From positions 1 to 64,000 of the forward strand of contig CAJIYK010000006.1 of assembly GCA_905181685.1 (NCBI GenBank): a stretch of 64,000 bases of DNA, in the 5' to 3' direction. This document shows, piece after piece, positions 1 through 64,000 of this stretch. The translations under genes and the position numbers were made by a program. Under the pieces are notes generated by a model. It was given only the letters and a program-made list of their open reading frames with translations, did not search any database and was not told the DNA's origin. Each line of letters begins with the position of its first letter. The stretch's first letter is position 1. This stretch comes from Methylophilales bacterium BACL14 MAG-120910-bin43. GTDB lineage: Bacteria > Pseudomonadota > Gammaproteobacteria > Burkholderiales > Methylophilaceae.

Positions 1-6
1 CCTTCA

Positions 7-1606
7 TTAACCGTTTTCAAGCATTTCTTTTCTAATTTTAGGCGGTGTTTCGAATGTATGGAAAGGTGCTGGCGATGGAACTATCCATTCAAGACCTCTT
101 GCTCCTTCCCAAGATACTGCTTTCGCCTTTTTCCCACCTAACGCACATTTTATTACAATGTAAACAAAGAGTAATTGTGTCAAGCCATAAGCAAATCCAC
201 CGATACTAGATATCATATTAAAGTCAGCAAATTGAATATTGTAATCCGGTATTCTTCTTGGCATCCCTGCTAGTCCCAAGAAATGCTGTGGGAAGAATAG
301 TACATTAGCTGCTATTGTAGAAAGCCAGAAGTGTATCTTTCCTAATCTTTCGTCATACATATGACCCGTCCATTTTGGAAGCCAGTAATATACCGCTGCC
401 ATTAGAGCAAATACCGCTCCAGTAAGAAGAACATAATGGAAAGTGAGCTACAACAAAATAAGTATCATGATACTGAAAATCAACTGGTGTAATCCCTAGC
501 ATCAAGCCTGAGAAACCACCGATAGTAAATAATATAACGAATGCTACTGCAAATAACATAGGAGTTTCAAAGGTCATTGATCCCCTCCACATAGTAGCCA
601 TCCAGTTGAATACTTTTACCCCTGTAGGGACAGCAATTAGCATTGTTGCATACATAAAGAATAATTCACCTTTAATAGGAAGGCCAACAGTAAACATATG
701 ATGAGCCCAAACAAAGAATGAAAGAATTGCAATTGACGCTGTTGCATAAACCATCGATGCATAACCAAATAATGGTTTTCTAGAAAATGTTGGAATAATT
801 GAGGAAACTATTCCAAAGGCTGGTAAGGCTAAAATATAAACCTCTGGGTGCCCAAAGAACCAAAAAATATGCTGGAAAAGTACAGGGTCTCCACCACCAG
901 CCGCACTAAAGAAGCTTGTTCCAAAGTATTTATCTGTAAGAAGCATTGTTACTGCCCCAGCTAAAACTGGTAATGAGGCAATTAATAAAAATGAAGTAAT
1001 AACCCAGGTCCAAACAAATAATGGCATTTGCATTAATGACATACCTGGTGCTCTCATATTGAACACTGTTGCAATAATATTAATTGCACCCATTATTGAA
1101 GATATACCTAAAAAATGGACAGCAAAAATAAGAAATGGGAATGCATCTCCAGTTTGAAGAACTAGGGGTGGATACATCGTCCATCCTCCTGCCGGGCCAC
1201 CACCTTGCATGAAGATTGTGCTGAGAAGTAATGCAAAAGCAAATGGCAGTATCCAAAAACTCATGTTATTCATTCTAGGTAAAGCCATATCTGGCGCACC
1301 AATCATTAGCGGTATCATCCAATTTGCGAGACCTACACCTGCTGGCATAACTGCACCAAATATCATTACTAACGCATGAATGGTCACCATAGAGTTATAA
1401 AATTGAGGGTCTACAAATTGTAAGCCTGGTTGAAACAACTCAGCACGAATAATCATGGCCATAGCACCACCAACAAAAAACATTGTCAGCGCAAATATCA
1501 AATATAACGTACCGATATCTTTGTGGTTAGTAGAGAAAAACCAACGTTTCAATCCGGTTGGCTTGTGATCATGATCATGATGTGTGTCTTTTGCTAATGT
1601 GCTCAT
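7..1606 (-). CDS. coxA: Cytochrome c oxidase subunit I (aa3 type), one frameshift
   Basis: Catalytic heme-copper subunit of the terminal oxidase in the inner membrane, reducing O2 and pumping protons. The N-terminal frame (1606 down to about 440) starts with a His-rich stretch, then FFSTNHKDIGTLY. It carries the HPEVY segment that holds CuB and the cross-linked Tyr, and ends in HDTYFVVAHF. The remaining 131 residues (VYYWLPKWTGHMY onward) are in another frame. One extra G at about 438-439 explains the break: removing it restores the expected VAHFHYVLLTGA join. The repaired length of about 532 residues is normal for the family. It lies 29 bp after coxB in the same operon, and the rest of the operon runs off the left edge. 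The family call is certain; that the break is a sequencing error is inference. Confidence 0.95.
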
Positions 1607-1635
1607 AATTGCTTCCTAAATTAAAATTTTAAAGA

Positions 1636-2776
1636 TTATTTTGTTTGATTCTTTCTTGCTTCAGCTACTTCTTTTGGTTGTATAAGGTCACCCGTATTAT
1701 TTCCCCAAGCATTTCTCTCGTATGTGGTTACTGTCGCAATTTCAACGTCAGATAAGTTGGTCACCAAATTTTGGCATTAATTTTTACCGTAAATAATTCT
1801 GTACAGGTGCTCAAGCGTATTTTCTTTTTTTAATGCAATTTCGCTTCCAGCTAGAGCTGGAAAGGCACCAGGAACACCTTCTCCATTTGCTTGATGACAC
1901 ATTAAACATTGTTTTTTATACACTTTTTCACCTTCAGCCATTGATTCATCCATTGTTAAAGTTTTATTTTGTGATTCTAAAGCAGCAAGTTTTAATGCTT
2001 TTCTATCATCAATCCACGCTTCATAATCCTCCATTGAAACAGCTTTAACAACAATCGGCATATATCCATGTCCTTTACCACATATTTCAGTACAATTTCC
2101 TCGATAAGTTCCAGGCTCTTCAATAATTGCCCAGTTATCATTTATAAATCCAGGGATAGCATCACGTTTCCAACCAAGCTCAGGAACCCACCAAGCATGA
2201 ATTACATCCTCGGCAGTTGTTAAGATTCTTAATTTTGTATTAATTGGAACACAAGCGGCTCATCTACATCTAGTAAGATAATTTTCATGCTCCATTGGAT
2301 TTTGTCCAGAATCCCTTTGAGCAACTTCTTGGCTTTTGGAATCAAGTGAGCTATATAAAGTAATATCTTCATCCAAGATAATCATATTTCCATTTCCATT
2401 GAATGCCGGTAGCCTTAATGGTTATTTTTGCTTCGGATGTATCATCCATTTTAATTAGTAATTTCGTTGCGGGAATAGCTAGTGCAATAATTATTGCAGT
2501 TGGAACTATTGTCCATATAATTTCTACTGTTGTGCTGTGAGAAAATTTAGAAGCCTTAACTCCCTTAGATTTTCTATGATGGAATATTGACCAAAACATA
2601 ACACCAAATACTAATATGCCAATTACAGTTACCACCCAAAGTGTAAGCATGTGCATATCATAAATTTCTTTACTGATTGGAGTCACGCCTTGAGTCATGT
2701 TAAGACCCCAGTCAGCTAATGCCGTGAGTGGAGTTAATAGTATAAGGCCAAGAAACTTTTGATAAATTGATTTCAA
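1636..2776 (-). CDS. coxB: Cytochrome c oxidase subunit II with C-terminal cytochrome c domain, several frameshifts
   Basis: CuA-bearing electron entry subunit of the oxidase. The readable pieces in order are a signal peptide (residues 1-21), two membrane helices (LTLWVVTVIGILVFGVMFW and IIWTIVPTAIIIALAIPATK), GIQWKWKYDY, a CuA region with CTEICGKGHGYMP, and a cytochrome c domain with the heme motif CLMCH. The tail ends in NQTK. Breaks of one base sit near 2372, 2275, 2250, 1780 and 1760; each can be repaired to the family consensus (for example the CuA domain stretch LLDVDEPLVVPINTKLR). The repaired length is about 380 residues. The fused heme c means cytochrome c electrons can enter through an attached domain, as in many betaproteobacteria and caa3 enzymes. 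Five indels in one gene make it a good test case for sequence quality. Confidence 0.93.
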
Positions 2777-3039
2777 TTTGAAATACCTTTAAGTTAAATT
2801 AATTATTATACAAATTTCATTACTAAAGCTATTTTAAGGACACAACAAAAGCCATTTAAATTCCAACAAAATTAAACATTTGAGAATATTAACTCAGATT
2901 TTTTCTGATATTGTTAACAAATTGTAACAATTTTATCAGCAAAAAAAAAGTATTTCAATTAAACATACATACATTTTTTTAACATTTATTAAATCTTATT
3001 TTAATAAAAGATTAAATTACTTGATTTTAATTTTCCATA
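2777..3039. other. AT-rich intergenic region before coxB
   Basis: This 263-bp gap is extremely AT-rich. On the minus strand it holds a TATAAT at 2805-2810, 29 bp before the coxB start, without a convincing -35 hexamer at 16-18 bp. It also holds a perfect 10-bp palindrome TTGTTAACAA in the 2913-2930 area and a small hairpin TCAGA/TCTGA near 2893-2907. No open frame or RNA gene was recognised. It probably carries the cox promoter. Confidence 0.35.
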
Positions 3040-3498
3040 TTAAAATCTTTTTAATAATTTAAACAATTTTTTTCTATTCTCTTCATTTACTTTTGTTCCA
3101 ATATAGGTTTTTTTACCCGACCTTGATATATAAATCTCTGAATGTTTTAATTAGTTGGGGGATTAAAATAAAATTTTGACCACTCTTTACAAATTTCACA
3201 CTAGATATTTTTTTCCCTTGAACAAAAGAAATTTCTATTTCAGTTGGCCTATTATAATCTTCTTCATAGAACGTACTCTTTAAAGCAGTTATATATAATG
3301 CATATCCTAAGAAAATTGTTTCAACTCCATAAAATGGAATTGCTAAATAAAGATTTATATAACTTAAAACAATTGCGATGATTAGGATTAAAATAACAAA
3401 ACAAAGATATATTTTTTTTATTAATGACCATGACATTGCAGGATTAGGCCGAACAATAATCTCATGTGTCTCTGGTTTTATAACTTATGTTCAATCAT
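3040..3498 (-). CDS. DUF2244 family inner-membrane protein, two frameshifts
   Basis: The intact core (3113-3436) has two membrane helices (about IYLCFVILILIIAIVLSYI and AIPFYGVETIFLGYALYI), the second being the DUF2244 signature, then a soluble domain. The core lacks both ends of the family, but they are present in other frames. Upstream, HEIIVRPNPAMSW leads back to an ATG at 3496-3498 with a one-base slip near 3480. Downstream, SGKKTYIGTKVNEENR continues to a TAA at 3040-3042 with a slip near 3117. The repaired length, about 152 residues, is normal for DUF2244. It precedes coxB in the same orientation, as commonly seen in betaproteobacteria. The biochemical role is unknown; location suggests a link to the oxidase. 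Confidence 0.7.
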
Positions 3499-3520
3499 GA
3501 TTAAATTTTTTAATACTTAT

Positions 3521-3607
3521 TGGTGCCGAGAGAGAGAATCGAACTCTCACGCTGTTGCCAGCGCGGGATTTTGAATCCCGTGCGTCTACCAGTTCCGCCA
3601 TCCCGGC
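3521..3607 (-). tRNA. tRNA-Leu (anticodon CAA)
   Basis: An 87-nt cloverleaf can be folded by eye. The acceptor arm GCCGGGA pairs with TCTCGGC with one G-U pair. The anticodon stem CGGGA/TCCCG encloses the loop TTCAAAA, giving anticodon CAA (reads UUG). There is a long variable arm GCTGGCAACAGC typical of class II tRNAs, a T arm with GTTCGATTC, and an encoded 3' CCA. A candidate -10 TATACT lies at 3621-3626 with a weak -35 (TTTCCA) 17 bp upstream, which places its promoter inside the start of queA on the other strand. Confidence 0.95.
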
Positions 3608-3633
3608 TAAATAAGCCGTAAGTATATCAACCA

Positions 3634-4689
3634 ATGACGCTTATGGAAATCGATGATTTTGATTATGAACTCCCAACAAACTTAATTGCTCAGCAACCTC
3701 CAAAGGTCCGCGGTGACAGCAAATTATTGATTGTAAATCCAAACAAAACTAGCCTAATAGATAGTCATTGTAAAAATTTTTATGACTACTTATCTCCCAA
3801 TGATCTATTAATTTTTAATGATACCAAAGTAATTAAGGCAAGATTATTTGGAGAAAAAGCAACGGGGGGAAAGGTTGAGCTTTTAATAGAAAATATCATA
3901 GATCCTAATCATGCACTTACAATGATTAAAACTTCAAAAAAAATACATATTGGTCTCAAAATATTTATTTCTAAATCAATTTTTTTAGAAGTAACAAACT
4001 AGATGAAAAATTATTCCGTGTTAAATTATTTGGATCTACTTTTACAAGGTTGCTTGAAGAATTTGGTCATGTCCCACTACCTCCATATATCAATAGGAAG
4101 GATGAAGCAGAAGACTTAGAAAGATACCAAACTACGTTTGCTAAAAATTTAGGTGCAGTCGCAGCTCCAACAGCTGGGCTCCACTTTACAGAAAATGATT
4201 TCATAAGATTTAAACAACATAAAATTAGCTATAACTTTTTAACACTGCATGTAGGTTCTGGGACATTCCAACCTGTCAAAACCAAAAATATTTCTGATCA
4301 CCAAATGCACTTTGAATATTTTAATATCTCTGAACAGCTCAAAAGACCAAATTCTAAATACTAAAAAGGAAGGTGGTCGTATTATTGCGATTGGAACAAC
4401 TTGCATGCGTGCACTTGAAGCGTCATTTATGGATAATGAAATTAAAACTGGTAATCAAAAGACTAATATATTTATAACACCTGGATATAAATTTAATATT
4501 GTTGATGGTTTATTCACTAACTTTCACCTTCCAAAAAGTACACTTCTTATGTTAGTGTCTGCTTTTGCTGGGTATGAATTTACAAAAAAAATATATACTC
4601 ACGCCATTAGTAAAAAATACCGGTTCTTTAGCTATGGTGATGCAACATTTATTGAACAAAAAATGCTTAAAGAAGACTTATATAAATAA
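3634..4689 (+). CDS. queA: S-adenosylmethionine:tRNA ribosyltransferase-isomerase, two frameshifts
   Basis: Transfers and isomerises the ribose of SAM onto 7-aminomethyl-7-deazaguanine in tRNA, giving epoxyqueuosine in the queuosine pathway. Family segments read in order: [82 protein letters not shown] and [20 protein letters not shown]. The frame breaks near 3997 (missing A in an A run) and near 4341-4345 (extra A). The repaired length of about 351 residues is normal. Two in-frame ATGs (3634, 3643) are possible starts; neither has a clear Shine-Dalgarno. It is divergent from tRNA-Leu. Confidence 0.93.
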
Positions 4690-4713
4690 ATAATTAAAAT
4701 TGGAATAATCGAA

Positions 4714-5587
4714 ATGAAAAAATTGCTACTTGTTTTATTATCAACCGCTACAGTTTTTGCAAGTAACATCAACGCCGAAATTAAAGAACAGGCAGAGCTG
4801 GTTTTTAAGATTCCTCTAAAAAAACAACCAACAACAAGGCCTCAAACACTCGCCTATATTCCAGTAGAAAAAAAATATTATATCGCTGATGGTGGATTAG
4901 CGCCCATGGGCTCTAACAGTCAGGCTCCAATATCAAAATCTTTAATCCATACATACGATGACAAGGGTAACTATATTGAATCCACCCGACCCGGCTTTGA
5001 TAACCGATCAATTTATTTCAACACCAAAAAAGCTGAACTGGAAACAATTACATACAATGTATCAGCTTCAGCTGGATTTGCTCCTATGACAGGAATCTAT
5101 CACTTTAGAACTTGATGACGATGGATTATTAACAGGTAAGTCAAACGATATTATCAATACAGTTTTTGCTTTTGAAAGTTCCGGCACAATGCCATCTTAT
5201 GATGGTAAAAATAATCTATATTTCGCAAAACAAGAAAAATCTAACAAGGTCATCGTTGTAGATGCAGAGGAGTTTACTGCTAAAAAAACAATAGAACTTG
5301 ATTTCAAAACACCAAATGTTAAGCCCTATGACGTTGCAAGTCATTTTATCGCTTTCACAGATGTTAAAGATAACGAATTGATTTTACTTGATGTTGAAAA
5401 TAAACGATTTTTGATTTATGACACCGAAGGTACATATAAAGGAGAAAGTAAGTTACCTAAGAAATTAAAGTTACGATCAAAAAATTACTTCAACGGGCTA
5501 GGTTACACGCTAAACGGATATTACTTTGTTTATATTGACTCTGAAGGTGAGTTTGGCACTTATCATGCATACAAGGTACTGGACTAA
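4714..5587 (+). CDS. Secreted protein of unknown function, propeller-like, one frameshift
   Basis: I do not recognise the family. A clear Sec signal peptide covers residues 1-21 (hydrophobic LLLVLLSTATVF, then NINA). The mature part has repeated short beta-strand patterns such as KKYYIADGGL, NNLYFAKQEK, NKVIVVDAEEF, NELILLDVENKRFLIYD and GYYFVYIDSEGE. Their spacing recalls SMP-30/NHL-type beta-propeller blades. The frame breaks near 5093; after it the reading continues ESITLELDDDGLLTGK into the second half, giving about 290 residues. Its stop codon abuts the proS stop with no spacer. No cysteines or lipobox were seen, so it is probably a soluble periplasmic protein. Function is open. Confidence 0.65.
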
Positions 5588-6820
5588 CTAATTCTTAAGT
5601 TTAACTAACAGCTCCTCAAAATTAATAATACTTGAGCCTTGCTCACTTCGTCCTTTGTACTCATATTTGTTCTCTTTTATAGTTTTATCGCCTACCGTCA
5701 CTCTATGAGGTATGCCGATTAGATCAGCTTCACTAAACATCACGCCTGGGCGGAGACCTCTATCATCTATAAGGACATCAAAGCCCTGTTTAATTAAGTC
5801 ATCATAAAGTTTATCTGCATAGCTTCTCACTTCCTTATTTTTATCATATCCAATGGGCGTGATAATTACTTCGAAAGGTGCAATTGATGGAGGAAAGATA
5901 ATACCGTTATCATCGTGGCTTTGTTCAATTGTCGCTGCCACAATTCTTGAAACACCAATACCATAACAACCCATGATGACAGGTTTTGATGAACCATCTT
6001 CTGCAATAAAATTAGCAGACATTTTTTCGGAATATTTTGATCCTAATTGAAAAATGTGACCGACCTCAATCCCTCGGCATGTTTTAAATTTATCAATATT
6101 AGGGTTATCTTTTGCTAATTCAATATTCGCAGCATAATCAGAATGCTCATCATAGACTAGAACGTCTTCGCCAGACTCTGCAAGAACATGAAACTCGTGA
6201 GATGCATCACCTCCGATAGCCCCATTATCTGCTGATACAGCTCTAAACTTTAATCCAATACGATTAAATATATTCTCATATACCTTAAACATTTTTTGGT
6301 ATGTTTCTTTGAGGCAATCAAAATTGGTATGGAATGAATATGCATCTTTCATTAAAAATTCTCTTGCCCTCATAACGCCAAACCTAGGTCTTATCTCATC
6401 TCTAAATTTCATTTGAATTTGGTAGAAATTGATAGGTAATTGTTTATAGCTGTTAATTTCCTTTCTTATGATATCTGTTATCACTTCCTCATGCGTAGGC
6501 CCAAAACAAAACTCTTTCTCATGCCTATCTTTAATTTTTAACATTTGAGGACCAAACTCCTCCCAACGTTCGGACTCCTTCCATAAGTCAGCTGGCTGAA
6601 TGGCTGGCATTAAAAGTTCTATGCAACCTGCTTGATTTAGCTCATCTCTTATAATCATTTCAATTTTTTTTAACACCCTGAGGCCCAATGGCATAATGGT
6701 GTATAAGCCTGACCCAAGCAATCTAACCATTCCTGCCCTTACAAGCAACTGATGACTTAAAAGTTCAGCCTCCGCTGGAGATTCTTTCCTTGTTGCAATG
6801 TAAAATTTTGATGCTCGCAT
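5588..6820 (-). CDS. proS: Prolyl-tRNA synthetase lacking the editing (INS) domain
   Basis: Class II synthetase charging tRNA-Pro. The N-terminus matches bacterial-type ProRS ([20 protein letters not shown]). Motif 2 is seen as [20 protein letters not shown] and motif 3 as [14 protein letters not shown], followed by the anticodon-binding domain ([19 protein letters not shown]). At 410 residues it is about 160 shorter than the usual roughly 570. The missing part is exactly the insertion domain between motifs 2 and 3: [10 protein letters not shown] is joined by about ten residues to [12 protein letters not shown]. The frame is intact on both sides, so this is a true deletion and not an indel artefact. 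It is the last gene of the yoaA-to-proS operon, 3 bp after holD. Confidence 0.95.
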
Positions 6821-6823
6821 TTT

Positions 6824-7279
6824 TTAATTATTTCCTTTCATTTCACCTTGTAATGATGATTGAATATCATGCCATAACTTTTTCTTCTTTTCCGGGTTTG
6901 ACAACATTTCAGATAAAGACGGCAATGATTTGATAGTTACATCTAAATCATGTAACCCCATTGAGCTCGTTTCCCCTATCAAGAATATGTGAATTATTGA
7001 GTTCTTCTTTAATATTACATTAATCTCCCCTTCTTCTATATTCCTCAAGTATTTCGAATTTACTGAAATAGAATTCATGTAAACATGAATATTTTTAAAT
7101 AATTCTTTTGCATCAGTGGTTAAATTATCAAGCTCGGGAACTATAATTGAAATATTTAATTCTTTAAAAAAATATAAGCCGACGTTAGATAAGGCATGAG
7201 TAGTTTTTTTTGGACTTTTTTTATTCAGCCAAATTGGAAGTAAATTCAGTTCTTCGTATGCGACTTTTTTTTCTATCAT
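6824..7279 (-). CDS. holD: Probable DNA polymerase III psi subunit
   Basis: A 151-residue protein next to rimI, the place of holD in enterobacteria. The N-terminus EELNLLPIWLNKK and especially the C-terminal segment LPSLSEMLSNPEKKKKLWHD resemble the conserved end of psi proteins, where a short Leu/Pro segment precedes a helix with a Leu-Trp pair. Psi links the clamp loader to chi and so to SSB. Similarity is weak overall, as usual for this fast-evolving subunit, so context carries much of the call. It lies 6 bp after rimI and 3 bp before proS on the same strand. Alternative: an unrelated small betaproteobacterial protein. Confidence 0.55.
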   Translation of the reverse strand: MIEKKVAYEELNLLPIWLNKKSPKKTTHALSNVGLYFFKELNISIIVPELDNLTTDAKELFKNIHVYMNSISVNSKYLRNIEEGEINVILKKNSIIHIFLIGETSSMGLHDLDVTIKSLPSLSEMLSNPEKKKKLWHDIQSSLQGEMKGNN

Positions 7280-7285
7280 AATTAT

Positions 7286-7777
7286 TTAAAAGCTAAACGC
7301 CATTAAAATGGCATCTTCATTTCCATTTGATGTTTTGTAGTAATTTGGTCGAATTCCTACCTCATTGAAACCTTTTTTTTCATATAACAGAATAGCATTT
7401 TTATTTGATCTCCTGACCTCTAAAAATAGATTTGATACTTTTCTTCCTAAACAATTTTTAACTAGGTGACTTATTATAATTTTCCCAAAGCCTTGCCTAT
7501 GAAAATGCTTTTTTACCGTGATATTTAAGAGTTCACATTCATCGGCTGCGAAGCTTGCAATGTAATAACCTATAATTAATTCATCATCTTTTAACACTTG
7601 AAATAGATTGCCAGCACTTATCGAATCAAGAAAATTTGTTTTTGACCAAGGCGAAATATGACAATCTTCTTCAATCAAGACAATTTTTTCTATATCACTC
7701 AACTCTACATTTTTGAAGCTAGATTTTTCTTTCTTTGGCCTTAAGATCAATTTTTCTTTCACTGATAGTTTTGGCAA
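7286..7777 (-). CDS. rimI: Ribosomal protein S18 alanine N-acetyltransferase (GNAT)
   Basis: GNAT fold acetyltransferase. Residues ELLNITVKKHFHRQGFGKII form the strand-loop-helix that binds acetyl-CoA (RQGFGK as the Q/RxxGxG/A motif), followed by LFLEVRRSNKNAILLYEKKGF, the typical RimI end, and RPNYY. The position directly after tsaB supports RimI over other GNATs. The chosen start gives 163 residues with an N-terminal extension overlapping tsaB by 59 bp. No later Met precedes the conserved core, so the overlap looks real unless an indel hides another start. Confidence 0.88.
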   Translation of the reverse strand: MPKLSVKEKLILRPKKEKSSFKNVELSDIEKIVLIEEDCHISPWSKTNFLDSISAGNLFQVLKDDELIIGYYIASFAADECELLNITVKKHFHRQGFGKIIISHLVKNCLGRKVSNLFLEVRRSNKNAILLYEKKGFNEVGIRPNYYKTSNGNEDAILMAFSF

Positions 7778-8418
7778 CGTTATTCCTTATATATATAGGT
7801 GCGGCATTTTTAAGATTAAAATTTTTATCCATCCTTTTTATGCTTAATTGAGCAATTGCACCAGCTAATGGGTATTCATTCTCATCAATTATAACTTTTT
7901 GGTCCTTGGTATTTCTCAATTAGAATTTTTTTATATTCAAAAACACCTGACCCGACGATAACACCATCTAATATATCTAAATTAGGTAAATCACATGGTT
8001 CAAAAACACCGCTATCAATAATTGGAACGAGCTCACCATTGATCCTCTTATATGCGCCCATATATAGCTCTCCCATCCTTGCATCTACGCAAGGTATGAC
8101 AACACCTTTATCTACTTTTTTGGCAATGGCCTCTAGATTATTGATTCCTACAATAGGTAAATTATGAGCATATGCAATACCGTATGCCACACCAGCAGCA
8201 ATTCTGACCCCTGTAAATGATCCTGGGCCTGCGCCAAAGGCAACACCATTAAGATCACCAAAATTAATGTCACTTTTATCCATTAATTTTTTTAACAAAG
8301 GCAGAATATTTTCAGAATGTTTTTTATCAGATGAATACGATTCCTCTGTTAGAGAATCTTTTTTTAGTAAGGCAATAGATAAAAGTTGACCCGAGGTGTC
8401 GATTGATAAAATGTTCAT
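7719..8418 (-). CDS. tsaB: tRNA threonylcarbamoyladenosine protein TsaB, one frameshift
   Basis: Non-catalytic partner of TsaD in t6A modification of ANN-decoding tRNAs, of the ASKHA fold. The N-terminus MNILSIDTSGQLLSIALL and the segment GVAFGAGPGSFTGVRIA are the family hallmarks. The first frame ends at 7885; the C-terminal part (EYPLAGAIAQLSIKR, PIYIRNNVAKTISERK) follows in another frame, with a one-base break between about 7905 and 7925. The repaired length is about 232 residues. Its ATG overlaps the stop of yoaA as ATGA, implying coupled translation. tsaC, another t6A gene, is at 31781 in this window. Confidence 0.9.
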
Positions 8419-10359
8419 TCTAACTCTTCCAAAAAATTAATAACGGCAGATTCATTCCTTGTTCTCTTAAAAGGAGGGAGGCTTTTCCAAATCTTAATAC
8501 CGTATGACTTTTCAATAATTCTTTTATCACAAATAACCATAACCCCTTTATCATTATCGTCCCTTATAAGCCTTCCCACCCCCTGCTTAAGCCTTATGAT
8601 CGCTTCAGGCAGTTGCATCGACATAAAAGCATTTATCCCCTCTTCAGATAATAATTTAATTTTTGATTCAAATACAGGATCTCCTGGTGATTGAAATGGA
8701 AGCTTATCAATTATAACTAAACTTAATGCCGGACCCCTTACATCGATACCCTCCCAAAAACTTAATGAACCAATTAAAATTGCATTTCCATGTTTTTTAA
8801 ATTGCTGCAATAAGTCACTTTTAGGACCCTCTCCTTGTGTGATTACTGGATAATTAATTTCATTTTTTTTGAGTTCATCTTTTAGTAAAGCACCAATTTC
8901 CTCCATTGATTTTAAGCTTGTTGCCAAAACGAATGCCCTGCCTTTCGATGCTTTGAGGAGGGGTAATGCCTTTTTAACTAGAACTAAATTGAATAATTCA
9001 TCTTTTGAATCTGGGATTTCTTTTGGCACATATAAAAATGCATTTTCACTATAATTAAATGGACTTTGTAAATATTGGGTCATTGCTTTTTCAAGTCCGA
9101 GTAGCTTTACAAAGTGATCAAAGCTCCCATTGATCGATAAGGTTGCCGAAGTGAATATCCATGCACTATCACTTTTCTCTTGAAATTTATTAAATTGTTC
9201 AGAAATACTTATAGGAGTTTCATTAAATTGAACTGTCCGGGCAAAAACCTCTAACCAATAAATATTATTTTGATTATCTTTTTTCAACCAAGAGCTAAAT
9301 TTTATATTAAGCTCCGTAGATCTTTCGAACAGCTTTTGTAATTCTGCATTTTCCTCAGAATGCTTTGATAAAGTAATTCCTAATAATTCTAATTTTTCAA
9401 TTAAAGAATTATAAGTTTTTTCAAAATTTTCGTAGTTCTTAAGATTGTTGATATTTAGTCTGGCTGGAAATGGGCTTACTATTTTTTTTAACTCAAAAAT
9501 AATTTCTTGTAAGTCTTTTGATAAAGCATCCAAAACCTTTATGGTATCTGGATATTTTTTTAATCCTTGTTGACAGTCTTGGATTAAATTAGATATTTGA
9601 CTAGAAGAAATGAATTGGCCTAGAAAAAAAGATGCAACCAAAGGGATTTGGTGGGCCTCATCAAAAATTATTGTATTTGCTTTGGGGAGAATCTCTGATA
9701 ATTCTTCATCTTTTAAGAACAAAATCAGCAAAAAATAAATGGTGATTTACTATAAGTACCTCTGATTCTAGTGCCTCTTTACGTGCTTTTACTAGAAAAC
9801 ATTCCTTATAAAATTCACAATCCTGCCCCAGACAATTTTCCTTTGTCGAAGTGACCATTGGCCATATAGTTGAAGTTTCTGGTATTTCACTAATTTCAGA
9901 CACCTCACCGGAATCGGTATTATCTGAAAAAGCCTTAATTAAATGTAAATGTTGGGCATCTTCTTTGTTAAAAAACATGCCCTCCTGAATTGTATTTTCC
10001 ATCCTGAGTTTACAAATATAGTTTCCTCTTCCCTTTAAAATATTTACCTTCACGGAGATTTTAAGAGCCTCTCTTATTTTAGGAATATCGTTAAAAAAAA
10101 GTTGGTCTTGTAAGTTTTTTGTCGCAGTTGAAATAACAACCTTACCGCCCTTTAAAAGTGCAGGATATAAATAGGCAAAGGTTTTACCAACACCCGTTCC
10201 AGCCTCTACAACTAGTGATGATTTGTCTTTAATCGTGCCAATAATAGATTTTGCCATTTCAACTTGCTCGGTCCTTAGCTGATAATCTTCGAGGCAATCA
10301 TTTAAAGGGCCATTTACACTAAAAAAATCGTCAGTCGTAGAATTTTGATTGGCAGTCAT
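8415..10359 (-). CDS. yoaA: DinG/YoaA-family Fe-S DNA helicase, one frameshift
   Basis: XPD-like superfamily 2 helicase acting in replication repair. Walker A is VVEAGTGVGKT, the DEAH box IIFDEAHQ, and late motifs are GSLSFWEGIDVRG and QGVGRLIRD. Four cysteines suited to an Fe-S cluster are seen at YIC, ENCLGQDC and KECF. The frame breaks near 9717 through an extra A in a run; the repaired join is FADFVLKDEELSEI, giving about 647 residues. In E. coli yoaA is next to tsaB and its product pairs with HolC, which also binds HolD. Here tsaB follows with a 4-bp overlap and holD is two genes further. DinG is the alternative name; size and neighbours favour YoaA. Confidence 0.88.
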
Positions 10360-10507
10360 AGTTTTAAAGGGTAACTCACATGGAACTTAAATTCATAAAT
10401 ATATGTCAATTCAGGTTAATAAAGAATTATTTTTTTATAAAGTATTTATGCATTAAAATATTACTAATTCTTATATATTCTTTTAAAAATCAAAAAAGGT
10501 TCAATAG

Positions 10508-11904
10508 ATGCGTTCAAAATTTGAAAAATTTTCACTTGTATTAGGTGGTGCCTTAATAGGTATTTTATTTACATTCAACCTTCCTGTATTTGCCGACAAA
10601 AATAATCCAAATAATTTACCCATTGATAAGCTGAGAACTTTCGCAGAAGTATTTGGTAAAATTAAATCGGATTATGTTGATCAGATTGGAGATCCAAAAT
10701 TACTAGATGAAGCTCTTAAAGGCATGCTATCTGGACTTGGACCCACATTCCGTCTACCTCGATAAAGATAAATATAAGGATCTATCACAAGGTACTGCCG
10801 GTGAATTTGGTGGCTTAGGAATTGAAGTAGGAATGAAAGATGGATTTGTTGAAGTCATTACGCCAATCGAGGACACACCAGCATACAATGCTGGTCTCAA
10901 GAGCGGTGATTTAATTATCAAGCTTGATGATACCTTAGTAAAAGGGCTCACCTTAAATGATGCCGTTAAACTAATGCGTGGCAAGCCAGGTACCTCAATT
11001 GATATTAGAGTTCTTCGAGAAGATGTTGTTGATCCAATTGATATCAAAATCACTCGAGCGCAAATTAAAACTAAAAGTGTTAAAGCTAAGCTAATAGAAC
11101 CGGATTATGCTTATCTCAGAGTTACACAGTTCCAAGATAGGACGGGTGAAGATTTAGCTAAAGCAATTAAAAAATTAAGGAAAGAAAATAAACATGCATT
11201 TAATGGGATCATTTTGGATATGAGAAACAATCCCGGTGGCTTACTAACTCAAGCGGTATCTGTTTCAGCTGCCTTTCTTGGTGATGATGAGTTAGTTGTT
11301 TATACCGAAGGACGTGCACCTGATTCTAAAATGCGCCTTACTACAGCACCAGAAAATTATATTAGACCAGGTGGTGATTTCGAAAAAAATAATTATATAA
11401 AGTCTCTACCTAAAGATATTAAGGATGTTCCTATGGTAGTCATCATTAATAATGGGTCTGCTTCAGCAGCTGAAATTGTAACTGGCGCTCTTAAAGATCA
11501 CAAAAGAGCAACTATATTAGGTACTCGCAGCTTTGGTAAAGGTTCGGTTCAAAGCATACTGCCAATGATGAATGGTTCAGCGATCAAATTAACTACAGCT
11601 AGATACTTCACACCAAATGGAACATCTATCCAAGGGTAAAGGAATCGAACCAGATATAACTGTTAAAGATGGAACTGAATCACTAGCTTATCGCGAGGAA
11701 GATATACCTGATAGCCTCTCAAATCCACAAGATAAAGGTAAAAAAGATGACAAACCCGTAACAAATGGACCGACACCTGAACAAAAAGAAGCGCTTAAAA
11801 ATTTCAAGCCTATTAAGTTTGGTACAGATGAAGATATCCAATACGTTGAAGCACTTAAGATTCTTAAAGGAATGGGTGATCAAGCTTCAATGTTAAAAAA
11901 TTAA
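10508..11904 (+). CDS. ctpA: C-terminal processing peptidase (S41), two frameshifts
   Basis: Periplasmic serine protease with an N-terminal signal or anchor helix (LVLGGALIGILFTFNLPVFA), a PDZ domain (GGLGIEVGMKDGFVEVITP to VLREDV) and the S41 catalytic core. The nucleophile Ser is in NNGSASAAEIVTGAL and the Lys in GTRSFGKGSVQ. Breaks lie near 10738 (extra G, SGLDPHSVYLD on repair) and near 11634 (extra G, SIQGKGIEPDI on repair). The repaired length is about 465 residues. Such proteases trim the C-termini of envelope proteins and cell-wall hydrolases. It is divergent from yoaA across 148 bp, which should hold both promoters. Confidence 0.92.
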
Positions 11905-11910
11905 AAATAA

Positions 11911-12535
11911 ATGGTCATCGACAAATTTATTGATGAAATTGAGTTTGGGTTAAAAATCTTATTTAGCCCAAGCTCTTCAAAAGACCTAGACCCGATAAAA
12001 AAATCCTAAATAAACAAGACCTCAACTCTGAGATTAAGAAAAAACATGCTCAATTAATGAGAGTAAACCATTCAGGTGAGATTTGTGCACAAGCTCTTTA
12101 CAGGGGGCAACTACTCTTTAATAAGATAAATCGATTGAAAAAAGTTTACAAAAAGCAGCTAATGAAGAAATTGATCATCTTGCTTGGTGTGAAGAAAGGA
12201 TTGATGAGTTGAATGGAAAAACTAGCTTGCTAAATCCTATTCTCTATATAGGTTCAATTGGAATTGGGGGTATTGCGAGCATCATTGATAAAAAATATAA
12301 CTTAGGTTTTTTGGCTGAAACAGAAAAACAGGTTTCCTCTCATCTCGATAAGCATCTTGTTAAACTCTCTAAATATGACGTCAAGACAAAAAAAATTTTA
12401 GAGCAGATGAAGTTTGATGAGCACCAACATGAAATTTCTGCGAAGGAATTAGGTGCTGCCGAACTGCCAAAACCAATAAAAAAAGTTATGGGCATTACAT
12501 CAAAAATTATGACTACGTTAACCTACAAGATTTAA
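11911..12535 (+). CDS. coq7: Ubiquinone hydroxylase Coq7, two frameshifts
   Basis: Di-iron carboxylate enzyme adding the C6 hydroxyl in ubiquinone synthesis. The iron-ligand segments are MRVNHSGEICAQALY, NEEIDHLAWCEERIDEL and FDEHQHEISAKELGAAELP, which contain the E, ExxH, E and ExxH ligands. The first 30 residues run from ATG 11911. The frame then breaks near 12000 and near 12123, and the third frame carries the rest. The repaired length is about 207 residues, as in other betaproteobacteria. It fits with the oxidase at the left end and with hemF: this organism respires oxygen. It begins 6 bp after ctpA. Confidence 0.88.
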
Positions 12536-12540
12536 TTATT

Positions 12541-12860
12541 ATGACTCAATCATTCAAACAGGTTTTAAATGCTCTGCCCGACATTGAGCACATAGAAAAA
12601 ATTAATCTTTATGATCAAAATGATAATTTAGTCGATGTCATTGAAAATATGCAAGGGACCCAAGGGTCATTGAAGGTATATTTTTATTTATATAAAAATT
12701 TCAAAGAAATAAACTTTGCTGCAGCTCAAAAGGCTTAGAACTATTTTCGGAACATACAGCTGAGGCAAAAAAAAATCCCGGTAGTCATCCAAATATTGAT
12801 CGCTTGATTAATATAGTAAAAACTAACGACACCCTTAGGGTTGAAACTATTCTTCGCTAA
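12541..12860 (+). CDS. DUF2322 family protein, one frameshift
   Basis: A small protein of about 106 residues with the DUF2322 pattern: LPDIEHIEKINLYD, GTQGSLKVYFYLY, and after the break GLELFSEHTAEAKKN and PGSHPNIDRLINIV. The break is near 12735, where one A is missing from an A run. No catalytic motif is visible and the function of the family is not known to me. It begins 5 bp after coq7, and its last 14 bp overlap the end of the convergent OsmC gene. Confidence 0.75.
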
Positions 12861-13263
12861 TTACAAAGTCATGTGTTATTTTCACGCTTTTACCTAACAT
12901 AATTGAAGCTGAACAATATTTATTAGCTGATAATTCAATTGCTCTCTCAACAGCCTTTTCTTGAAGATCAATACCTTTAATTAAAAAATGAATATGGATA
13001 CTTGTGAACACCTTAGGTATTTTATCTGCTCTTGTCGCCTCAATTTCGGCAATACATCCGGTAATTTGCTGCCTTGATCTTTTTAAAATAGTGACCACAT
13101 CAAATGACGTGCATCCACCCATCCCTATCAGCATCATTTCCATGGGTCTCATGCCTAAACCCTTCCCTCCGAGTTCTTTGGGGCCATCCAATACAACTTC
13201 ATGTCCAGATTCGGAACTGCCTTTAAAGCTTACGTCCTGCATCCATTTTATTTTAGTTTTCAA
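12847..13263 (-). CDS. OsmC family peroxidase-like protein
   Basis: A 138-residue OsmC/Ohr-superfamily protein of the YhfA type. The two conserved cysteines used in peroxide reduction are in MGGCTSFDVV and ANKYCSASIML. The glutamate- and arginine-rich middle segment EIEATRADKIPKVFTSIH is typical. Known members reduce organic hydroperoxides; the substrate here cannot be read. It lies 2 bp after the FKBP gene in a minus-strand run and overlaps DUF2322 tail to tail. Confidence 0.85.
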   Translation of the reverse strand: MKTKIKWMQDVSFKGSSESGHEVVLDGPKELGGKGLGMRPMEMMLIGMGGCTSFDVVTILKRSRQQITGCIAEIEATRADKIPKVFTSIHIHFLIKGIDLQEKAVERAIELSANKYCSASIMLGKSVKITHDFVISEE

Positions 13264-13265
13264 AC

Positions 13266-13709
13266 TTACTGAATCTCAATCAATTCAACTTCAAAAATAA
13301 GATCTGAGTTTGGTGGTATAACATCCCCCGCCCCTCTTGAACCATAACCCATACTTGATGGAATTATAATGGTGCGACTTCCACCAACTTGCATTCCGCT
13401 TACCCCGTTGTCCCATCCCTTAATCACTTGACCAACTCCAAGAACAAAACTAAAAGGCTCTCTTCTATCCACTGAGCTATCAAACTTTGTGGTTTTTTTT
13501 CCATCCTCATAAAGCCAGCCTGTATAGTGAACAGTCACTGTAAGTCCTTTTTCAGCCTCACGCCCGTCACCAACTTTGTTATCTGTGATAACTAAATCTG
13601 TAATTCCTTTGTCTTGCATTTTGCTTTTCTCCTCGTTAACAAGTTCTATTGCATGTGATAATGAAGTGCAGCATAACATCGTAACTAATATCAATATATT
13701 TTTTATCAT
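13266..13709 (-). CDS. Periplasmic FKBP-type peptidyl-prolyl isomerase
   Basis: A signal peptide (residues 1-20, ILILVTMLCCTSLSHA) is followed by one FKBP domain: VTVHYTGWLYEDGKK, FDSSVDRREPFSFVLG, GQVIKGWDNGVSGMQVGG, and VIPPNSDLIFEVELIEI. The active-site aromatic and Asp residues (Y, FDSS, W) are present. It catalyses cis-trans proline isomerisation in exported proteins. It has no dimerisation domain, so it is a minimal FKBP. It sits 23 bp after dacB. Confidence 0.93.
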   Translation of the reverse strand: MIKNILILVTMLCCTSLSHAIELVNEEKSKMQDKGITDLVITDNKVGDGREAEKGLTVTVHYTGWLYEDGKKTTKFDSSVDRREPFSFVLGVGQVIKGWDNGVSGMQVGGSRTIIIPSSMGYGSRGAGDVIPPNSDLIFEVELIEIQ

Positions 13710-13732
13710 TTCTTTAACCCTCGAGTAACATT

Positions 13733-15171
13733 TTAAATTGATTCAAACGCCAAATTAATAAGATCTTTTTGAAAATTATAAGATTTATTTGCCTCTTTAT
13801 CGTTCATTAAAAAAATTAATATTTTTTTATTTTTATTTTTATCAACCAAATATCCTGCGATTGCACTTACATTTTTTAATGACCCGGTCTTGAAATGACC
13901 ATTTTTTTTGACCTTAGAAAATGGCATTTTAGTTTCTAGTGTGCCATCTTCATTTAAAATAGAAAAGGAGGACAGCATTTCCGGCATATAAGGATGTTCA
14001 TAAATTTTTTCCATTATCTCCAGAAGACTGTCAACATTAATAAAAGTCTTCCTTGATAATCCAGCTCCATTTTCAACAAAAATATTATTGGTAGAAATAT
14101 CATGACTACCCAACCAATTCAAAACAAATCGATTCACATCATCTTCTGTGACTTGCCTTTTTAAATCCTCTTCCATCACAGTTAACATTAAGTTTCTTGA
14201 CATCAAGTTTAAGCTATACTTATTCATGTCACGAATAAGAACACCAAGTGGCCTTGATAAATGACTTGCAAGTAACTTACCATCAAGCTTTTGTTTATCA
14301 TTAACCCAATAACCCCCCGAAAAACTTCCCCCATTATGTGTCCATAGATACTTAAAAGCTTCATAAAAATATCTACTATTATCAGTGACAGATAAATCAA
14401 TTTCTTTGTTTGAGCATTTCTTACTCAAGTAACCTTGAAAAATTATCGTGTCATCAAAAGAATCATTGGCCTTTTGATAATCTAGTGACTGTTTCCATGA
14501 GACGCAATTTTTATTACTTAACCGTAAGTTATTCTTTATCTTTAGATAGTTTAGCTCTGGTTTAACATCAATCTTTACATTGTTATCTTGGGGAGTGAAT
14601 TTAAAATTTAGCGTATTTGATTGAATTGAAATAGCATTTGGTAAAACATTGTAAGCCCGCATTGGATCATCATCAAAATCAATTATGTTCGGAATTTGGC
14701 CAAAATAACTTTTATCTAAAATTAAATTCCCCTCTATTTTTTTTAACCCCTTTTTTTGTATCTCTCTTATTAGAGATTCTAAATTATCAATTGAAAAACT
14801 AGCATCCCCCCTGCCAACAAAAATTAAATCTCCTTGAAGAGTGTCCTCTTTTAACTGCCCCGTATAATAAAAGTCAGATTTCCACTTATAATTAGGCCCC
14901 AATTCATCAAGTGCTATAAATGATGTAATTATTTTGGTAAGTGAAGCTGGATTAAAATTTTTACTGCCATTGTAGATAATTGCTTTTTTTTCGGGGCAGT
15001 TAGATTTTTTACTACAAAACTATAACTATCTTTTTTAAAATTATATTTACTTATTAATTGCTTGTATGGCTGCGGCAGTTCTGCAGAAACGGAAACAGAA
15101 ACAATAACCCATAAGAAAAAAAATATTCTCAGGGTCAGTCTGTTATGTGCTTGCATACAAAATTGCCTCAC
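13733..15171 (-). CDS. dacB: D-alanyl-D-alanine carboxypeptidase/endopeptidase (PBP4 family), one frameshift
   Basis: Periplasmic peptidoglycan hydrolase of the S13 family. A signal peptide occupies the N-terminus (FFFLWVIVSVSVSA). After repair of a break near 14985 (A run of eight) the SxxK motif reads ASLTK. The SxN motif is SLN in MNKYSLNLMSRNL and the KTG motif is in GHFKTGSLKNVSAIAG. The repaired length is about 478 residues, normal for PBP4. The start overlaps the end of bioA by 29 bp; a second Met five codons in is an alternative. It lies in the run tas-like, bioA, dacB, FKBP, OsmC. Confidence 0.9.
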
Positions 15172-16444
15172 GAGTTATCTTTATCATTTCTCTAGCCTCA
15201 CTCTCTTTTATGCAATATGGAGGCATAAAGTAAATAGTATTATCTATAGGTCGAATTAATACGCCGTTATTTAAAGAATATGCCAGAACCTTATCTATTG
15301 AAATTTTCGAATCTAACTCAAATGCCCAAATCATTCCAATATTTCTGAGATCACTTATTGGAAGATCTTCTAGAGATGAAAATAACCGATTTATTTTTTT
15401 TGACAATGTCAGGTTTTTTTTCAAAACTTTATCAGACTCAAAAATAGATAAAGTTCCTAATGCTGCACTACATGCTAATGGATTTCCTGTATAGCTATGC
15501 GAATGTAGGAATCCTTTTTTAATATCATCATCGTAGAATGCATTATAGATTTTATCCGAGGTCAAGGTGACGGACATTGGAAGATATCCACCCGTCAAAC
15601 CTTTAGATAAACATACAAAATCTGGTGTAATTTTTGCATGCTGATGAGCAAACATTTTACCTGTTCGTCCAAACCCAACAGCAATTTCGTCTGCAATAAG
15701 ATGAACTTCATACTGATCGCATAACTTTCTTACTCCTTCAAGAAACCTGGCATCGTAAATACCCATCCCTGATGCACATTGCACCATAGGCTCAATGATA
15801 ATGCTCGCAGTGACTTGGTGATTTTTTTCAAAAATTTTTGTTAATTTACTTAATTTTTCATCAAGAAACTCATCTGATGACTGATTATTTTTTTTTAATC
15901 TTAAATCTGGTGAGTCTGTCTTTATATAATTTTTTATTAAAGCTCCGTAATGTGTTCTGAAAATTGGAACATCAGTAACCGCAAGTGCCCCAAGTGTTTC
16001 GCCATGGTAACTATTTTCTAAATAAATATATTTATTCTTTGAGGGAAAACCTGTTTGATTCCAATAATGAGAGCTCATTTTTAGTGCAATTTCTACTGCA
16101 TTTGCTCCATCGCTTCCATAAGAACAATGCCCCAGATTAGTTAATTTACTTAATTTTTCTGATAGCTCTATTACGGGGGAATGCGTAAGCCCAGCTAACA
16201 TAGAATGTTCAAGGGTATTTAGTTGTCTAGTGATATATTTTTTTATTATTTTATTATTGTGCCCAAATAAATTTACCCACCAAGAACTAGTCACATCAAG
16301 ATACTTTTTCCCATCAAAATCGTATAGGCAAGTCCCCTTTCCTTTTTCAATTGGTATCAGAGGAAGATCTTCATGATGCTTCATCTGAGTGCAAGGATGC
16401 CAAACCGACTTGACGCTTCTTTTTATATATTTTTTATTATTCAT
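15143..16444 (-). CDS. bioA: Adenosylmethionine-8-amino-7-oxononanoate aminotransferase
   Basis: PLP-dependent class III aminotransferase making diaminopelargonic acid in biotin synthesis, with SAM as amino donor. Seen are VWHPCTQMKHHEDLP, LDVTSSWWVNLFGHN, YGSDGANAVEIALKMS, the PLP-phosphate region, and the Schiff-base lysine in LSKGLTGGYLPMS. The C-terminus IRPIDNTIYFMPPYCI is typical. The length of 433 is normal and the frame is intact. No other bio genes are in the window. Confidence 0.95.
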   Translation of the reverse strand: MNNKKYIKRSVKSVWHPCTQMKHHEDLPLIPIEKGKGTCLYDFDGKKYLDVTSSWWVNLFGHNNKIIKKYITRQLNTLEHSMLAGLTHSPVIELSEKLSKLTNLGHCSYGSDGANAVEIALKMSSHYWNQTGFPSKNKYIYLENSYHGETLGALAVTDVPIFRTHYGALIKNYIKTDSPDLRLKKNNQSSDEFLDEKLSKLTKIFEKNHQVTASIIIEPMVQCASGMGIYDARFLEGVRKLCDQYEVHLIADEIAVGFGRTGKMFAHQHAKITPDFVCLSKGLTGGYLPMSVTLTSDKIYNAFYDDDIKKGFLHSHSYTGNPLACSAALGTLSIFESDKVLKKNLTLSKKINRLFSSLEDLPISDLRNIGMIWAFELDSKISIDKVLAYSLNNGVLIRPIDNTIYFMPPYCIKESEAREMIKITREAILYAST

Positions 16445-16449
16445 GATAT

Positions 16450-17520
16450 TTAAGGTGCAGGGTTCATCACATGAAGATGTATGGCATCAATTTCTTGAAT
16501 TAGTTCTTCATCAACGATATCTAACCCGTAAGCTGCAATGTTCTGTTTTAGTTGATTCATATTTGTGGCTCCAATCACAGTGCTTGTCACGAACCATTGT
16601 GAGTAAACAAAACTTAATGCTAAATCAGTTAAGCTCACATTTCTTTTAGCTGCTAATGCATCATATTTTTCGATTGCTTTTTTGACGCCACTTTTATTAT
16701 ATCTTTGAGCGTAGCCTGGAAAAAGGTTAACTCGTCCGGATGCCTTCGGATCATTAAGATACTTTCCACTTAGGTGGCCAAACCCTAATGGAGAATATGA
16801 AAAAAATGATAACTTTTCTCTAAAAAATATCTCTGTCATGCCCAGTTCAACGATTCTATTTATTAAGCTATAGCTATTTTGTAAAGTGCAAACTAAAGGT
16901 AAATTTTTAATTTTTGCGAGCCTTATAAATTCCATCAAACCCCAAGGCCACTCATTTGATAAAGCGAAATATCTCACCTTTCCTGCTTTAATTAAATGTT
17001 CGATACTTAAAAGCTGTTCTTCTATTGATACCCAGTTAATTTTTTCTTTATTTAAAAAATCATCTTTTGGATCAAATTTATAACCCCCAAACATAGGAAC
17101 ATTTCTCTCTGGCCAATGAAGATATAAAAGATCTACATAGTCTGTTTTTAATCTTTTCAAGGAATCATTAACAGCCTCATTAATATTTTCTCTGTCTAAT
17201 GATTTTGGCCCCCCCCTTATCCAATCAATTGATCTCCTAGGGCCTGCAATCTTCGTTGAGATAACAAAATCTTCTCTTTTTTTACCTTCAAGCCAATTCC
17301 CAATGATTTCTTCAGTTCGATGGCATGTATTTGCTTTTGGGGGTACGGGGTACATCTCAGCAACATCAATACTGTTGATTCCTTTTGATGCGGCATAGTC
17401 TAACTGCTCAAAAGCATCGCTTTGGGTATTCTGATCTCCAAAAGTCATCGTCCCAAGTGTGATGGGTGAAACCCTTAGTTCGGTTTGACCGACATTTCTA
17501 TAGTTATTTTTTGTAAACAT
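16450..17520 (-). CDS. Aldo/keto reductase, Tas-like
   Basis: A 356-residue NADPH-dependent aldo-keto reductase. The catalytic tetrad can be placed at D and Y in SIDVAEMYPVPP, K in FVISTKIAG and H in LYLHWPER. The cofactor-binding end is SQWFVTSTVIGATNMNQL. The extended loop after the active Tyr and the PERNVPMFGG segment match the Tas branch. The physiological substrate is unknown. It is 5 bp upstream of bioA and divergent from groES, sharing the control region at 17521-17674. Confidence 0.9.
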   Translation of the reverse strand: MFTKNNYRNVGQTELRVSPITLGTMTFGDQNTQSDAFEQLDYAASKGINSIDVAEMYPVPPKANTCHRTEEIIGNWLEGKKREDFVISTKIAGPRRSIDWIRGGPKSLDRENINEAVNDSLKRLKTDYVDLLYLHWPERNVPMFGGYKFDPKDDFLNKEKINWVSIEEQLLSIEHLIKAGKVRYFALSNEWPWGLMEFIRLAKIKNLPLVCTLQNSYSLINRIVELGMTEIFFREKLSFFSYSPLGFGHLSGKYLNDPKASGRVNLFPGYAQRYNKSGVKKAIEKYDALAAKRNVSLTDLALSFVYSQWFVTSTVIGATNMNQLKQNIAAYGLDIVDEELIQEIDAIHLHVMNPAP

Positions 17521-17553
17521 AAGAATTTAAATTATAAATAAATTTGTTGAAGA

Positions 17554-17583
17554 CTTGAAATTTGTACTATTCATCCCTATTAT
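17554..17583 (+). promoter_or_regulatory. groESL promoter, sigma-70 and sigma-32 readings
   Basis: TTGAAA at 17555-17560 and TATTAT at 17578-17583 are 17 bp apart, a good sigma-70 promoter. The same stretch also reads as a heat-shock promoter: CTTGAAA at 17554-17560, 14 bp, then CCCTATTA. It directly precedes the CIRCE element and groES. Confidence 0.75.
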
Positions 17584-17609
17584 TAGCACTCTAATAAATA
17601 GAGTGCTAG
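17583..17609 (+). promoter_or_regulatory. CIRCE element (HrcA operator)
   Basis: TTAGCACTC, nine bases, GAGTGCTAG: the two 9-bp arms match the CIRCE consensus except the last base (G for A). It overlaps the end of the -10 box, so HrcA bound here would block transcription of groESL. hrcA itself is not in the window. Confidence 0.95.
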
Positions 17610-17674
17610 TTTTAGTCTCAGACTAACTCTAAAATAAATTTTAATAAAGAATACACTACTAGGAGAACTTATAT

Positions 17675-17965
17675 ATGAAAATTCGTCCTTTACACGATCG
17701 CTTAATAGTAAGGCGAAAAGAAGAAGAACGTACCACTGCATCAGGAATTGTAATTCCAGAAAGTGCGTCAGCTGAAAAACCTGATCAAGGCGTTATTGAA
17801 GCAGTTGGTAATGGAAAATTACTTGAAGACGGTAACGTTAGAAAACTTGACGTAAATGTGGGTGATAAAGTACTTTTCGGCAAATATGCTGGACAGGCCG
17901 TAACAGTTGATGGTGATGAACTCCTTGTTATGAAAGAAGAAGATGTTATGGGAATCATTGAGTAA
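17675..17965 (+). CDS. groES: Co-chaperonin GroES
   Basis: The 96-residue lid of the GroEL chamber. It begins [18 protein letters not shown], has the mobile loop [19 protein letters not shown], and ends [13 protein letters not shown] good Shine-Dalgarno (AGGAG) lies 9 bp upstream. It is first in the operon, 37 bp before groEL, under the CIRCE-controlled promoter. The frame is intact. Confidence 0.98.
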
Positions 17966-18002
17966 AAATTTAAATAAACATACAAATTTGGAGAAAATAT
18001 AA

Positions 18003-19673
<1,671 letters not shown>

Positions 19674-19703
19674 TTCTAGAAATACCATGTTGAAATAAAT
19701 TAA

Positions 19704-19731
19704 AAGGCCTCCTAATCGAGGTCTTTTTTTT
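19704..19731 (+). terminator. Rho-independent terminator after groEL
   Basis: AGGCCTC, loop CTAATC, GAGGTCT form a 7-bp stem with one G-U pair, followed by eight T. It ends the groESL operon before uvrD. Confidence 0.85.
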
Positions 19732-19786
19732 ATAAAAAATACTAAAAAAACACTAACAAAAAAAAATTACTGTAGCATGTATTTTT

Positions 19787-21994
19787 ATGAATTTAACAAC
19801 AATATCTAAAGCTATTTATGCAGATTTAAATGAAAAACAAATGGAAGCTGTCATGCTTCAAAGCCAATCATCGCTTGTACTTGCCGGTGCCGGCAGTGGT
19901 AAAACGAGAGTTCTGACATCTAGAATTTCTTGGTTAATTGAAAATCAGCTAGCAAGCCCAGGAGCCATTCTCGCTGTAACATTCACTAACAAAGCAGCCA
20001 AAGAAATGCTGACTAGGATTTCGACTCAACTACCAATTAATATCAGAGGTATGTGGGTAGGTACTTTTCATGGATTGTGCAATCGTTTTTTACGAAAGCA
20101 TCACGTTGATGCCAATTTACCTGAAACCTTCCAAATCCTTGATAGCGCAGATCAAAAATCAGCGATTAAAAGAGTTATGAAGACTATAGGTATCGATGAG
20201 GACTTAATTTCCTCAAAAGAGGCGATGTACTTTATTAATAACAATAAAGAGGAAGGTATTCGATCCCAACAGTTTAAAGCCTATGATGATGTATCTAAAA
20301 AACTCAATTCTATTTATGCAGCCTACGATGAGCAATGTCAGAAAGAAGGTGTCGTTGATTTTGCAGAACTTATGCTGCGTTGCCTAGAGCTATTCCAAAA
20401 AAACTCAACTATCCGTCAACACTACCAAGAAATTTTTAAGCATATCCTTGTGGATGAATTCCAAGATACTAGTCGCTTACAGTATCAGTGGCTAAAAATG
20501 CTCACCTCCTCTGAAAGCTTTATTTTTGCGGTGGGAGACGATGATCAATCAATTTATGGGTTTAGAGGTGCAAGACCTGGAAACATGAAAGATCTTCAGA
20601 AGGACTTTAATATCAAAAATGTAATTAAACTGGAACAAAATTATCGATCTAAAAATAATATCCTTAATGCAGCCAACGCAATTATTGAAAACAATAATGA
20701 TAGGTTGGGTAAAAATTTATGGACTGCTTCCGGGGATGGGGATTTAATTAAACAATATACAGCTTTAGATGATCGTTCAGAAACAGCCTTTATCTTAGAT
20801 GAAATTAAAATGCGTCATCGTGCAGGTACTGATTATAACCAGATAGCTATTCTTTATAGGAATAATGCTCAATCAAGAGTTATTGAAATGGCTATGGTCT
20901 CTAATAATATCCCTTACAGAGTTTACGGGGGTTTAAGGTTCTTTGAAAGAGCCGAAATTAAAAGTTCTCTTGCTTACCTTAGGCTTATTAATAATAAAAG
21001 GGATGATAATGCCTTTATGAGAATTGTAAATTTTCCAACTCGAGGCATCGGCGCACGAGCTATTGAACAAATGCAAGACCATGCAAAAAAGAATGAATGT
21101 TCTTTGTGGGAAGGCGCGAAAATTTTTATTTCTGAAAGTAAAAACCTAAAAGTATCTGCATTTATACAATTAATTCAAAGTATTGAAGATCAAGTTCATG
21201 GAACAAATATTGACGAATCAATTGATATAATTAACTCTCATTCTGGTCTTAAAGATCATTACCTTAAAGATAAAGATGGTAGCTCACGTGTAGAAAATCT
21301 GAATGAACTTGTTTCTGCAGCAAAATCATTTCTCAATGAAGATAGAGATAGTGTCTCCGAGGAAGAACCAAACAAAAAAAAATCACTGGCTTTAGCTGAA
21401 TTCCTTGATTTCACCTCTCTTGAAAGTGGTGAATTACAAGCTGCAGCAAGTGAAGACGCTTTACAACTCATGACCATTCATTCATCAAAAGGGCTTGAGT
21501 TTGATACAGTATTTATCACTGGTTTAGAGGATGGACTCTGCCCACATGAGAGAAGTTTGAATGAAAATAATGGATTAGAAGAAGAGCGACGATTGATGTA
21601 CGTCGCCATTACTAGAGCAAAAAATAAGCTATATCTTACCTTGTCTCAATCTCGAATGACCTACGGACAACCTACCTATAATCTTCCTTCAAGATTTCTA
21701 GATGAAATACCAGAATCATTAATAAAAAAAATAAATGTGCCAATTAATAATAGCAATCCTATTGGGGCCTCATATCATAATAATTCGGCAAAATCATTTA
21801 AAAAACCGAGTAAACAAATCTCGAATAATCAATATGAGATTAAAATTGGCTCAATGGTCAACCATGATAAATTTGGTGGCGGAACGGTCATAGGCTATGA
21901 AGGAAATGAAAATGATCTTCGAATTGAAATTAAATTTCAAAACCATGGGATTAAAATGTTAGCAATGGAGTATGCAAAGCTTACCAAAGCGTAA
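19787..21994 (+). CDS. uvrD: DNA helicase II UvrD
   Basis: Superfamily 1A 3'-5' helicase of nucleotide excision and mismatch repair, 735 residues. Motif I is LAGAGSGKT, motif Ia VTFTNKAAKEM, motif II LVDEFQDT, motif III DDDQSIYGFRGA, motif IV QNYRS, motif V TIHSSKGLEFD and motif VI VAITRAKNKL. The C-terminal end (IGSMVNHDKFGGGTVIGYEG) is the Tudor-like domain of UvrD and PcrA, which Rep lacks. The frame is intact. The stop abuts the stop of the convergent membrane-protein gene. Confidence 0.96.
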   Translation: MNLTTISKAIYADLNEKQMEAVMLQSQSSLVLAGAGSGKTRVLTSRISWLIENQLASPGAILAVTFTNKAAKEMLTRISTQLPINIRGMWVGTFHGLCNRFLRKHHVDANLPETFQILDSADQKSAIKRVMKTIGIDEDLISSKEAMYFINNNKEEGIRSQQFKAYDDVSKKLNSIYAAYDEQCQKEGVVDFAELMLRCLELFQKNSTIRQHYQEIFKHILVDEFQDTSRLQYQWLKMLTSSESFIFAVGDDDQSIYGFRGARPGNMKDLQKDFNIKNVIKLEQNYRSKNNILNAANAIIENNNDRLGKNLWTASGDGDLIKQYTALDDRSETAFILDEIKMRHRAGTDYNQIAILYRNNAQSRVIEMAMVSNNIPYRVYGGLRFFERAEIKSSLAYLRLINNKRDDNAFMRIVNFPTRGIGARAIEQMQDHAKKNECSLWEGAKIFISESKNLKVSAFIQLIQSIEDQVHGTNIDESIDIINSHSGLKDHYLKDKDGSSRVENLNELVSAAKSFLNEDRDSVSEEEPNKKKSLALAEFLDFTSLESGELQAAASEDALQLMTIHSSKGLEFDTVFITGLEDGLCPHERSLNENNGLEEERRLMYVAITRAKNKLYLTLSQSRMTYGQPTYNLPSRFLDEIPESLIKKINVPINNSNPIGASYHNNSAKSFKKPSKQISNNQYEIKIGSMVNHDKFGGGTVIGYEGNENDLRIEIKFQNHGIKMLAMEYAKLTKA

Positions 21995-22760
21995 CTATTT
22001 GATTATTGATTTATATATATCTTTATAGGTTGTATATTGAAAAGAAAATAATGTTGAAATATAAGCTGCTAAGACCAACATACATAAAAATATCAGAACG
22101 TAGGACATCAGAACATTTACACTTGACCCAAGTATTGTAAACACCATAATCATTAAAAAAATTAACGAGATAAAGCCTCCTAATAAAATAAGCCAAGAAA
22201 GTGTAATAGGAATAATTGAAAGCAATACACCTGCAAAGCTTGATTTTATTGCTTTCATCAATCCAAAATTATGATATGCAATTAAGATAGGCGAAAACCA
22301 AGTTGCCATAAGAATAGGTATTGCCAAAACCATAAATTTTATAAAGATGCTAACTAGATTACTAGAAATATCTTCACTCATCTCAGCTTCACTTGCAGCA
22401 GCCAAAATAATATTTATGTCTGGACTCAAAATCAGAGAAATTAATAATGAATAAAATAAACAAATTACCCCAAGATAAATAAGAACTCTTATATTTTCTT
22501 TGTTTATCTTTAGCAAAGCCTTAAAATCCGTTTCTTTTTTATTTTGACTCAATCTAAAGAAATTTATAAATATCATTGTTGAAATAGGCCAAGCTATAAT
22601 CAAAAATGGACTTATAAAACTTAACCCCGGAATACTTGGAACAAGGAGATAAGCAAATATATAAACACTGCCTAAAAGTAAAGTCTACCTTGAAATTTAA
22701 CTTAGTTAATAATACGCTCTCGGTAACCCATCTATGAGCCTTGTTTAGTGTTTTTTTCAA
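21995..22760 (-). CDS. Multi-pass membrane protein of unknown function, one frameshift
   Basis: The start KKTLNKAHRWVTESVLL is followed, after a break near 22685, by about six hydrophobic helices, for example GLSFISPFLIIAWPISTMIF, VLIYLGVICLFYSLLISLIL, FMVLAIPILMATWFSPILIA and ITLSWLILLGGFISLIFLMI. The repaired length is about 254 residues. The layout (a short charged lead, then a chain of helices with a hydrophilic loop in the middle) recalls the BPSS1780 family of betaproteobacterial membrane proteins, but I cannot confirm it. Its ATG overlaps the thrB stop (ATGA), so the two are probably translated together. Confidence 0.5.
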
Positions 22761-23693
22761 ATCCTATACTCCGTAACTTGCCTATCGATTAATATATTTT
22801 TAAATTGATTAGGATTCTTTACCGCAAGAATTTCAGCACTAGGATTGCTATGAATGTGCTCGAGCCTAGATATATAAAATCTTAGTGCAGCCCACCTAAG
22901 TGCTACAGGCATGTAGACTCTCTCTTCTTTAGTAAGTGGTCTTTCAGTCTCATATCCCTCAATGAACTCTGTTAATTTATTTTTATCAATTGCTCCATCA
23001 GCATCAATACACCAGTCATTCAACGCAATTGCAATATCAAAAACCAGCACCTCTTCACAAGCATAATAAAAGTCAATAAAACTTGGTCTTTTTTCATTTA
23101 AAAATAAAACATTATCTCTGAATAAGTCTCCGTGGATTGTACTTTTTGGTAAATCACCAACATTATGATGGCTTAAGAAATCTATTTCTAATTCAATCAT
23201 ATTTTTTTCTATTGATGTTAATTTTGATTTCATTCCAGCAAACTTATCTTTAATCCATTCTAAGCCCCTGTCATTTTTTCTTTTTTCTGAAAAAGATTTT
23301 GTGATGGTATGCATTTTTGCAAGAGATTTTCCAACAGCAAAGCAATGAATCTCATTTATTTCCTCAACTTCTGCGCCGTTTAAGAAAAGAAACTAATAAC
23401 GCTGGCTTGTCCTTTAGCAAGTTAATAGAATTTTTTTGATTGTTTAAAATGGGGTTGGGGCAATCTATATTATGGCCTGATAAAAATGTCATTAAATTAA
23501 TAAAGAAGGGAAGCTCACCCATAGAATGATGTTCAAATACAGTTAATATATATTTATTTAAACTCGTTGTTATCAGGTAATTTGTATTTGTAACTCCAGA
23601 GGATATTCCATCAAAGCTTTGCAATGTGCCGACATCAAAATCACTTAAAAATGCTTTCAATTCCTCTTTTGTTATTGATGTATAAACAGCCAT
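22757..23693 (-). CDS. thrB: Homoserine kinase (aminoglycoside-phosphotransferase fold), one frameshift
   Basis: Phosphorylates homoserine in threonine synthesis. The N-terminus MAVYTSITKEELKAFLSDFD and GISSGVTNTNYLIT, the catalytic loop STIHGDLFRDNVLF and the metal site SFIDFYYACEEVLVFDIAI are those of the ThrB type built on the APH fold. A break near 23378 (extra A) separates the two halves; repair gives FLNGAEVEEINEIHCFAVGK and about 311 residues. Neighbours DUF2782 and polA are the usual ones in betaproteobacteria. Confidence 0.9.
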
Positions 23694-23734
23694 TGAGTGT
23701 TTTTTTTATTAAAATTCTTGAGTAAGCTAAAAAA

Positions 23735-24070
23735 CTACCAACTATAAATAACCCACTGAGGGACAACTAAGGGTTTTAAATCATCTTGACGAATCCAATC
23801 GCCCCCCTCTGTCTCTCTTACAAGGTAATATGGTGGAAATCCTTCTGGAGTAACTTTAATATAGTATAAATTGCCATTAACCCTATGCTCTTCAATTCTT
23901 TTTGTCCCCTCTTTTCGAATTGTAATTTCAGGTTCATATTCGTACCCTGAATCCAATGTGTTTGGTGGAGATGGCACCTCCTCTAACACTTCAGTTTTTT
24001 CAGCGTATGCTGTGGTCGAAAATAAAATATAACCAAGCATTAAGATCAATGTTGTAAAAATTTTGTTCAT
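23735..24070 (-). CDS. DUF2782 family secreted protein
   Basis: A 111-residue protein with a signal peptide (FTTLILMLGYILFSTTAYA) and the DUF2782 core: EPEITIRKEGTKRIEEHRV, NGNLYYIKVTPEGFPPYYLV. The aromatic-rich end is WVIYSW. Probably periplasmic. No function is known. It sits 41 bp upstream of thrB and divergent from polA, an arrangement common in betaproteobacteria. Confidence 0.85.
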   Translation of the reverse strand: MNKIFTTLILMLGYILFSTTAYAEKTEVLEEVPSPPNTLDSGYEYEPEITIRKEGTKRIEEHRVNGNLYYIKVTPEGFPPYYLVRETEGGDWIRQDDLKPLVVPQWVIYSW

Positions 24071-24178
24071 AGCGTAAGTCTATCAAAATCAGGTAGCCAA
24101 CAGTAGTTTTTTATCCAAAAAAAGGTTCGAATACGAAGGTATAATGAGAAAATATTTTTTAGAAAAATTTAAAAATCT

Positions 24179-26890
24179 ATGAAAACATTGCTCCTAATTG
24201 ATGGGTCCTCATATTTATATCGTGCATTTCATGCTATGCCCGATTTCAGAAATAAAGAGGGATTTCCAACTGGGGTTATCTATGGGGTATTAAATATGCT
24301 TCAAAATACCCATAAAAAATATGAAAGCACTTACAGTGTTTGTGTTTTTGATGCTAAGGGAAAAACTTTCCGAAACGATATTTTTGATGACTACAAAGCC
24401 AATCGACCAAAAATGCCCGATGATTTATCGATACAGATTGAACCTCTACATAAAGCCATTAATGCAATGGGCTGGCCAATCCTTGTTAAAAAGGGAGTTG
24501 AGGCAGACGATGTTATCGGAACACTCGCTAAGAAAGCAAATGAAGAAAACATATCGGTTACTATTTCAACTGGCGATAAAGATTTAGCGCAACTGGTCAA
24601 TGAAAATACATCCCTTGTCAACACAATGACTAATGAACACTTAGATACCGATGGAGTAAAGGCTAAATTTGGGGTTTCGCCCAATCTGATTATTGATTAC
24701 TTAACTATCATTGGGGACAAGGCAGATAATATTCCTGGCGTTGATAAAGTGGGTCCTAAAACAGCACTAAAATGGCTTAATGAATACAATTCGCTTGACA
24801 ATATTATCAAAAATGCTGATCAAATTACTGGGGCTGTAGGTGAAAACCTAAAAAATTCCCTTAAATGGTTGCCTGTTGCAAAAGATCTTATTTCCATAAG
24901 ATCTGAATTAGATATCGATGTTTCATGGGATCAATTTAAAAAAACATCGGAAGATAAGAGTGCTTTAAAGAAAATGTATCAAGAATTTAATTTTTCTAGT
25001 TGGCTTAAAAATTTAGATACTAATAAGACAAATGCACCCATAGATGAAATAAGCCAAAATGATTACGCAGAGTTTGATGACCAAAAAAAATATACTTTAA
25101 TTCAAAATTCAGCTCAATTAAAAGTATGCATTGAGGATATTAAAAAAAGAAAATTAGTTGCCATTGACACAGAAACTACATCACTTGATGTCATGAGTGC
25201 AAAACTAGTTGGAATTTCTATGAGTTTGAAAAAAGGTGAGGCTGTTTATATTCCAGTAAATCATATGGGGGTGGCTGAAGGTGAGCAGATAAATGAGAGT
25301 GAAGTCGTTCAATTACTTAAGCCCATCTTAGAAGACGATTCAATAGTTAAAATAGGTCAAAATATAAAATATGATGCGCATGTTTTTTTAAATATAGGGA
25401 TTAAAATGCATGGAATCAATGAGGACACCATGCTTATGAGTTATGTAATTGATAGCAATCAAAGCCACGGAATGAACAAACTTAGTAAAAAATATTTAGG
25501 TCATGATTGTATAACTTATGAATCTTTAGTTGGTAAAGGGGTGAAGCAACTTACTTTCGACCAAATTAATATCAACGATGCACTAGATTATGCAGCTGAA
25601 GATGCCGATGTCACCTTCCAGCTTTACCATGTCCTCAAAGATCAGTTGAAAAGTGAAAAAAAATTATTAGAGATCTATCAAAAATTTGAGATTCCAAGTA
25701 TGAAGGCGTTAATTGAAATTGAGAGAAATGGCGTGCTAATTGATGCCCATTTACTAGGACAACAAAGCCAAAAAATTGGAGAGAAATTAATCAAAATAGA
25801 GAGCAAAGCTTATGAACTTGCGGGTCAACCTTTTAATTTAGCTTCACCAAAACAGTTGCGTGAAATTTTATTTGAAAAATTAGAAATAAAACCATTAAAA
25901 AAAACCCCTACCGGAACACCTTCAACCTCAGAGGAAGTTCTGCAAGAGCTCGCGAAAGATTATCCATTGCCTAAAATTCTTTTAGAATATCGCACTCTCG
26001 CGAAGCTCAAATCTACTTATACTGACAAACTCCCATTAATGATAAATCAATCTACCGGAAGAATTCATACGAGCTACAACCAGGCTGTTGCCGTAACTGG
26101 TAGGCTGGCAAGCTCTGATCCAAACCTACAGAATATTCCCATTAAAAGCTCTGAGGGAAGAAAGATTAGGGAGGCCTTCATTGCCAAACCAAATTTTTCA
26201 ATAATATCCGCAGATTATTCTCAAATCGAATTAAGAATTTTAGCGCATCTTTCAAAAGACTTGGGTCTTATCGAGGCATTTAAAAATAATAAGGATATTC
26301 ACACAATTACTGCATCAGAAATATTTAATACAAATATTGAAAAAATTACATCAGAACAAAGAAGATATGCAAAGATAATTAACTTTGGTTTAATTTATGG
26401 AATGGGAGCCTTTGGCTTAGCAAAAACTTTAGATATCACCAGAAGTGATGCTCAAAATTATATTCAAGAATACTTTAATAAATATCCAACCGTTCTTCAA
26501 TATATGGAAGAATCAAAACAATTCGCACGAGAGCATGGGTATGTAGAAACTTTTTTTGGAAGACGTCTATGGCTACCTGAGATAAGCTCATCAAATGGTC
26601 TTAGAAAGGCAGGAGCAGAAAGGGCTGCCATCAATGCGCCTATGCAAGGTACAGCTGCAGATTTAATTAAACTAGCAATGATCCAAGTACAACAGTGGAT
26701 TGATGATAATAGTGACTTAAAAGGGCAAGTCATTATGCAAGTTCATGATGAACTTGTATTTGAAGTGCCTGACAATGAAGTAGAAAAATTCACAAAAAAA
26801 ATACCTCAAATTATGCAAAATGTTGCCAAACTCGACATCCCTTTAATTGTAGAAATTAATGCTGGCGAAAATTGGGAGAAAGCGCATTGA
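24179..26890 (+). CDS. polA: DNA polymerase I
   Basis: A 903-residue enzyme with three domains. Residues about 1-290 are the 5'-3' exonuclease (DGSSYLYRAFHAMP, GDKDLAQLV, GDKADNIPGV). Residues about 310-500 are a proofreading domain with its catalytic residues intact (AIDTETTSLD, GQNIKYDAHVF, YAAEDADVTFQL). The rest is the polymerase with motif A SADYSQIELRILAHL, motif B RRYAKIINFGLIYGMG and motif C MQVHDELVFEV. A TATAAT at 24140-24145 is a candidate -10, though without a clear -35. The frame is intact over 2.7 kb. Confidence 0.98.
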   Translation: MKTLLLIDGSSYLYRAFHAMPDFRNKEGFPTGVIYGVLNMLQNTHKKYESTYSVCVFDAKGKTFRNDIFDDYKANRPKMPDDLSIQIEPLHKAINAMGWPILVKKGVEADDVIGTLAKKANEENISVTISTGDKDLAQLVNENTSLVNTMTNEHLDTDGVKAKFGVSPNLIIDYLTIIGDKADNIPGVDKVGPKTALKWLNEYNSLDNIIKNADQITGAVGENLKNSLKWLPVAKDLISIRSELDIDVSWDQFKKTSEDKSALKKMYQEFNFSSWLKNLDTNKTNAPIDEISQNDYAEFDDQKKYTLIQNSAQLKVCIEDIKKRKLVAIDTETTSLDVMSAKLVGISMSLKKGEAVYIPVNHMGVAEGEQINESEVVQLLKPILEDDSIVKIGQNIKYDAHVFLNIGIKMHGINEDTMLMSYVIDSNQSHGMNKLSKKYLGHDCITYESLVGKGVKQLTFDQININDALDYAAEDADVTFQLYHVLKDQLKSEKKLLEIYQKFEIPSMKALIEIERNGVLIDAHLLGQQSQKIGEKLIKIESKAYELAGQPFNLASPKQLREILFEKLEIKPLKKTPTGTPSTSEEVLQELAKDYPLPKILLEYRTLAKLKSTYTDKLPLMINQSTGRIHTSYNQAVAVTGRLASSDPNLQNIPIKSSEGRKIREAFIAKPNFSIISADYSQIELRILAHLSKDLGLIEAFKNNKDIHTITASEIFNTNIEKITSEQRRYAKIINFGLIYGMGAFGLAKTLDITRSDAQNYIQEYFNKYPTVLQYMEESKQFAREHGYVETFFGRRLWLPEISSSNGLRKAGAERAAINAPMQGTAADLIKLAMIQVQQWIDDNSDLKGQVIMQVHDELVFEVPDNEVEKFTKKIPQIMQNVAKLDIPLIVEINAGENWEKAH

Positions 26891-26913
26891 TAGAGAAAAT
26901 AAAATGACCAAAA

Positions 26914-27654
26914 GTGCTGAAAAAGGAAATCCATGCATTAATTATTGGTGATGAAATTCTTTCTGGCAAAAGAAAAGATAAGCATTTAACTCATCTAATT
27001 GAAACATTAAAAAAACATAACTTTCATATATCTAGAGCAGATTATATTTCTGATGATACCGAAGAGATTAAAAAAACATTAGAGCAAAAAAAAGGAGTGA
27101 TTGTTTTCTGTTTCGGTGGAATTGGTGCTACGCCTGACGACTGTACACGAAGTGCTGCTGCTCAGGCTCACAAAAAATTATTAATTCGACATCCCGAAGC
27201 AAAAGTTTTAATTGAAAAACAATTTGGTGAAGAAGCATATCCAAAGAGAATTCTTATGGCAGACTTACCAGAGGAAGCATCTCTTATTCCAAACTCAGTC
27301 AACAATATCCCTGGTTTTTTTATAAATCAACATTTCTTCATGCCTGGCTTTCCTGAAATGGCATGGCCAATGATTGACTGGGTGCTTAAGAATCATCTCT
27401 CAAAAACAGAAAGATCAAAAAAATATGAAGATTACTCTATTTGGTTAGACAACGTAAGTGAAAGCAGTTTGATTGACCTAATGGACCTTACTCAGTCAAA
27501 ACATCAAAGAATTAAAATATATAGCCTACCAAAAATGCATCCAAAAAAGATGCTTGAGCTTGGAGTCAGGGGTGAAGAAGGATACGTGAAGGATGCTTTG
27601 AACTTTATCAAAGACAATCTAGACAAAATGAAAATTTCTTGGCGAAATCTTTAG
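26914..27654 (+). CDS. Molybdopterin-binding (MoCF/CinA N-terminal) domain protein
   Basis: A 246-residue protein with a MoCF-type domain: ALIIGDEILSGKRKDKH near the start and FCFGGIGATPDDCTRSAAA as the phosphate-binding loop. It lacks the CinA C-terminal amidase domain. The open frame starts at a GTG. An ATG at 26904, ten bases earlier in another frame, becomes in-frame if one base of the following GGAAA run is spurious, and that is the more likely true start. Described members are annotated competence/damage-inducible protein A-like; the substrate is unclear. It follows polA by about 20 bp. Confidence 0.8.
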   Translation: MLKKEIHALIIGDEILSGKRKDKHLTHLIETLKKHNFHISRADYISDDTEEIKKTLEQKKGVIVFCFGGIGATPDDCTRSAAAQAHKKLLIRHPEAKVLIEKQFGEEAYPKRILMADLPEEASLIPNSVNNIPGFFINQHFFMPGFPEMAWPMIDWVLKNHLSKTERSKKYEDYSIWLDNVSESSLIDLMDLTQSKHQRIKIYSLPKMHPKKMLELGVRGEEGYVKDALNFIKDNLDKMKISWRNL

Positions 27655-27696
27655 TCTTGAAAATAATATCTATGATTATTACAATGACGCATTGAT

Positions 27697-28721
27697 ATGA
27701 TTATTGGTAAACATAAACTTAAAAATAATATTATTTTAGCCCCAATGGCTGGGGTGACAGATAGACCATTTCGGATGCTTTGTAAAAAATTTGGTGCAGG
27801 TATGGCAGTAAGTGAAATGGTTACATCTAACTCTCTTCTTTATGGAAGTGAAAAAACGTTAAGAAGAGCAAACCATGAAGGAGAAGTTGCGCCTATATCA
27901 GTCCAAATTGCAGGCGCAGATCCTGACATGATGGCAAAAGCAGCTCAATACAATATGAACCGAGGGGCTCAGATTATTGATATTAATATGGGGTGTCCTG
28001 CAAAGAAAATATGTAATGTAATGGCGGGATCTGCCTTACTTAAAGAAGAAAAATTAGTAAAGAAAATACTTGAATCTGTAGTGAGTGCTGTTGATATACC
28101 TGTCACACTAAAAATTAGAACGGGGTGGGACAAAGATAATCGCAATGCTGTGACTATTGCGAAAATTGCAGAGGATGCTGGCATCCAAGCATTGACCATG
28201 CATGGAAGAACAAGAGCATGTCTTTATATGGGGATGCTGAATACGATACCATTGCCTCAGTTAAGGATAAAATCAAAATGCCTTTAATTGCAAATGGTGA
28301 CATCACCACACCTGAGAAAGCTCAATTTGTTTTAAAATACACAGGGGCTGATGCTGTAATGATTGGTAGAGCTGCACAAGGAAGGCCATGGATATTTAGA
28401 GAAATTGACCATTATTTAAAAACGGGCACATATTTAACAAGACCCACAAATGACGAAATCCATGAGACTACGATAGAACATGTTAAAGATCTTTATGAAT
28501 TTTATGGGGAGAATAAAGGCTTAAGAATCGCAAGGAAACATATATCATGGTACACAAAGGGATTAAAAAATTCAGCCTATTTTCGTGCAGCTATGAATAA
28601 AATTGAAGACAATAATGAGCAAATTGACTACATTCATTTATTCTTTGAAGACTTAAGTAAAAAAAATAAATATATTGCATATGAAGACCATTCTAACGAT
28701 AAAGAACTCGCTGTAAGATAA
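27697..28721 (+). CDS. dusB: tRNA-dihydrouridine synthase B, one frameshift
   Basis: FMN enzyme reducing uridine in the tRNA D-loop. Motifs in order are [35 protein letters not shown] with the catalytic Cys, [22 protein letters not shown] and [13 protein letters not shown]. The frame breaks near 28228 by loss of one base; repair restores [15 protein letters not shown]. The repaired length is about 341 residues. The stop overlaps the fis start (TAATG), the classic dusB-fis arrangement. Confidence 0.95.
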
Positions 28722-28954
28722 TGAAAAAAAATTTACCAGATAACATTGATACACTTCTCGATCAATATTTTAATGACTTGGATGGGGATAAGCCTACTGC
28801 TATCTATGAAATGGTCATTAATACTGTAGAAAAGCCCCTACTCTTGTATATCATGAATAAAACTGAAGGTAACCAGAGTAAAGCAGCAAAAATGCTAGGC
28901 CTAAATCGAAATACGCTAAGAAAAAAACTTAAACAATACAATCTAGATAATTAA
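28721..28954 (+). CDS. fis: Nucleoid protein Fis
   Basis: A 77-residue protein; residues about 50-77 form the helix-turn-helix (NQSKAAKMLGLNRNTLRKKL), nearly identical to Fis. The N-terminal part is shorter and different from the enterobacterial one. Fis bends DNA and activates stable RNA promoters. It overlaps dusB by one base and is followed without any gap by purH, so it is translated from the dusB transcript. Confidence 0.93.
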   Translation: MKKNLPDNIDTLLDQYFNDLDGDKPTAIYEMVINTVEKPLLLYIMNKTEGNQSKAAKMLGLNRNTLRKKLKQYNLDN

Positions 28955-30507
28955 ATGATAAAAATTAAAAAGGCCCTAATCAGTGTCTCTGATAAATCTA
29001 ATGTTTTGGAGCTAGCAAAATCTTTAAGCTCCTTTGACATAGAGATTTTATCAACAGGTGGAACAGCCAAGCTTTTAAAAGAAAATAAAATTAATGTTAC
29101 TGAGGTTAGTGATTACACAAAATTTCCAGAAATGCTTGATGGAAGAGTTAAAACACTTCATCCGAAAATTCATGGCGGGATTTTAGGTAGAAGAGATAAT
29201 CCCGACCACAATGAGACAATGAAGAACCATGAAATAGACCCTATTGATCTTGTTGTAGTCAACCTATATCCATTTGAAGAAACTATCAGTCAAGAGGGCT
29301 GCACATTAGAGCTTGCAATAGAAAACATTGATATCGGTGGGCCTGCCATGATTCGATCTGCTGCAAAAAATTATCAGCATGTTGCTGTTTTAACAAATCC
29401 AGAAGATTATAAGTCTTTTACCAATGAGATAAATAAAAATCAGGGCTCAATAAGCTTGGATTTAAGTTTTTCATTAGCAAAAAAAGCTTTTAAAAAAACA
29501 TCGGCTTATGATTCAGCAATCAATAATTATTTATCATCCGATAGCCAAAATCAGTTTCCTGATCAATTGACAAAAAAAATTGATAAAGTGATGGATTTAC
29601 GTTACGGAGAAAATCCTCATCAAGAGGCTGCCTTTTACAAAGACTCAAGTGAAGATATTGGATCTCTATCAAGCTTTGATCAAATTCAAGGAAAAGAATT
29701 ATCATTTAATAACCTCAATGACTCAGATACTGCTTGGGAATGTGTCAAAAAGTTTTCTCAGCCAACTTGTGTAATAGTTAAACACGCTAATCCTTGTGGG
29801 GTTGCCTCAGCAAGCAGCTTAAAGGAATCCTATGAGGCTGCATTTAAAACTGACCCTACTTCAGCTTTTGGAGGAATCATTGCATTCAATAAAAATTTAG
29901 ATGAAGAAACTGCATCTCTAATAATCAATCAATTTGCTGAAGTGATCATAGCTACAGATTTTACAGAGGGCGCATTAAAAGTTTTTAGAAATAAACCTAA
30001 TGTTAGATTATTGAAAATTAATTAATTGAAAATAACAATACAGAATTTGATTTTAAGAAAATAGGTGGTGGGTGGTTAATTCAAACACCAGATACTCATT
30101 CTCTTAATATTAATACTTGTGACGTCGTCACAGTTCTTAAGCCTACAGAGGAGCAGCTTGATGATATGAAATTTGCTTGGGTCGTTTCTCAATATGTAAA
30201 GTCAAATGCCATTGTTTTTTGTAAAAATAAACAAACATTAGGAATCGGAGCCGGGCAAATGAGTCGAGTGGATAGTACGAAAATTGCTTCACTTAAAGCC
30301 GGCAATGCGAATATAGATCTAACGCAATCCATTGTTGCATCAGATGCTTTTTTTCCTTTTAGAGATGGTATTGATGTAATTGCAAGTCATGGTGCTAAAT
30401 GTATTATTCAACCTGGAGGAAGCATCAAAGATGAAGAGGTAATTGATGCGGCTAACGAACATGGCATTGTCATGTTATTCACAAATATTCGACACTTTAA
30501 ACACTAA
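28955..30507 (+). CDS. purH: Bifunctional AICAR transformylase/IMP cyclohydrolase, one frameshift
   Basis: The last two steps of de novo IMP synthesis. The N-terminal cyclohydrolase (MGS-like) part has [15 protein letters not shown] and [10 protein letters not shown] and [12 protein letters not shown]. The transformylase part has [49 protein letters not shown] and [12 protein letters not shown] break near 30020 (one T missing) splits off the last 160 residues. The repaired length is about 517 residues. It starts on the base after the fis stop. Confidence 0.95.
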
Positions 30508-30510
30508 ATA

Positions 30511-31776
30511 ATGAAGGTACTTATTATAGGTGGTGGAGGCAGAGAACATGCTCTAGCCTGGAAGATATCTCAGAGCCCAGCAGTAAAAAAAATATATGTA
30601 GCTCCAGGTAACGGTGGTACTGATCTTGATAATAATATAGAAAATATTAATATTTCTGATACCCAAGATCTTATTGATTTTGCAACTAAACAAAAAATTG
30701 ATTTAACTGTGGTAGGCCCAGAAGCACCACTTGCAATTGGCATCGTTAATGAATTTAAGAAAAATAATTTAGCTATTTTTGGTCCGACAAAAGCTGCAGC
30801 GCAACTTGAAAGTTCGAAGGAATTCTCAAAAAGTTTTATGGCGCGTCATAAGATACCAACAGCAAAATTTGCTACTTTTGAAGATACTATTTCTGCGCAT
30901 GAATACTTACAAGATAATCCGGCTCCGATCGTAATTAAAGCAGATGGACTTGCATCAGGAAAAGGTGTGGTTGTTGCAATGACGGATGAGGAAGCACATG
31001 AAGCTGTAGATTTAATGCTAAGTGAAAAAATTTATGGGAGTGCTGGAACAAAAATTATCATTGAAGAGTTTATTGAGGGAGAAGAAGCTAGTTTTATCGT
31101 AATCTGCGATGGTTCAACAATATTGCCTCTTGATTCAAGTCAAGATCATAAACGCTTACTAGATAATGATGCCGGTCCCAATACGGGTGGGATGGGCGCA
31201 TACTCACCAGCTCCAATAGTAACGGATGAGGTAAATAAAAAAATAATGGATCAAGTTATCATTCCCACTATTGAAGGAATGAAAAAGGAGGGAATTGAAT
31301 TTTCAGGATTTTTATATGCAGGAATAATTGTTGATCTTAATAAAAATATTAAGACACTTGAATTTAACTGTCGCATGGGAGATCCTGAAACTCAACCTCT
31401 CTTATTTAGAATGCAAGGTGACTTATTCACAATATTGCTTAAAGCCGCAAAACAAGAATTAGAAGGGGTTGAAATTAATTGGGATAAAGAGCATGCAATT
31501 ACAATCGTGATGGCTTCAAAAGACTATCCTACAAAGCCAATTCTTGGTGATGAAATCAATTTGCCAGACATTCAAGATGATAGCACCTTCATATTTCATG
31601 CTGGAACTAATTTAGAAAATAGTAAAATCATGACATCTGGTGGACGTGTTTTGGGAGTCACCGCTAAAGGAAAGACACTTGAAATTGCAAAAAATAGAGC
31701 TTATGACGTCTTGAAAAAGATTGAATTTAATGGGGCACAATTTAGAACAGACATTGGAAAAAAAGCATTAACTTAA
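30511..31776 (+). CDS. purD: Phosphoribosylamine-glycine ligase
   Basis: ATP-grasp enzyme making GAR, the second step of purine synthesis, 421 residues. It has KVLIIGGGGREHALAWKI, VVGPEAPLAIGI, the ATP-grasp loop KADGLASGKGVVVA, SQDHKRLLDNDAGPNTGGMG and ARMGDPETQ-like CRMGDPETQPLL. The frame is intact. It is 3 bp after purH, a common pairing. Confidence 0.97.
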   Translation: MKVLIIGGGGREHALAWKISQSPAVKKIYVAPGNGGTDLDNNIENINISDTQDLIDFATKQKIDLTVVGPEAPLAIGIVNEFKKNNLAIFGPTKAAAQLESSKEFSKSFMARHKIPTAKFATFEDTISAHEYLQDNPAPIVIKADGLASGKGVVVAMTDEEAHEAVDLMLSEKIYGSAGTKIIIEEFIEGEEASFIVICDGSTILPLDSSQDHKRLLDNDAGPNTGGMGAYSPAPIVTDEVNKKIMDQVIIPTIEGMKKEGIEFSGFLYAGIIVDLNKNIKTLEFNCRMGDPETQPLLFRMQGDLFTILLKAAKQELEGVEINWDKEHAITIVMASKDYPTKPILGDEINLPDIQDDSTFIFHAGTNLENSKIMTSGGRVLGVTAKGKTLEIAKNRAYDVLKKIEFNGAQFRTDIGKKALT

Positions 31777-31780
31777 GGTT

Positions 31781-32320
31781 GTGAGAAATTTAAGGCTCAA
31801 AAGATTTATTGCTAATGGAGGAGTGGTTGCTTATCCTACTGAGTCATGTTTTGGATTGGGATGTGACCCTCGAAATTTTCGAAGTATTAAAAGATTAAAT
31901 TTTCTAAAAAAAAGGCCTGCAAATAAAAATTTTATTTTAATTTCTTCAGAGCTTGAACAAAACAAAGGTATTGTTGAGGAGTTTAATAACAAACAAATTC
32001 AGATGCTATATGCCAAATGGCCTGGCCCGCACACTTGGTTAATAAGAGCAAATCCTAAATGTCCATCATGGCTAAAAAGAAATGGTAAGGTTGCTGTAAG
32101 AATTCCTGATTTTAATATTTGTCAGGATTTGCTATCTTCAATTCAAATGACTATCACTTCAACAAGCGCAAACAGAACAAAAAAACGCCCTATTAAAAAT
32201 TATAGGGAAGCATGCCGTCATTATGGTCAGGATGTACATGTGGTTAAAGGAAGAATAGGAAAAAATAAAAGACCTAGCCAAATACAAGACTTTGAAACAA
32301 AAGTTATAATAAGAAAATGA
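31781..32320 (+). CDS. tsaC: Threonylcarbamoyl-AMP synthase (YrdC type)
   Basis: Makes the threonylcarbamoyl-adenylate used by TsaBD for t6A. A 179-residue single YrdC domain: GGVVAYPTESCFGLGCDP, KKRPANKNFILIS, WPGPHTWLI, VAVRIPDF and ITSTSANRTK. The start is a GTG four bases after purD. The short form without the Sua5 domain matches TsaC rather than Sua5. Its end overlaps hemF by 4 bp (ATGA). Confidence 0.92.
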   Translation: MRNLRLKRFIANGGVVAYPTESCFGLGCDPRNFRSIKRLNFLKKRPANKNFILISSELEQNKGIVEEFNNKQIQMLYAKWPGPHTWLIRANPKCPSWLKRNGKVAVRIPDFNICQDLLSSIQMTITSTSANRTKKRPIKNYREACRHYGQDVHVVKGRIGKNKRPSQIQDFETKVIIRK

Positions 32321-33225
32321 CTGAAAATAAAATAAATAATGAAGCTGTTAAGAATTACTTTACAAAATTACAAACAGATATCATAAATGCCGTTGAAATA
32401 GTTGATGGCAAAAATTTTTTAGTTGATTCCTGGCAAAGATCGGAGGGTGGTGGTGGTACAACATGTATTCTGGAAAATGGAAATATTTTTGAAAGGGCTG
32501 GTATCGGGTTTTCAAATGTTATTGGCTCGCAACTTCCTAAATCAGCAACCGATGCACATCCTGAGATTGCTGATAGTAAATGGGAAGCTACGGGAGTCTC
32601 TTTAGTCTTTCATCCCAAGAACCCTTTCATTCCTACTGTACATATGAATGTAAGATTTTTTGTCGCAAAAAAAAATAATAAATATGTATGGTGGTTTGGT
32701 GGGGGGATGGATTTAACGCCTTATTATGGTTTTGATGAAGACGCTATTCATTTTCATAAAACGATTCAGGCGGCACTTAAACCATTTGGCGAAGATCTTT
32801 ACCCTGAGTTTAAAAAAAACTGTGATAAATATTTTTTCCTAAATCATCGTAATGAACCACGAGGGATTGGTGGCATATTTTTTGATGATTTTAATATGCA
32901 TGATTTTAATTTTTCTTTTGATTTCACAAAGGAAGTCGGAAATACATTTTTGAAAGCGTACCTACCTATACTTCAAAAAAGAAGAAATCATACATATACA
33001 AATAGGGAAAAAGAATTTCAACAATATCGAAGGGGACGTTATGTTGAATTTAACCTTCTTCAAGATAGAGGAACATTATTTGGTATTCAATCAAAAGGTC
33101 GGGTTGAGTCAATCTTGATGTCTATGCCGCCATCAGTTAAATGGGAATATGATTACTCACCAGAAAAAGGTAGTAAAGAAGAAGAGCTGTATTCTAAATT
33201 TTTAATCGTTAAAGACTGGGCTTAA
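32317..33225 (+). CDS. hemF: Oxygen-dependent coproporphyrinogen III oxidase
   Basis: Aerobic decarboxylation of coproporphyrinogen in heme synthesis, 302 residues. Signatures are SWQRSEGGGGTTCILENG, VHMNVRFFVAK, WWFGGGMDLTPYYGF, NHRNEPRGIGGIFFDDF and RGRYVEFNLLQDRGTLFG. The frame is intact. It suggests an oxygen-using life style together with coq7 and the aa3 oxidase. Confidence 0.97.
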   Translation: MTENKINNEAVKNYFTKLQTDIINAVEIVDGKNFLVDSWQRSEGGGGTTCILENGNIFERAGIGFSNVIGSQLPKSATDAHPEIADSKWEATGVSLVFHPKNPFIPTVHMNVRFFVAKKNNKYVWWFGGGMDLTPYYGFDEDAIHFHKTIQAALKPFGEDLYPEFKKNCDKYFFLNHRNEPRGIGGIFFDDFNMHDFNFSFDFTKEVGNTFLKAYLPILQKRRNHTYTNREKEFQQYRRGRYVEFNLLQDRGTLFGIQSKGRVESILMSMPPSVKWEYDYSPEKGSKEEELYSKFLIVKDWA

Positions 33226-33232
33226 AACCAAA

Positions 33233-34630
33233 ATGCTAGAGCAATTGTTTAGAAAAAAAGGGTTAACGGAAAATAAAAATACACAATTAAAGCGTTGTCT
33301 TAGTGCTTTCGATTTAACTTTGCTTGGTGTGGGATGTATCATTGGTACTGGTATCTTTGTTTTAACGGGCATTGTTGCTGCTACTCACTCAGGTCCAGCA
33401 ATTATTATCTCCTTTATAATTGCAGGTACCGCATGCGCATTTGCTGCATTATCTTACGCTGAGCTATCCTCATCTATTGGAGGTTGTGGAAGTGCCTATG
33501 GCTATTCCTACGTCGCATTTGGTGAACTTTTTGCATGGATTATTGGCTGGATACTCTTATTAGAGTATGGCGTGGCAATTGCTGCTGTAGCAAGTGGTTG
33601 GTCAGGTTATTTTAATAATGCATTAGTTGCTATCAATATTGGTCTTCCCGAATACTTAATTAATCCCCCAAGCGCCGGTGGAATAATTAACCTTCCCGCA
33701 TCAATCATAATCTTTTTAATCATGATGCTTCTTATCGCTGGCGTCAAAGAGAGTGTAAAATTAAATACAATAATGGTGTTTATCAAGATAAGTGCCATTC
33801 TAGTATTTATTTTTATCGCACTTTTTAACGTTAACCCAAGTAATTGGACTCCATTTATTCCTTTTGGATGGTTTGATAGACTACCGGATGGTGAAACGAT
33901 AGGAATTTTTGCTGGGGCCTCTATTGTCTTCTTTGCTTACGTGGGTTTCGACGCTGTTTCTACTGCTGCAGAAGAGGCGATTAACCCTCAAAAAGATTTA
34001 CCAAAAGGCATCTTATACTCATTAATGATTTGTACGGTTTTTTACGTTATCGTTTCATCACTTCTTACTGGAGTTGTTTATTATGAAGAGTTGAATGTAT
34101 CAGATCCTGTCGCATTTGCCCTATCTCAATTAGGATATTCTTGGTCATCTGCCTTAGTGGCTACTGGTGCTATTTTTGGTTTAGCAACTGTGATGCTTGT
34201 TTTATTTTATGCTTTAACAAGAGTCATTTTTTCTATGAGTCGAGATGGTTTACTTCCGGAATATTTAAGTGGAGTGAATAAAAAAACAAAAACGCCTGTA
34301 AAAGTAATTCTGACTACAGGAATCATCATATCAACTATTGCAGGATTTGTTTCTTTGGGAGAGCTTGCTGAAATTGTTAATATTGGCACACTTTCAGCAT
34401 TTATAATCGTCTGTTTCGGCGTAATAGCATTACGATCTAGACATAAAGAAAATACTTTTAAAAATAGATGGCACCCATTAATACCACTATTGGGTATTCT
34501 ATGCTGTGGTTCCTTGATGTTCTTTCTTCCAACAGATACCTGGATAAGATTTTTAACATGGCTTATTTTTGGGATAATATTTTATTTCTGTTACTCAATA
34601 AGGCATAGCAAGCTAAACAGTTTTAAATAA
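33233..34630 (+). CDS. APC-superfamily amino-acid permease
   Basis: A 465-residue protein with about 12 membrane helices. The first helix holds the substrate motif GCIIGTGIFVLTGIVAA. FFAYVGFDAVSTAAEEAINP is the conserved helix 6 to loop region of the CAT (cationic amino acid transporter) branch, and VIFSMSRDGLLP is the helix 8 region. The substrate is not readable. It begins 8 bp after hemF and ends the long plus-strand run from polA. Confidence 0.9.
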   Translation: MLEQLFRKKGLTENKNTQLKRCLSAFDLTLLGVGCIIGTGIFVLTGIVAATHSGPAIIISFIIAGTACAFAALSYAELSSSIGGCGSAYGYSYVAFGELFAWIIGWILLLEYGVAIAAVASGWSGYFNNALVAINIGLPEYLINPPSAGGIINLPASIIIFLIMMLLIAGVKESVKLNTIMVFIKISAILVFIFIALFNVNPSNWTPFIPFGWFDRLPDGETIGIFAGASIVFFAYVGFDAVSTAAEEAINPQKDLPKGILYSLMICTVFYVIVSSLLTGVVYYEELNVSDPVAFALSQLGYSWSSALVATGAIFGLATVMLVLFYALTRVIFSMSRDGLLPEYLSGVNKKTKTPVKVILTTGIIISTIAGFVSLGELAEIVNIGTLSAFIIVCFGVIALRSRHKENTFKNRWHPLIPLLGILCCGSLMFFLPTDTWIRFLTWLIFGIIFYFCYSIRHSKLNSFK

Positions 34631-34648
34631 AATAATTGTAGAATTATT
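34631..34648. terminator. Weak AT-only hairpin between convergent genes
   Basis: AATAATT, loop GTAG, AATTATT: a perfect 7-bp stem without G or C in the arms. It lies between the permease stop and the mutarotase stop and is the only candidate terminator there. It may be chance in such AT-rich DNA. Confidence 0.25.
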
Positions 34649-35530
34649 TAATATTCTTGGACAGAGTACTCGGTTGAAATGCTATGTGAAAGTTTTGGGT
34701 AAATTACGACTGAGTTTTCAAGGGTATTAGCAGTCTCTATACAAACCATCCGCCTCCATTCATCTTTTTTCCCCATATCACTCATCTCATTTGCTTTTTC
34801 TTTGCCTGGATTCCAAACAACCAATGAATCGCTATTTGACTTTTTAATGCTTATAACTCTTTTTAATTTTTTATCCTCCAAGTAACAATCATTACTTGAA
34901 TTTAAATAAACTTTATCTATGGGTGATTTTAAAGATAATTGAGTTACTCTCAATTCCTTTTTTAAAATTATTATTCTTATCAGTAAATAAGCATTTTCTA
35001 AGACCTGAAACTTTGACATTCTCAATATCAGACACATAAAAGTAAGTATGAAACCCCTCACTTATCGTAAAAGGGCTATCAGATAAATTAGTCGTTTTTA
35101 AATTAAGACTCAAGGTTTCACCAACAACAATGCTCAAGATGAGCTCAAAATTATATGTAAGTTGTTTCTTGACAGTTTCTGTTGGAATCATCTTAAGAAC
35201 AATTTTTGTTGCACCATTTTTTAAATCACTAGATTCAATTAATTCCCAGGGTATTACCCTTGCAAACCCATGTGAGCAAAAACTATTATCAGTTGGATGC
35301 TCACCAAACCAAGGCCAACATATTGGTACACCGCCTCTGATTGACCTTCCTTTTTCATAACGTGCATTTGATGATAGCCAGAGAACATCATCTTTTATTG
35401 ACTTTGGCTTCCACCAATCAACATGAGCGCCTTGCAATGCAATCCTTGCATCAGCTATATCATTATTAATCTCTATAAATTCTAGCCCATCTTTATTTTT
35501 AGAAGTTTTTATATTTTGACTTATCTTCAT
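34648..35530 (-). CDS. D-hexose-6-phosphate mutarotase (aldose 1-epimerase superfamily), one frameshift
   Basis: YeaD-like sugar-phosphate epimerase. It has [49 protein letters not shown], the catalytic His in [15 protein letters not shown], and in the other frame [15 protein letters not shown] and [11 protein letters not shown] with the catalytic acid near the end. The break is at about 34920-34950. The open frame runs on upstream into the ilvD tail, but the true start is the ATG at 35528-35530, giving about 293 residues. In sequenced relatives such proteins act on hexose-6-phosphates. Confidence 0.85.
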
Positions 35531-37383
35531 TATTTTTTTTAATTGACTGATATCTCTTACAGCTCCATTCGATGCACTTGTTGTCATCATCGCATAAGCT
35601 TTAAGTGCCTCCGTTACCTTACGCTTTCTCGGCTTGGGTTGCCAAGGATTTTCTTTTTTATTCATAGCTTCCCTTCTCTTCTTGCAATACATCATCACTG
35701 TACTCTTTAAATTTATTGCTCTATCGGGGATATTAATATCAATATGTCGCCTTCTTCGACCAATGCAATTGCCCCACCCTCTGCAGCTTCCGGTGAAACA
35801 TGACCTATACTAAGGCCTGAAGTGCCTCCAGAAAATCTTCCATCAGTTAATAAAGCACAAGACCTTTCCAAGCCCTTTTGACCTTTTAAATATGCGGTAG
35901 GGTATAGCATTTCTTGCATACCCGGCCCACCTTTTGGCCCCTCATAGACAATCAAAACAATATCTCCTTCTTTTATTTTATCTGCTGAAATTGCTTCAAC
36001 TGCCGCATCTTGTGACTCAAACATCTTAACTTTTCCAGTGAATTTTAATATCTCTTCATCAACTCCTGCTGTTTTAACGATACAACCTTCTGCGGCAATA
36101 TTTCCATATAGAACGGCTAGGCCACCATCTTGACTATAAGCATTTTTTTTATTTCTTATACAACCATTCTCTCTATCTAAATCTAAGGAAGGCCAAACTT
36201 TTTCTTGACTAAATGCTTTAGTTGTCCTTATACCCCCTGGTGCTGCTAGGAAAAACTTTCTAACCTCCTGATCTTCTGTGTTTACAATATCCCAATGATT
36301 TATTGCCTCTCCAAGTGAAGTAGAATGCACACAATTTACATTTTCATTTATCTTATTTGCTCTTTTTAGTTCACCAAGTAACCCAAAAACACCTCCCGCC
36401 CTATGAACATCTTCCATATGATACTTCTGTGACGCAGGCGCCAGCTTTGCTAAACAAGGAACGCTTCTTGAAATCTTATCAATATCTTTCATGGTGAAAT
36501 CAACTTTGGCTTCTTTAGCTGCCGCAAGTAAATGTAATACCGTATTTGTTGATCCTCCCATAGCTACATCTAAACTCATTGCATTCTCAAATCCCTCTTT
36601 TGTCGCAATCTCTCTAGGTAAAATTCCCTTTTCATTTTTTTCATAATATCTTTTTGTAATATCTACTATTCTTTTTCCTGCATCTAAAAATAGGTTTTTT
36701 CTTAACACATGAGTTGCTAGAGTACTTCCATTACCAGGCAAACTAAGGCCTAATGCTTCTGTTAAACAATTCATAGAATTTGCTGTAAACATTCCAGAGC
36801 AAGATCCACATGTTGGACAAGCAGACTCTTCAAGCTCTTTTAACTGAACATCTGATACAGATTTATCTCTCAGATCCAATCATTGGTGAAACTAAATCAA
36901 TTTTTGTAACTGAATTTTCCCAGCTCACCTTCCCTGCCTCCATTGGACCGCCAGATACAAAAATAACAGGGATATTAATTCTCATTGCTGCCATCAACAT
37001 GCCTGGAGTGATTTTGTCACAATTTGAGATACAGACCATGGCATCTGCGCAATGTGCATTCACCATATACTCAACGCTGTCTGCAATTAATTCTCTACTT
37101 GGTAAGCTATAAAGCATGCCATCATGGCCCATAGCAATTCCATCGTCCACTGCAATTGTATTAAATTCTTTAGCCACACCACCATTCTTCTCAATTTCTC
37201 TTGCCACTAATTGGCCCATATCTTTGAGATGCACGTGTCCTGGGACAAACTGAGTAAATGAATTGACGACAGCAATTATAGGCTTAACAAAATCATCATC
37301 CTTCATCCCAGTTGCACGCCAAAGTGCTCTTGCACCTGCTTGACTCTTCCTTCTGTCGTTGTTCTTGATCTATATTCTTGGCA
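35530..37383 (-). CDS. ilvD: Dihydroxy-acid dehydratase, several frameshifts
   Basis: Fe-S enzyme of branched-chain amino acid synthesis. The N-terminus is [30 protein letters not shown] across a break near 37350. Then follow [28 protein letters not shown], and after a break near 36878 [50 protein letters not shown] and [20 protein letters not shown]. More breaks at about 35740, 35700 and 35670 scramble the stretch before [20 protein letters not shown]. The end is [11 protein letters not shown]. Removing one of eight A at 35532-35539 puts a TAA there, overlapping the mutarotase ATG as TAATG. The repaired length, about 617 residues, is normal. Confidence 0.93.
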
Positions 37384-37441
37384 TTACTGTTAATTCCTAA
37401 ATTTTTAATACATCGCAATTTTAACTTATAATTGCACCTAT

Positions 37442-38230
37442 ATGCTGACTCATCCTCAATTTGATCCCATTGCAATTTCAATAGGCCCTTTAGCACTTCA
37501 TTGGTATGGGCTCATGTACTTCATCGGATTTTTATCTTTTATATACTTTGGTAAAAAACAGGTAAAAGATCAAACTTGGTCTTTAATCGATGAAAAGATA
37601 TTGGATGATATGTTTTTTTACGGAGCGCTTGGTGTAATACTTGGTGGAAGATTAGGTTATGTGTTGTTTTATCAGCCTACATATTATTTAAATAATCCTG
37701 CTGAAATATTTGCTTTTTGGCAAGGGGGTATGTCTTTTCATGGTGGTTTTTAGGTGTATTAATCGGGATGATGATGATAGCGAGAAAATATCAAATCAGA
37801 TGGTTAGTCATAACGGATTTTATTGCTCCATTGGTTCCTTTAGGTTTAGGTTTTGGAAGGATTGGTAATTTTATTAATCAAGAGTTATGGGGAAGGCCAA
37901 CAGATGCACATGGGGAATGATTTTTCCTGCAGTTGATAATATACAAGACATCCCTCTCAACTATATCAATCTTTTTTTGAGGGGCTTGTTCTTTTTTTAA
38001 TTCTTTGGTTTTATGCAAAAAAACAACGGAGCTGTAGGAAAAGTATCTGCATTGTTTTTAATTTTTTATGGTTTATTTAGATTCTTGATTGAATTTACAA
38101 GAGAGCCTGATGGTCACCTTGGTCTTCTTTATTTAGGATTTTTCTATGGGTCAATGGCTATCACTATCCTATGCTGATTCTTGGAATGTTTATGTATTTT
38201 AAAGAAACCTCTGTTAGCAACAACGATTAA
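37442..38230 (+). CDS. lgt: Prolipoprotein diacylglyceryl transferase, many frameshifts
   Basis: Inner-membrane enzyme adding diacylglycerol to the lipobox Cys of lipoproteins. It reads [27 protein letters not shown] and GGMSFHGGF. After a break near 37749 comes [20 protein letters not shown] with the catalytic segment, then [16 protein letters not shown], and finally [17 protein letters not shown] and [15 protein letters not shown]. Breaks are at about 37749, 37910, 37945, 38035, 38150 and 38175. The gene is essential in Gram-negatives and every break is one or two bases, so errors are likely. A TATAAT at 37426-37431 may be its -10. The last 17 bp overlap ybdD on the other strand. Confidence 0.9.
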
Positions 38231-38397
38231 TCTTATTCCATTTACCCTCTAACTTTGATTTAAAATATTCAGCCCTAGATAAAGGAAAATCTTTTTTGAT
38301 GCTTTTTACAGCTGCTAAAATTTTCAAGGTAAATTTCATAGTCATTATCCCCACTGACTGTCCGTATATATAACCATAATTTTCTTAAACTAAACAT
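38214..38397 (-). CDS. ybdD: YbdD/YjiX family small protein, one frameshift
   Basis: Starts MFSLRKLWLYIRTVSGDNDY, the family signature, and ends with PLSRAEYFKSKLEGKWN and KINRCC after a one-base break near 38300. About 61 residues, close to the usual 65. The family partners CstA and BtsT in pyruvate uptake. The open frame as written is joined to cstA, but the ATG at 38395-38397 overlaps a TAG (38390-38392) that would end cstA in the proper frame. Confidence 0.8.
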
Positions 38398-40416
38398 CTG
38401 ATAGCTTTCTTTTATGATTTTTGATTTGGTTGTTAATGCAATCCTGATTACATCAATGATGACTATCCATAAGATAATTACTAAGAATATAGTAATACCC
38501 GCATCAAGCTTTAAATTGAAAATAAGTTTTTGTGCGACATCAATTCCGTAATCAGGAATATATCCATTACTTATTTTTTCAGTCATTGAGTTAGCTGCTG
38601 AAAGAAAACCTATACGAATATCTTCGCTAAATATTTTTTGATAGGCAGCCGAGGTTGTAACTATCATAAGCCACACTAATGGAATTGCTGTAATCCAAGC
38701 AAATTTAATCTTATCTGATTTTATCAATATCGCAGTCCCAACGCTTAAAGCAATTGCCGCTAACATTTGATTTGCAATGCCAAATAAAGGCCACAGGATA
38801 TTTACTCCACCGTTAGGATCAATAACGCCTATGTATAAGAAATAACCCCAACATGAGACCACAATAAAGCTTGTCAAGATTATTGATGGAAGCCAGGAAG
38901 TTTGTCCTAACTTAGGGTGAAGATTCCCCAACATATCCTGCAACATGAATCTTCCAACTCTTGTACCAGAATCTAACGTAGTTAATATAAATACAGCTTC
39001 AAACATGATGGCAAAGTGATACCACAAAGCGAGCAAATGCTTTCCAAAGGCGTTAGCAAAAATAGTCGCCATTCCAACTGCCAGTGATGGGGCTCCTCCC
39101 GTTCTTGCAAATAATGTAGATTCACCAACATCCTTAGCCAATTGGTTCATCTGTTCAACGGTTACCGAATAACCCCATGAATTGATTTTGCTGATTATTT
39201 CATTAGCCTCTGTGCCAACAATTCCAGCAGGACTATTAATTGCAAAATATATTCCAGGCTCTAAAACGCAAGCTGCCACCATTGCCATAATTGCAACAAA
39301 TGCCTCAAGAAGCATTCCACCATAACCAATCATCGGAATGTGTCTTTCATTATCTATTAATTTTGGGGTTGTTCCTGATGAGATGAGTGCATGAAACCCA
39401 GAAATTGCACCACAAGCAATTGTGATAAAAACAAATGGAAATACACTCCCCCCAAAAATAGGTCCAGATCCATCTATGAATTGAGTAACCGCAGGCATTT
39501 TTATATCAGGCTGCATAATTGCAATAGCAATAGCTAGGAAAATAATAGTGCCAAGCTTCACAAAGGTTGATAAATAATCTCTTGGTGCAAGGAGCATCCA
39601 TATTGGCAAAACAGCTGCGATAAAGCCATAGATAATGAGAGACCATGCCAAGAAAAGACCACTATGATCAAAATAACTTCTCATTGATTCCGAATTATCA
39701 ATGATGCTCCCCATATAAACTGCCATTAAAAGCAAAATAACTCCAATAGCAGTTGCTTCTAGAACTCTTCCGGGGCGAATAAATCTCATATAAAAACCAA
39801 CAAGAATTGCTATTGGAATGGTCGCGACAACCGTTGATGTTGCCCAGGGACTGTTTTTCATTGCATTTACAACTACTAAGCCTAAAACAGCAATTAGGAT
39901 AATCATGATTACGAAAGTACCAATCATCGAAGCAAAGCCAGCTAGAGCACCCAACTCTTCTTTAGCCATTTGACCCAAACTTTTACCATTTCTTCTAACT
40001 GAAAAAAATAAAATAACCATATCTTGAACAGCACCACCCACTACTGCCCCCACTAAAATCCAAATTGTGCCGGGTAGATAACCAAATTGAGCTGCAAGAG
40101 TTGGGCCAACAAGGGGTCCTGGTCCAGCAATAGCAGCAAAATGAATGCCAAATAATACCCATTTATTTGTAGGGACAAAATCTTGACCATTACTAAATTT
40201 AACTGCGGGAGTCTGTCTTGAGCCATCAATTACCAGTGCCTTTGTTGCAATCCAGGCAGAATAAAATCGATAAGCAACCGTATAAATACATATTGCTGCC
40301 GTGATAAACCATATCGCATTGATAGACTCTTCTCTCTGAAGTGCTATTAATGAAAATGCAAAGGCACCAAGAAGTGATACAAGTGCCCAAATGATTTTAT
40401 TTCCAATATTTTTCAT
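38390..40416 (-). CDS. cstA: Carbon starvation protein A (pyruvate transporter)
   Basis: A membrane transporter of about 16-18 helices. Signatures are TNKWVLFGIHFAAIAGPGPL, GAVVGGAVQDMVILFFSVRR, GFHALISSGTTPKLI, TLDSGTRVGRFMLQDML and GIANQMLAAIALSVGTAIL. CstA takes up pyruvate and perhaps peptides. As written the frame runs into ybdD; a one-base slip just before 38397 would end it at about 675 residues. It is one base pair away from the DUF429 gene. Confidence 0.93.
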
Positions 40417-41103
40417 TTAGTAATAAATTTTACTTAAAGGAGTTTCTGGTTTTTTTGGAACGTAAGAAGCCATATTAGCAATTATTTTCTGGGTTGACCA
40501 TAGAACTGCAATAGCATCTAAAATGTCATCATCTGCAACATCGCATCTCTTAAAACTAGCTCTTATTTTCTCAAAATCAAATTTTGGAAATAGCTTTTTG
40601 ACTAATTTATATCTCACTTTAAATCCTTCATCAGTTTTTTTTCCTAACTCAATTACCCTCATATCATTCATCGCCATAAAACTTAATTCAGGATGAACCT
40701 CATATAGTTTTATTTTTTTATTTGGTTTACAAAAAATTTTCCTTGCTTCCTTTATTTTGGAGAATAAAAACCATGATTGCTTTGAAATCTTTTTTCCACA
40801 AATTGACTCATTAATTTCACATGCAGCAGTGTAGTTATCTGAATGTAATGTTTCTAAAGCAGGAGCTGAAAATATCGTAGAGGCTCTAGATTTTAATAAG
40901 GTTCTCGCCTCAGCATCTGCCATACGAAATCCTTTTTCATGTATGGCTAATGGAATATCAATTCCAGCTATCGATTTTTGACTACTTATACTTTCTAAAT
41001 CATTTAAGTCCTTAATTAGCCTTATACTTAAGTCACCTTTAGTTCTCTCTTCAGCCACTACCCAGCCGAATTTACATCCATCGATTCCAAAAATATCTTT
41101 CAT
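40417..41103 (-). CDS. DUF429 family protein (RNase H-like fold)
   Basis: A 228-residue protein with the DUF429 pattern: FGIDGCKFGWVVAEE at the start (acidic residue on the first strand), SIAGIDIPLAI, RMADAEARTLLKSRASTIF, ALETLHSDNY, YEVHPELSFMAMN and DDDILDAIAVLWST. The conserved acidic residues on strands 1 and 2 and near the C-terminus suggest a nuclease-like active site, but no activity is known to me. It abuts cstA and is divergent from coaBC. Confidence 0.8.
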   Translation of the reverse strand: MKDIFGIDGCKFGWVVAEERTKGDLSIRLIKDLNDLESISSQKSIAGIDIPLAIHEKGFRMADAEARTLLKSRASTIFSAPALETLHSDNYTAACEINESICGKKISKQSWFLFSKIKEARKIFCKPNKKIKLYEVHPELSFMAMNDMRVIELGKKTDEGFKVRYKLVKKLFPKFDFEKIRASFKRCDVADDDILDAIAVLWSTQKIIANMASYVPKKPETPLSKIYY

Positions 41104-41146
41104 ATTTGTTATACTTTCATTCCTAATAAATTATTTTAACTTAACA

Positions 41147-42347
41147 ATGCTTAAAAAAAAGATTCTGCTGGGAGTCACAGGGAGTATAGCTGCTTACAAG
41201 GCTGCTGAATTAATTCGACTACTGCGTAAAAATAATTTTTTTGTCCAGGTTGTTTTAACAAAGTCAGCTAAAGCAATTTGTTACCCCATTGACTCTTCAA
41301 GCCCTTTCTGGGAATCCTGTTTTAGAAAATATGTGGGAACCTACAGAGGGTAATGGAATGGAACATATCAATCTTGCAAGAACTGCAGATTTAATATTAA
41401 TCGCACCGGCTTCTGGTAACTTCATTGCTAAACTAGCTAATGGCTTAGCAGATGACCTTCTAACCAATCTATGCCTAGCTAGATCATGTCCGCTTCTTGT
41501 AGCCCCCGCGATGAACGTTGAAATGTTTAACAATACAGCCACACAAAGAAACATAGAGACAATAAAAAAAGATGGCATAGTAATTTCTGGTCCAGATTCG
41601 GGTGAACAGGCTTGCGGTGAAGTTGGTTTTGGAAGGCTAATAAATTTTGAATCAATAATGCTTGATATTAAAAAAATAATATCTCCTCAAATTTTTTCTA
41701 ATAAGAAAATCTTAATATCATCTGGTGCTACGCTTGAAAAAATTGATGAAGCTCGAGCTATTACCAATTTAAGCTCTGGTTTAATGGGATTAAATCTTGC
41801 GAAAATGGCATATACGATGGGAGCAGAGGTGACTGTTATTTCTGGTCACTCCAATTATGAATTTCCACCCTGCATTAACACATTAAAAGCAATTAATCAT
41901 GATGAGATGAGTAATTCTATTACTTCTCATATTGAAAAAAATGATATCTACATTAGCGCTGCCGCGATATCTGACTATAAACCAAACTTCACAGAAGGTA
42001 AGATAAAGAAAGAAAGCGAAAAAATTTCCCTAGAGCTAACAAAAACTAAGGATATTCTCAGTCACATAGGAAAAGACTTTAGCCATAAGTTAGTTGTTGG
42101 GTTTGCTGCTGAATCTGAAAATTTAATTGAGAATGCAAGAAATAAGCTTGTATCAAAAAATCTAGACATTATTGTCGGTAATGAGATTAAACATTCAATG
42201 GGAAAAACAAGAGCTAAAATGGTTATTATCGATCAATATGAAGAGAGGTATCTGCCTGAGGCTGAAAAAGAGGAACAAAGTAGAATTATCTTAGAACATA
42301 TATTTAAATTTTTCACGAGAGTAAAGACGCATGACACTATCAATTGA
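41147..42347 (+). CDS. coaBC: Phosphopantothenoylcysteine decarboxylase/synthase, one frameshift
   Basis: Two steps of coenzyme A synthesis. The flavoprotein decarboxylase half has [39 protein letters not shown] and [11 protein letters not shown]. The synthase half has [35 protein letters not shown] and [12 protein letters not shown] break near 41275 (one base missing) hides the start of the second open frame; repair reads [14 protein letters not shown]. The repaired length is about 400 residues. Its end overlaps dut by 17 bp. Confidence 0.94.
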
Positions 42348-42783
42348 CTTTAAAATCCTTAATCCATTGATTAAGGATCATATCCCAACTTATGCATCAG
42401 AAGGCTCTGCTGGTCTTGATCTGCGAGCGTGTATAGATGATCCTGTAGTAATAAATCCAGGTAAAACAGAGCTGATTCCTACAGGTATCTCAATTTTTAT
42501 TAAAGACCCAGGATATGCAGGTCTTATATTGCCAAGGTCAGGGCTTGGGCATAAGCATGGGATAGTTCTTGGTAACCTAGTAGGATTGATTGACTCAGAT
42601 TATCAAGGTGAATTATTCATCTCTACATGGAACAGAGGTACATCATCATTTACCATAAACTCTTTGGATAGAATTGCACAGCTAGTAATAGTTCCAGTAT
42701 CACAAGCAACGTTTAATTTGGTTTCAGACTATTCCAAAAGTGATCGTGGAGATGGTGGTTTCGGAAGCACCGGAAAGTCTTAA
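42331..42783 (+). CDS. dut: dUTP diphosphatase
   Basis: Trimeric dUTPase of 150 residues cleaving dUTP to dUMP. Motif 1 is [12 protein letters not shown], motif 2 [12 protein letters not shown], motif 3 [11 protein letters not shown], motif 4 RIAQLVIVP and motif 5 [12 protein letters not shown]. It overlaps the end of coaBC, the usual coaBC-dut pair. Confidence 0.97.
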
Positions 42784-42790
42784 AAAAGAC

Positions 42791-42831
42791 TTGATATGAC
42801 GCTAAATTCTATGGATAATAAACGTCTTTTT
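42791..42831 (+). promoter_or_regulatory. rpmB promoter with TCTTTTT start element
   Basis: TTGATA at 42791-42796, 17 bp, GATAAT at 42814-42819. Five bases later TCTTTTT (42825-42831) lies where transcription should begin. The same -10/5 nt/TCTTTTT layout recurs before rplN and rplC. Confidence 0.7.
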
Positions 42832-42857
42832 GCGAATTTGAACAATCGAGGTTAGAT

Positions 42858-43094
42858 ATGGCTAGAGTATGTGATGTAACAGGGAAGAAAACGACAACAG
42901 GGAACAATGTTTCTCATGCTAAGAATAGAACGCGTCGTAAATTTCTCCCCAATCTTCAAAGTCGTAAATTTTGGGTTGAAAGTGAGAACCGTTGGGTTTC
43001 TATGAAAATATCTGGTGCAGCGCTAAGAACTATCGATAAGCTTGGGATTGATGAAGTTCTTAAAAGAATGCGTGAAGATGGTAAAAAGGTTTAA
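42858..43094 (+). CDS. rpmB: Ribosomal protein L28
   Basis: A 78-residue large-subunit protein: [50 protein letters not shown]. It is first of the rpmB-rpmG operon, 10 bp before rpmG. Confidence 0.97.
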
Positions 43095-43104
43095 GGAGTA
43101 AATT

Positions 43105-43260
43105 ATGAGAGAAAAAATAAGATTAGATTCGTCAGCAGGTACTGGACATTTTTATACAACGACAAAAAATAAAAGAACCATGACTGAAAAGTTTGAAATT
43201 AAAAAATTCGACCCAACTATTCGTAAACACGTCATCTATAAAGAAAATAAAATTAAATAA
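43105..43260 (+). CDS. rpmG: Ribosomal protein L33
   Basis: A 51-residue protein: [49 protein letters not shown]. It has no cysteines, so it is the zinc-free form. AAGGAG is a good Shine-Dalgarno 6 bp upstream. It ends 4 bp from the convergent mscS-family gene. Confidence 0.96.
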
Positions 43261-43264
43261 TTTT

Positions 43265-44550
43265 TTATTTTTGAGTAATGATGGTTCTGTGTGGATAAGG
43301 TATTTCAATAGAATTATTATTAAATTCATCAAAAATAGCTCTATATATATCAGATTTTAAAAGTAAAAATCCTTTGTCAGGATCAACGATATAGCACGCA
43401 ATATGCAAATTGATACCGCTATCGGCAAACTCTTTTACATATACAATTGGCTTCGGCTCTTTGATAACTCTCTCTTCTGCATTACAAACTCTAAGAATTA
43501 TCTCTATCGCCTTATCAATAGAAGAATCATAGCTAATTTGTATATCTAAGGGAATCTTTACTGTGGTATTCGAAAAAGTTAGGTTAGTAATTTCACTTGT
43601 TAATAATTGTTCGTTGGGTATAAGTATTTCGACACCATCTAATTTTCTTATTGCTGTATAACGAGCCTTTATTGATAGAACTCTTCCATGATCTTCTCCA
43701 ATCTGAAGCATATCACCAACTCTTATAGACTCATCACTAAGTAATAAAAAACCACTGACATAATTTGATGCAATCTTTTGAAAGCCAAAAGCTAAACCTA
43801 AGCCAAATGCCCCACCAAAGATAGTCAAAAATGATAAATCAATACCAAGAGCAGTTAAAACAGTTATAACAGCAATTATATATAATAAAATCCTAAAAAT
43901 TTTAGTCAGGATAATTCTTTGGTTTATTCTTAAACTTTTATTTTTTATGCTCATGATGCGGTTTTCAAAGAAGCTTGCTATTGTCATTGCAATTAGGATC
44001 GCAATAAATATCCCCAAAAAACCCTCAACTAAATGTAGAAGTGATAATTTAGATTCACCAATGCTAAATTCTATAGATTGAAAGTAACTCTGAATTTGTT
44101 TTACAATTCCTAATTGAGCCGCCAAATATCCTAGAACTATTATTACTGCAACTATGTTTTCAAAGGGCGTAGCCAGGGTCCTGGCTTTAAAATGTATCTT
44201 GTAAAAATTATAGTAAGTCTTACGATGATTAATATCAATAGGATGCTGTTAGCAAAAAATAACAATCTCCATTGGAGGTCACCCTCTCTTATGAAAAACA
44301 TTGCTGTTGAGAGAATCAACAACATCAATATCGGCCTAAAAATTTTAAAAATATCTCTTAGATTTAGATTTTCTTTATCGCCACTCTTGAGGTTCTTTCT
44401 AATTAATTTTTCCACTAAGAAAGCCGTGCTTATAACTATAACTAATAACAAAAATTGTGAAATAAAGCCCCAACTCATTAAAGTTTCTAAAGTGAAATTG
44501 TTCTTTAGATAAATCAGGTTGCTTTGCATTTGAGTATATTCAAGATTCAT
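43265..44550 (-). CDS. MscS-family mechanosensitive channel, one frameshift
   Basis: The C-terminal part (43265-44125) carries the pore helix and vestibule: GIDLSFLTIFGGAFGLGLAF, GFQKIASNYVSGFLLL, RVGDMLQIGEDHGRVLSI and VEILIPNEQLLTSEITNL. The N-terminal part (44152-44550) has three more helices and ends in ILKPGPWLRP. A one-base break near 44165 separates them; repair joins RPFENIVAVIIVLGYLAAQLG. The repaired length is about 428 residues. It is larger than E. coli MscS, so probably of the YbdG/YnaI or MscK-like branch. It protects against osmotic downshock. Confidence 0.87.
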
Positions 44551-44572
44551 TTAAATAAAGACTTTCATAAAT

Positions 44573-46009
44573 TTATATTAAAACTAAAGTGGCAAGTCCT
44601 AGGAAAATAAAGAAACCTCCACTATCTGTCATTGCAGTTATTAAAACACTTGATCCTACTGCTGGATCTTTACCCAAGCGATGCATCAAAATTGGCATCA
44701 GAACTCCCATAATCGCTGCAAGGATAAGATTTAACATCATTGCACTCGCCATAACAAAACCTAAATCGGCATTATTGTATAAATAAAATGCGAATAAACC
44801 TACTATTGATCCCCATATCAACCCATTCAAAAGTGCGACACTTATCTCTTTATATAACAAGGATCGTATGCTTGATTGAGTTAATTGCCCTATCGCTAAA
44901 GCTCTAACAATCATCGCTGTAGTTTGATTGCCTGAATTACCGCCAATACTTGCAATAATTGGCATTAATGCTGCCAAGGCAACCACTTTTTCAATTGAAC
45001 CCTCAAAAATACCAATCACTCTTGATGCAATAAAAGCAGTTAATAAATTTATTGCCAACCATGCCCATCTGTTTTGAACTGATTTCCATATTGATGAAAA
45101 AATATCTTCTTCTTCCCTCAATCCAGCCATAGAAAATTTTTCATTATCAGATTCTTGTCTAATAAAATCCATTACTGCTTCAACAGTCAACCTACCAACT
45201 AATTTTTTATTTTCATCAACCACAGGAGCCGTAACTAAATCATATCTTTCAAAAGCATTTGAAGCTTCATCAGCTAAATCTTCTGGCTTAAACAGAACTA
45301 CTTCTTTTGCCATAATATTTTTAACTATTGTTGTTGGAGCATTAACAATTATTCTTTCTAATGGCAAAACTCCCAAAATTAAACCATCTTTATCTACAAC
45401 AAATAATTTATCAGTATGGTTTGGTAGCTTCTTAATTTTTCTTAAATAATTTAAAACAACTTCTAAAGTTAAATCTTCTCTAATAGTTGTTATCTCAAAT
45501 TCCATTAAGCTACCTACAGAGTCTTCTGGGTATGATAATGCTGACTGAAGTCTCTCTCTATTTTGAATATCTAAATTTTCTAGTAAGTCTTTCAGGACTT
45601 CTTCAGGTAAATCTGGTGCAATATCTGCAATCTCATCTGTTTCAAGTTGCTCTGCAGCTGCCAACAACTCTGTACTGTCCATATCGGCTATAAGGGTTTG
45701 ACGCACAGAATCAGATACCTCAATTAGGATATCACCTTCATTTTCACTCTTAACTAAATCCCATAAAACTAAACGTTTTTGGACTGGCAATGACTCAAGA
45801 ATATCTGCAATATCAGCGGGATGAAGATCATCTAGTAAGCTTTCGAGTGAGCTTATATTTTTTTTACTAACAAGATTTTTAATTAATGCATGCTTCTCAT
45901 CCACTGAGTTATCATTAGAATTTTCAGAAAACTCAGAACTCTCTAATAGTTCATCAATTTGCTCTATCAGATCATTCAAACTTTCTTTTCTTTCGATATT
46001 ATTTTTCAT
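44573..46009 (-). CDS. mgtE: Magnesium transporter MgtE
   Basis: A 478-residue Mg2+ channel. Residues about 30-150 form the Mg-sensing N domain (LLDDLHPADIADILESLP), then two CBS domains (LEVVLNYLRKIKKLPNHT, NIMAKEVVLFKPEDLADEAS), then five membrane helices with the pore motif GGNSGNQTTAMIVRALAIG and GMILMP-like VLMPILMHRLGKDP. The frame is intact. It has its own promoter and a leader too short for an M-box riboswitch. It is 22 bp upstream of the channel gene, both related to ion balance. Confidence 0.96.
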   Translation of the reverse strand: MKNNIERKESLNDLIEQIDELLESSEFSENSNDNSVDEKHALIKNLVSKKNISSLESLLDDLHPADIADILESLPVQKRLVLWDLVKSENEGDILIEVSDSVRQTLIADMDSTELLAAAEQLETDEIADIAPDLPEEVLKDLLENLDIQNRERLQSALSYPEDSVGSLMEFEITTIREDLTLEVVLNYLRKIKKLPNHTDKLFVVDKDGLILGVLPLERIIVNAPTTIVKNIMAKEVVLFKPEDLADEASNAFERYDLVTAPVVDENKKLVGRLTVEAVMDFIRQESDNEKFSMAGLREEEDIFSSIWKSVQNRWAWLAINLLTAFIASRVIGIFEGSIEKVVALAALMPIIASIGGNSGNQTTAMIVRALAIGQLTQSSIRSLLYKEISVALLNGLIWGSIVGLFAFYLYNNADLGFVMASAMMLNLILAAIMGVLMPILMHRLGKDPAVGSSVLITAMTDSGGFFIFLGLATLVLI

Positions 46010-46037
46010 AATTTTAGGTGGATGAAAACATGTACTT

Positions 46038-46067
46038 ATTATAAGTACTTATACTTAAAATAAACAA
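46038..46067 (-). promoter_or_regulatory. Candidate mgtE promoter
   Basis: On the minus strand TTGTTT (46062-46067), 18 bp, TATAAT (46038-46043), 29 bp before the ATG. The -10 lies within an inverted repeat GTACTTA/TAAGTAC. Confidence 0.45.
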
Positions 46068-46070
46068 AAA

Positions 46071-46095
46071 AAAACCAGCTTTAAGCTGGTTTTTT
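46071..46095. terminator. Bidirectional terminator between rplQ and mgtE
   Basis: AAAACCAGC, loop TTTAA, GCTGGTTTT, flanked by A runs on the left and T runs on the right. It can end the alpha operon after rplQ. The same hairpin lies just upstream of the mgtE promoter. Confidence 0.85.
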
Positions 46096-46115
46096 AAAAT
46101 AAAACATTATCTAGA

Positions 46116-46676
46116 CTATGCTTTTTTTGCCGCAGGCTTTTTAGTTTCTGCTTTTTTTGCCGCAGGCTTTTTAGTTTCTGCTTTTTTTGCCGCAGGCTTT
46201 TTAGTTTCTGCTTTTTTTGCCGCAGGCTTTTTAGTTTCTTCTATTGGTGTAACGTCAATAGGATTATTTGTGTTCGTTGAATCTAGTTTTTTCTCTTCAG
46301 GGGTCTCTTCTTTTTTAATTGGTCTTTCCACAAGCTCAACATATGCCATTGGAGCGTTGTCACCTTTTCTAAAACCACATTTAAGAATTCTTAAGTATCC
46401 ACCCGCTCTTTTGCTATATCTAGGACCTAACTCACTAAATAATTTTCCTACAATCTCTCTATCTCTTAAGCGACTGAAAGCTAATCTTTTATTGTGAACA
46501 CTAGTCTCTTTAGCGAGAGTAATCATTGGTTCAGCATACTTCCTTAATTCTTTAGCTTTTGGAAGAGTAGTTCTAATTAGCTCATGTTTAAATAATGAAA
46601 CAACCATATTTTTAAACATAGCCTTTCTATGACTACTCGTTCTATTTAACTTTCTATGTGCCTTACCATGTCGCAT
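46116..46676 (-). CDS. rplQ: Ribosomal protein L17 with repetitive Lys-Ala tail
   Basis: The first 125 residues are ordinary L17: [37 protein letters not shown]-like [31 protein letters not shown]. They are followed by about 60 extra residues: an acidic-polar linker and then four copies of a ten-residue Lys/Pro/Ala/Glu/Thr unit encoded by perfect 30-bp repeats. The total of 186 residues compares with about 130 in relatives. The tail is basic and probably disordered. It is the last gene of the alpha operon. Confidence 0.95.
46121..46240 (-). repeat. Four 30-bp tandem repeats in rplQ
   Basis: Copies start at 46121, 46151, 46181 and 46211 and are identical except for the last base of the fourth. 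In frame they encode [10 protein letters not shown]. They stay in frame at any copy number because the unit is 30 bp. Confidence 0.97.
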
Positions 46677-46702
46677 GTTATTACTCCAAAACTATTTTTA
46701 AT

Positions 46703-47687
46703 TTATACTTTTTCGACGCCTTCATCTGGCCAGTTTTCAACTGTCATACCAAGTGTTAAGCCTTTTGATGAAAGGATATCTTTAATTTCATTTAAGGATT
46801 TTCTTCCTAAATTAGGAGCTTTTAATAAATCACTTTCGTTTCTTTGAACCAAGTCACCAATGTAATAAATACTTTCAGCCTTAAGGCAGTTAGCAGACCT
46901 AACAGTTAATTCTAAATCATCAACAGGTCTTAATAAGACCGGATCTATAACTGGTGCCTCTTTAACTTCTACCTCACTTAATTCACTTTCTAAATTTGCA
47001 AAACAGATAATTGACCACGTAAGATAAATGCTGCATCTCTTATCGCTTCCTCTGCATCAACAACGCCATTTGTTTCTACATCTAAAATAAGTTTATCTAA
47101 ATCTGTTCTTTGCTCAACACGAGCGCTCTCAACGAAATAACTTACCTTATCTATAGGGCTAAAAGAAGCATCTATCCTATAAATCCTAATTCTGTTCCTT
47201 TTTCTTGACCTTTGTTTCTAACTGGGACTGCCTGATAACCTCTTCCCATTTCAACTCGAGCTTCGATATCTATCTTCCCGCCTTTATTTAAATGTGCAAT
47301 AACAAGATCAGGATTTTTAATCTCAACATCATGCCCTACATCAAAGTCACCAGCAGTTACTTCTCCCTCTACATCTTTTTTAAGAGAGATGGTAGCGCTT
47401 GTATTGTTATGAATTCTTAGTGCAACTTTCTTGAGATTCAACAGAATGTCTACTACGTCCTCTTGGACACCATCAATTGTAGAATATTCATGAACTACGG
47501 AATCAATTTTTACTTCAGTAATTGCATATCCTGGTATTGAAGATAAAAGCACTCTTCTAAGAGCGTTTCCTAATGTATGTCCAAAACCTCTTTCCATAGG
47601 CTCAAGAGTAACCTTAGCTCTATTAGGTGATTTAATATCAACATCAACAATTTTTGGTTTTAAATATTCTGTAGGGCTGATTTCCAT
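46703..47687 (-). CDS. rpoA: RNA polymerase alpha subunit, two frameshifts
   Basis: The N-terminal domain ([52 protein letters not shown]) directs enzyme assembly. The C-terminal domain binds UP elements and activators ([39 protein letters not shown]). Breaks lie near 47170 and near 47003 (one T missing; repair reads QLSVFANLESE). The repaired length is about 327 residues. A cell cannot live without this gene, so the breaks are strong evidence of sequence error. It follows rpsD and precedes rplQ. Confidence 0.96.
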
Positions 47688-47721
47688 AGTTATCCTTATT
47701 TAAATTTTTAGGCTAGATTTT

Positions 47722-48350
47722 TTATTTAGAGTAAAGCTCTACAACAAGCGACTCATTAATAGTAGAAGGTAAATCATCCCTCTCTGGTCTATTTTTAAAT
47801 ATTCCAGTTAATTTTTTTACATCTACCTCAAGCCATTCTGGTAAACCTCTCTCATCAGCAGCTTCTAATGCAGATTTAATTCTTAATTGATCTTTAGATT
47901 GATCAGCAACACTAATACTGTCACCTGGTTGAACTTGGTAAGAAGGGATATTTACCCTTTTTCCATTAACTAGAATACTATTGTGTCTTACAATTTGTCT
48001 TGCCTCTGTTCGAGATCCACCTAGGCCCATTTTATAAGCAACATTATCCAGTCTAGATTCCAACATTTGTAAAAGGTTTTCACCTGTAATACCTTTTTTT
48101 CTATCGGCTTCTGCATAATAACTTCTAAACTGCTTCTCCAATACACCATAAATTCTTCTTAATTTTTGTTTTTCTCTAAGCTGAACTCCGTAATCGAAAG
48201 TCTTGAAGCTCTTCTCTGTCCATGTTGGCCAGGAGGATAATTTCTTTTTTCAATTGCACATTTTTCAGTAAAGCACTTCTCAGCTTTTAGAAAAAGCTTC
48301 TCACCTTCTCTTCTACATTGACGACATTTAGGATCTAGATTTCTGGCCAA
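47722..48350 (-). CDS. rpsD: Ribosomal protein S4, one frameshift
   Basis: Primary 16S-binding protein and, in other bacteria, autoregulator of the alpha operon. It has [32 protein letters not shown], then after a break near 48198 [18 protein letters not shown] and the S4 RNA-binding domain [20 protein letters not shown]. The repaired length is about 209 residues, standard. Confidence 0.96.
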
Positions 48351-48387
48351 GTTATTCTCCTATAGCTCTCTAACGTTTAACATTTAA

Positions 48388-48780
48388 TTAAATTCTTCTC
48401 TTTTTTGGGGGTCTACATCCATTATGTGGCACTGGTGTAATATCTTGGATGCTTGTTATTTTTAATCCTACTGAATTAAGCGCTCTCACAGAAGACTCTC
48501 TTCCAGGTCCAGGCCCTTTAATTCTTACTTCAATATTTTTTACTCCGTATTCTTGAGCAGCTTTACCAGCAGCCTCTGCTGCTACTTGCGCAGCAAAAGG
48601 GGTACTTTTTCTTGACCCTTTAAAACCTGCACCACCAGAAGTAGCCCATGAAAGAGCATTACCTTGTCTGTCTGTGATTGTAATTATTGTATTGTTAAAA
48701 GATGCGTGAACGTGAGCTATACCCTCTGACACATTCTTTTTAACTTTTTTCTTTACACGAACGGTTTTATCAACTGCCAT
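48388..48780 (-). CDS. rpsK: Ribosomal protein S11
   Basis: A 130-residue platform protein of the small subunit: [64 protein letters not shown]. The frame is intact. Between rpsM and rpsD. Confidence 0.97.
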
Positions 48781-48792
48781 AAATATTATCCT

Positions 48793-49149
48793 TTATTTCC
48801 TAATTGCCCTTATTGGGCCTTTTCTTGTTCTTGCATTATTCTTTGTATTTTGACCTCTTACTGGAAGACCTCTTCTATGTCTTTGGCCTCTATAACAACC
48901 AAGGTCCATCAATCTTTTGATGTTCATGGTTACTTCTCTTCGAAGATCACCCTCGACTTCATAACCACCAATATGGTCTCTTAATTTCTCAAGATCCGCA
49001 TCTGATAAATCTTTTATTTTTGTTGTAGCTGTAATACCAGTAGCATCACAAATTTTCTTAGCTGTGACTCTACCAATACCATATATAGCTGTTAAAGCTA
49101 TTTCAGTATGTTTATTATCAGATACATTTACTCCAGCAATACGGGCCAT
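48793..49149 (-). CDS. rpsM: Ribosomal protein S13
   Basis: A 118-residue head protein: [54 protein letters not shown] and [11 protein letters not shown]. First gene of the alpha operon, preceded by its own promoter and a good AGGAG Shine-Dalgarno. Confidence 0.97.
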
Positions 49150-49169
49150 ACAAAACTCCTAATATATAA

Positions 49170-49192
49170 GGGCTAAAGATTTATCAAAGCCC
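49170..49192 (-). promoter_or_regulatory. Hairpin in the rpsM (alpha operon) leader
   Basis: GGGCT and AGCCC (5-bp stem) enclose 13 bases, right after the -10 box in the leader before rpsM. In E. coli the alpha leader is bound by S4 for feedback; whether this hairpin does the same is inference. Confidence 0.4.
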
Positions 49193-49195
49193 GAA

Positions 49196-49224
49196 ATTAT
49201 AACTATTTTTTTGTTATTTAACAA
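49196..49224 (-). promoter_or_regulatory. Alpha operon promoter
   Basis: On the minus strand TTGTTA (49219-49224), 17 bp, TATAAT (49196-49201), in the gap between rpmJ and rpsM, where E. coli also starts its alpha operon. The downstream bases TTCGG then GCTTTGA only partly resemble the TCTTTTT element of the other ribosomal promoters here. Confidence 0.7.
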
Positions 49225-49232
49225 CGTAAAAA

Positions 49233-49349
49233 TTATCCTTGCCTTTGTTTATGGCGTTGATCTTTTTTACAAATTACCCTCACTACACCGTTTCGTCTTA
49301 CAACTTTACAGTTAATACACATTGGCTTTACTGATGCTCTTACTTTCAT
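49233..49349 (-). CDS. rpmJ: Ribosomal protein L36
   Basis: A 38-residue protein: [20 protein letters not shown], then [17 protein letters not shown]. The three Cys and one His (positions 11, 14, 27, 33) form the zinc site of the Zn-binding L36 form. It lies between infA and rpsM, the usual betaproteobacterial order. Confidence 0.97.
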
Positions 49350-49375
49350 AATATATGCCCTCTCGAAAATCTAAT

Positions 49376-49594
49376 TTACTTTGCTCTAAATGTAATTCTG
49401 CCTTTACTTAAGTCATATGGGGATATCTCTACCGTTACAGTATCTCCCGGCAAAATTCTTATATAATTCATTCTCATTTTTCCTGATATATAACCTAACA
49501 CAACATGATCGTTCTCAAGCTTAACCTTGAATGTTGCATTTGGAAGGTTTTCTAAAACCTCTCCTTCCATTTCTATAATATCTTCTTTAGCCAT
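49376..49594 (-). CDS. infA: Translation initiation factor IF-1
   Basis: A 72-residue OB-fold protein blocking the A site during initiation: [52 protein letters not shown]. The start overlaps the secY stop by one base. Confidence 0.97.
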
Positions 49595-50916
49595 TAAAGC
49601 CTTCCACCTGACCCACCTTTAAAGTTTGCTTTCTTAAGAAGCCCTTCATATTGGTAGGACATCATTTGTGACTGAACCTGAGTCATGAAATCCATAGTTA
49701 CCACAACAATAATAAGGAGTGATGTTCCCCCAAAATAAAATGGTGTATTAAATTTCAAGATTAATAATTCTGGAAGTAAACAAACTAAGGTTATGTAAAT
49801 TGAACCTATAAGCGTTAAACGTCCCATAATTGTATCTATATATTTAGCTGTTTGTTCGCCAGGCCTTATCCCAGGAACAAAAGCCCCACCTTTTTTTAAA
49901 TTGTCTGCGGTCTCAGCAGGGTTAAAAGTAATGGCTGTATAAAAGTATGAGAAAAATATGATAGCTACAGCAAACATAATAATATAAATTGGTTGCCCAG
50001 GTGAAATCGCTGCGCTAATGTCTTTCAGCCAATAAAGGCTCTCCCCGGATCCAAACCAACCTGCAATGGTTGCAGGAAACAAGATTACGCTTGATGCAAA
50101 AATTGCTGGTATAACACCCGCTTGATTAATCTTAAGAGGTAAATGAGATGATTGCCCACCATACATTTTATTTCCAACTTGCCTTTTTGCATAATTAATC
50201 GTGATTCTTCTCTGCCCTCTTTCAACAAATACAACGACTGCAGTAACTAGAACAACAGCGACAAGCAAGAAGAAAACAAGTGGAATAGAAAAAGCACCTG
50301 TTCTTGTAAGTTCCAGTGTATTTCCTAATGCACTTGGAAGTCCAGCCACGATACCCGCAAAAATTATCATTGATATACCATTACCAATGCCTCTTTCTGT
50401 AATTTGCTCTCCCAACCAAACTAAAAACATCGTTCCACTCACAAGAGTTATAACTGAGGTCAATCTGAAGGCTAAACCAGGATCAAGAACAAGACCCGGC
50501 TGTGCTTCTAGTGCAACAGTAATACCAAGCGCCTGAAAAGCAGCTAATACAACAGTTCCTTGACGAGTATATTGCGTTATTATTCTCTGTCCTGACTGTC
50601 CTTCTTTCTTTAACTCTTTCAATTTTTCTGACATGGATGTAAGAAGTGTCATTATGATTGAAGCTGAGATATAAGGCATAATACCTAGTGCAAAAACAGT
50701 AAATCTACTTAATGCTCCCCCAGAAAACATATTGAACATTCCAAGAATACCGCCACTTTGTGAATCAAATAATTTCTTTAACTCAAAAGGGTCTATGCCT
50801 GGTACAGGAATATGTGAACCTAACCGAAAAATAATTAAAGCACCAAGCAAAAATAGAAGGCGACTTTTTAGTTCGCCCATTTTGCTTAACTGCCCTAGTG
50901 TAGAGTTTTCAGCCAA
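49594..50916 (-). CDS. secY: Protein translocase subunit SecY
   Basis: A 440-residue channel with ten helices. It has [16 protein letters not shown], the plug and helix 2 ([21 protein letters not shown]), [14 protein letters not shown], and the cytoplasmic loops that contact the ribosome ([25 protein letters not shown] end). The frame is intact. Inside the spc operon after rplO. Confidence 0.97.
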
Positions 50917-50947
50917 AATTTACTTCGATTTTTTTGACTGTTTATCT

Positions 50948-51421
50948 TTAATAATCTTTCTTTTCTACTTTAGGATTTGTGGTTGCAACTTCCTCAACCT
51001 TTCCACCCGCGTCTTTTACAGCTTTCAGAGCACCTTTTGTGATACCTATACCTTGTATTGTTAATTTTTTGGTAACTTCACCTGAAAGAAATATTTTGGC
51101 ATTTAAAGATATATTAGGTATTAAGTTTGCTGCCTTTAAAGAAAGTAGATCAACAACACCATTATCAAGTTTATTTAATTCACTTGTTCTTACTTTTGCA
51201 TTGTAAGGTTTAGACATAGATCTAAAGCCTCTTTTTGGTAGTCTTCTTTGAATAGGCATTTGCCCACCTTCAAAGCCTACCTTATGAAAGCCACCTGCTC
51301 TTGATTTTTGGCCTTTATGGCCTCGCCCTGCAGTTTTTCCAAACCCTGAACCAATTCCTCGACCAACTCGCCTTACTTCTTTTTTTGAGCCATCTGAAGG
51401 CTTAATAGTATTTAATCTCAT
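50948..51421 (-). CDS. rplO: Ribosomal protein L15
   Basis: A 157-residue protein: [62 protein letters not shown]. The last 15 or so residues ([13 protein letters not shown]) extend past the usual end. Its start overlaps the rpmD stop by 4 bp. Confidence 0.96.
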
Positions 51422-51612
51422 GCTGAAACCTCTTCTACCTTAAGTAAGTAATTTACTGCATTTATCATCCCTCTTATTGCAGGGGTATCTTCTAACTCAA
51501 CACTATGACGCATTCTTCTTAATCCAAGACCTTTTACTGTAGCTTTATGTGCTACAGACTTATGGATAGGACTTTTAATAAGGGTCACTTTAATTTTTTT
51601 TCCTTTAGCCAT
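51418..51612 (-). CDS. rpmD: Ribosomal protein L30
   Basis: A 64-residue protein: [53 protein letters not shown]. It sits between rpsE and rplO. Confidence 0.96.
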
Positions 51613-51614
51613 AA

Positions 51615-52142
51615 CTAACCTCTAATCTCTTCTATTGTTTTACCTCTTTTCGCTGCAATGTCTGCTGGCGTATTCATAGATGACAATCCGTTCAATGTTG
51701 CTCTAACTACGTTATAGGGGTTTGCTGATCCTATACATTTCGCTAAAATATCTGTTATTCCCATAACTTCAAATATTGCTCTCATTGCGCCACCAGCAAT
51801 AATTCCTGTTCCTTGGGATGCGGGAAGAATCGTCACTTTTGCAGCTCCATGCCTTCCGGTTACTGAGTGATATAAAGTACCGTTGTTAAGTTTTACTTTG
51901 ATCATACCTCTCTTTGCTTCATCCATCGCTTTTTGAACGGCAAGTGGGACCTCTCTCGCTTTACCTTTACCCATGCCAACGGCACCATCACCATCTCCGA
52001 CAACGCTTAATGCAGCAAAACTCATGATACGACCGCCCTTAACAACCTTGGTCACACGATTTACATTTATCATCTTTTCTCTTAGGCCATCAGTTTGTCC
52101 TTTGTCTTGATTACCCGTATTGTTATTTTTATTTTGTGCCAT
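51615..52142 (-). CDS. rpsE: Ribosomal protein S5
   Basis: A 175-residue fidelity protein: [74 protein letters not shown]. The first 20 residues are an Asn/Gln/Lys-rich lead not seen in E. coli. Confidence 0.97.
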
Positions 52143-52163
52143 TTTTTGTACCGTTCCTAAGTT

Positions 52164-52520
52164 TTAGAATGTTAACCCGTTTTCTCTTGCAGAGTCCGCC
52201 AAAGCCTTAACTCGACCATGATACCTATAACCTGATCTATCAAAAGCAACAACCTTAACACCCGCCTTTATTGCCTTATCAGCTATTCTTTTTCCTATTT
52301 CTGTTGCAGCATTTGTATCACTTGTATTCTTTAGTTTTTTCTTCACATCAGCCTCTACCGTTGATGCTGAAGCAATAATTTTATTTGTTTTACCATCGAT
52401 AACTTGTGCATAAATATTTGCGTTTGACCTATGTATTGATAACCTAGTTTTACCTAAATAAGCCATGTTCGCTCTAGATTTTGTTGCCCTTCTAATTCTT
52501 GCATTATTTTTTGTCATCAT
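52164..52520 (-). CDS. rplR: Ribosomal protein L18
   Basis: A 118-residue 5S rRNA-binding protein: [60 protein letters not shown] end. Confidence 0.96.
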
Positions 52521-52527
52521 CTATCCC

Positions 52528-53061
52528 TTATGCTTTTTTAGCTTCTTTCATTACAACATGCTCATCCACGTAACGAACACCCTTCCCTTTATAAGGCTCT
52601 GGTGGTCTATAAGCTCTAATTTCTGCAGCTACTTGACCCACCACTTGCTTGTCTGAGCTTTTTAAAATAATTTCAGTTTGTGAGGGTGTTTGCGCAGTCA
52701 CACCATCTGGGAGTGCGTGACTTATTGAATGTGAAAAACCAAGCTCAAGGTTTATTTTATTTCCTTGTGCCTGAGCCTTGTAACCAACCCCTATTAGTTG
52801 GAGTTTTTTTTCAAAACCTACCGAAACGCCTAACACCATATTGTTGACTAACGCTCGAATCGTACCTGACATCGCTATAGAATGTTTTGTTGATTCTTTC
52901 GCTGAGAACAATAAACTATTTTCTTCTTTCTTAATCTCTACTTGACCTTTTAGCTCCTGTCTCATTTCACCTAAAGGACCTTTAATTAATACATTATCAT
53001 CCGATATCGTAACTTCTACTTTTTCGGGAACAACTACTGGGTTATTTGCAACTCTAGACAT
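52528..53061 (-). CDS. rplF: Ribosomal protein L6
   Basis: A 177-residue protein: [72 protein letters not shown]. Near the sarcin-ricin loop in the large subunit. Confidence 0.97.
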
Positions 53062-53070
53062 GTTTTCTCC

Positions 53071-53468
53071 TTATTCAACGTAGCAAAGAACTTCACCACC
53101 TACGCCCTCAGCCCTTGCTTTAATATCTGTCATTACACCCTTGGAAGGTTGTTACAATTGCTACTCCAAGCCCATTCATTACTTTAGGTAAATCATTACT
53201 TGATTTATATAGCCTCAAGCTTGGTTTACTCGCTCGCTGTATGTTTTCAATCACAGGCTCACCTGCGTAATACTTTAATTCAATATTCAATAGCGGCTTG
53301 CCATTGTTTTCATCAATACTAAAACCTTCAATATAACCCTCATCTTTGAGAACGTTTGCAATAGCTTTTTTTACCTTTGAGGCAGGCAAAGTAAACATTA
53401 ACCTTACTTCTCATTTGGCCATTTCTTATGCGGGTTAACATATCTGATATCGGATCTTGCATGCTCAT
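53071..53468 (-). CDS. rpsH: Ribosomal protein S8, two frameshifts
   Basis: Central 16S-binding protein. The N-terminus [20 protein letters not shown] is in one frame. The middle ([46 protein letters not shown]) is in a second, and the end ([22 protein letters not shown] stop) in a third. Breaks are near 53400 and 53140. The repaired length of about 132 residues is standard. Confidence 0.95.
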
Positions 53469-53481
53469 ATTTTTTCCCCTT

Positions 53482-53787
53482 TTACCAACTTGCCTTAACG
53501 ACACCTGGAACTTCACCAGCCATCATAAGATCTCTAAGTTTGCCTCGTGCGAGACCAAACTTTTTATAAACACCTCTCGGGCGACCCGTTAAAGCACATC
53601 TTGTTCTTAATCGAACTGGACTAGAATTTCTTGGAAGAGCTTGAAGTTTTTGCCTTGCTTCAATTTTTTGTTCTCTTGAAGCAGAAGCATCATTTATAAC
53701 TTCATTTAAGGCTAAACGTTTTGCTTTAAATTTTTCAACCATCTTTAAACGTTTAGTTTCTCTTTGAGTCATGCATAATTTAGCCAT
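53482..53787 (-). CDS. rpsN: Ribosomal protein S14
   Basis: A 101-residue protein of the long, zinc-free type (no CxxC pairs): MTQRETKRLKMVEKFKAKR, LQALPRNSSPVRLRTRCALT, GRPRGVYKKFGLARGKLRDL. Confidence 0.97.
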   Translation of the reverse strand: MAKLCMTQRETKRLKMVEKFKAKRLALNEVINDASASREQKIEARQKLQALPRNSSPVRLRTRCALTGRPRGVYKKFGLARGKLRDLMMAGEVPGVVKASW

Positions 53788-53795
53788 AATTTACC

Positions 53796-54335
53796 TTAAC
53801 TCCTAAATGGAAAGCTAAAAGCAGACAATAGAGCTTTAGCTTCTTCGTCTGTTTTTGCTGTTGTTGTAATTGTGATATTCATCCCTCTGAGAGAATCAAT
53901 TTTGTCATACTGAATTTCGGGAAAAATTATTTGTTCTTTTATACCCATATTATAATTGCCTCTGCCATCAAATGATTTTGGAGATAGGCCTCTAAAGTCA
54001 CGTTCTCTTGGAATAGCGATCGAAATTAAGCGATCTAGAAACGTATACATATTAGATTTTCTTAAAGTTACCTTACATCCAACAGGATAATTATCTCTGA
54101 TCTTAAAACCAGCGATTGATTTCTTTGAAAGGGTAACTATTGGCTTTTGACCTGCAATTTTTTCCATATCACCAACTGCATTTTCCATAACTTTTTTATC
54201 GGCAACTGCTTCACCAACACCCATATTTAATGTTATTTTATCAATCCTAGGTACTTCCATAATAGATTTGTACTTGAATTGATCTGTTAATTCCTTAACA
54301 ACAGTCTCAACATAAAATTCTTTTAATCTAGCCAT
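53796..54335 (-). CDS. rplE: Ribosomal protein L5
   Basis: A 179-residue 5S rRNA-binding protein: [75 protein letters not shown]. Confidence 0.97.
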
Positions 54336-54344
54336 ATTTTTTTC

Positions 54345-54662
54345 CTAAACGTCTATTGCTTCTTGTGTAGATTTATAGATGCGAATTTTTTTCCCATCTT
54401 TTAATTCTTTAAAATTTACTTTATCTGTCTTATTCGACTTCGTATTAAAAATAGCAATGTTCGATATATTGATTGGCATCTCTTTACTTACCAAACCACC
54501 TTGATCTCCCTTAGCAGGATTTGGTTTTGTATGTTTTTTTACCATATTTAAACCTTCAACAACCACACGGTTATTTTTCAAGATATTGAGAACAATTCCC
54601 TGCTTTCCTTTATCTTTTCCTGTATTTAGTATTACCTTGTCACCTTTACGTATTTTATTCAC
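54345..54662 (-). CDS. rplX: Ribosomal protein L24
   Basis: A 105-residue KOW-domain assembly initiator: MNKIRKGDKVILNTGKDKGK, GIVLNILKNNRVVVEGLNMV, KKHTKPNPAKGDQGGL. Confidence 0.96.
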   Translation of the reverse strand: MNKIRKGDKVILNTGKDKGKQGIVLNILKNNRVVVEGLNMVKKHTKPNPAKGDQGGLVSKEMPINISNIAIFNTKSNKTDKVNFKELKDGKKIRIYKSTQEAIDV

Positions 54663-54673
54663 TTTATAAACTC

Positions 54674-55042
54674 CTAAATAACTTCTGGGGCTAAAGACAC
54701 AATTTTCATAAACTTTTCTGTTCTAAGTTCACGTGTAACTGGGCCAAAAATACGAGTCCCGATTGGCTCTAGTTTCGCATTTAACAATACAGCGGCATTA
54801 CCATCAAATTTAATTAACGAACCATCTGTTCTTCTTACCCCGCTAGCTGTTCTTACGACAACAGCTGAATAAACTTCGCCCTTCTTTACACGGCCTCTAG
54901 GTGCAGCATCTTTAATGGCCACTTTAATAATATCTCCTATACCGGCATATCTTCTTTTTGAGCCACCTAATACCTTAATGCACATTACTGAGCGTGCACC
55001 TGTATTATCGGCGACATCTAATCTAGATTGTGTTTGTATCAT
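54674..55042 (-). CDS. rplN: Ribosomal protein L14
   Basis: A 122-residue protein: [68 protein letters not shown]. First gene after the internal spc promoter. Confidence 0.97.
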
Positions 55043-55163
55043 TTATATTCTCCAACTTAATCCGTTTAACCAATCCAGCCTTATAAAACTTTATTAGGCC
55101 AAAGCCACGGTCAGTATTGGGGCGTTAGCTTGTAATATTTATCTGAACGCCAAAAAGAGCAAA

Positions 55164-55192
55164 ATTATAAGTTATTGCTACTATTTTCTCAA
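55164..55192 (-). promoter_or_regulatory. spc operon promoter with TCTTTTT start element
   Basis: On the minus strand TTGAGA (55187-55192), 17 bp, TATAAT (55164-55169), then TTTGC and TCTTTTT (55152-55158). It lies in the 167-bp gap between rpsQ and rplN, the largest gap of the ribosomal cluster. Downstream GGCGTT and AACGCC can pair as a leader hairpin of 6 bp. Confidence 0.8.
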
Positions 55193-55209
55193 GTAAAACA
55201 TTAATTTAC

Positions 55210-55479
55210 TTAATTCTCTTGAACTGCTTTTGAAACTACTTTTGTAACAACCCAAGATTTATTTTTTGAGACGGGCTTTCCTTCTGTAATCTCAACAAGA
55301 TCACCCTCATTAATTTCATTTTTTTCATCATGCGCATGTACCTTTGTTGATAACTTGATAATCTTACCAACAACAGGGTGTTTAACTAGCCTTGGGACTC
55401 TTACAGTAACGGTTTTATCCATTTTGTTACTCTCAACTTTACCCACTAGCGTCCTTATTATTTTTTTTGTCTCAGCCAT
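55210..55479 (-). CDS. rpsQ: Ribosomal protein S17
   Basis: An 89-residue OB-fold protein: [57 protein letters not shown]. Last gene of the S10 operon proper. Confidence 0.97.
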
Positions 55480-55484
55480 GATGA

Positions 55485-55694
55485 TTAACTATCCCCTTTT
55501 TCTGCAAGAACTGTCATTACTCTTGCAATATCTTTTCTTATTTTTCCTAATTGATCATTCTTGTTCGATTGTTGAGTTGATATTTGCATTCTAGTAGAGA
55601 ACTGAGCTTTCCTAAGCTCAATCAATTCCTTATCAAGGTCCTCTTTCTTTTTCTTTCTCAAATCTAAAGCTTTCATAATTATCTCCTTAACCAC
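55485..55694 (-). CDS. rpmC: Ribosomal protein L29
   Basis: A 69-residue two-helix protein at the tunnel exit: [54 protein letters not shown]. Its start overlaps the rplP stop by 8 bp. Confidence 0.95.
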
Positions 55695-56103
55695 CGATGT
55701 GTCTAGATGCGAACGTTGTTAACAACGGAAGTTTCGCTGCGGCCAGTCTAAATGCTTCTTTGGCTGTTGCTTCATCAACACCATCCATTTCATATAACAT
55801 TTTTCCAGGCTGTATTTCAGCTACAAAGTACTCAACACTTCCTTTACCCTTACCCATCCTTACCTCTGCTGGTTTTTTGGTAATAGGCTTATCAGGAAAA
55901 ATTCTAATCCAGATTCGACCGCCCCTCTTAATGTGTCTTGTCATTACCCTTCTTGCAGCTTCAATTTGTCTGGCAGTAATTCTACCGCGACCAGTAGCTT
56001 TGAGTCCAAAGTCACCAAAACTCACCTTATTTCCTGTTAAAGCAAGACCTCGATTTCTTCCTTTATGCTGCTTTCTATATTTTTGTCTAGTAGGCTGTAA
56101 CAT
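55687..56103 (-). CDS. rplP: Ribosomal protein L16
   Basis: A 138-residue protein: [80 protein letters not shown]. Confidence 0.97.
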
Positions 56104-56105
56104 TT

Positions 56106-56933
56106 TTATTTCTCATCTTTTTTTGTTTTTGTGGAATCTACTTCTGCTTCATCTTTTTTCTTTACTGAAACTTTAGGTTTTTTAATCTCTTCTGCAGGCT
56201 TTGTTTTTTTCACTGCAGCCTTAATTGTTTTTTTAGGTTTTGGTTTTTCAATTGTTTCTACTTTTTCAACTTGAGATTCTGTAGCAGTTTTCGGTAGTGT
56301 TGGGTCCTCAAAAATCTCACCCTTAAATATCCAAACCTTAACACCAATAATTCCATATTGTGTTTGTGCTCTAGCTGTACCGTAATCTACATCGGCCCTT
56401 AGAGTATGAAGTGGGACTCTTCCCTCCCGATACCACTCAGACCTAGCAATTTCAATTCCGTTAAGTCTGCCAGAACTCATTATTTTTATTCCTTGGGCAC
56501 CCAATCGCATCGCATTTTGCATCGCTCTTTTCATTGCACGCCTAAACATCACTCTTTTTTCTAGTTGTTGGGCAATGCTTTGGGCAACTAACGTTGCATC
56601 AATCTCTGGTTTTCTGACTTCTTCAATATTCAATTGAACAGGAATACCCATTAAGTCTTGTATGCTCGATCTTAGAGATTCAATATCCTCACCCTTTTTA
56701 CCAATAACAATACCTGGCCTCGCTGAAAAAATAGTAATTTTGGCATTCTTAGCAGGTCTTTCAATTAAAATTCTGCTCACCGCAGCATTCACCAGTTTCT
56801 TATTAAGAAACTCTCTCACTTTTATGTCATTGTTTAAAAGAACGGCAAAGTTTTTACTATTTGAATACCATCGCGAAGACCAATTTTTATTAGTAGCTAA
56901 ACGAAAACCAGTTGGATTTATTTTTTGTCCCAT
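56106..56933 (-). CDS. rpsC: Ribosomal protein S3 with Lys-rich C-terminal extension
   Basis: A 275-residue protein. The core (1-215) has [20 protein letters not shown], the KH domain ([20 protein letters not shown]), [20 protein letters not shown] and [13 protein letters not shown]. After it comes an extra 50-60 residue tail of Lys, Pro, Ala, Val and Glu ([20 protein letters not shown] and beyond) that is probably disordered. Compare the L17 tail at 46121. Confidence 0.97.
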
Positions 56934-56944
56934 AATTCTCTCTT

Positions 56945-57280
56945 TTAATTGCCCACAGTCACTGTAATGTGACTGGTCGGTTTAATAATTCTTTTACCGC
57001 GCCCCTTAGCTCCAGCACGCTGTCTTTTTAAAACTGTTCCCTTATCCACATAAATGGTTTTAATTGCTAACTCATCAATATCAGCACCATTATTATTTTC
57101 TGCATTCGCTATAGCAGATTCGACAACCTTTTTAACAATTTCAGCCCCTTTCTTTGGACTGAAGGTTAATATATCAAGTGCCTTATCTACTTTTTTCCCT
57201 CTAATAGAGTCAACAACCAACCTCGCTTTTTGAGGAGATATCCTTACACCTTTAAGTACTGCAGAAACTTCAATAGCCAT
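56945..57280 (-). CDS. rplV: Ribosomal protein L22
   Basis: A 111-residue protein lining the exit tunnel: [59 protein letters not shown]. Between rpsS and rpsC. Confidence 0.97.
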
Positions 57281-57286
57281 AATTTA

Positions 57287-57562
57287 TTATTCCTTCGTTT
57301 TTTTATCGCCAGTATGGCCTTTAAACGTTCTTGTTCCAGCAAACTCTCCAAGTTTATGCCCAATCATATTTTCAACAATTAGGACTGGTGTATGTTGCCT
57401 GCCGTTATGAATTGCTATGGTTAAGCCAATAAAGTTAGGAAGTATAGTAGATCTCCTTGACCAAGTTTTAATTGGCTTTCGATCTCTAGTTTCAGATGCA
57501 ACCTCAACTTTTTTTGCTAAATGAGCATCTACAAATGGTCCTTTTTTTATTGATCTAGACAT
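57287..57562 (-). CDS. rpsS: Ribosomal protein S19
   Basis: A 91-residue head protein: [60 protein letters not shown]. Confidence 0.97.
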
Positions 57563-57570
57563 ATTCTTAT

Positions 57571-58405
57571 TTACCTTTTATTTGACGGTCTACGACTTAT
57601 TCTCATATTATCCGTACGTTTATTGTTACGTGTTCGAAAGCCTTTTGCAGGAGTTCCCCATGGACTAACAGGATGTCGGCCACCAGATGTTCTTCCTTCA
57701 CCACCACCATGTGGATGATCTACTGGGTTCATCACAACACCCCTAACCGTAGGACGTATTCCTCTCCATCTGTTTGCACCCGCTTTACCAATTGATCTTA
57801 GTGAATGTTCTTCATTGCCGACCGACCCTATTGTTGCTCTGCAATCAACGTGCACCTTTTCTAACTTCCCCTGACCTTAGTCTGAGCTGTGCATAAATAC
57901 CTTCCCTAGCAAGAAGTTGAATTGATGTGCCCGCGGATCTTGCAATTTGTGCTCCTTTCCCAGGTTTTAATTCAATACAATGCACAGTACTTCCAACAGG
58001 AATATTTTTTAACGGTAATGAATTTCCTATCTTAAATGGAGCTTCATTTCCACTTAACAGTTCCTCACCAACAGAGATTCCCTTTGGCGCAATAATATAT
58101 TTTCTTTCACCATCTGCATAACATAGAAGCGCAATATGTGATGATCTGTTCGGATCATATTCAATTGTTTCTACCTTAGCAGGAATACCATCTTTGTTTC
58201 TCTTAAAATCAATCAGTCGAATGAACTGTTTGTGACCACCGCCTTGATGTCTTACTGTAATTCTTCCAGAGCTATTTCTTCCAGATCCTCTTATCTTTTT
58301 TTGTAATAATGGACTAAATGGTTTGCCCTTATGAAGACCAGGTGTTACCACTTTCTCTAAGCCTCTTCTGCCTGGTGACGTTGCTTTTACTTTAATTATA
58401 GCCAT
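57571..58405 (-). CDS. rplB: Ribosomal protein L2, one frameshift
   Basis: Peptidyl-transferase-region protein of about 277 residues: [40 protein letters not shown], then after a break near 57852 [17 protein letters not shown] and the catalytic-region segment [20 protein letters not shown]. Repair restores the [18 protein letters not shown] join. Confidence 0.96.
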
Positions 58406-58424
58406 TTATTTATTCCCTATACCT

Positions 58425-58718
58425 TTATTCGCCGGTGAAATTAATTTCTTGTCCAGCTTTTAGACTTATGTAGGCTTTTTTCCAATCATTTCTTTTACCC
58501 ATCAATCTTCCAGCCCTTTTGGTCTTGCCATTCATATTTAAAATATTGACAGCCGTGACTTCAACTTTAAACATTAATTCTATAGCTTCTTTAACTTCTT
58601 TTTTTGTTGCATCTTTTTTTACTTTAAATGCAATTTGGTTATATTTATCAGCAACCATAGTTGCCTTTTCAGTAACCTGGGGAGCTAAAACAGCTTGTAA
58701 TGATTTATTCACGCTCAT
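58425..58718 (-). CDS. rplW: Ribosomal protein L23
   Basis: A 97-residue exit-tunnel protein and docking site for trigger factor and [63 protein letters not shown]. Its start overlaps the rplD stop by 4 bp. Confidence 0.96.
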
Positions 58719-59341
58719 GCGAACATCCCCTCTAATTGTTTAATTGCAGCTGATGTTGCTATTACCTTTTGAAAGTGCACCAAGCTAACAGGGTCAGCAT
58801 GTTTAGCTTCAACCACAAGCACATGTGGTATGTTTCTTGATGAAAGGTATAAGTTTTCATTGAATTCATCAATTAATATCAACACATTATTTTCTACGCC
58901 CAATGTATTAATCTTTTCTAAAAACTTTTTAGTTTTTGGAGTTTCAACATCAAACTTCTCAACCACCGTCAATCTCTCTTGTCTGACGATTTCAGATAAA
59001 ATAGATCTCATACCTGCTCGGTAAGCTTTTTTATTTAGTTTTTGAGTAAAATTTTCATCTGGTCTGTTTGGAAATGCTCGGCCTCCACCTCGCCAAATTG
59101 GGCTTGAAGTCATTCCAGCTCGAGCTCTACCTGTTCCTTTTTGTGCCCAAGGTCTCTTAGTTGTATGACGAACTTCTGCACGAGTTTTTTGCGACCTAGT
59201 GCCTGTTCTTCCATTATTCATATAGGAAGTTACAAGTTGATGGATTAAACCTTCATTGAAATCTTTAGCAAACGCGTTATCAGACGCGCTAACAGTTTTT
59301 TTGGTTTCTTTGCCTTTGCTGTCGATTAGTTTTAATTCCAT
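58715..59341 (-). CDS. rplD: Ribosomal protein L4
   Basis: A 208-residue protein: [79 protein letters not shown]. In enterobacteria L4 represses the S10 operon; no such leader could be verified here. It overlaps rplC by one base. Confidence 0.96.
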
Positions 59342-59994
59342 TATTTACCTACCTTTACTTTAATAGCCGGTTTGATTTCAATATCAGAACCTTTTGAACC
59401 AGGGATTGCACCTTTAATCAAAATTAGGTTTCTTTTAGAATCAATACGGACTACTTCAAGATTTTGTGTTGTTCTTCTTTTTGAGCCAAGTTGCCCAGAC
59501 ATTTTCTTACCAGGAAAAACTCTACCAGGATCTTGGCAATGTCCAGTTGAGCCTAAAGAATTGTGTGAGACTGAAACGCCGTGTGTAGCTCTTTGTGATC
59601 TGAAGTGATGTCTTTTTTGTGCACCAGAAAAGCCTTTACCGATAGTAACTCCGGATACATCAACTTTTTGTCCTTTTTCAAAGATATCTACAGAAAAAGA
59701 AGAATCGATAGTGTGGCTTGATAAATCATCAGTTGAATTAGATTTAAATTCTTTTAAGCCAACGCCTGCCTCTTTAGCAGCTTTGGCATAATGACCCGTA
59801 GTAGCTTTGTTTAGCTTAGATGGCTTGACACTTCCATACGCAACTTGCACTGCTTGATAGCCATCATTTTCAATAGTTTTAATCTGGGTCACTCTATTTG
59901 GGACTACCTCAAGTACTGTTACAGGAATTGATATTCCATCATCAGTAAAAACGCGAGTCATTCCGACCTTGCGACCTACAAGCCCTAAGCTCAT
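59341..59994 (-). CDS. rplC: Ribosomal protein L3
   Basis: A protein of 217 residues: [60 protein letters not shown]. Two ATGs are 6 bp apart (60000 and 59994). The Shine-Dalgarno AAGGAA at 60001-60006 touches the first and is well placed for the second, so 59994 is chosen. It has its own promoter in the gap after rpsJ. Confidence 0.95.
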
Positions 59995-60063
59995 GATCAT
60001 TTCCTTATAATTATTATTTTACAAACTAATTACAATTGATTAGCTTGTTTTAAAAAGAGCGCT

Positions 60064-60092
60064 ATTATAACTAACGCTAATTAATTTTACAA
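60064..60092 (-). promoter_or_regulatory. rplC promoter with TCTTTTT start element
   Basis: On the minus strand TTGTAA (60087-60092, overlapping the rpsJ stop), 17 bp, TATAAT (60064-60069), then AGCGC and TCTTTTT (60052-60058). It would drive rplC onward independently of rpsJ. Confidence 0.7.
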
Positions 60093-60395
60093 CTTTATTT
60101 CTACATCTACTCCAGCTGGAAGATCTAATTTCATCAGAGCATCAACCGTTTTATCTGTTGGCTCAAGAATATCCATTAGTCGCTGATGAGTCCTTATCTC
60201 AAATTGATCCATTGCTTTTTTATTAACATGAGGCGAACGTAACAAATCAAAGCGTTCTTTCCTAGTTGGAAGCGGGATTGGGCCTTTTACCAAGGCCCCC
60301 GTTCTTTTTGCAGTATCTACAATTTCTTGTGCAGACTGATCTATTAATTTGTAATCAAAAGCCTTTAAGCGAATACGTATTTTTTGTGAAGCCAT
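60087..60395 (-). CDS. rpsJ: Ribosomal protein S10
   Basis: A 102-residue protein, also the antitermination factor Nus[61 protein letters not shown]. 58 bp after tuf; that gap has a small hairpin TGTTC/GAACA. Confidence 0.97.
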
Positions 60396-60453
60396 TATAT
60401 ATTTTCCTTTTAAGAGCGAATGTTCATTTCAGAACACTTTTTTTTAATTTATC

Positions 60454-61644
60454 TTATTCAATAACTTTTACTACAACACCGGAGCCAACTGTTCGGCCAC
60501 CTTCACGAATCGCAAATCTTAAACCTTCTTCCATCGCGATTGGTGCAATCAATGTTGCTGTAATTGATACATTATCTCCTGGCATTACCATTTCAGTTCC
60601 TTCTGGTAACTCCACTGCACCCGTTACATCTGTTGTTCTAAAGTAGAATTGTGGACGATACCCATTAAAGAATGGTGTATGACGACCGCCTTCTTCTTTA
60701 CTTAAGCTGTATATCTCAGCAGTAAATTTAGTATGTGGCTTAATTGAACCTGGCTTACAAAGTACTTGGCCACGTTCTACATCTTCTCGTGCTGTACCTC
60801 TTAATAGAACACCGACGTTATCTCCCGCTTGACCTTGGTCTAATAACTTACGGAACATCTCAACGCCTGTACATGTTGTTTTTACTGTATCTTTAAGACC
60901 CACAATTTCAATTTCTTCGTTTACCTTAACAACGCCTCGCTCAACTCGACCTGTTACCACAGTTCCACGTCCAGAAATTGAGAACACATCCTCAACTGGC
61001 ATTAAGAAGTCACCATCGATTGCACGTTTTGGTTCTGGGATATAACTATCAAGTGCTTCAGCCAATTTTAAAATCGCTGGTTCACCAATATCTGATTGAT
61101 CACCTTCAAGTGCTTTAAGTGCTGATCCCATTACGATAGGAATGTCATCACCTGGGAAATCATATTTACTTAGTAGTTCACGTACTTCCATTTCAACAAG
61201 CTCAAGAAGTTCTTTGTCATCTACCATGTCTGCTTTATTTAAGAACACAACAATATGTGGAACACCCACTTGTCTTGATAAGAGGATATGCTCACGCGTC
61301 TGAGGCATTGGGCCATCAGCTGCTGAACATACAAGAATTGCGCCGTCCATTTGAGCAGCACCTGTAATCATATTTTTCACATAATCCGCATGGCCTGGAC
61401 AGTCTACGTGAGCATAGTGACGTTTTTCTGTTTCATATTCAACGTGAGATGTATTAATTGTTATGCCACGCGCTTTTTCTTCTGGCGCTGAATCAATCTC
61501 TGCAAAATCTTTTTTGTCTCCACCAAATTTTTTGGTCAGTACAGTCGATATTGCTGCTGTTAATGTAGTTTTACCATGATCCACGTGGCCAATTGTGCCA
61601 ACGTTGACATGGGGTTTGTTACGCTCAAATTTATCCTTAGCCAT
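60454..61644 (-). CDS. tuf: Elongation factor Tu
   Basis: A 396-residue GTPase bringing aminoacyl-tRNA to the ribosome. G1 is [11 protein letters not shown]2 region [18 protein letters not shown]3 [12 protein letters not shown] and G4 NKADM. Domains 2 and 3 follow ([31 protein letters not shown]). The frame is intact. 34 bp after fusA. Whether a second copy exists cannot be told here. Confidence 0.98.
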
Positions 61645-61678
61645 AATCTCTTATCCTTATAAAACAGTTTTTTAAATT

Positions 61679-63769
61679 CTAATTTTTGTTAATTACCGCT
61701 TCGGCAATATTTCTTGGTGCTTCTGAATAATGTTTAAATTCCATTGAGTATGTTGCCCTTCCCTGAGATAGTGATCTCACAGTAGTAGAATACCCAAACA
61801 TCTCTGCAAGCGGTACTTCACATCTGATCACTTTTCCAGTTGCATTGTCTTCCATGCCCTGAACAATCCCTCTCCTAGATGATAAATCACCCATAACATC
61901 ACCCATGTACTCTTCAGGAGTTTCTACTTCAACTGCCATCATTGGTTCAAGTAAAACAGGGTCGGCTTTTTTACATCCATCCTTAAATGCAAAAGAAGCT
62001 GCCATTTTAAACGCATTTTCGTTTGAGTCAACGTCATGAAAAGAGCCATCATATAAAGTAACCTTTACATCTTCAATAGGATATCCAGCAAGTACCCCCG
62101 CTGTAATAGTTTCTTTAAGGCCTTTATTGACAGCAGGTATAAATTCTCTCGGCACAGCACCGCCTTTAATAGAATCAACAAATTCAAATCCTTTTCCAGT
62201 TTCATTCGGCTCAATTTTTAACCAAACGTGACCATACTGACCTTTACCGCCGGATTGTTTAACAAATTTACCTTCTTGTTCAACAGATTTTTTAATCGCT
62301 TCTCTATAAGCCACCTGCGGTGATCCGATATTAGCTTCAACTGAAAACTCTCGCTTCATCCTATCAACTAAGATTTCGAGGTGTAACTCTCCCATCCCAG
62401 AAATAATTGTTTGATTAGTTTCTTCATCAGTTTTAACCCTAAATGATGGATCTTCTTGAGCAAGTCTTCCAAGGGCAATCCCCATTTTTTCTTGGTCAGC
62501 TTTAGTTTTTGGTTCAACAGCAACATGAATAACGGGTTCTGGAAAAACCATACGCTCCAGAATCACTGCATTTTTTTCCGTACATAAAGTATCGCCTGTA
62601 GTCACATCTTTTAAGCCAACTGCAGCAGCTATATCACCAGCATAAATTTCTTTTATCTCTTCACGGTTATTTGCATGCATTTGCAAAATTCTACCAATCC
62701 TCTCCTTCTTGCCTTTAATAGGATTATAAATTGTATCTCCAGCTTTAATTACTCCTGAATAAGCTCGGAAAAATATTAACTGCCCAACAAATGGGTCAGT
62801 CATTATCTTAAATGCAAGTGCGGAAAAAGGTTCATCATCTTTTGCATGTCTTACAATAGGCTTATCAGATTCATCAACGCCCGGAATTGGAGGAACATCG
62901 GCAGGGGCAGGCATTAATTCAATCACCGCATCCAACATAGCCTGAACACCTTTGTTTTTAAAAGCAGAGCCGCATAACATTGGTACAATTTCATTTGAAA
63001 TTGTTCTAATTCTTAGCCCTTGTTTAATTTCTTCTTCTGATAACTCACCAGTTTCTAAATATTTATTCATTAAGTCTTCGTTAGCTTCTGCAGCAGTTTC
63101 AACCATATTGTCATGCCACTTTTGGCATACATCTTTTAGATCATCAGGGATATCTGCATATTCAAACTTTATACCAAAATTTTCCTCTTCCCATAAGACC
63201 GCTTTCATTTTTACAAGATCAACAACTCCTGTAAAAGTCTCAGCCGCCCCGATTGGAACCTGTATAGGAATTGGGTTAGCTTTAAGTCTGGATTTCATTT
63301 GATCATAAGCTTTAAAGAAATCAGCGCCCGCTCTATCCATTTTATTTACAAAAGCCATTCTAGGCACTTTGTATTTATTTGCTTGTCTCCAGACAGTTTC
63401 AGATTGAGGTTGAACTCCACCTACCGCGCAATAAACCATGCAAGCACCATCAAGAACTCGCATTGACCTTTCTACTTCAATTGTAAAATCAACGTGTCCT
63501 GGGGTATCAATAATGTTAATTCTATGTTGATCAAACTGGTTAGCCATTCCACTCCAGAAGCAAGTGGTTGCTGCAGAAGTAATCGTTATACCTCTTTCTT
63601 GCTCTTGTTCCATCCAATCCATTGTGGCAGCCCCATCATGGACTTCACCAATCTTATGATTAACCCCTGTATAAAGCAAAATGCGCTCTGTAGTAGTTGT
63701 TTTACCTGCATCAATGTGAGCACTGATACCTATATTTCTATATTTATTTATTTCAGTTTTACGAGCCAC
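61679..63769 (-). CDS. fusA: Elongation factor G
   Basis: A 696-residue translocase. G1 is [16 protein letters not shown]2 [18 protein letters not shown]3 [20 protein letters not shown] and G4 [10 protein letters not shown]. Domain II to V segments include [19 protein letters not shown] and [13 protein letters not shown]. The frame is intact over 2.1 kb. Between rpsG and tuf in the str operon. Confidence 0.98.
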
Positions 63770-63803
63770 TTTGTTTTATTACCTTATCTGATTAGTTAAA
63801 AAT

Positions 63804-64000
63804 CTAAAATCTGAAATGAGAGAAAGCTTTATTTGCTTCTGCCATTCTGTGCACTTCATCTCTTTTTTTCATTGCAGCACCTTTATTTTCTGAGGCTTCC
63901 ATAATTTCTGCTGCGAGCCTTAATCCCATTGATTTTTCTCCTCTATTTCTTGCTGCGTCGCGAAGCCAACGCATTGCCAACGCTGATCTTCTTGATGGTC
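63804..64000 (-). CDS. rpsG: Ribosomal protein S7 (C-terminal part, cut by window end)
   Basis: The last 64 or so residues are visible: [59 protein letters not shown], then TAG at 63804-63806. The start lies beyond position 64000. Part of the str operon with fusA and tuf. Confidence 0.95.

Follow-up and report, generated by a model that had tools for sequence, protein, structure and literature searches.

A prolyl-tRNA synthetase lacking the INS editing domain in OM43 bacteria

What becomes of proline proofreading when a prolyl-tRNA synthetase (ProRS) loses its editing domain? The question is raised by proS in a stretch of 64,000 nucleotides (the window) from Methylophilales bacterium BACL14 MAG-120910-bin43. 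For E. coli, PMC10164551 gives ~168 μM alanine, 9 μM proline and an effective discrimination of ~1200, figures suggesting that this bacterium probably needs to edit Ala-tRNA(Pro).

The short proS of the window

proS lies at 5588..6820 on the minus strand. The reading frame begins with ATG, encodes 410 aa and has no internal stop, as expected from the description of the gene as intact in an earlier reading of the DNA made from its letters (the sequence-only reading). A Pfam search of the protein returned the class II core (PF00587) and the anticodon-binding domain (PF03129) and nothing else; the tRNA_edit domain (PF04073) was absent. PRK09194, the NCBIfam model for proline--tRNA ligase (559 positions), matched with 637.3 bits (cut-off 558) in two separate stretches. 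The enzyme is a bacterial P-type ProRS and falls outside the INS-bearing (long) class of that type. It scored 549.1 bits against PRK12325, the alphaproteobacterial mini-INS model (cut-off 550); note that this score does not discriminate, because many of the 133 of 199 phylum genomes passing the model have long enzymes. A structure model adds little to the case: its mean pLDDT was 71.6, with values below 50 for residues 1-43, 139-154, 200-203 and 356-362, and its best matches were the bacterial ProRS chains 8w8j and 5ucm, while 2i4l came seventh.

The sequence-only reading had put the deficit at about 160 residues and placed it at the INS site, and alignment bore this out. The window ProRS is 151-156 residues shorter than the enzymes of nine INS-bearing congeners (561-566 aa). 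Between flanking blocks of 10 and 12 residues, these congeners have ~160 residues and the window ProRS has 12 (residues 237-248, corresponding to 6077..6112 on the minus strand as calculated from residue numbers). The whole region compared spans 56 residues in the window and 205-207 in the nine congeners. The stretch ends in SPDESGKLKFC or SPDGKGQLKFC in the congeners, and several OM43 relatives carry HPDKDKLKTC or a near variant at the junction. The OM43 short enzymes thus seem to retain a short hinge left over from the end of the INS domain, the correspondence between these motifs being an alignment by eye. Duplicates (L059, L061-L064, L066) and a broken (L099), a truncated (L018) and a mis-started (L054) sequence were left out of the ProRS alignment; loci L114 and L137, for which no open reading frame was retrieved, are likewise outside it.

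The short form is widespread in the genus. Among 31 genomes, including the window's own, the short proS is intact in 17 and broken in one (G029), and nine carry the long form; no proS was found in four. One of the latter (G013, L077) fell within the short clade in a tree of marker proteins and is predicted to carry a short proS. The intact short form is present in the OM43 isolate Methylophilales bacterium HTCC2181 (G014; described as such in PMC6794327), with whose sequence the gene itself is already public. By analogy with this isolate, the window's organism would be marine. The nearest genome, G018, consists of a single contig and has an intact short proS with 97% identity to that of the window over 410 aa.

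A collapse of the assembly that deleted the INS-coding DNA would find some encouragement in the quality of the window: over ~12.6 kb (window positions 1-12600), 33 small indels, mostly of one base, separate it from G018, and several genes left uninterrupted in G018 are broken up in the window, including those taken as queA and dinG. These indels look like uncorrected sequencing error, which may also account for the listed completeness of 51% of the window's own genome. However, none of them falls inside the proS reading frame (one sits in a run of T abutting the start codon), and 17 of 31 genomes, single-contig G018 and HTCC2181 among them, share the same intact short proS, which excludes collapse as the origin of the missing domain; we regard collapse as having practically no chance of being correct.

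Origin of the short enzyme

The surroundings of proS were compared across relatives. Upstream, all on the minus strand, are a gene at 6824..7279 with a weak match to PF03603 (DNA polymerase III psi subunit; 23.4 bits, cut-off 22.2), rimI at 7286..7777 (TIGR01575, over its cut-off) and a tsaB-like gene at 7885..8418 (PF00814). The other side holds a gene at 4714-5587 that is split by an indel, gives weak beta-propeller-like matches below cut-off and is kept at the same place within the family, followed by a queA-like gene at 3634..4689 (plus strand; three frames in the window, one in G018). Synteny is conserved for rimI and for the tsaB-like and queA-like genes. We assigned the names queA and dinG by recognizing the sequences, and tsaB is what we take the PF00814 gene to be. 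The order dinG, tsaB, rimI, psi-like gene, proS, small gene, queA is common to the window and four short-form genomes (G018, G019, G014 and G017), and the same order from dinG to queA is found in long-form G003, G008 and G007, the psi-like gene having no match at the cut-off in G003 and G007. G029, with its broken proS, has the same order and matches for all genes except the psi-like one. As for INS-bearing genomes of other genera, G031 has the same order (no psi-like match) and G036 shares only the queA side.

The gene at 6824-7279 is fast-evolving and lies 3 bases upstream of proS. At its place the larger relative G031 has an open reading frame of 291 aa, whose N-terminus is similar to the 6824-7279 product and which, by our reading of its sequence, presumably resembles a uracil-DNA glycosylase.

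A ProRS tree computed without the junction columns united the 17 short enzymes in one group (support 100/99) adjoining a group of the nine long enzymes of the genus (100/98), and both were joined at 100/100. Fourteen alphaproteobacterial mini-INS enzymes formed a separate group of their own. This tree omits L131 and 14 duplicate or near-duplicate rows. We also defined diagnostic core positions, each at least 90% fixed and differing between 26 long and 27 alphaproteobacterial short enzymes: the OM43 short enzymes are of the long type at 11 of 13, mixed at 2 and of the alphaproteobacterial type at none. Tree and diagnostic residues would thus place the window ProRS outside the alphaproteobacterial mini-INS group.

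Approximately unbiased (AU) tests on the core columns leave some room for the proposal that a short proS from an alphaproteobacterium or from SAR86 displaced the native gene: single groups of the OM43 short enzymes with SAR86 (p 0.387) or with the alphaproteobacterial enzymes (p 0.199) were not rejected, nor was the separation of all long betaproteobacterial enzymes from the short ones (p 0.126). In contrast, a grouping of the genus-long with the family-long enzymes to the exclusion of the short ones was rejected (p-AU 1.9e-05; SAR86 and G169 were further omitted for this test and for that of the long betaproteobacterial enzymes). The core of the OM43 short ProRS is 65-69% identical to the nine INS-bearing congeners, as against ~50% to SAR86 and 47-51% to the alphaproteobacterial short enzymes (59% to E. 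coli). Moreover, the chromosomal neighbourhood is the same in short- and long-form genomes, the junction differs between the OM43, SAR86 and alphaproteobacterial types, and the diagnostic residues are mostly of the long type. Transfer is therefore judged very improbable. Some AU tests being undecided, the alignment and tree suggested for this enzyme nevertheless set the short enzymes beside their INS-bearing congeners and apart from the alphaproteobacterial ones, and the view that the rest of this betaproteobacterial enzyme (Methylophilaceae, OM43) is close to the long type held up.

Vertical descent with deletion is favoured by the core identity, by the gene order and by the diagnostic residues alike. 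On a marker tree of five proteins (25 genus and 5 family genomes) one change of state suffices; the branch uniting all 16 short genomes has an SH-aLRT of 94, just below the 95 mark. Note that this is a quick tree with no bootstrap, from which the genus genomes G002, G004, G008, G010, G025 and G029 are absent; it also has gaps for pheS and pheT (G000, G021, G033), rplT (G000, G021) and infC (G018), and the names infC, rplT and pheS were assigned by gene order rather than by family search. Change counts alone cannot give the direction; we read loss rather than gain from the presence of INS in the remainder of the family. A single in-place deletion would be the simplest reading.

Editing domains in the short-form genomes

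Whether another protein could replace the lost domain was addressed with profile PF04073, which we take to be the family of INS, YbaK and ProXp-ala, in agreement with the Caulobacter control. The sequence-only reading had suggested a stand-alone editing protein of the YbaK/ProXp type elsewhere in the genome. This finds no support: PF04073 was detected in 0 of 18 short-form genomes (the window's own included) and in 0 of the 4 genomes without proS, so that neither a ProRS plus trans-editing system (ProXp-ala/YbaK) nor any other trans-editor of the INS superfamily was detected in the 18 by this search. The window's own genome, with a listed completeness of 51%, carries little weight here, and the case rests on the relatives. 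Of 61 relatives, 39 carry PF04073, namely 9/9 long-form congeners, 6/6 other family members and 24/24 of the order. The search was also positive for 12 of the 14 controls and, in a draw from the phylum, for 345 of 396 genomes. In a family set comprising the window's genome and those at least 90% complete (n = 122), 111 were positive. The 11 negatives were 8 short-proS genomes (all among the 18) and G575, G587 and G589, which are assembled in 250-450 contigs; judging by the E-values of their top proS matches (1.6e-55, 2.9e-10 and 1.0e-12), these three appear to have an incomplete proS or none.

Each long-form congener has one PF04073 copy, located inside proS and thus representing INS itself; free-standing YbaK relatives were not found in these nine genomes either. 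YbaK was probably lost earlier than INS, because the long-form congeners have one PF04073 match and many larger relatives have two.

The editing domains for Ala/Thr and for Phe are mostly retained. For tRNA_SAD, the editing domain of ThrRS and AlaRS, 14 of 17 short genomes have two copies and the other 3 a single one, and the PheRS domain B3_4 was detected in 15 of 17 (not in G000 and G004, both incomplete). Neither was found in G029, which is 47% complete and has the broken proS. Because tRNA_SAD and B3_4 are mostly present, the loss looks specific for proline.

Ala-tRNA(Pro) might still be edited in trans by a free-standing enzyme that is non-homologous or has diverged very far. Several editing folds exist, as described in PMC11295145, and the search for trans-editing covered PF04073, tRNA_SAD and B3_4, the first being blind to non-homologous editing proteins. 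On the other hand, PF04073 performed well in the controls and the phylum draw, the number of tRNA_SAD copies per short genome (at most two) is that expected for ThrRS and AlaRS, with no sign of a spare AlaX, and the immediate neighbour of proS is psi-subunit-like. We consider such an enzyme quite improbable. The neighbour itself (6824-7279) was considered as a hidden editing protein and rejected, having a weak psi-subunit match in Pfam, no NCBIfam match and no match to an editing family. A second proS was likewise set aside: G018 and G014 showed only proS and a match at the level of ThrRS, and G019 one further weak match (E 6e-5).

Genome streamlining had been offered as the cause of the loss. 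Seven short-form genomes of the 90% set (the window's own aside) measure 1.2-1.3 Mb, but PF04073 is kept in genomes of 1.2-1.4 Mb by seven INS-bearing congeners of that set and by nine members of the genus g264. Genome shrinkage alone therefore does not account for the loss of INS, and this part of the sequence-only reading is weakened.

Possible tolerance of the error, and comparison with known systems

An active site that became more selective against alanine would make editing dispensable and the loss of INS harmless. A 2024 review (PMC11415595) has it that loss of the editing domain can accompany higher substrate specificity in bacterial-type ProRS. E. coli positions 109, 111, 140, 157, 159, 443, 445 and 450 are invariant across the 17 short enzymes. 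Of the positions fixed to at least 90% in long enzymes, just three (E. coli 401, 430 and 521) differ in the majority of the short enzymes. The pair H110N and C443S, which we conjecture to tighten the alphaproteobacterial pocket, is absent, H110 and C443 being unchanged in 17/17; if these substitutions do have that effect, their absence, like the diagnostic positions, argues against an alphaproteobacterial-style tightening in OM43. We regard a more selective active site as unlikely. In the INS-bearing congeners, the residues corresponding to K279 and H369 of E. coli are conserved (9/9 each).

Our preferred explanation, to which we assign a probability of roughly 60%, is a single deletion of INS that left a working enzyme, with Ala-tRNA(Pro) unedited by known routes and the resulting error tolerated; all four of these components we infer. 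In the ancestor of the window's OM43 clade, a single in-frame deletion would have removed INS from proS at its native locus, leaving both the catalytic and the anticodon-binding domain intact and joined by a short linker. Without INS, and without YbaK, no detected member of the INS superfamily would be available to clear Ala-tRNA(Pro) or Cys-tRNA(Pro). The short enzyme presumably charges proline normally and would rely on pool sizes, on release of the wrong adenylate or on sheer tolerance; the error may be so low or so harmless that the cell tolerates it, and a proline pool that is favourable relative to alanine may contribute. Tolerance of mistranslation, which the sequence-only reading had also proposed, is thus possible.

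SAR86, of which an isolate (HIMB1674) is on record in PMC11582366, offers a parallel. The SAR86 MAG AG-313-D02 encodes an INS-less ProRS of ~426 residues, and PF04073 was found in 0 of 61 genomes of the SAR86 family, whose completeness is unstated. proS matches are present in 58 of these 61, with 55 open frames of 423-437 aa; proS is partial in G480 and G505 and broken in G486, and G474, G489 and G495 have only matches of ThrRS level or weaker. As in OM43, the genomes are small, the enzyme is INS-less and no PF04073 was found. In contrast, the SAR86 core is ~50% identical to that of OM43, and the SAR86 junction, as read in one genome, keeps SPDGKG, with 69 residues in the compared region as against 56. 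Because of this different junction the SAR86 loss was probably independent. That at least these two abundant, free-living lineages of the ocean, OM43 and SAR86, have independently dropped all known proofreading of proline tRNA, with other editing domains kept (as checked in OM43), and hence carry measurable alanine and cysteine at proline codons in their normal proteome, is a tentative proposal, with the odds somewhat against it.

The alphaproteobacterial mini-INS enzymes (PRK12325; Rhodopseudomonas palustris 2I4L; Caulobacter crescentus) share with OM43 a P-type core and anticodon domain and the lack of a full INS. They differ in having 85-87 residues in the compared region instead of 56, and the OM43 sequence is nearer to the long betaproteobacterial enzymes. 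Caulobacter vibrioides is PF04073-positive, unlike the OM43 short genomes. A ProXp-ala of C. crescentus is described in PMC3973320, which in 2013 gave 34% as the share of bacteria having a ProRS without a functional editing domain, many of them using ProXp-ala. Mollicutes resemble the OM43 short forms in that PMC4014445 reports them to lack ProRS cis-editing as well as YbaK, ProX and AlaX homologues. In contrast to OM43, Mollicutes are parasitic, are reported to use a ProRS of the archaeal/eukaryotic type and in several species have damage to further editing domains; those tested in OM43 (tRNA_SAD and B3_4) are retained. The INS-bearing enzymes of the same genus share the locus and are nearest in core sequence, but have INS.

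What we rate as new is the junction, which adds one more type to those of INS-less P-type ProRS and belongs to free-living bacteria with no detected protein of the INS superfamily. In a literature search largely confined to sources other than subscription journals, we found no paper discussing this short proS, and nothing on prolyl-tRNA synthetase in Methylophilaceae, Pelagibacter or SAR86. A cultured bacterium with an INS-less ProRS and no detected back-up, alongside close relatives that match it in genome size and carry INS at that locus, amounts to a natural experiment, in which the reasons for keeping or losing proline proofreading become directly testable apart from parasitism and genome size. 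Judged from their sequences, bacteria of the OM43 short clade would either tolerate some protein errors or avoid them by undiscovered means.

The combination of an INS-less ProRS and absence of PF04073 is not unique to OM43, since it is seen elsewhere in the phylum (e.g. G064, G107 and G123 have short ProRS and are PF04073-negative). In the phylum draw 51 of 396 genomes were negative, 20 of which are listed. Among other members of the window's class, a hand count of the rows listed gave PF04073 in 169 of 170, on the assumption, suggested by list order, that the 31 unlisted negative rows belong to other classes; negative genomes occur more often in other parts of the phylum (~49 rows, of which 31 are unlisted). 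The single exception in the class is G169 (L103), a genome of 2.1 Mb listed as 100% complete. Its ProRS has 520 aa and no PF04073 match, the INS region is shortened and the position of K279 is missing; here INS is perhaps decaying.
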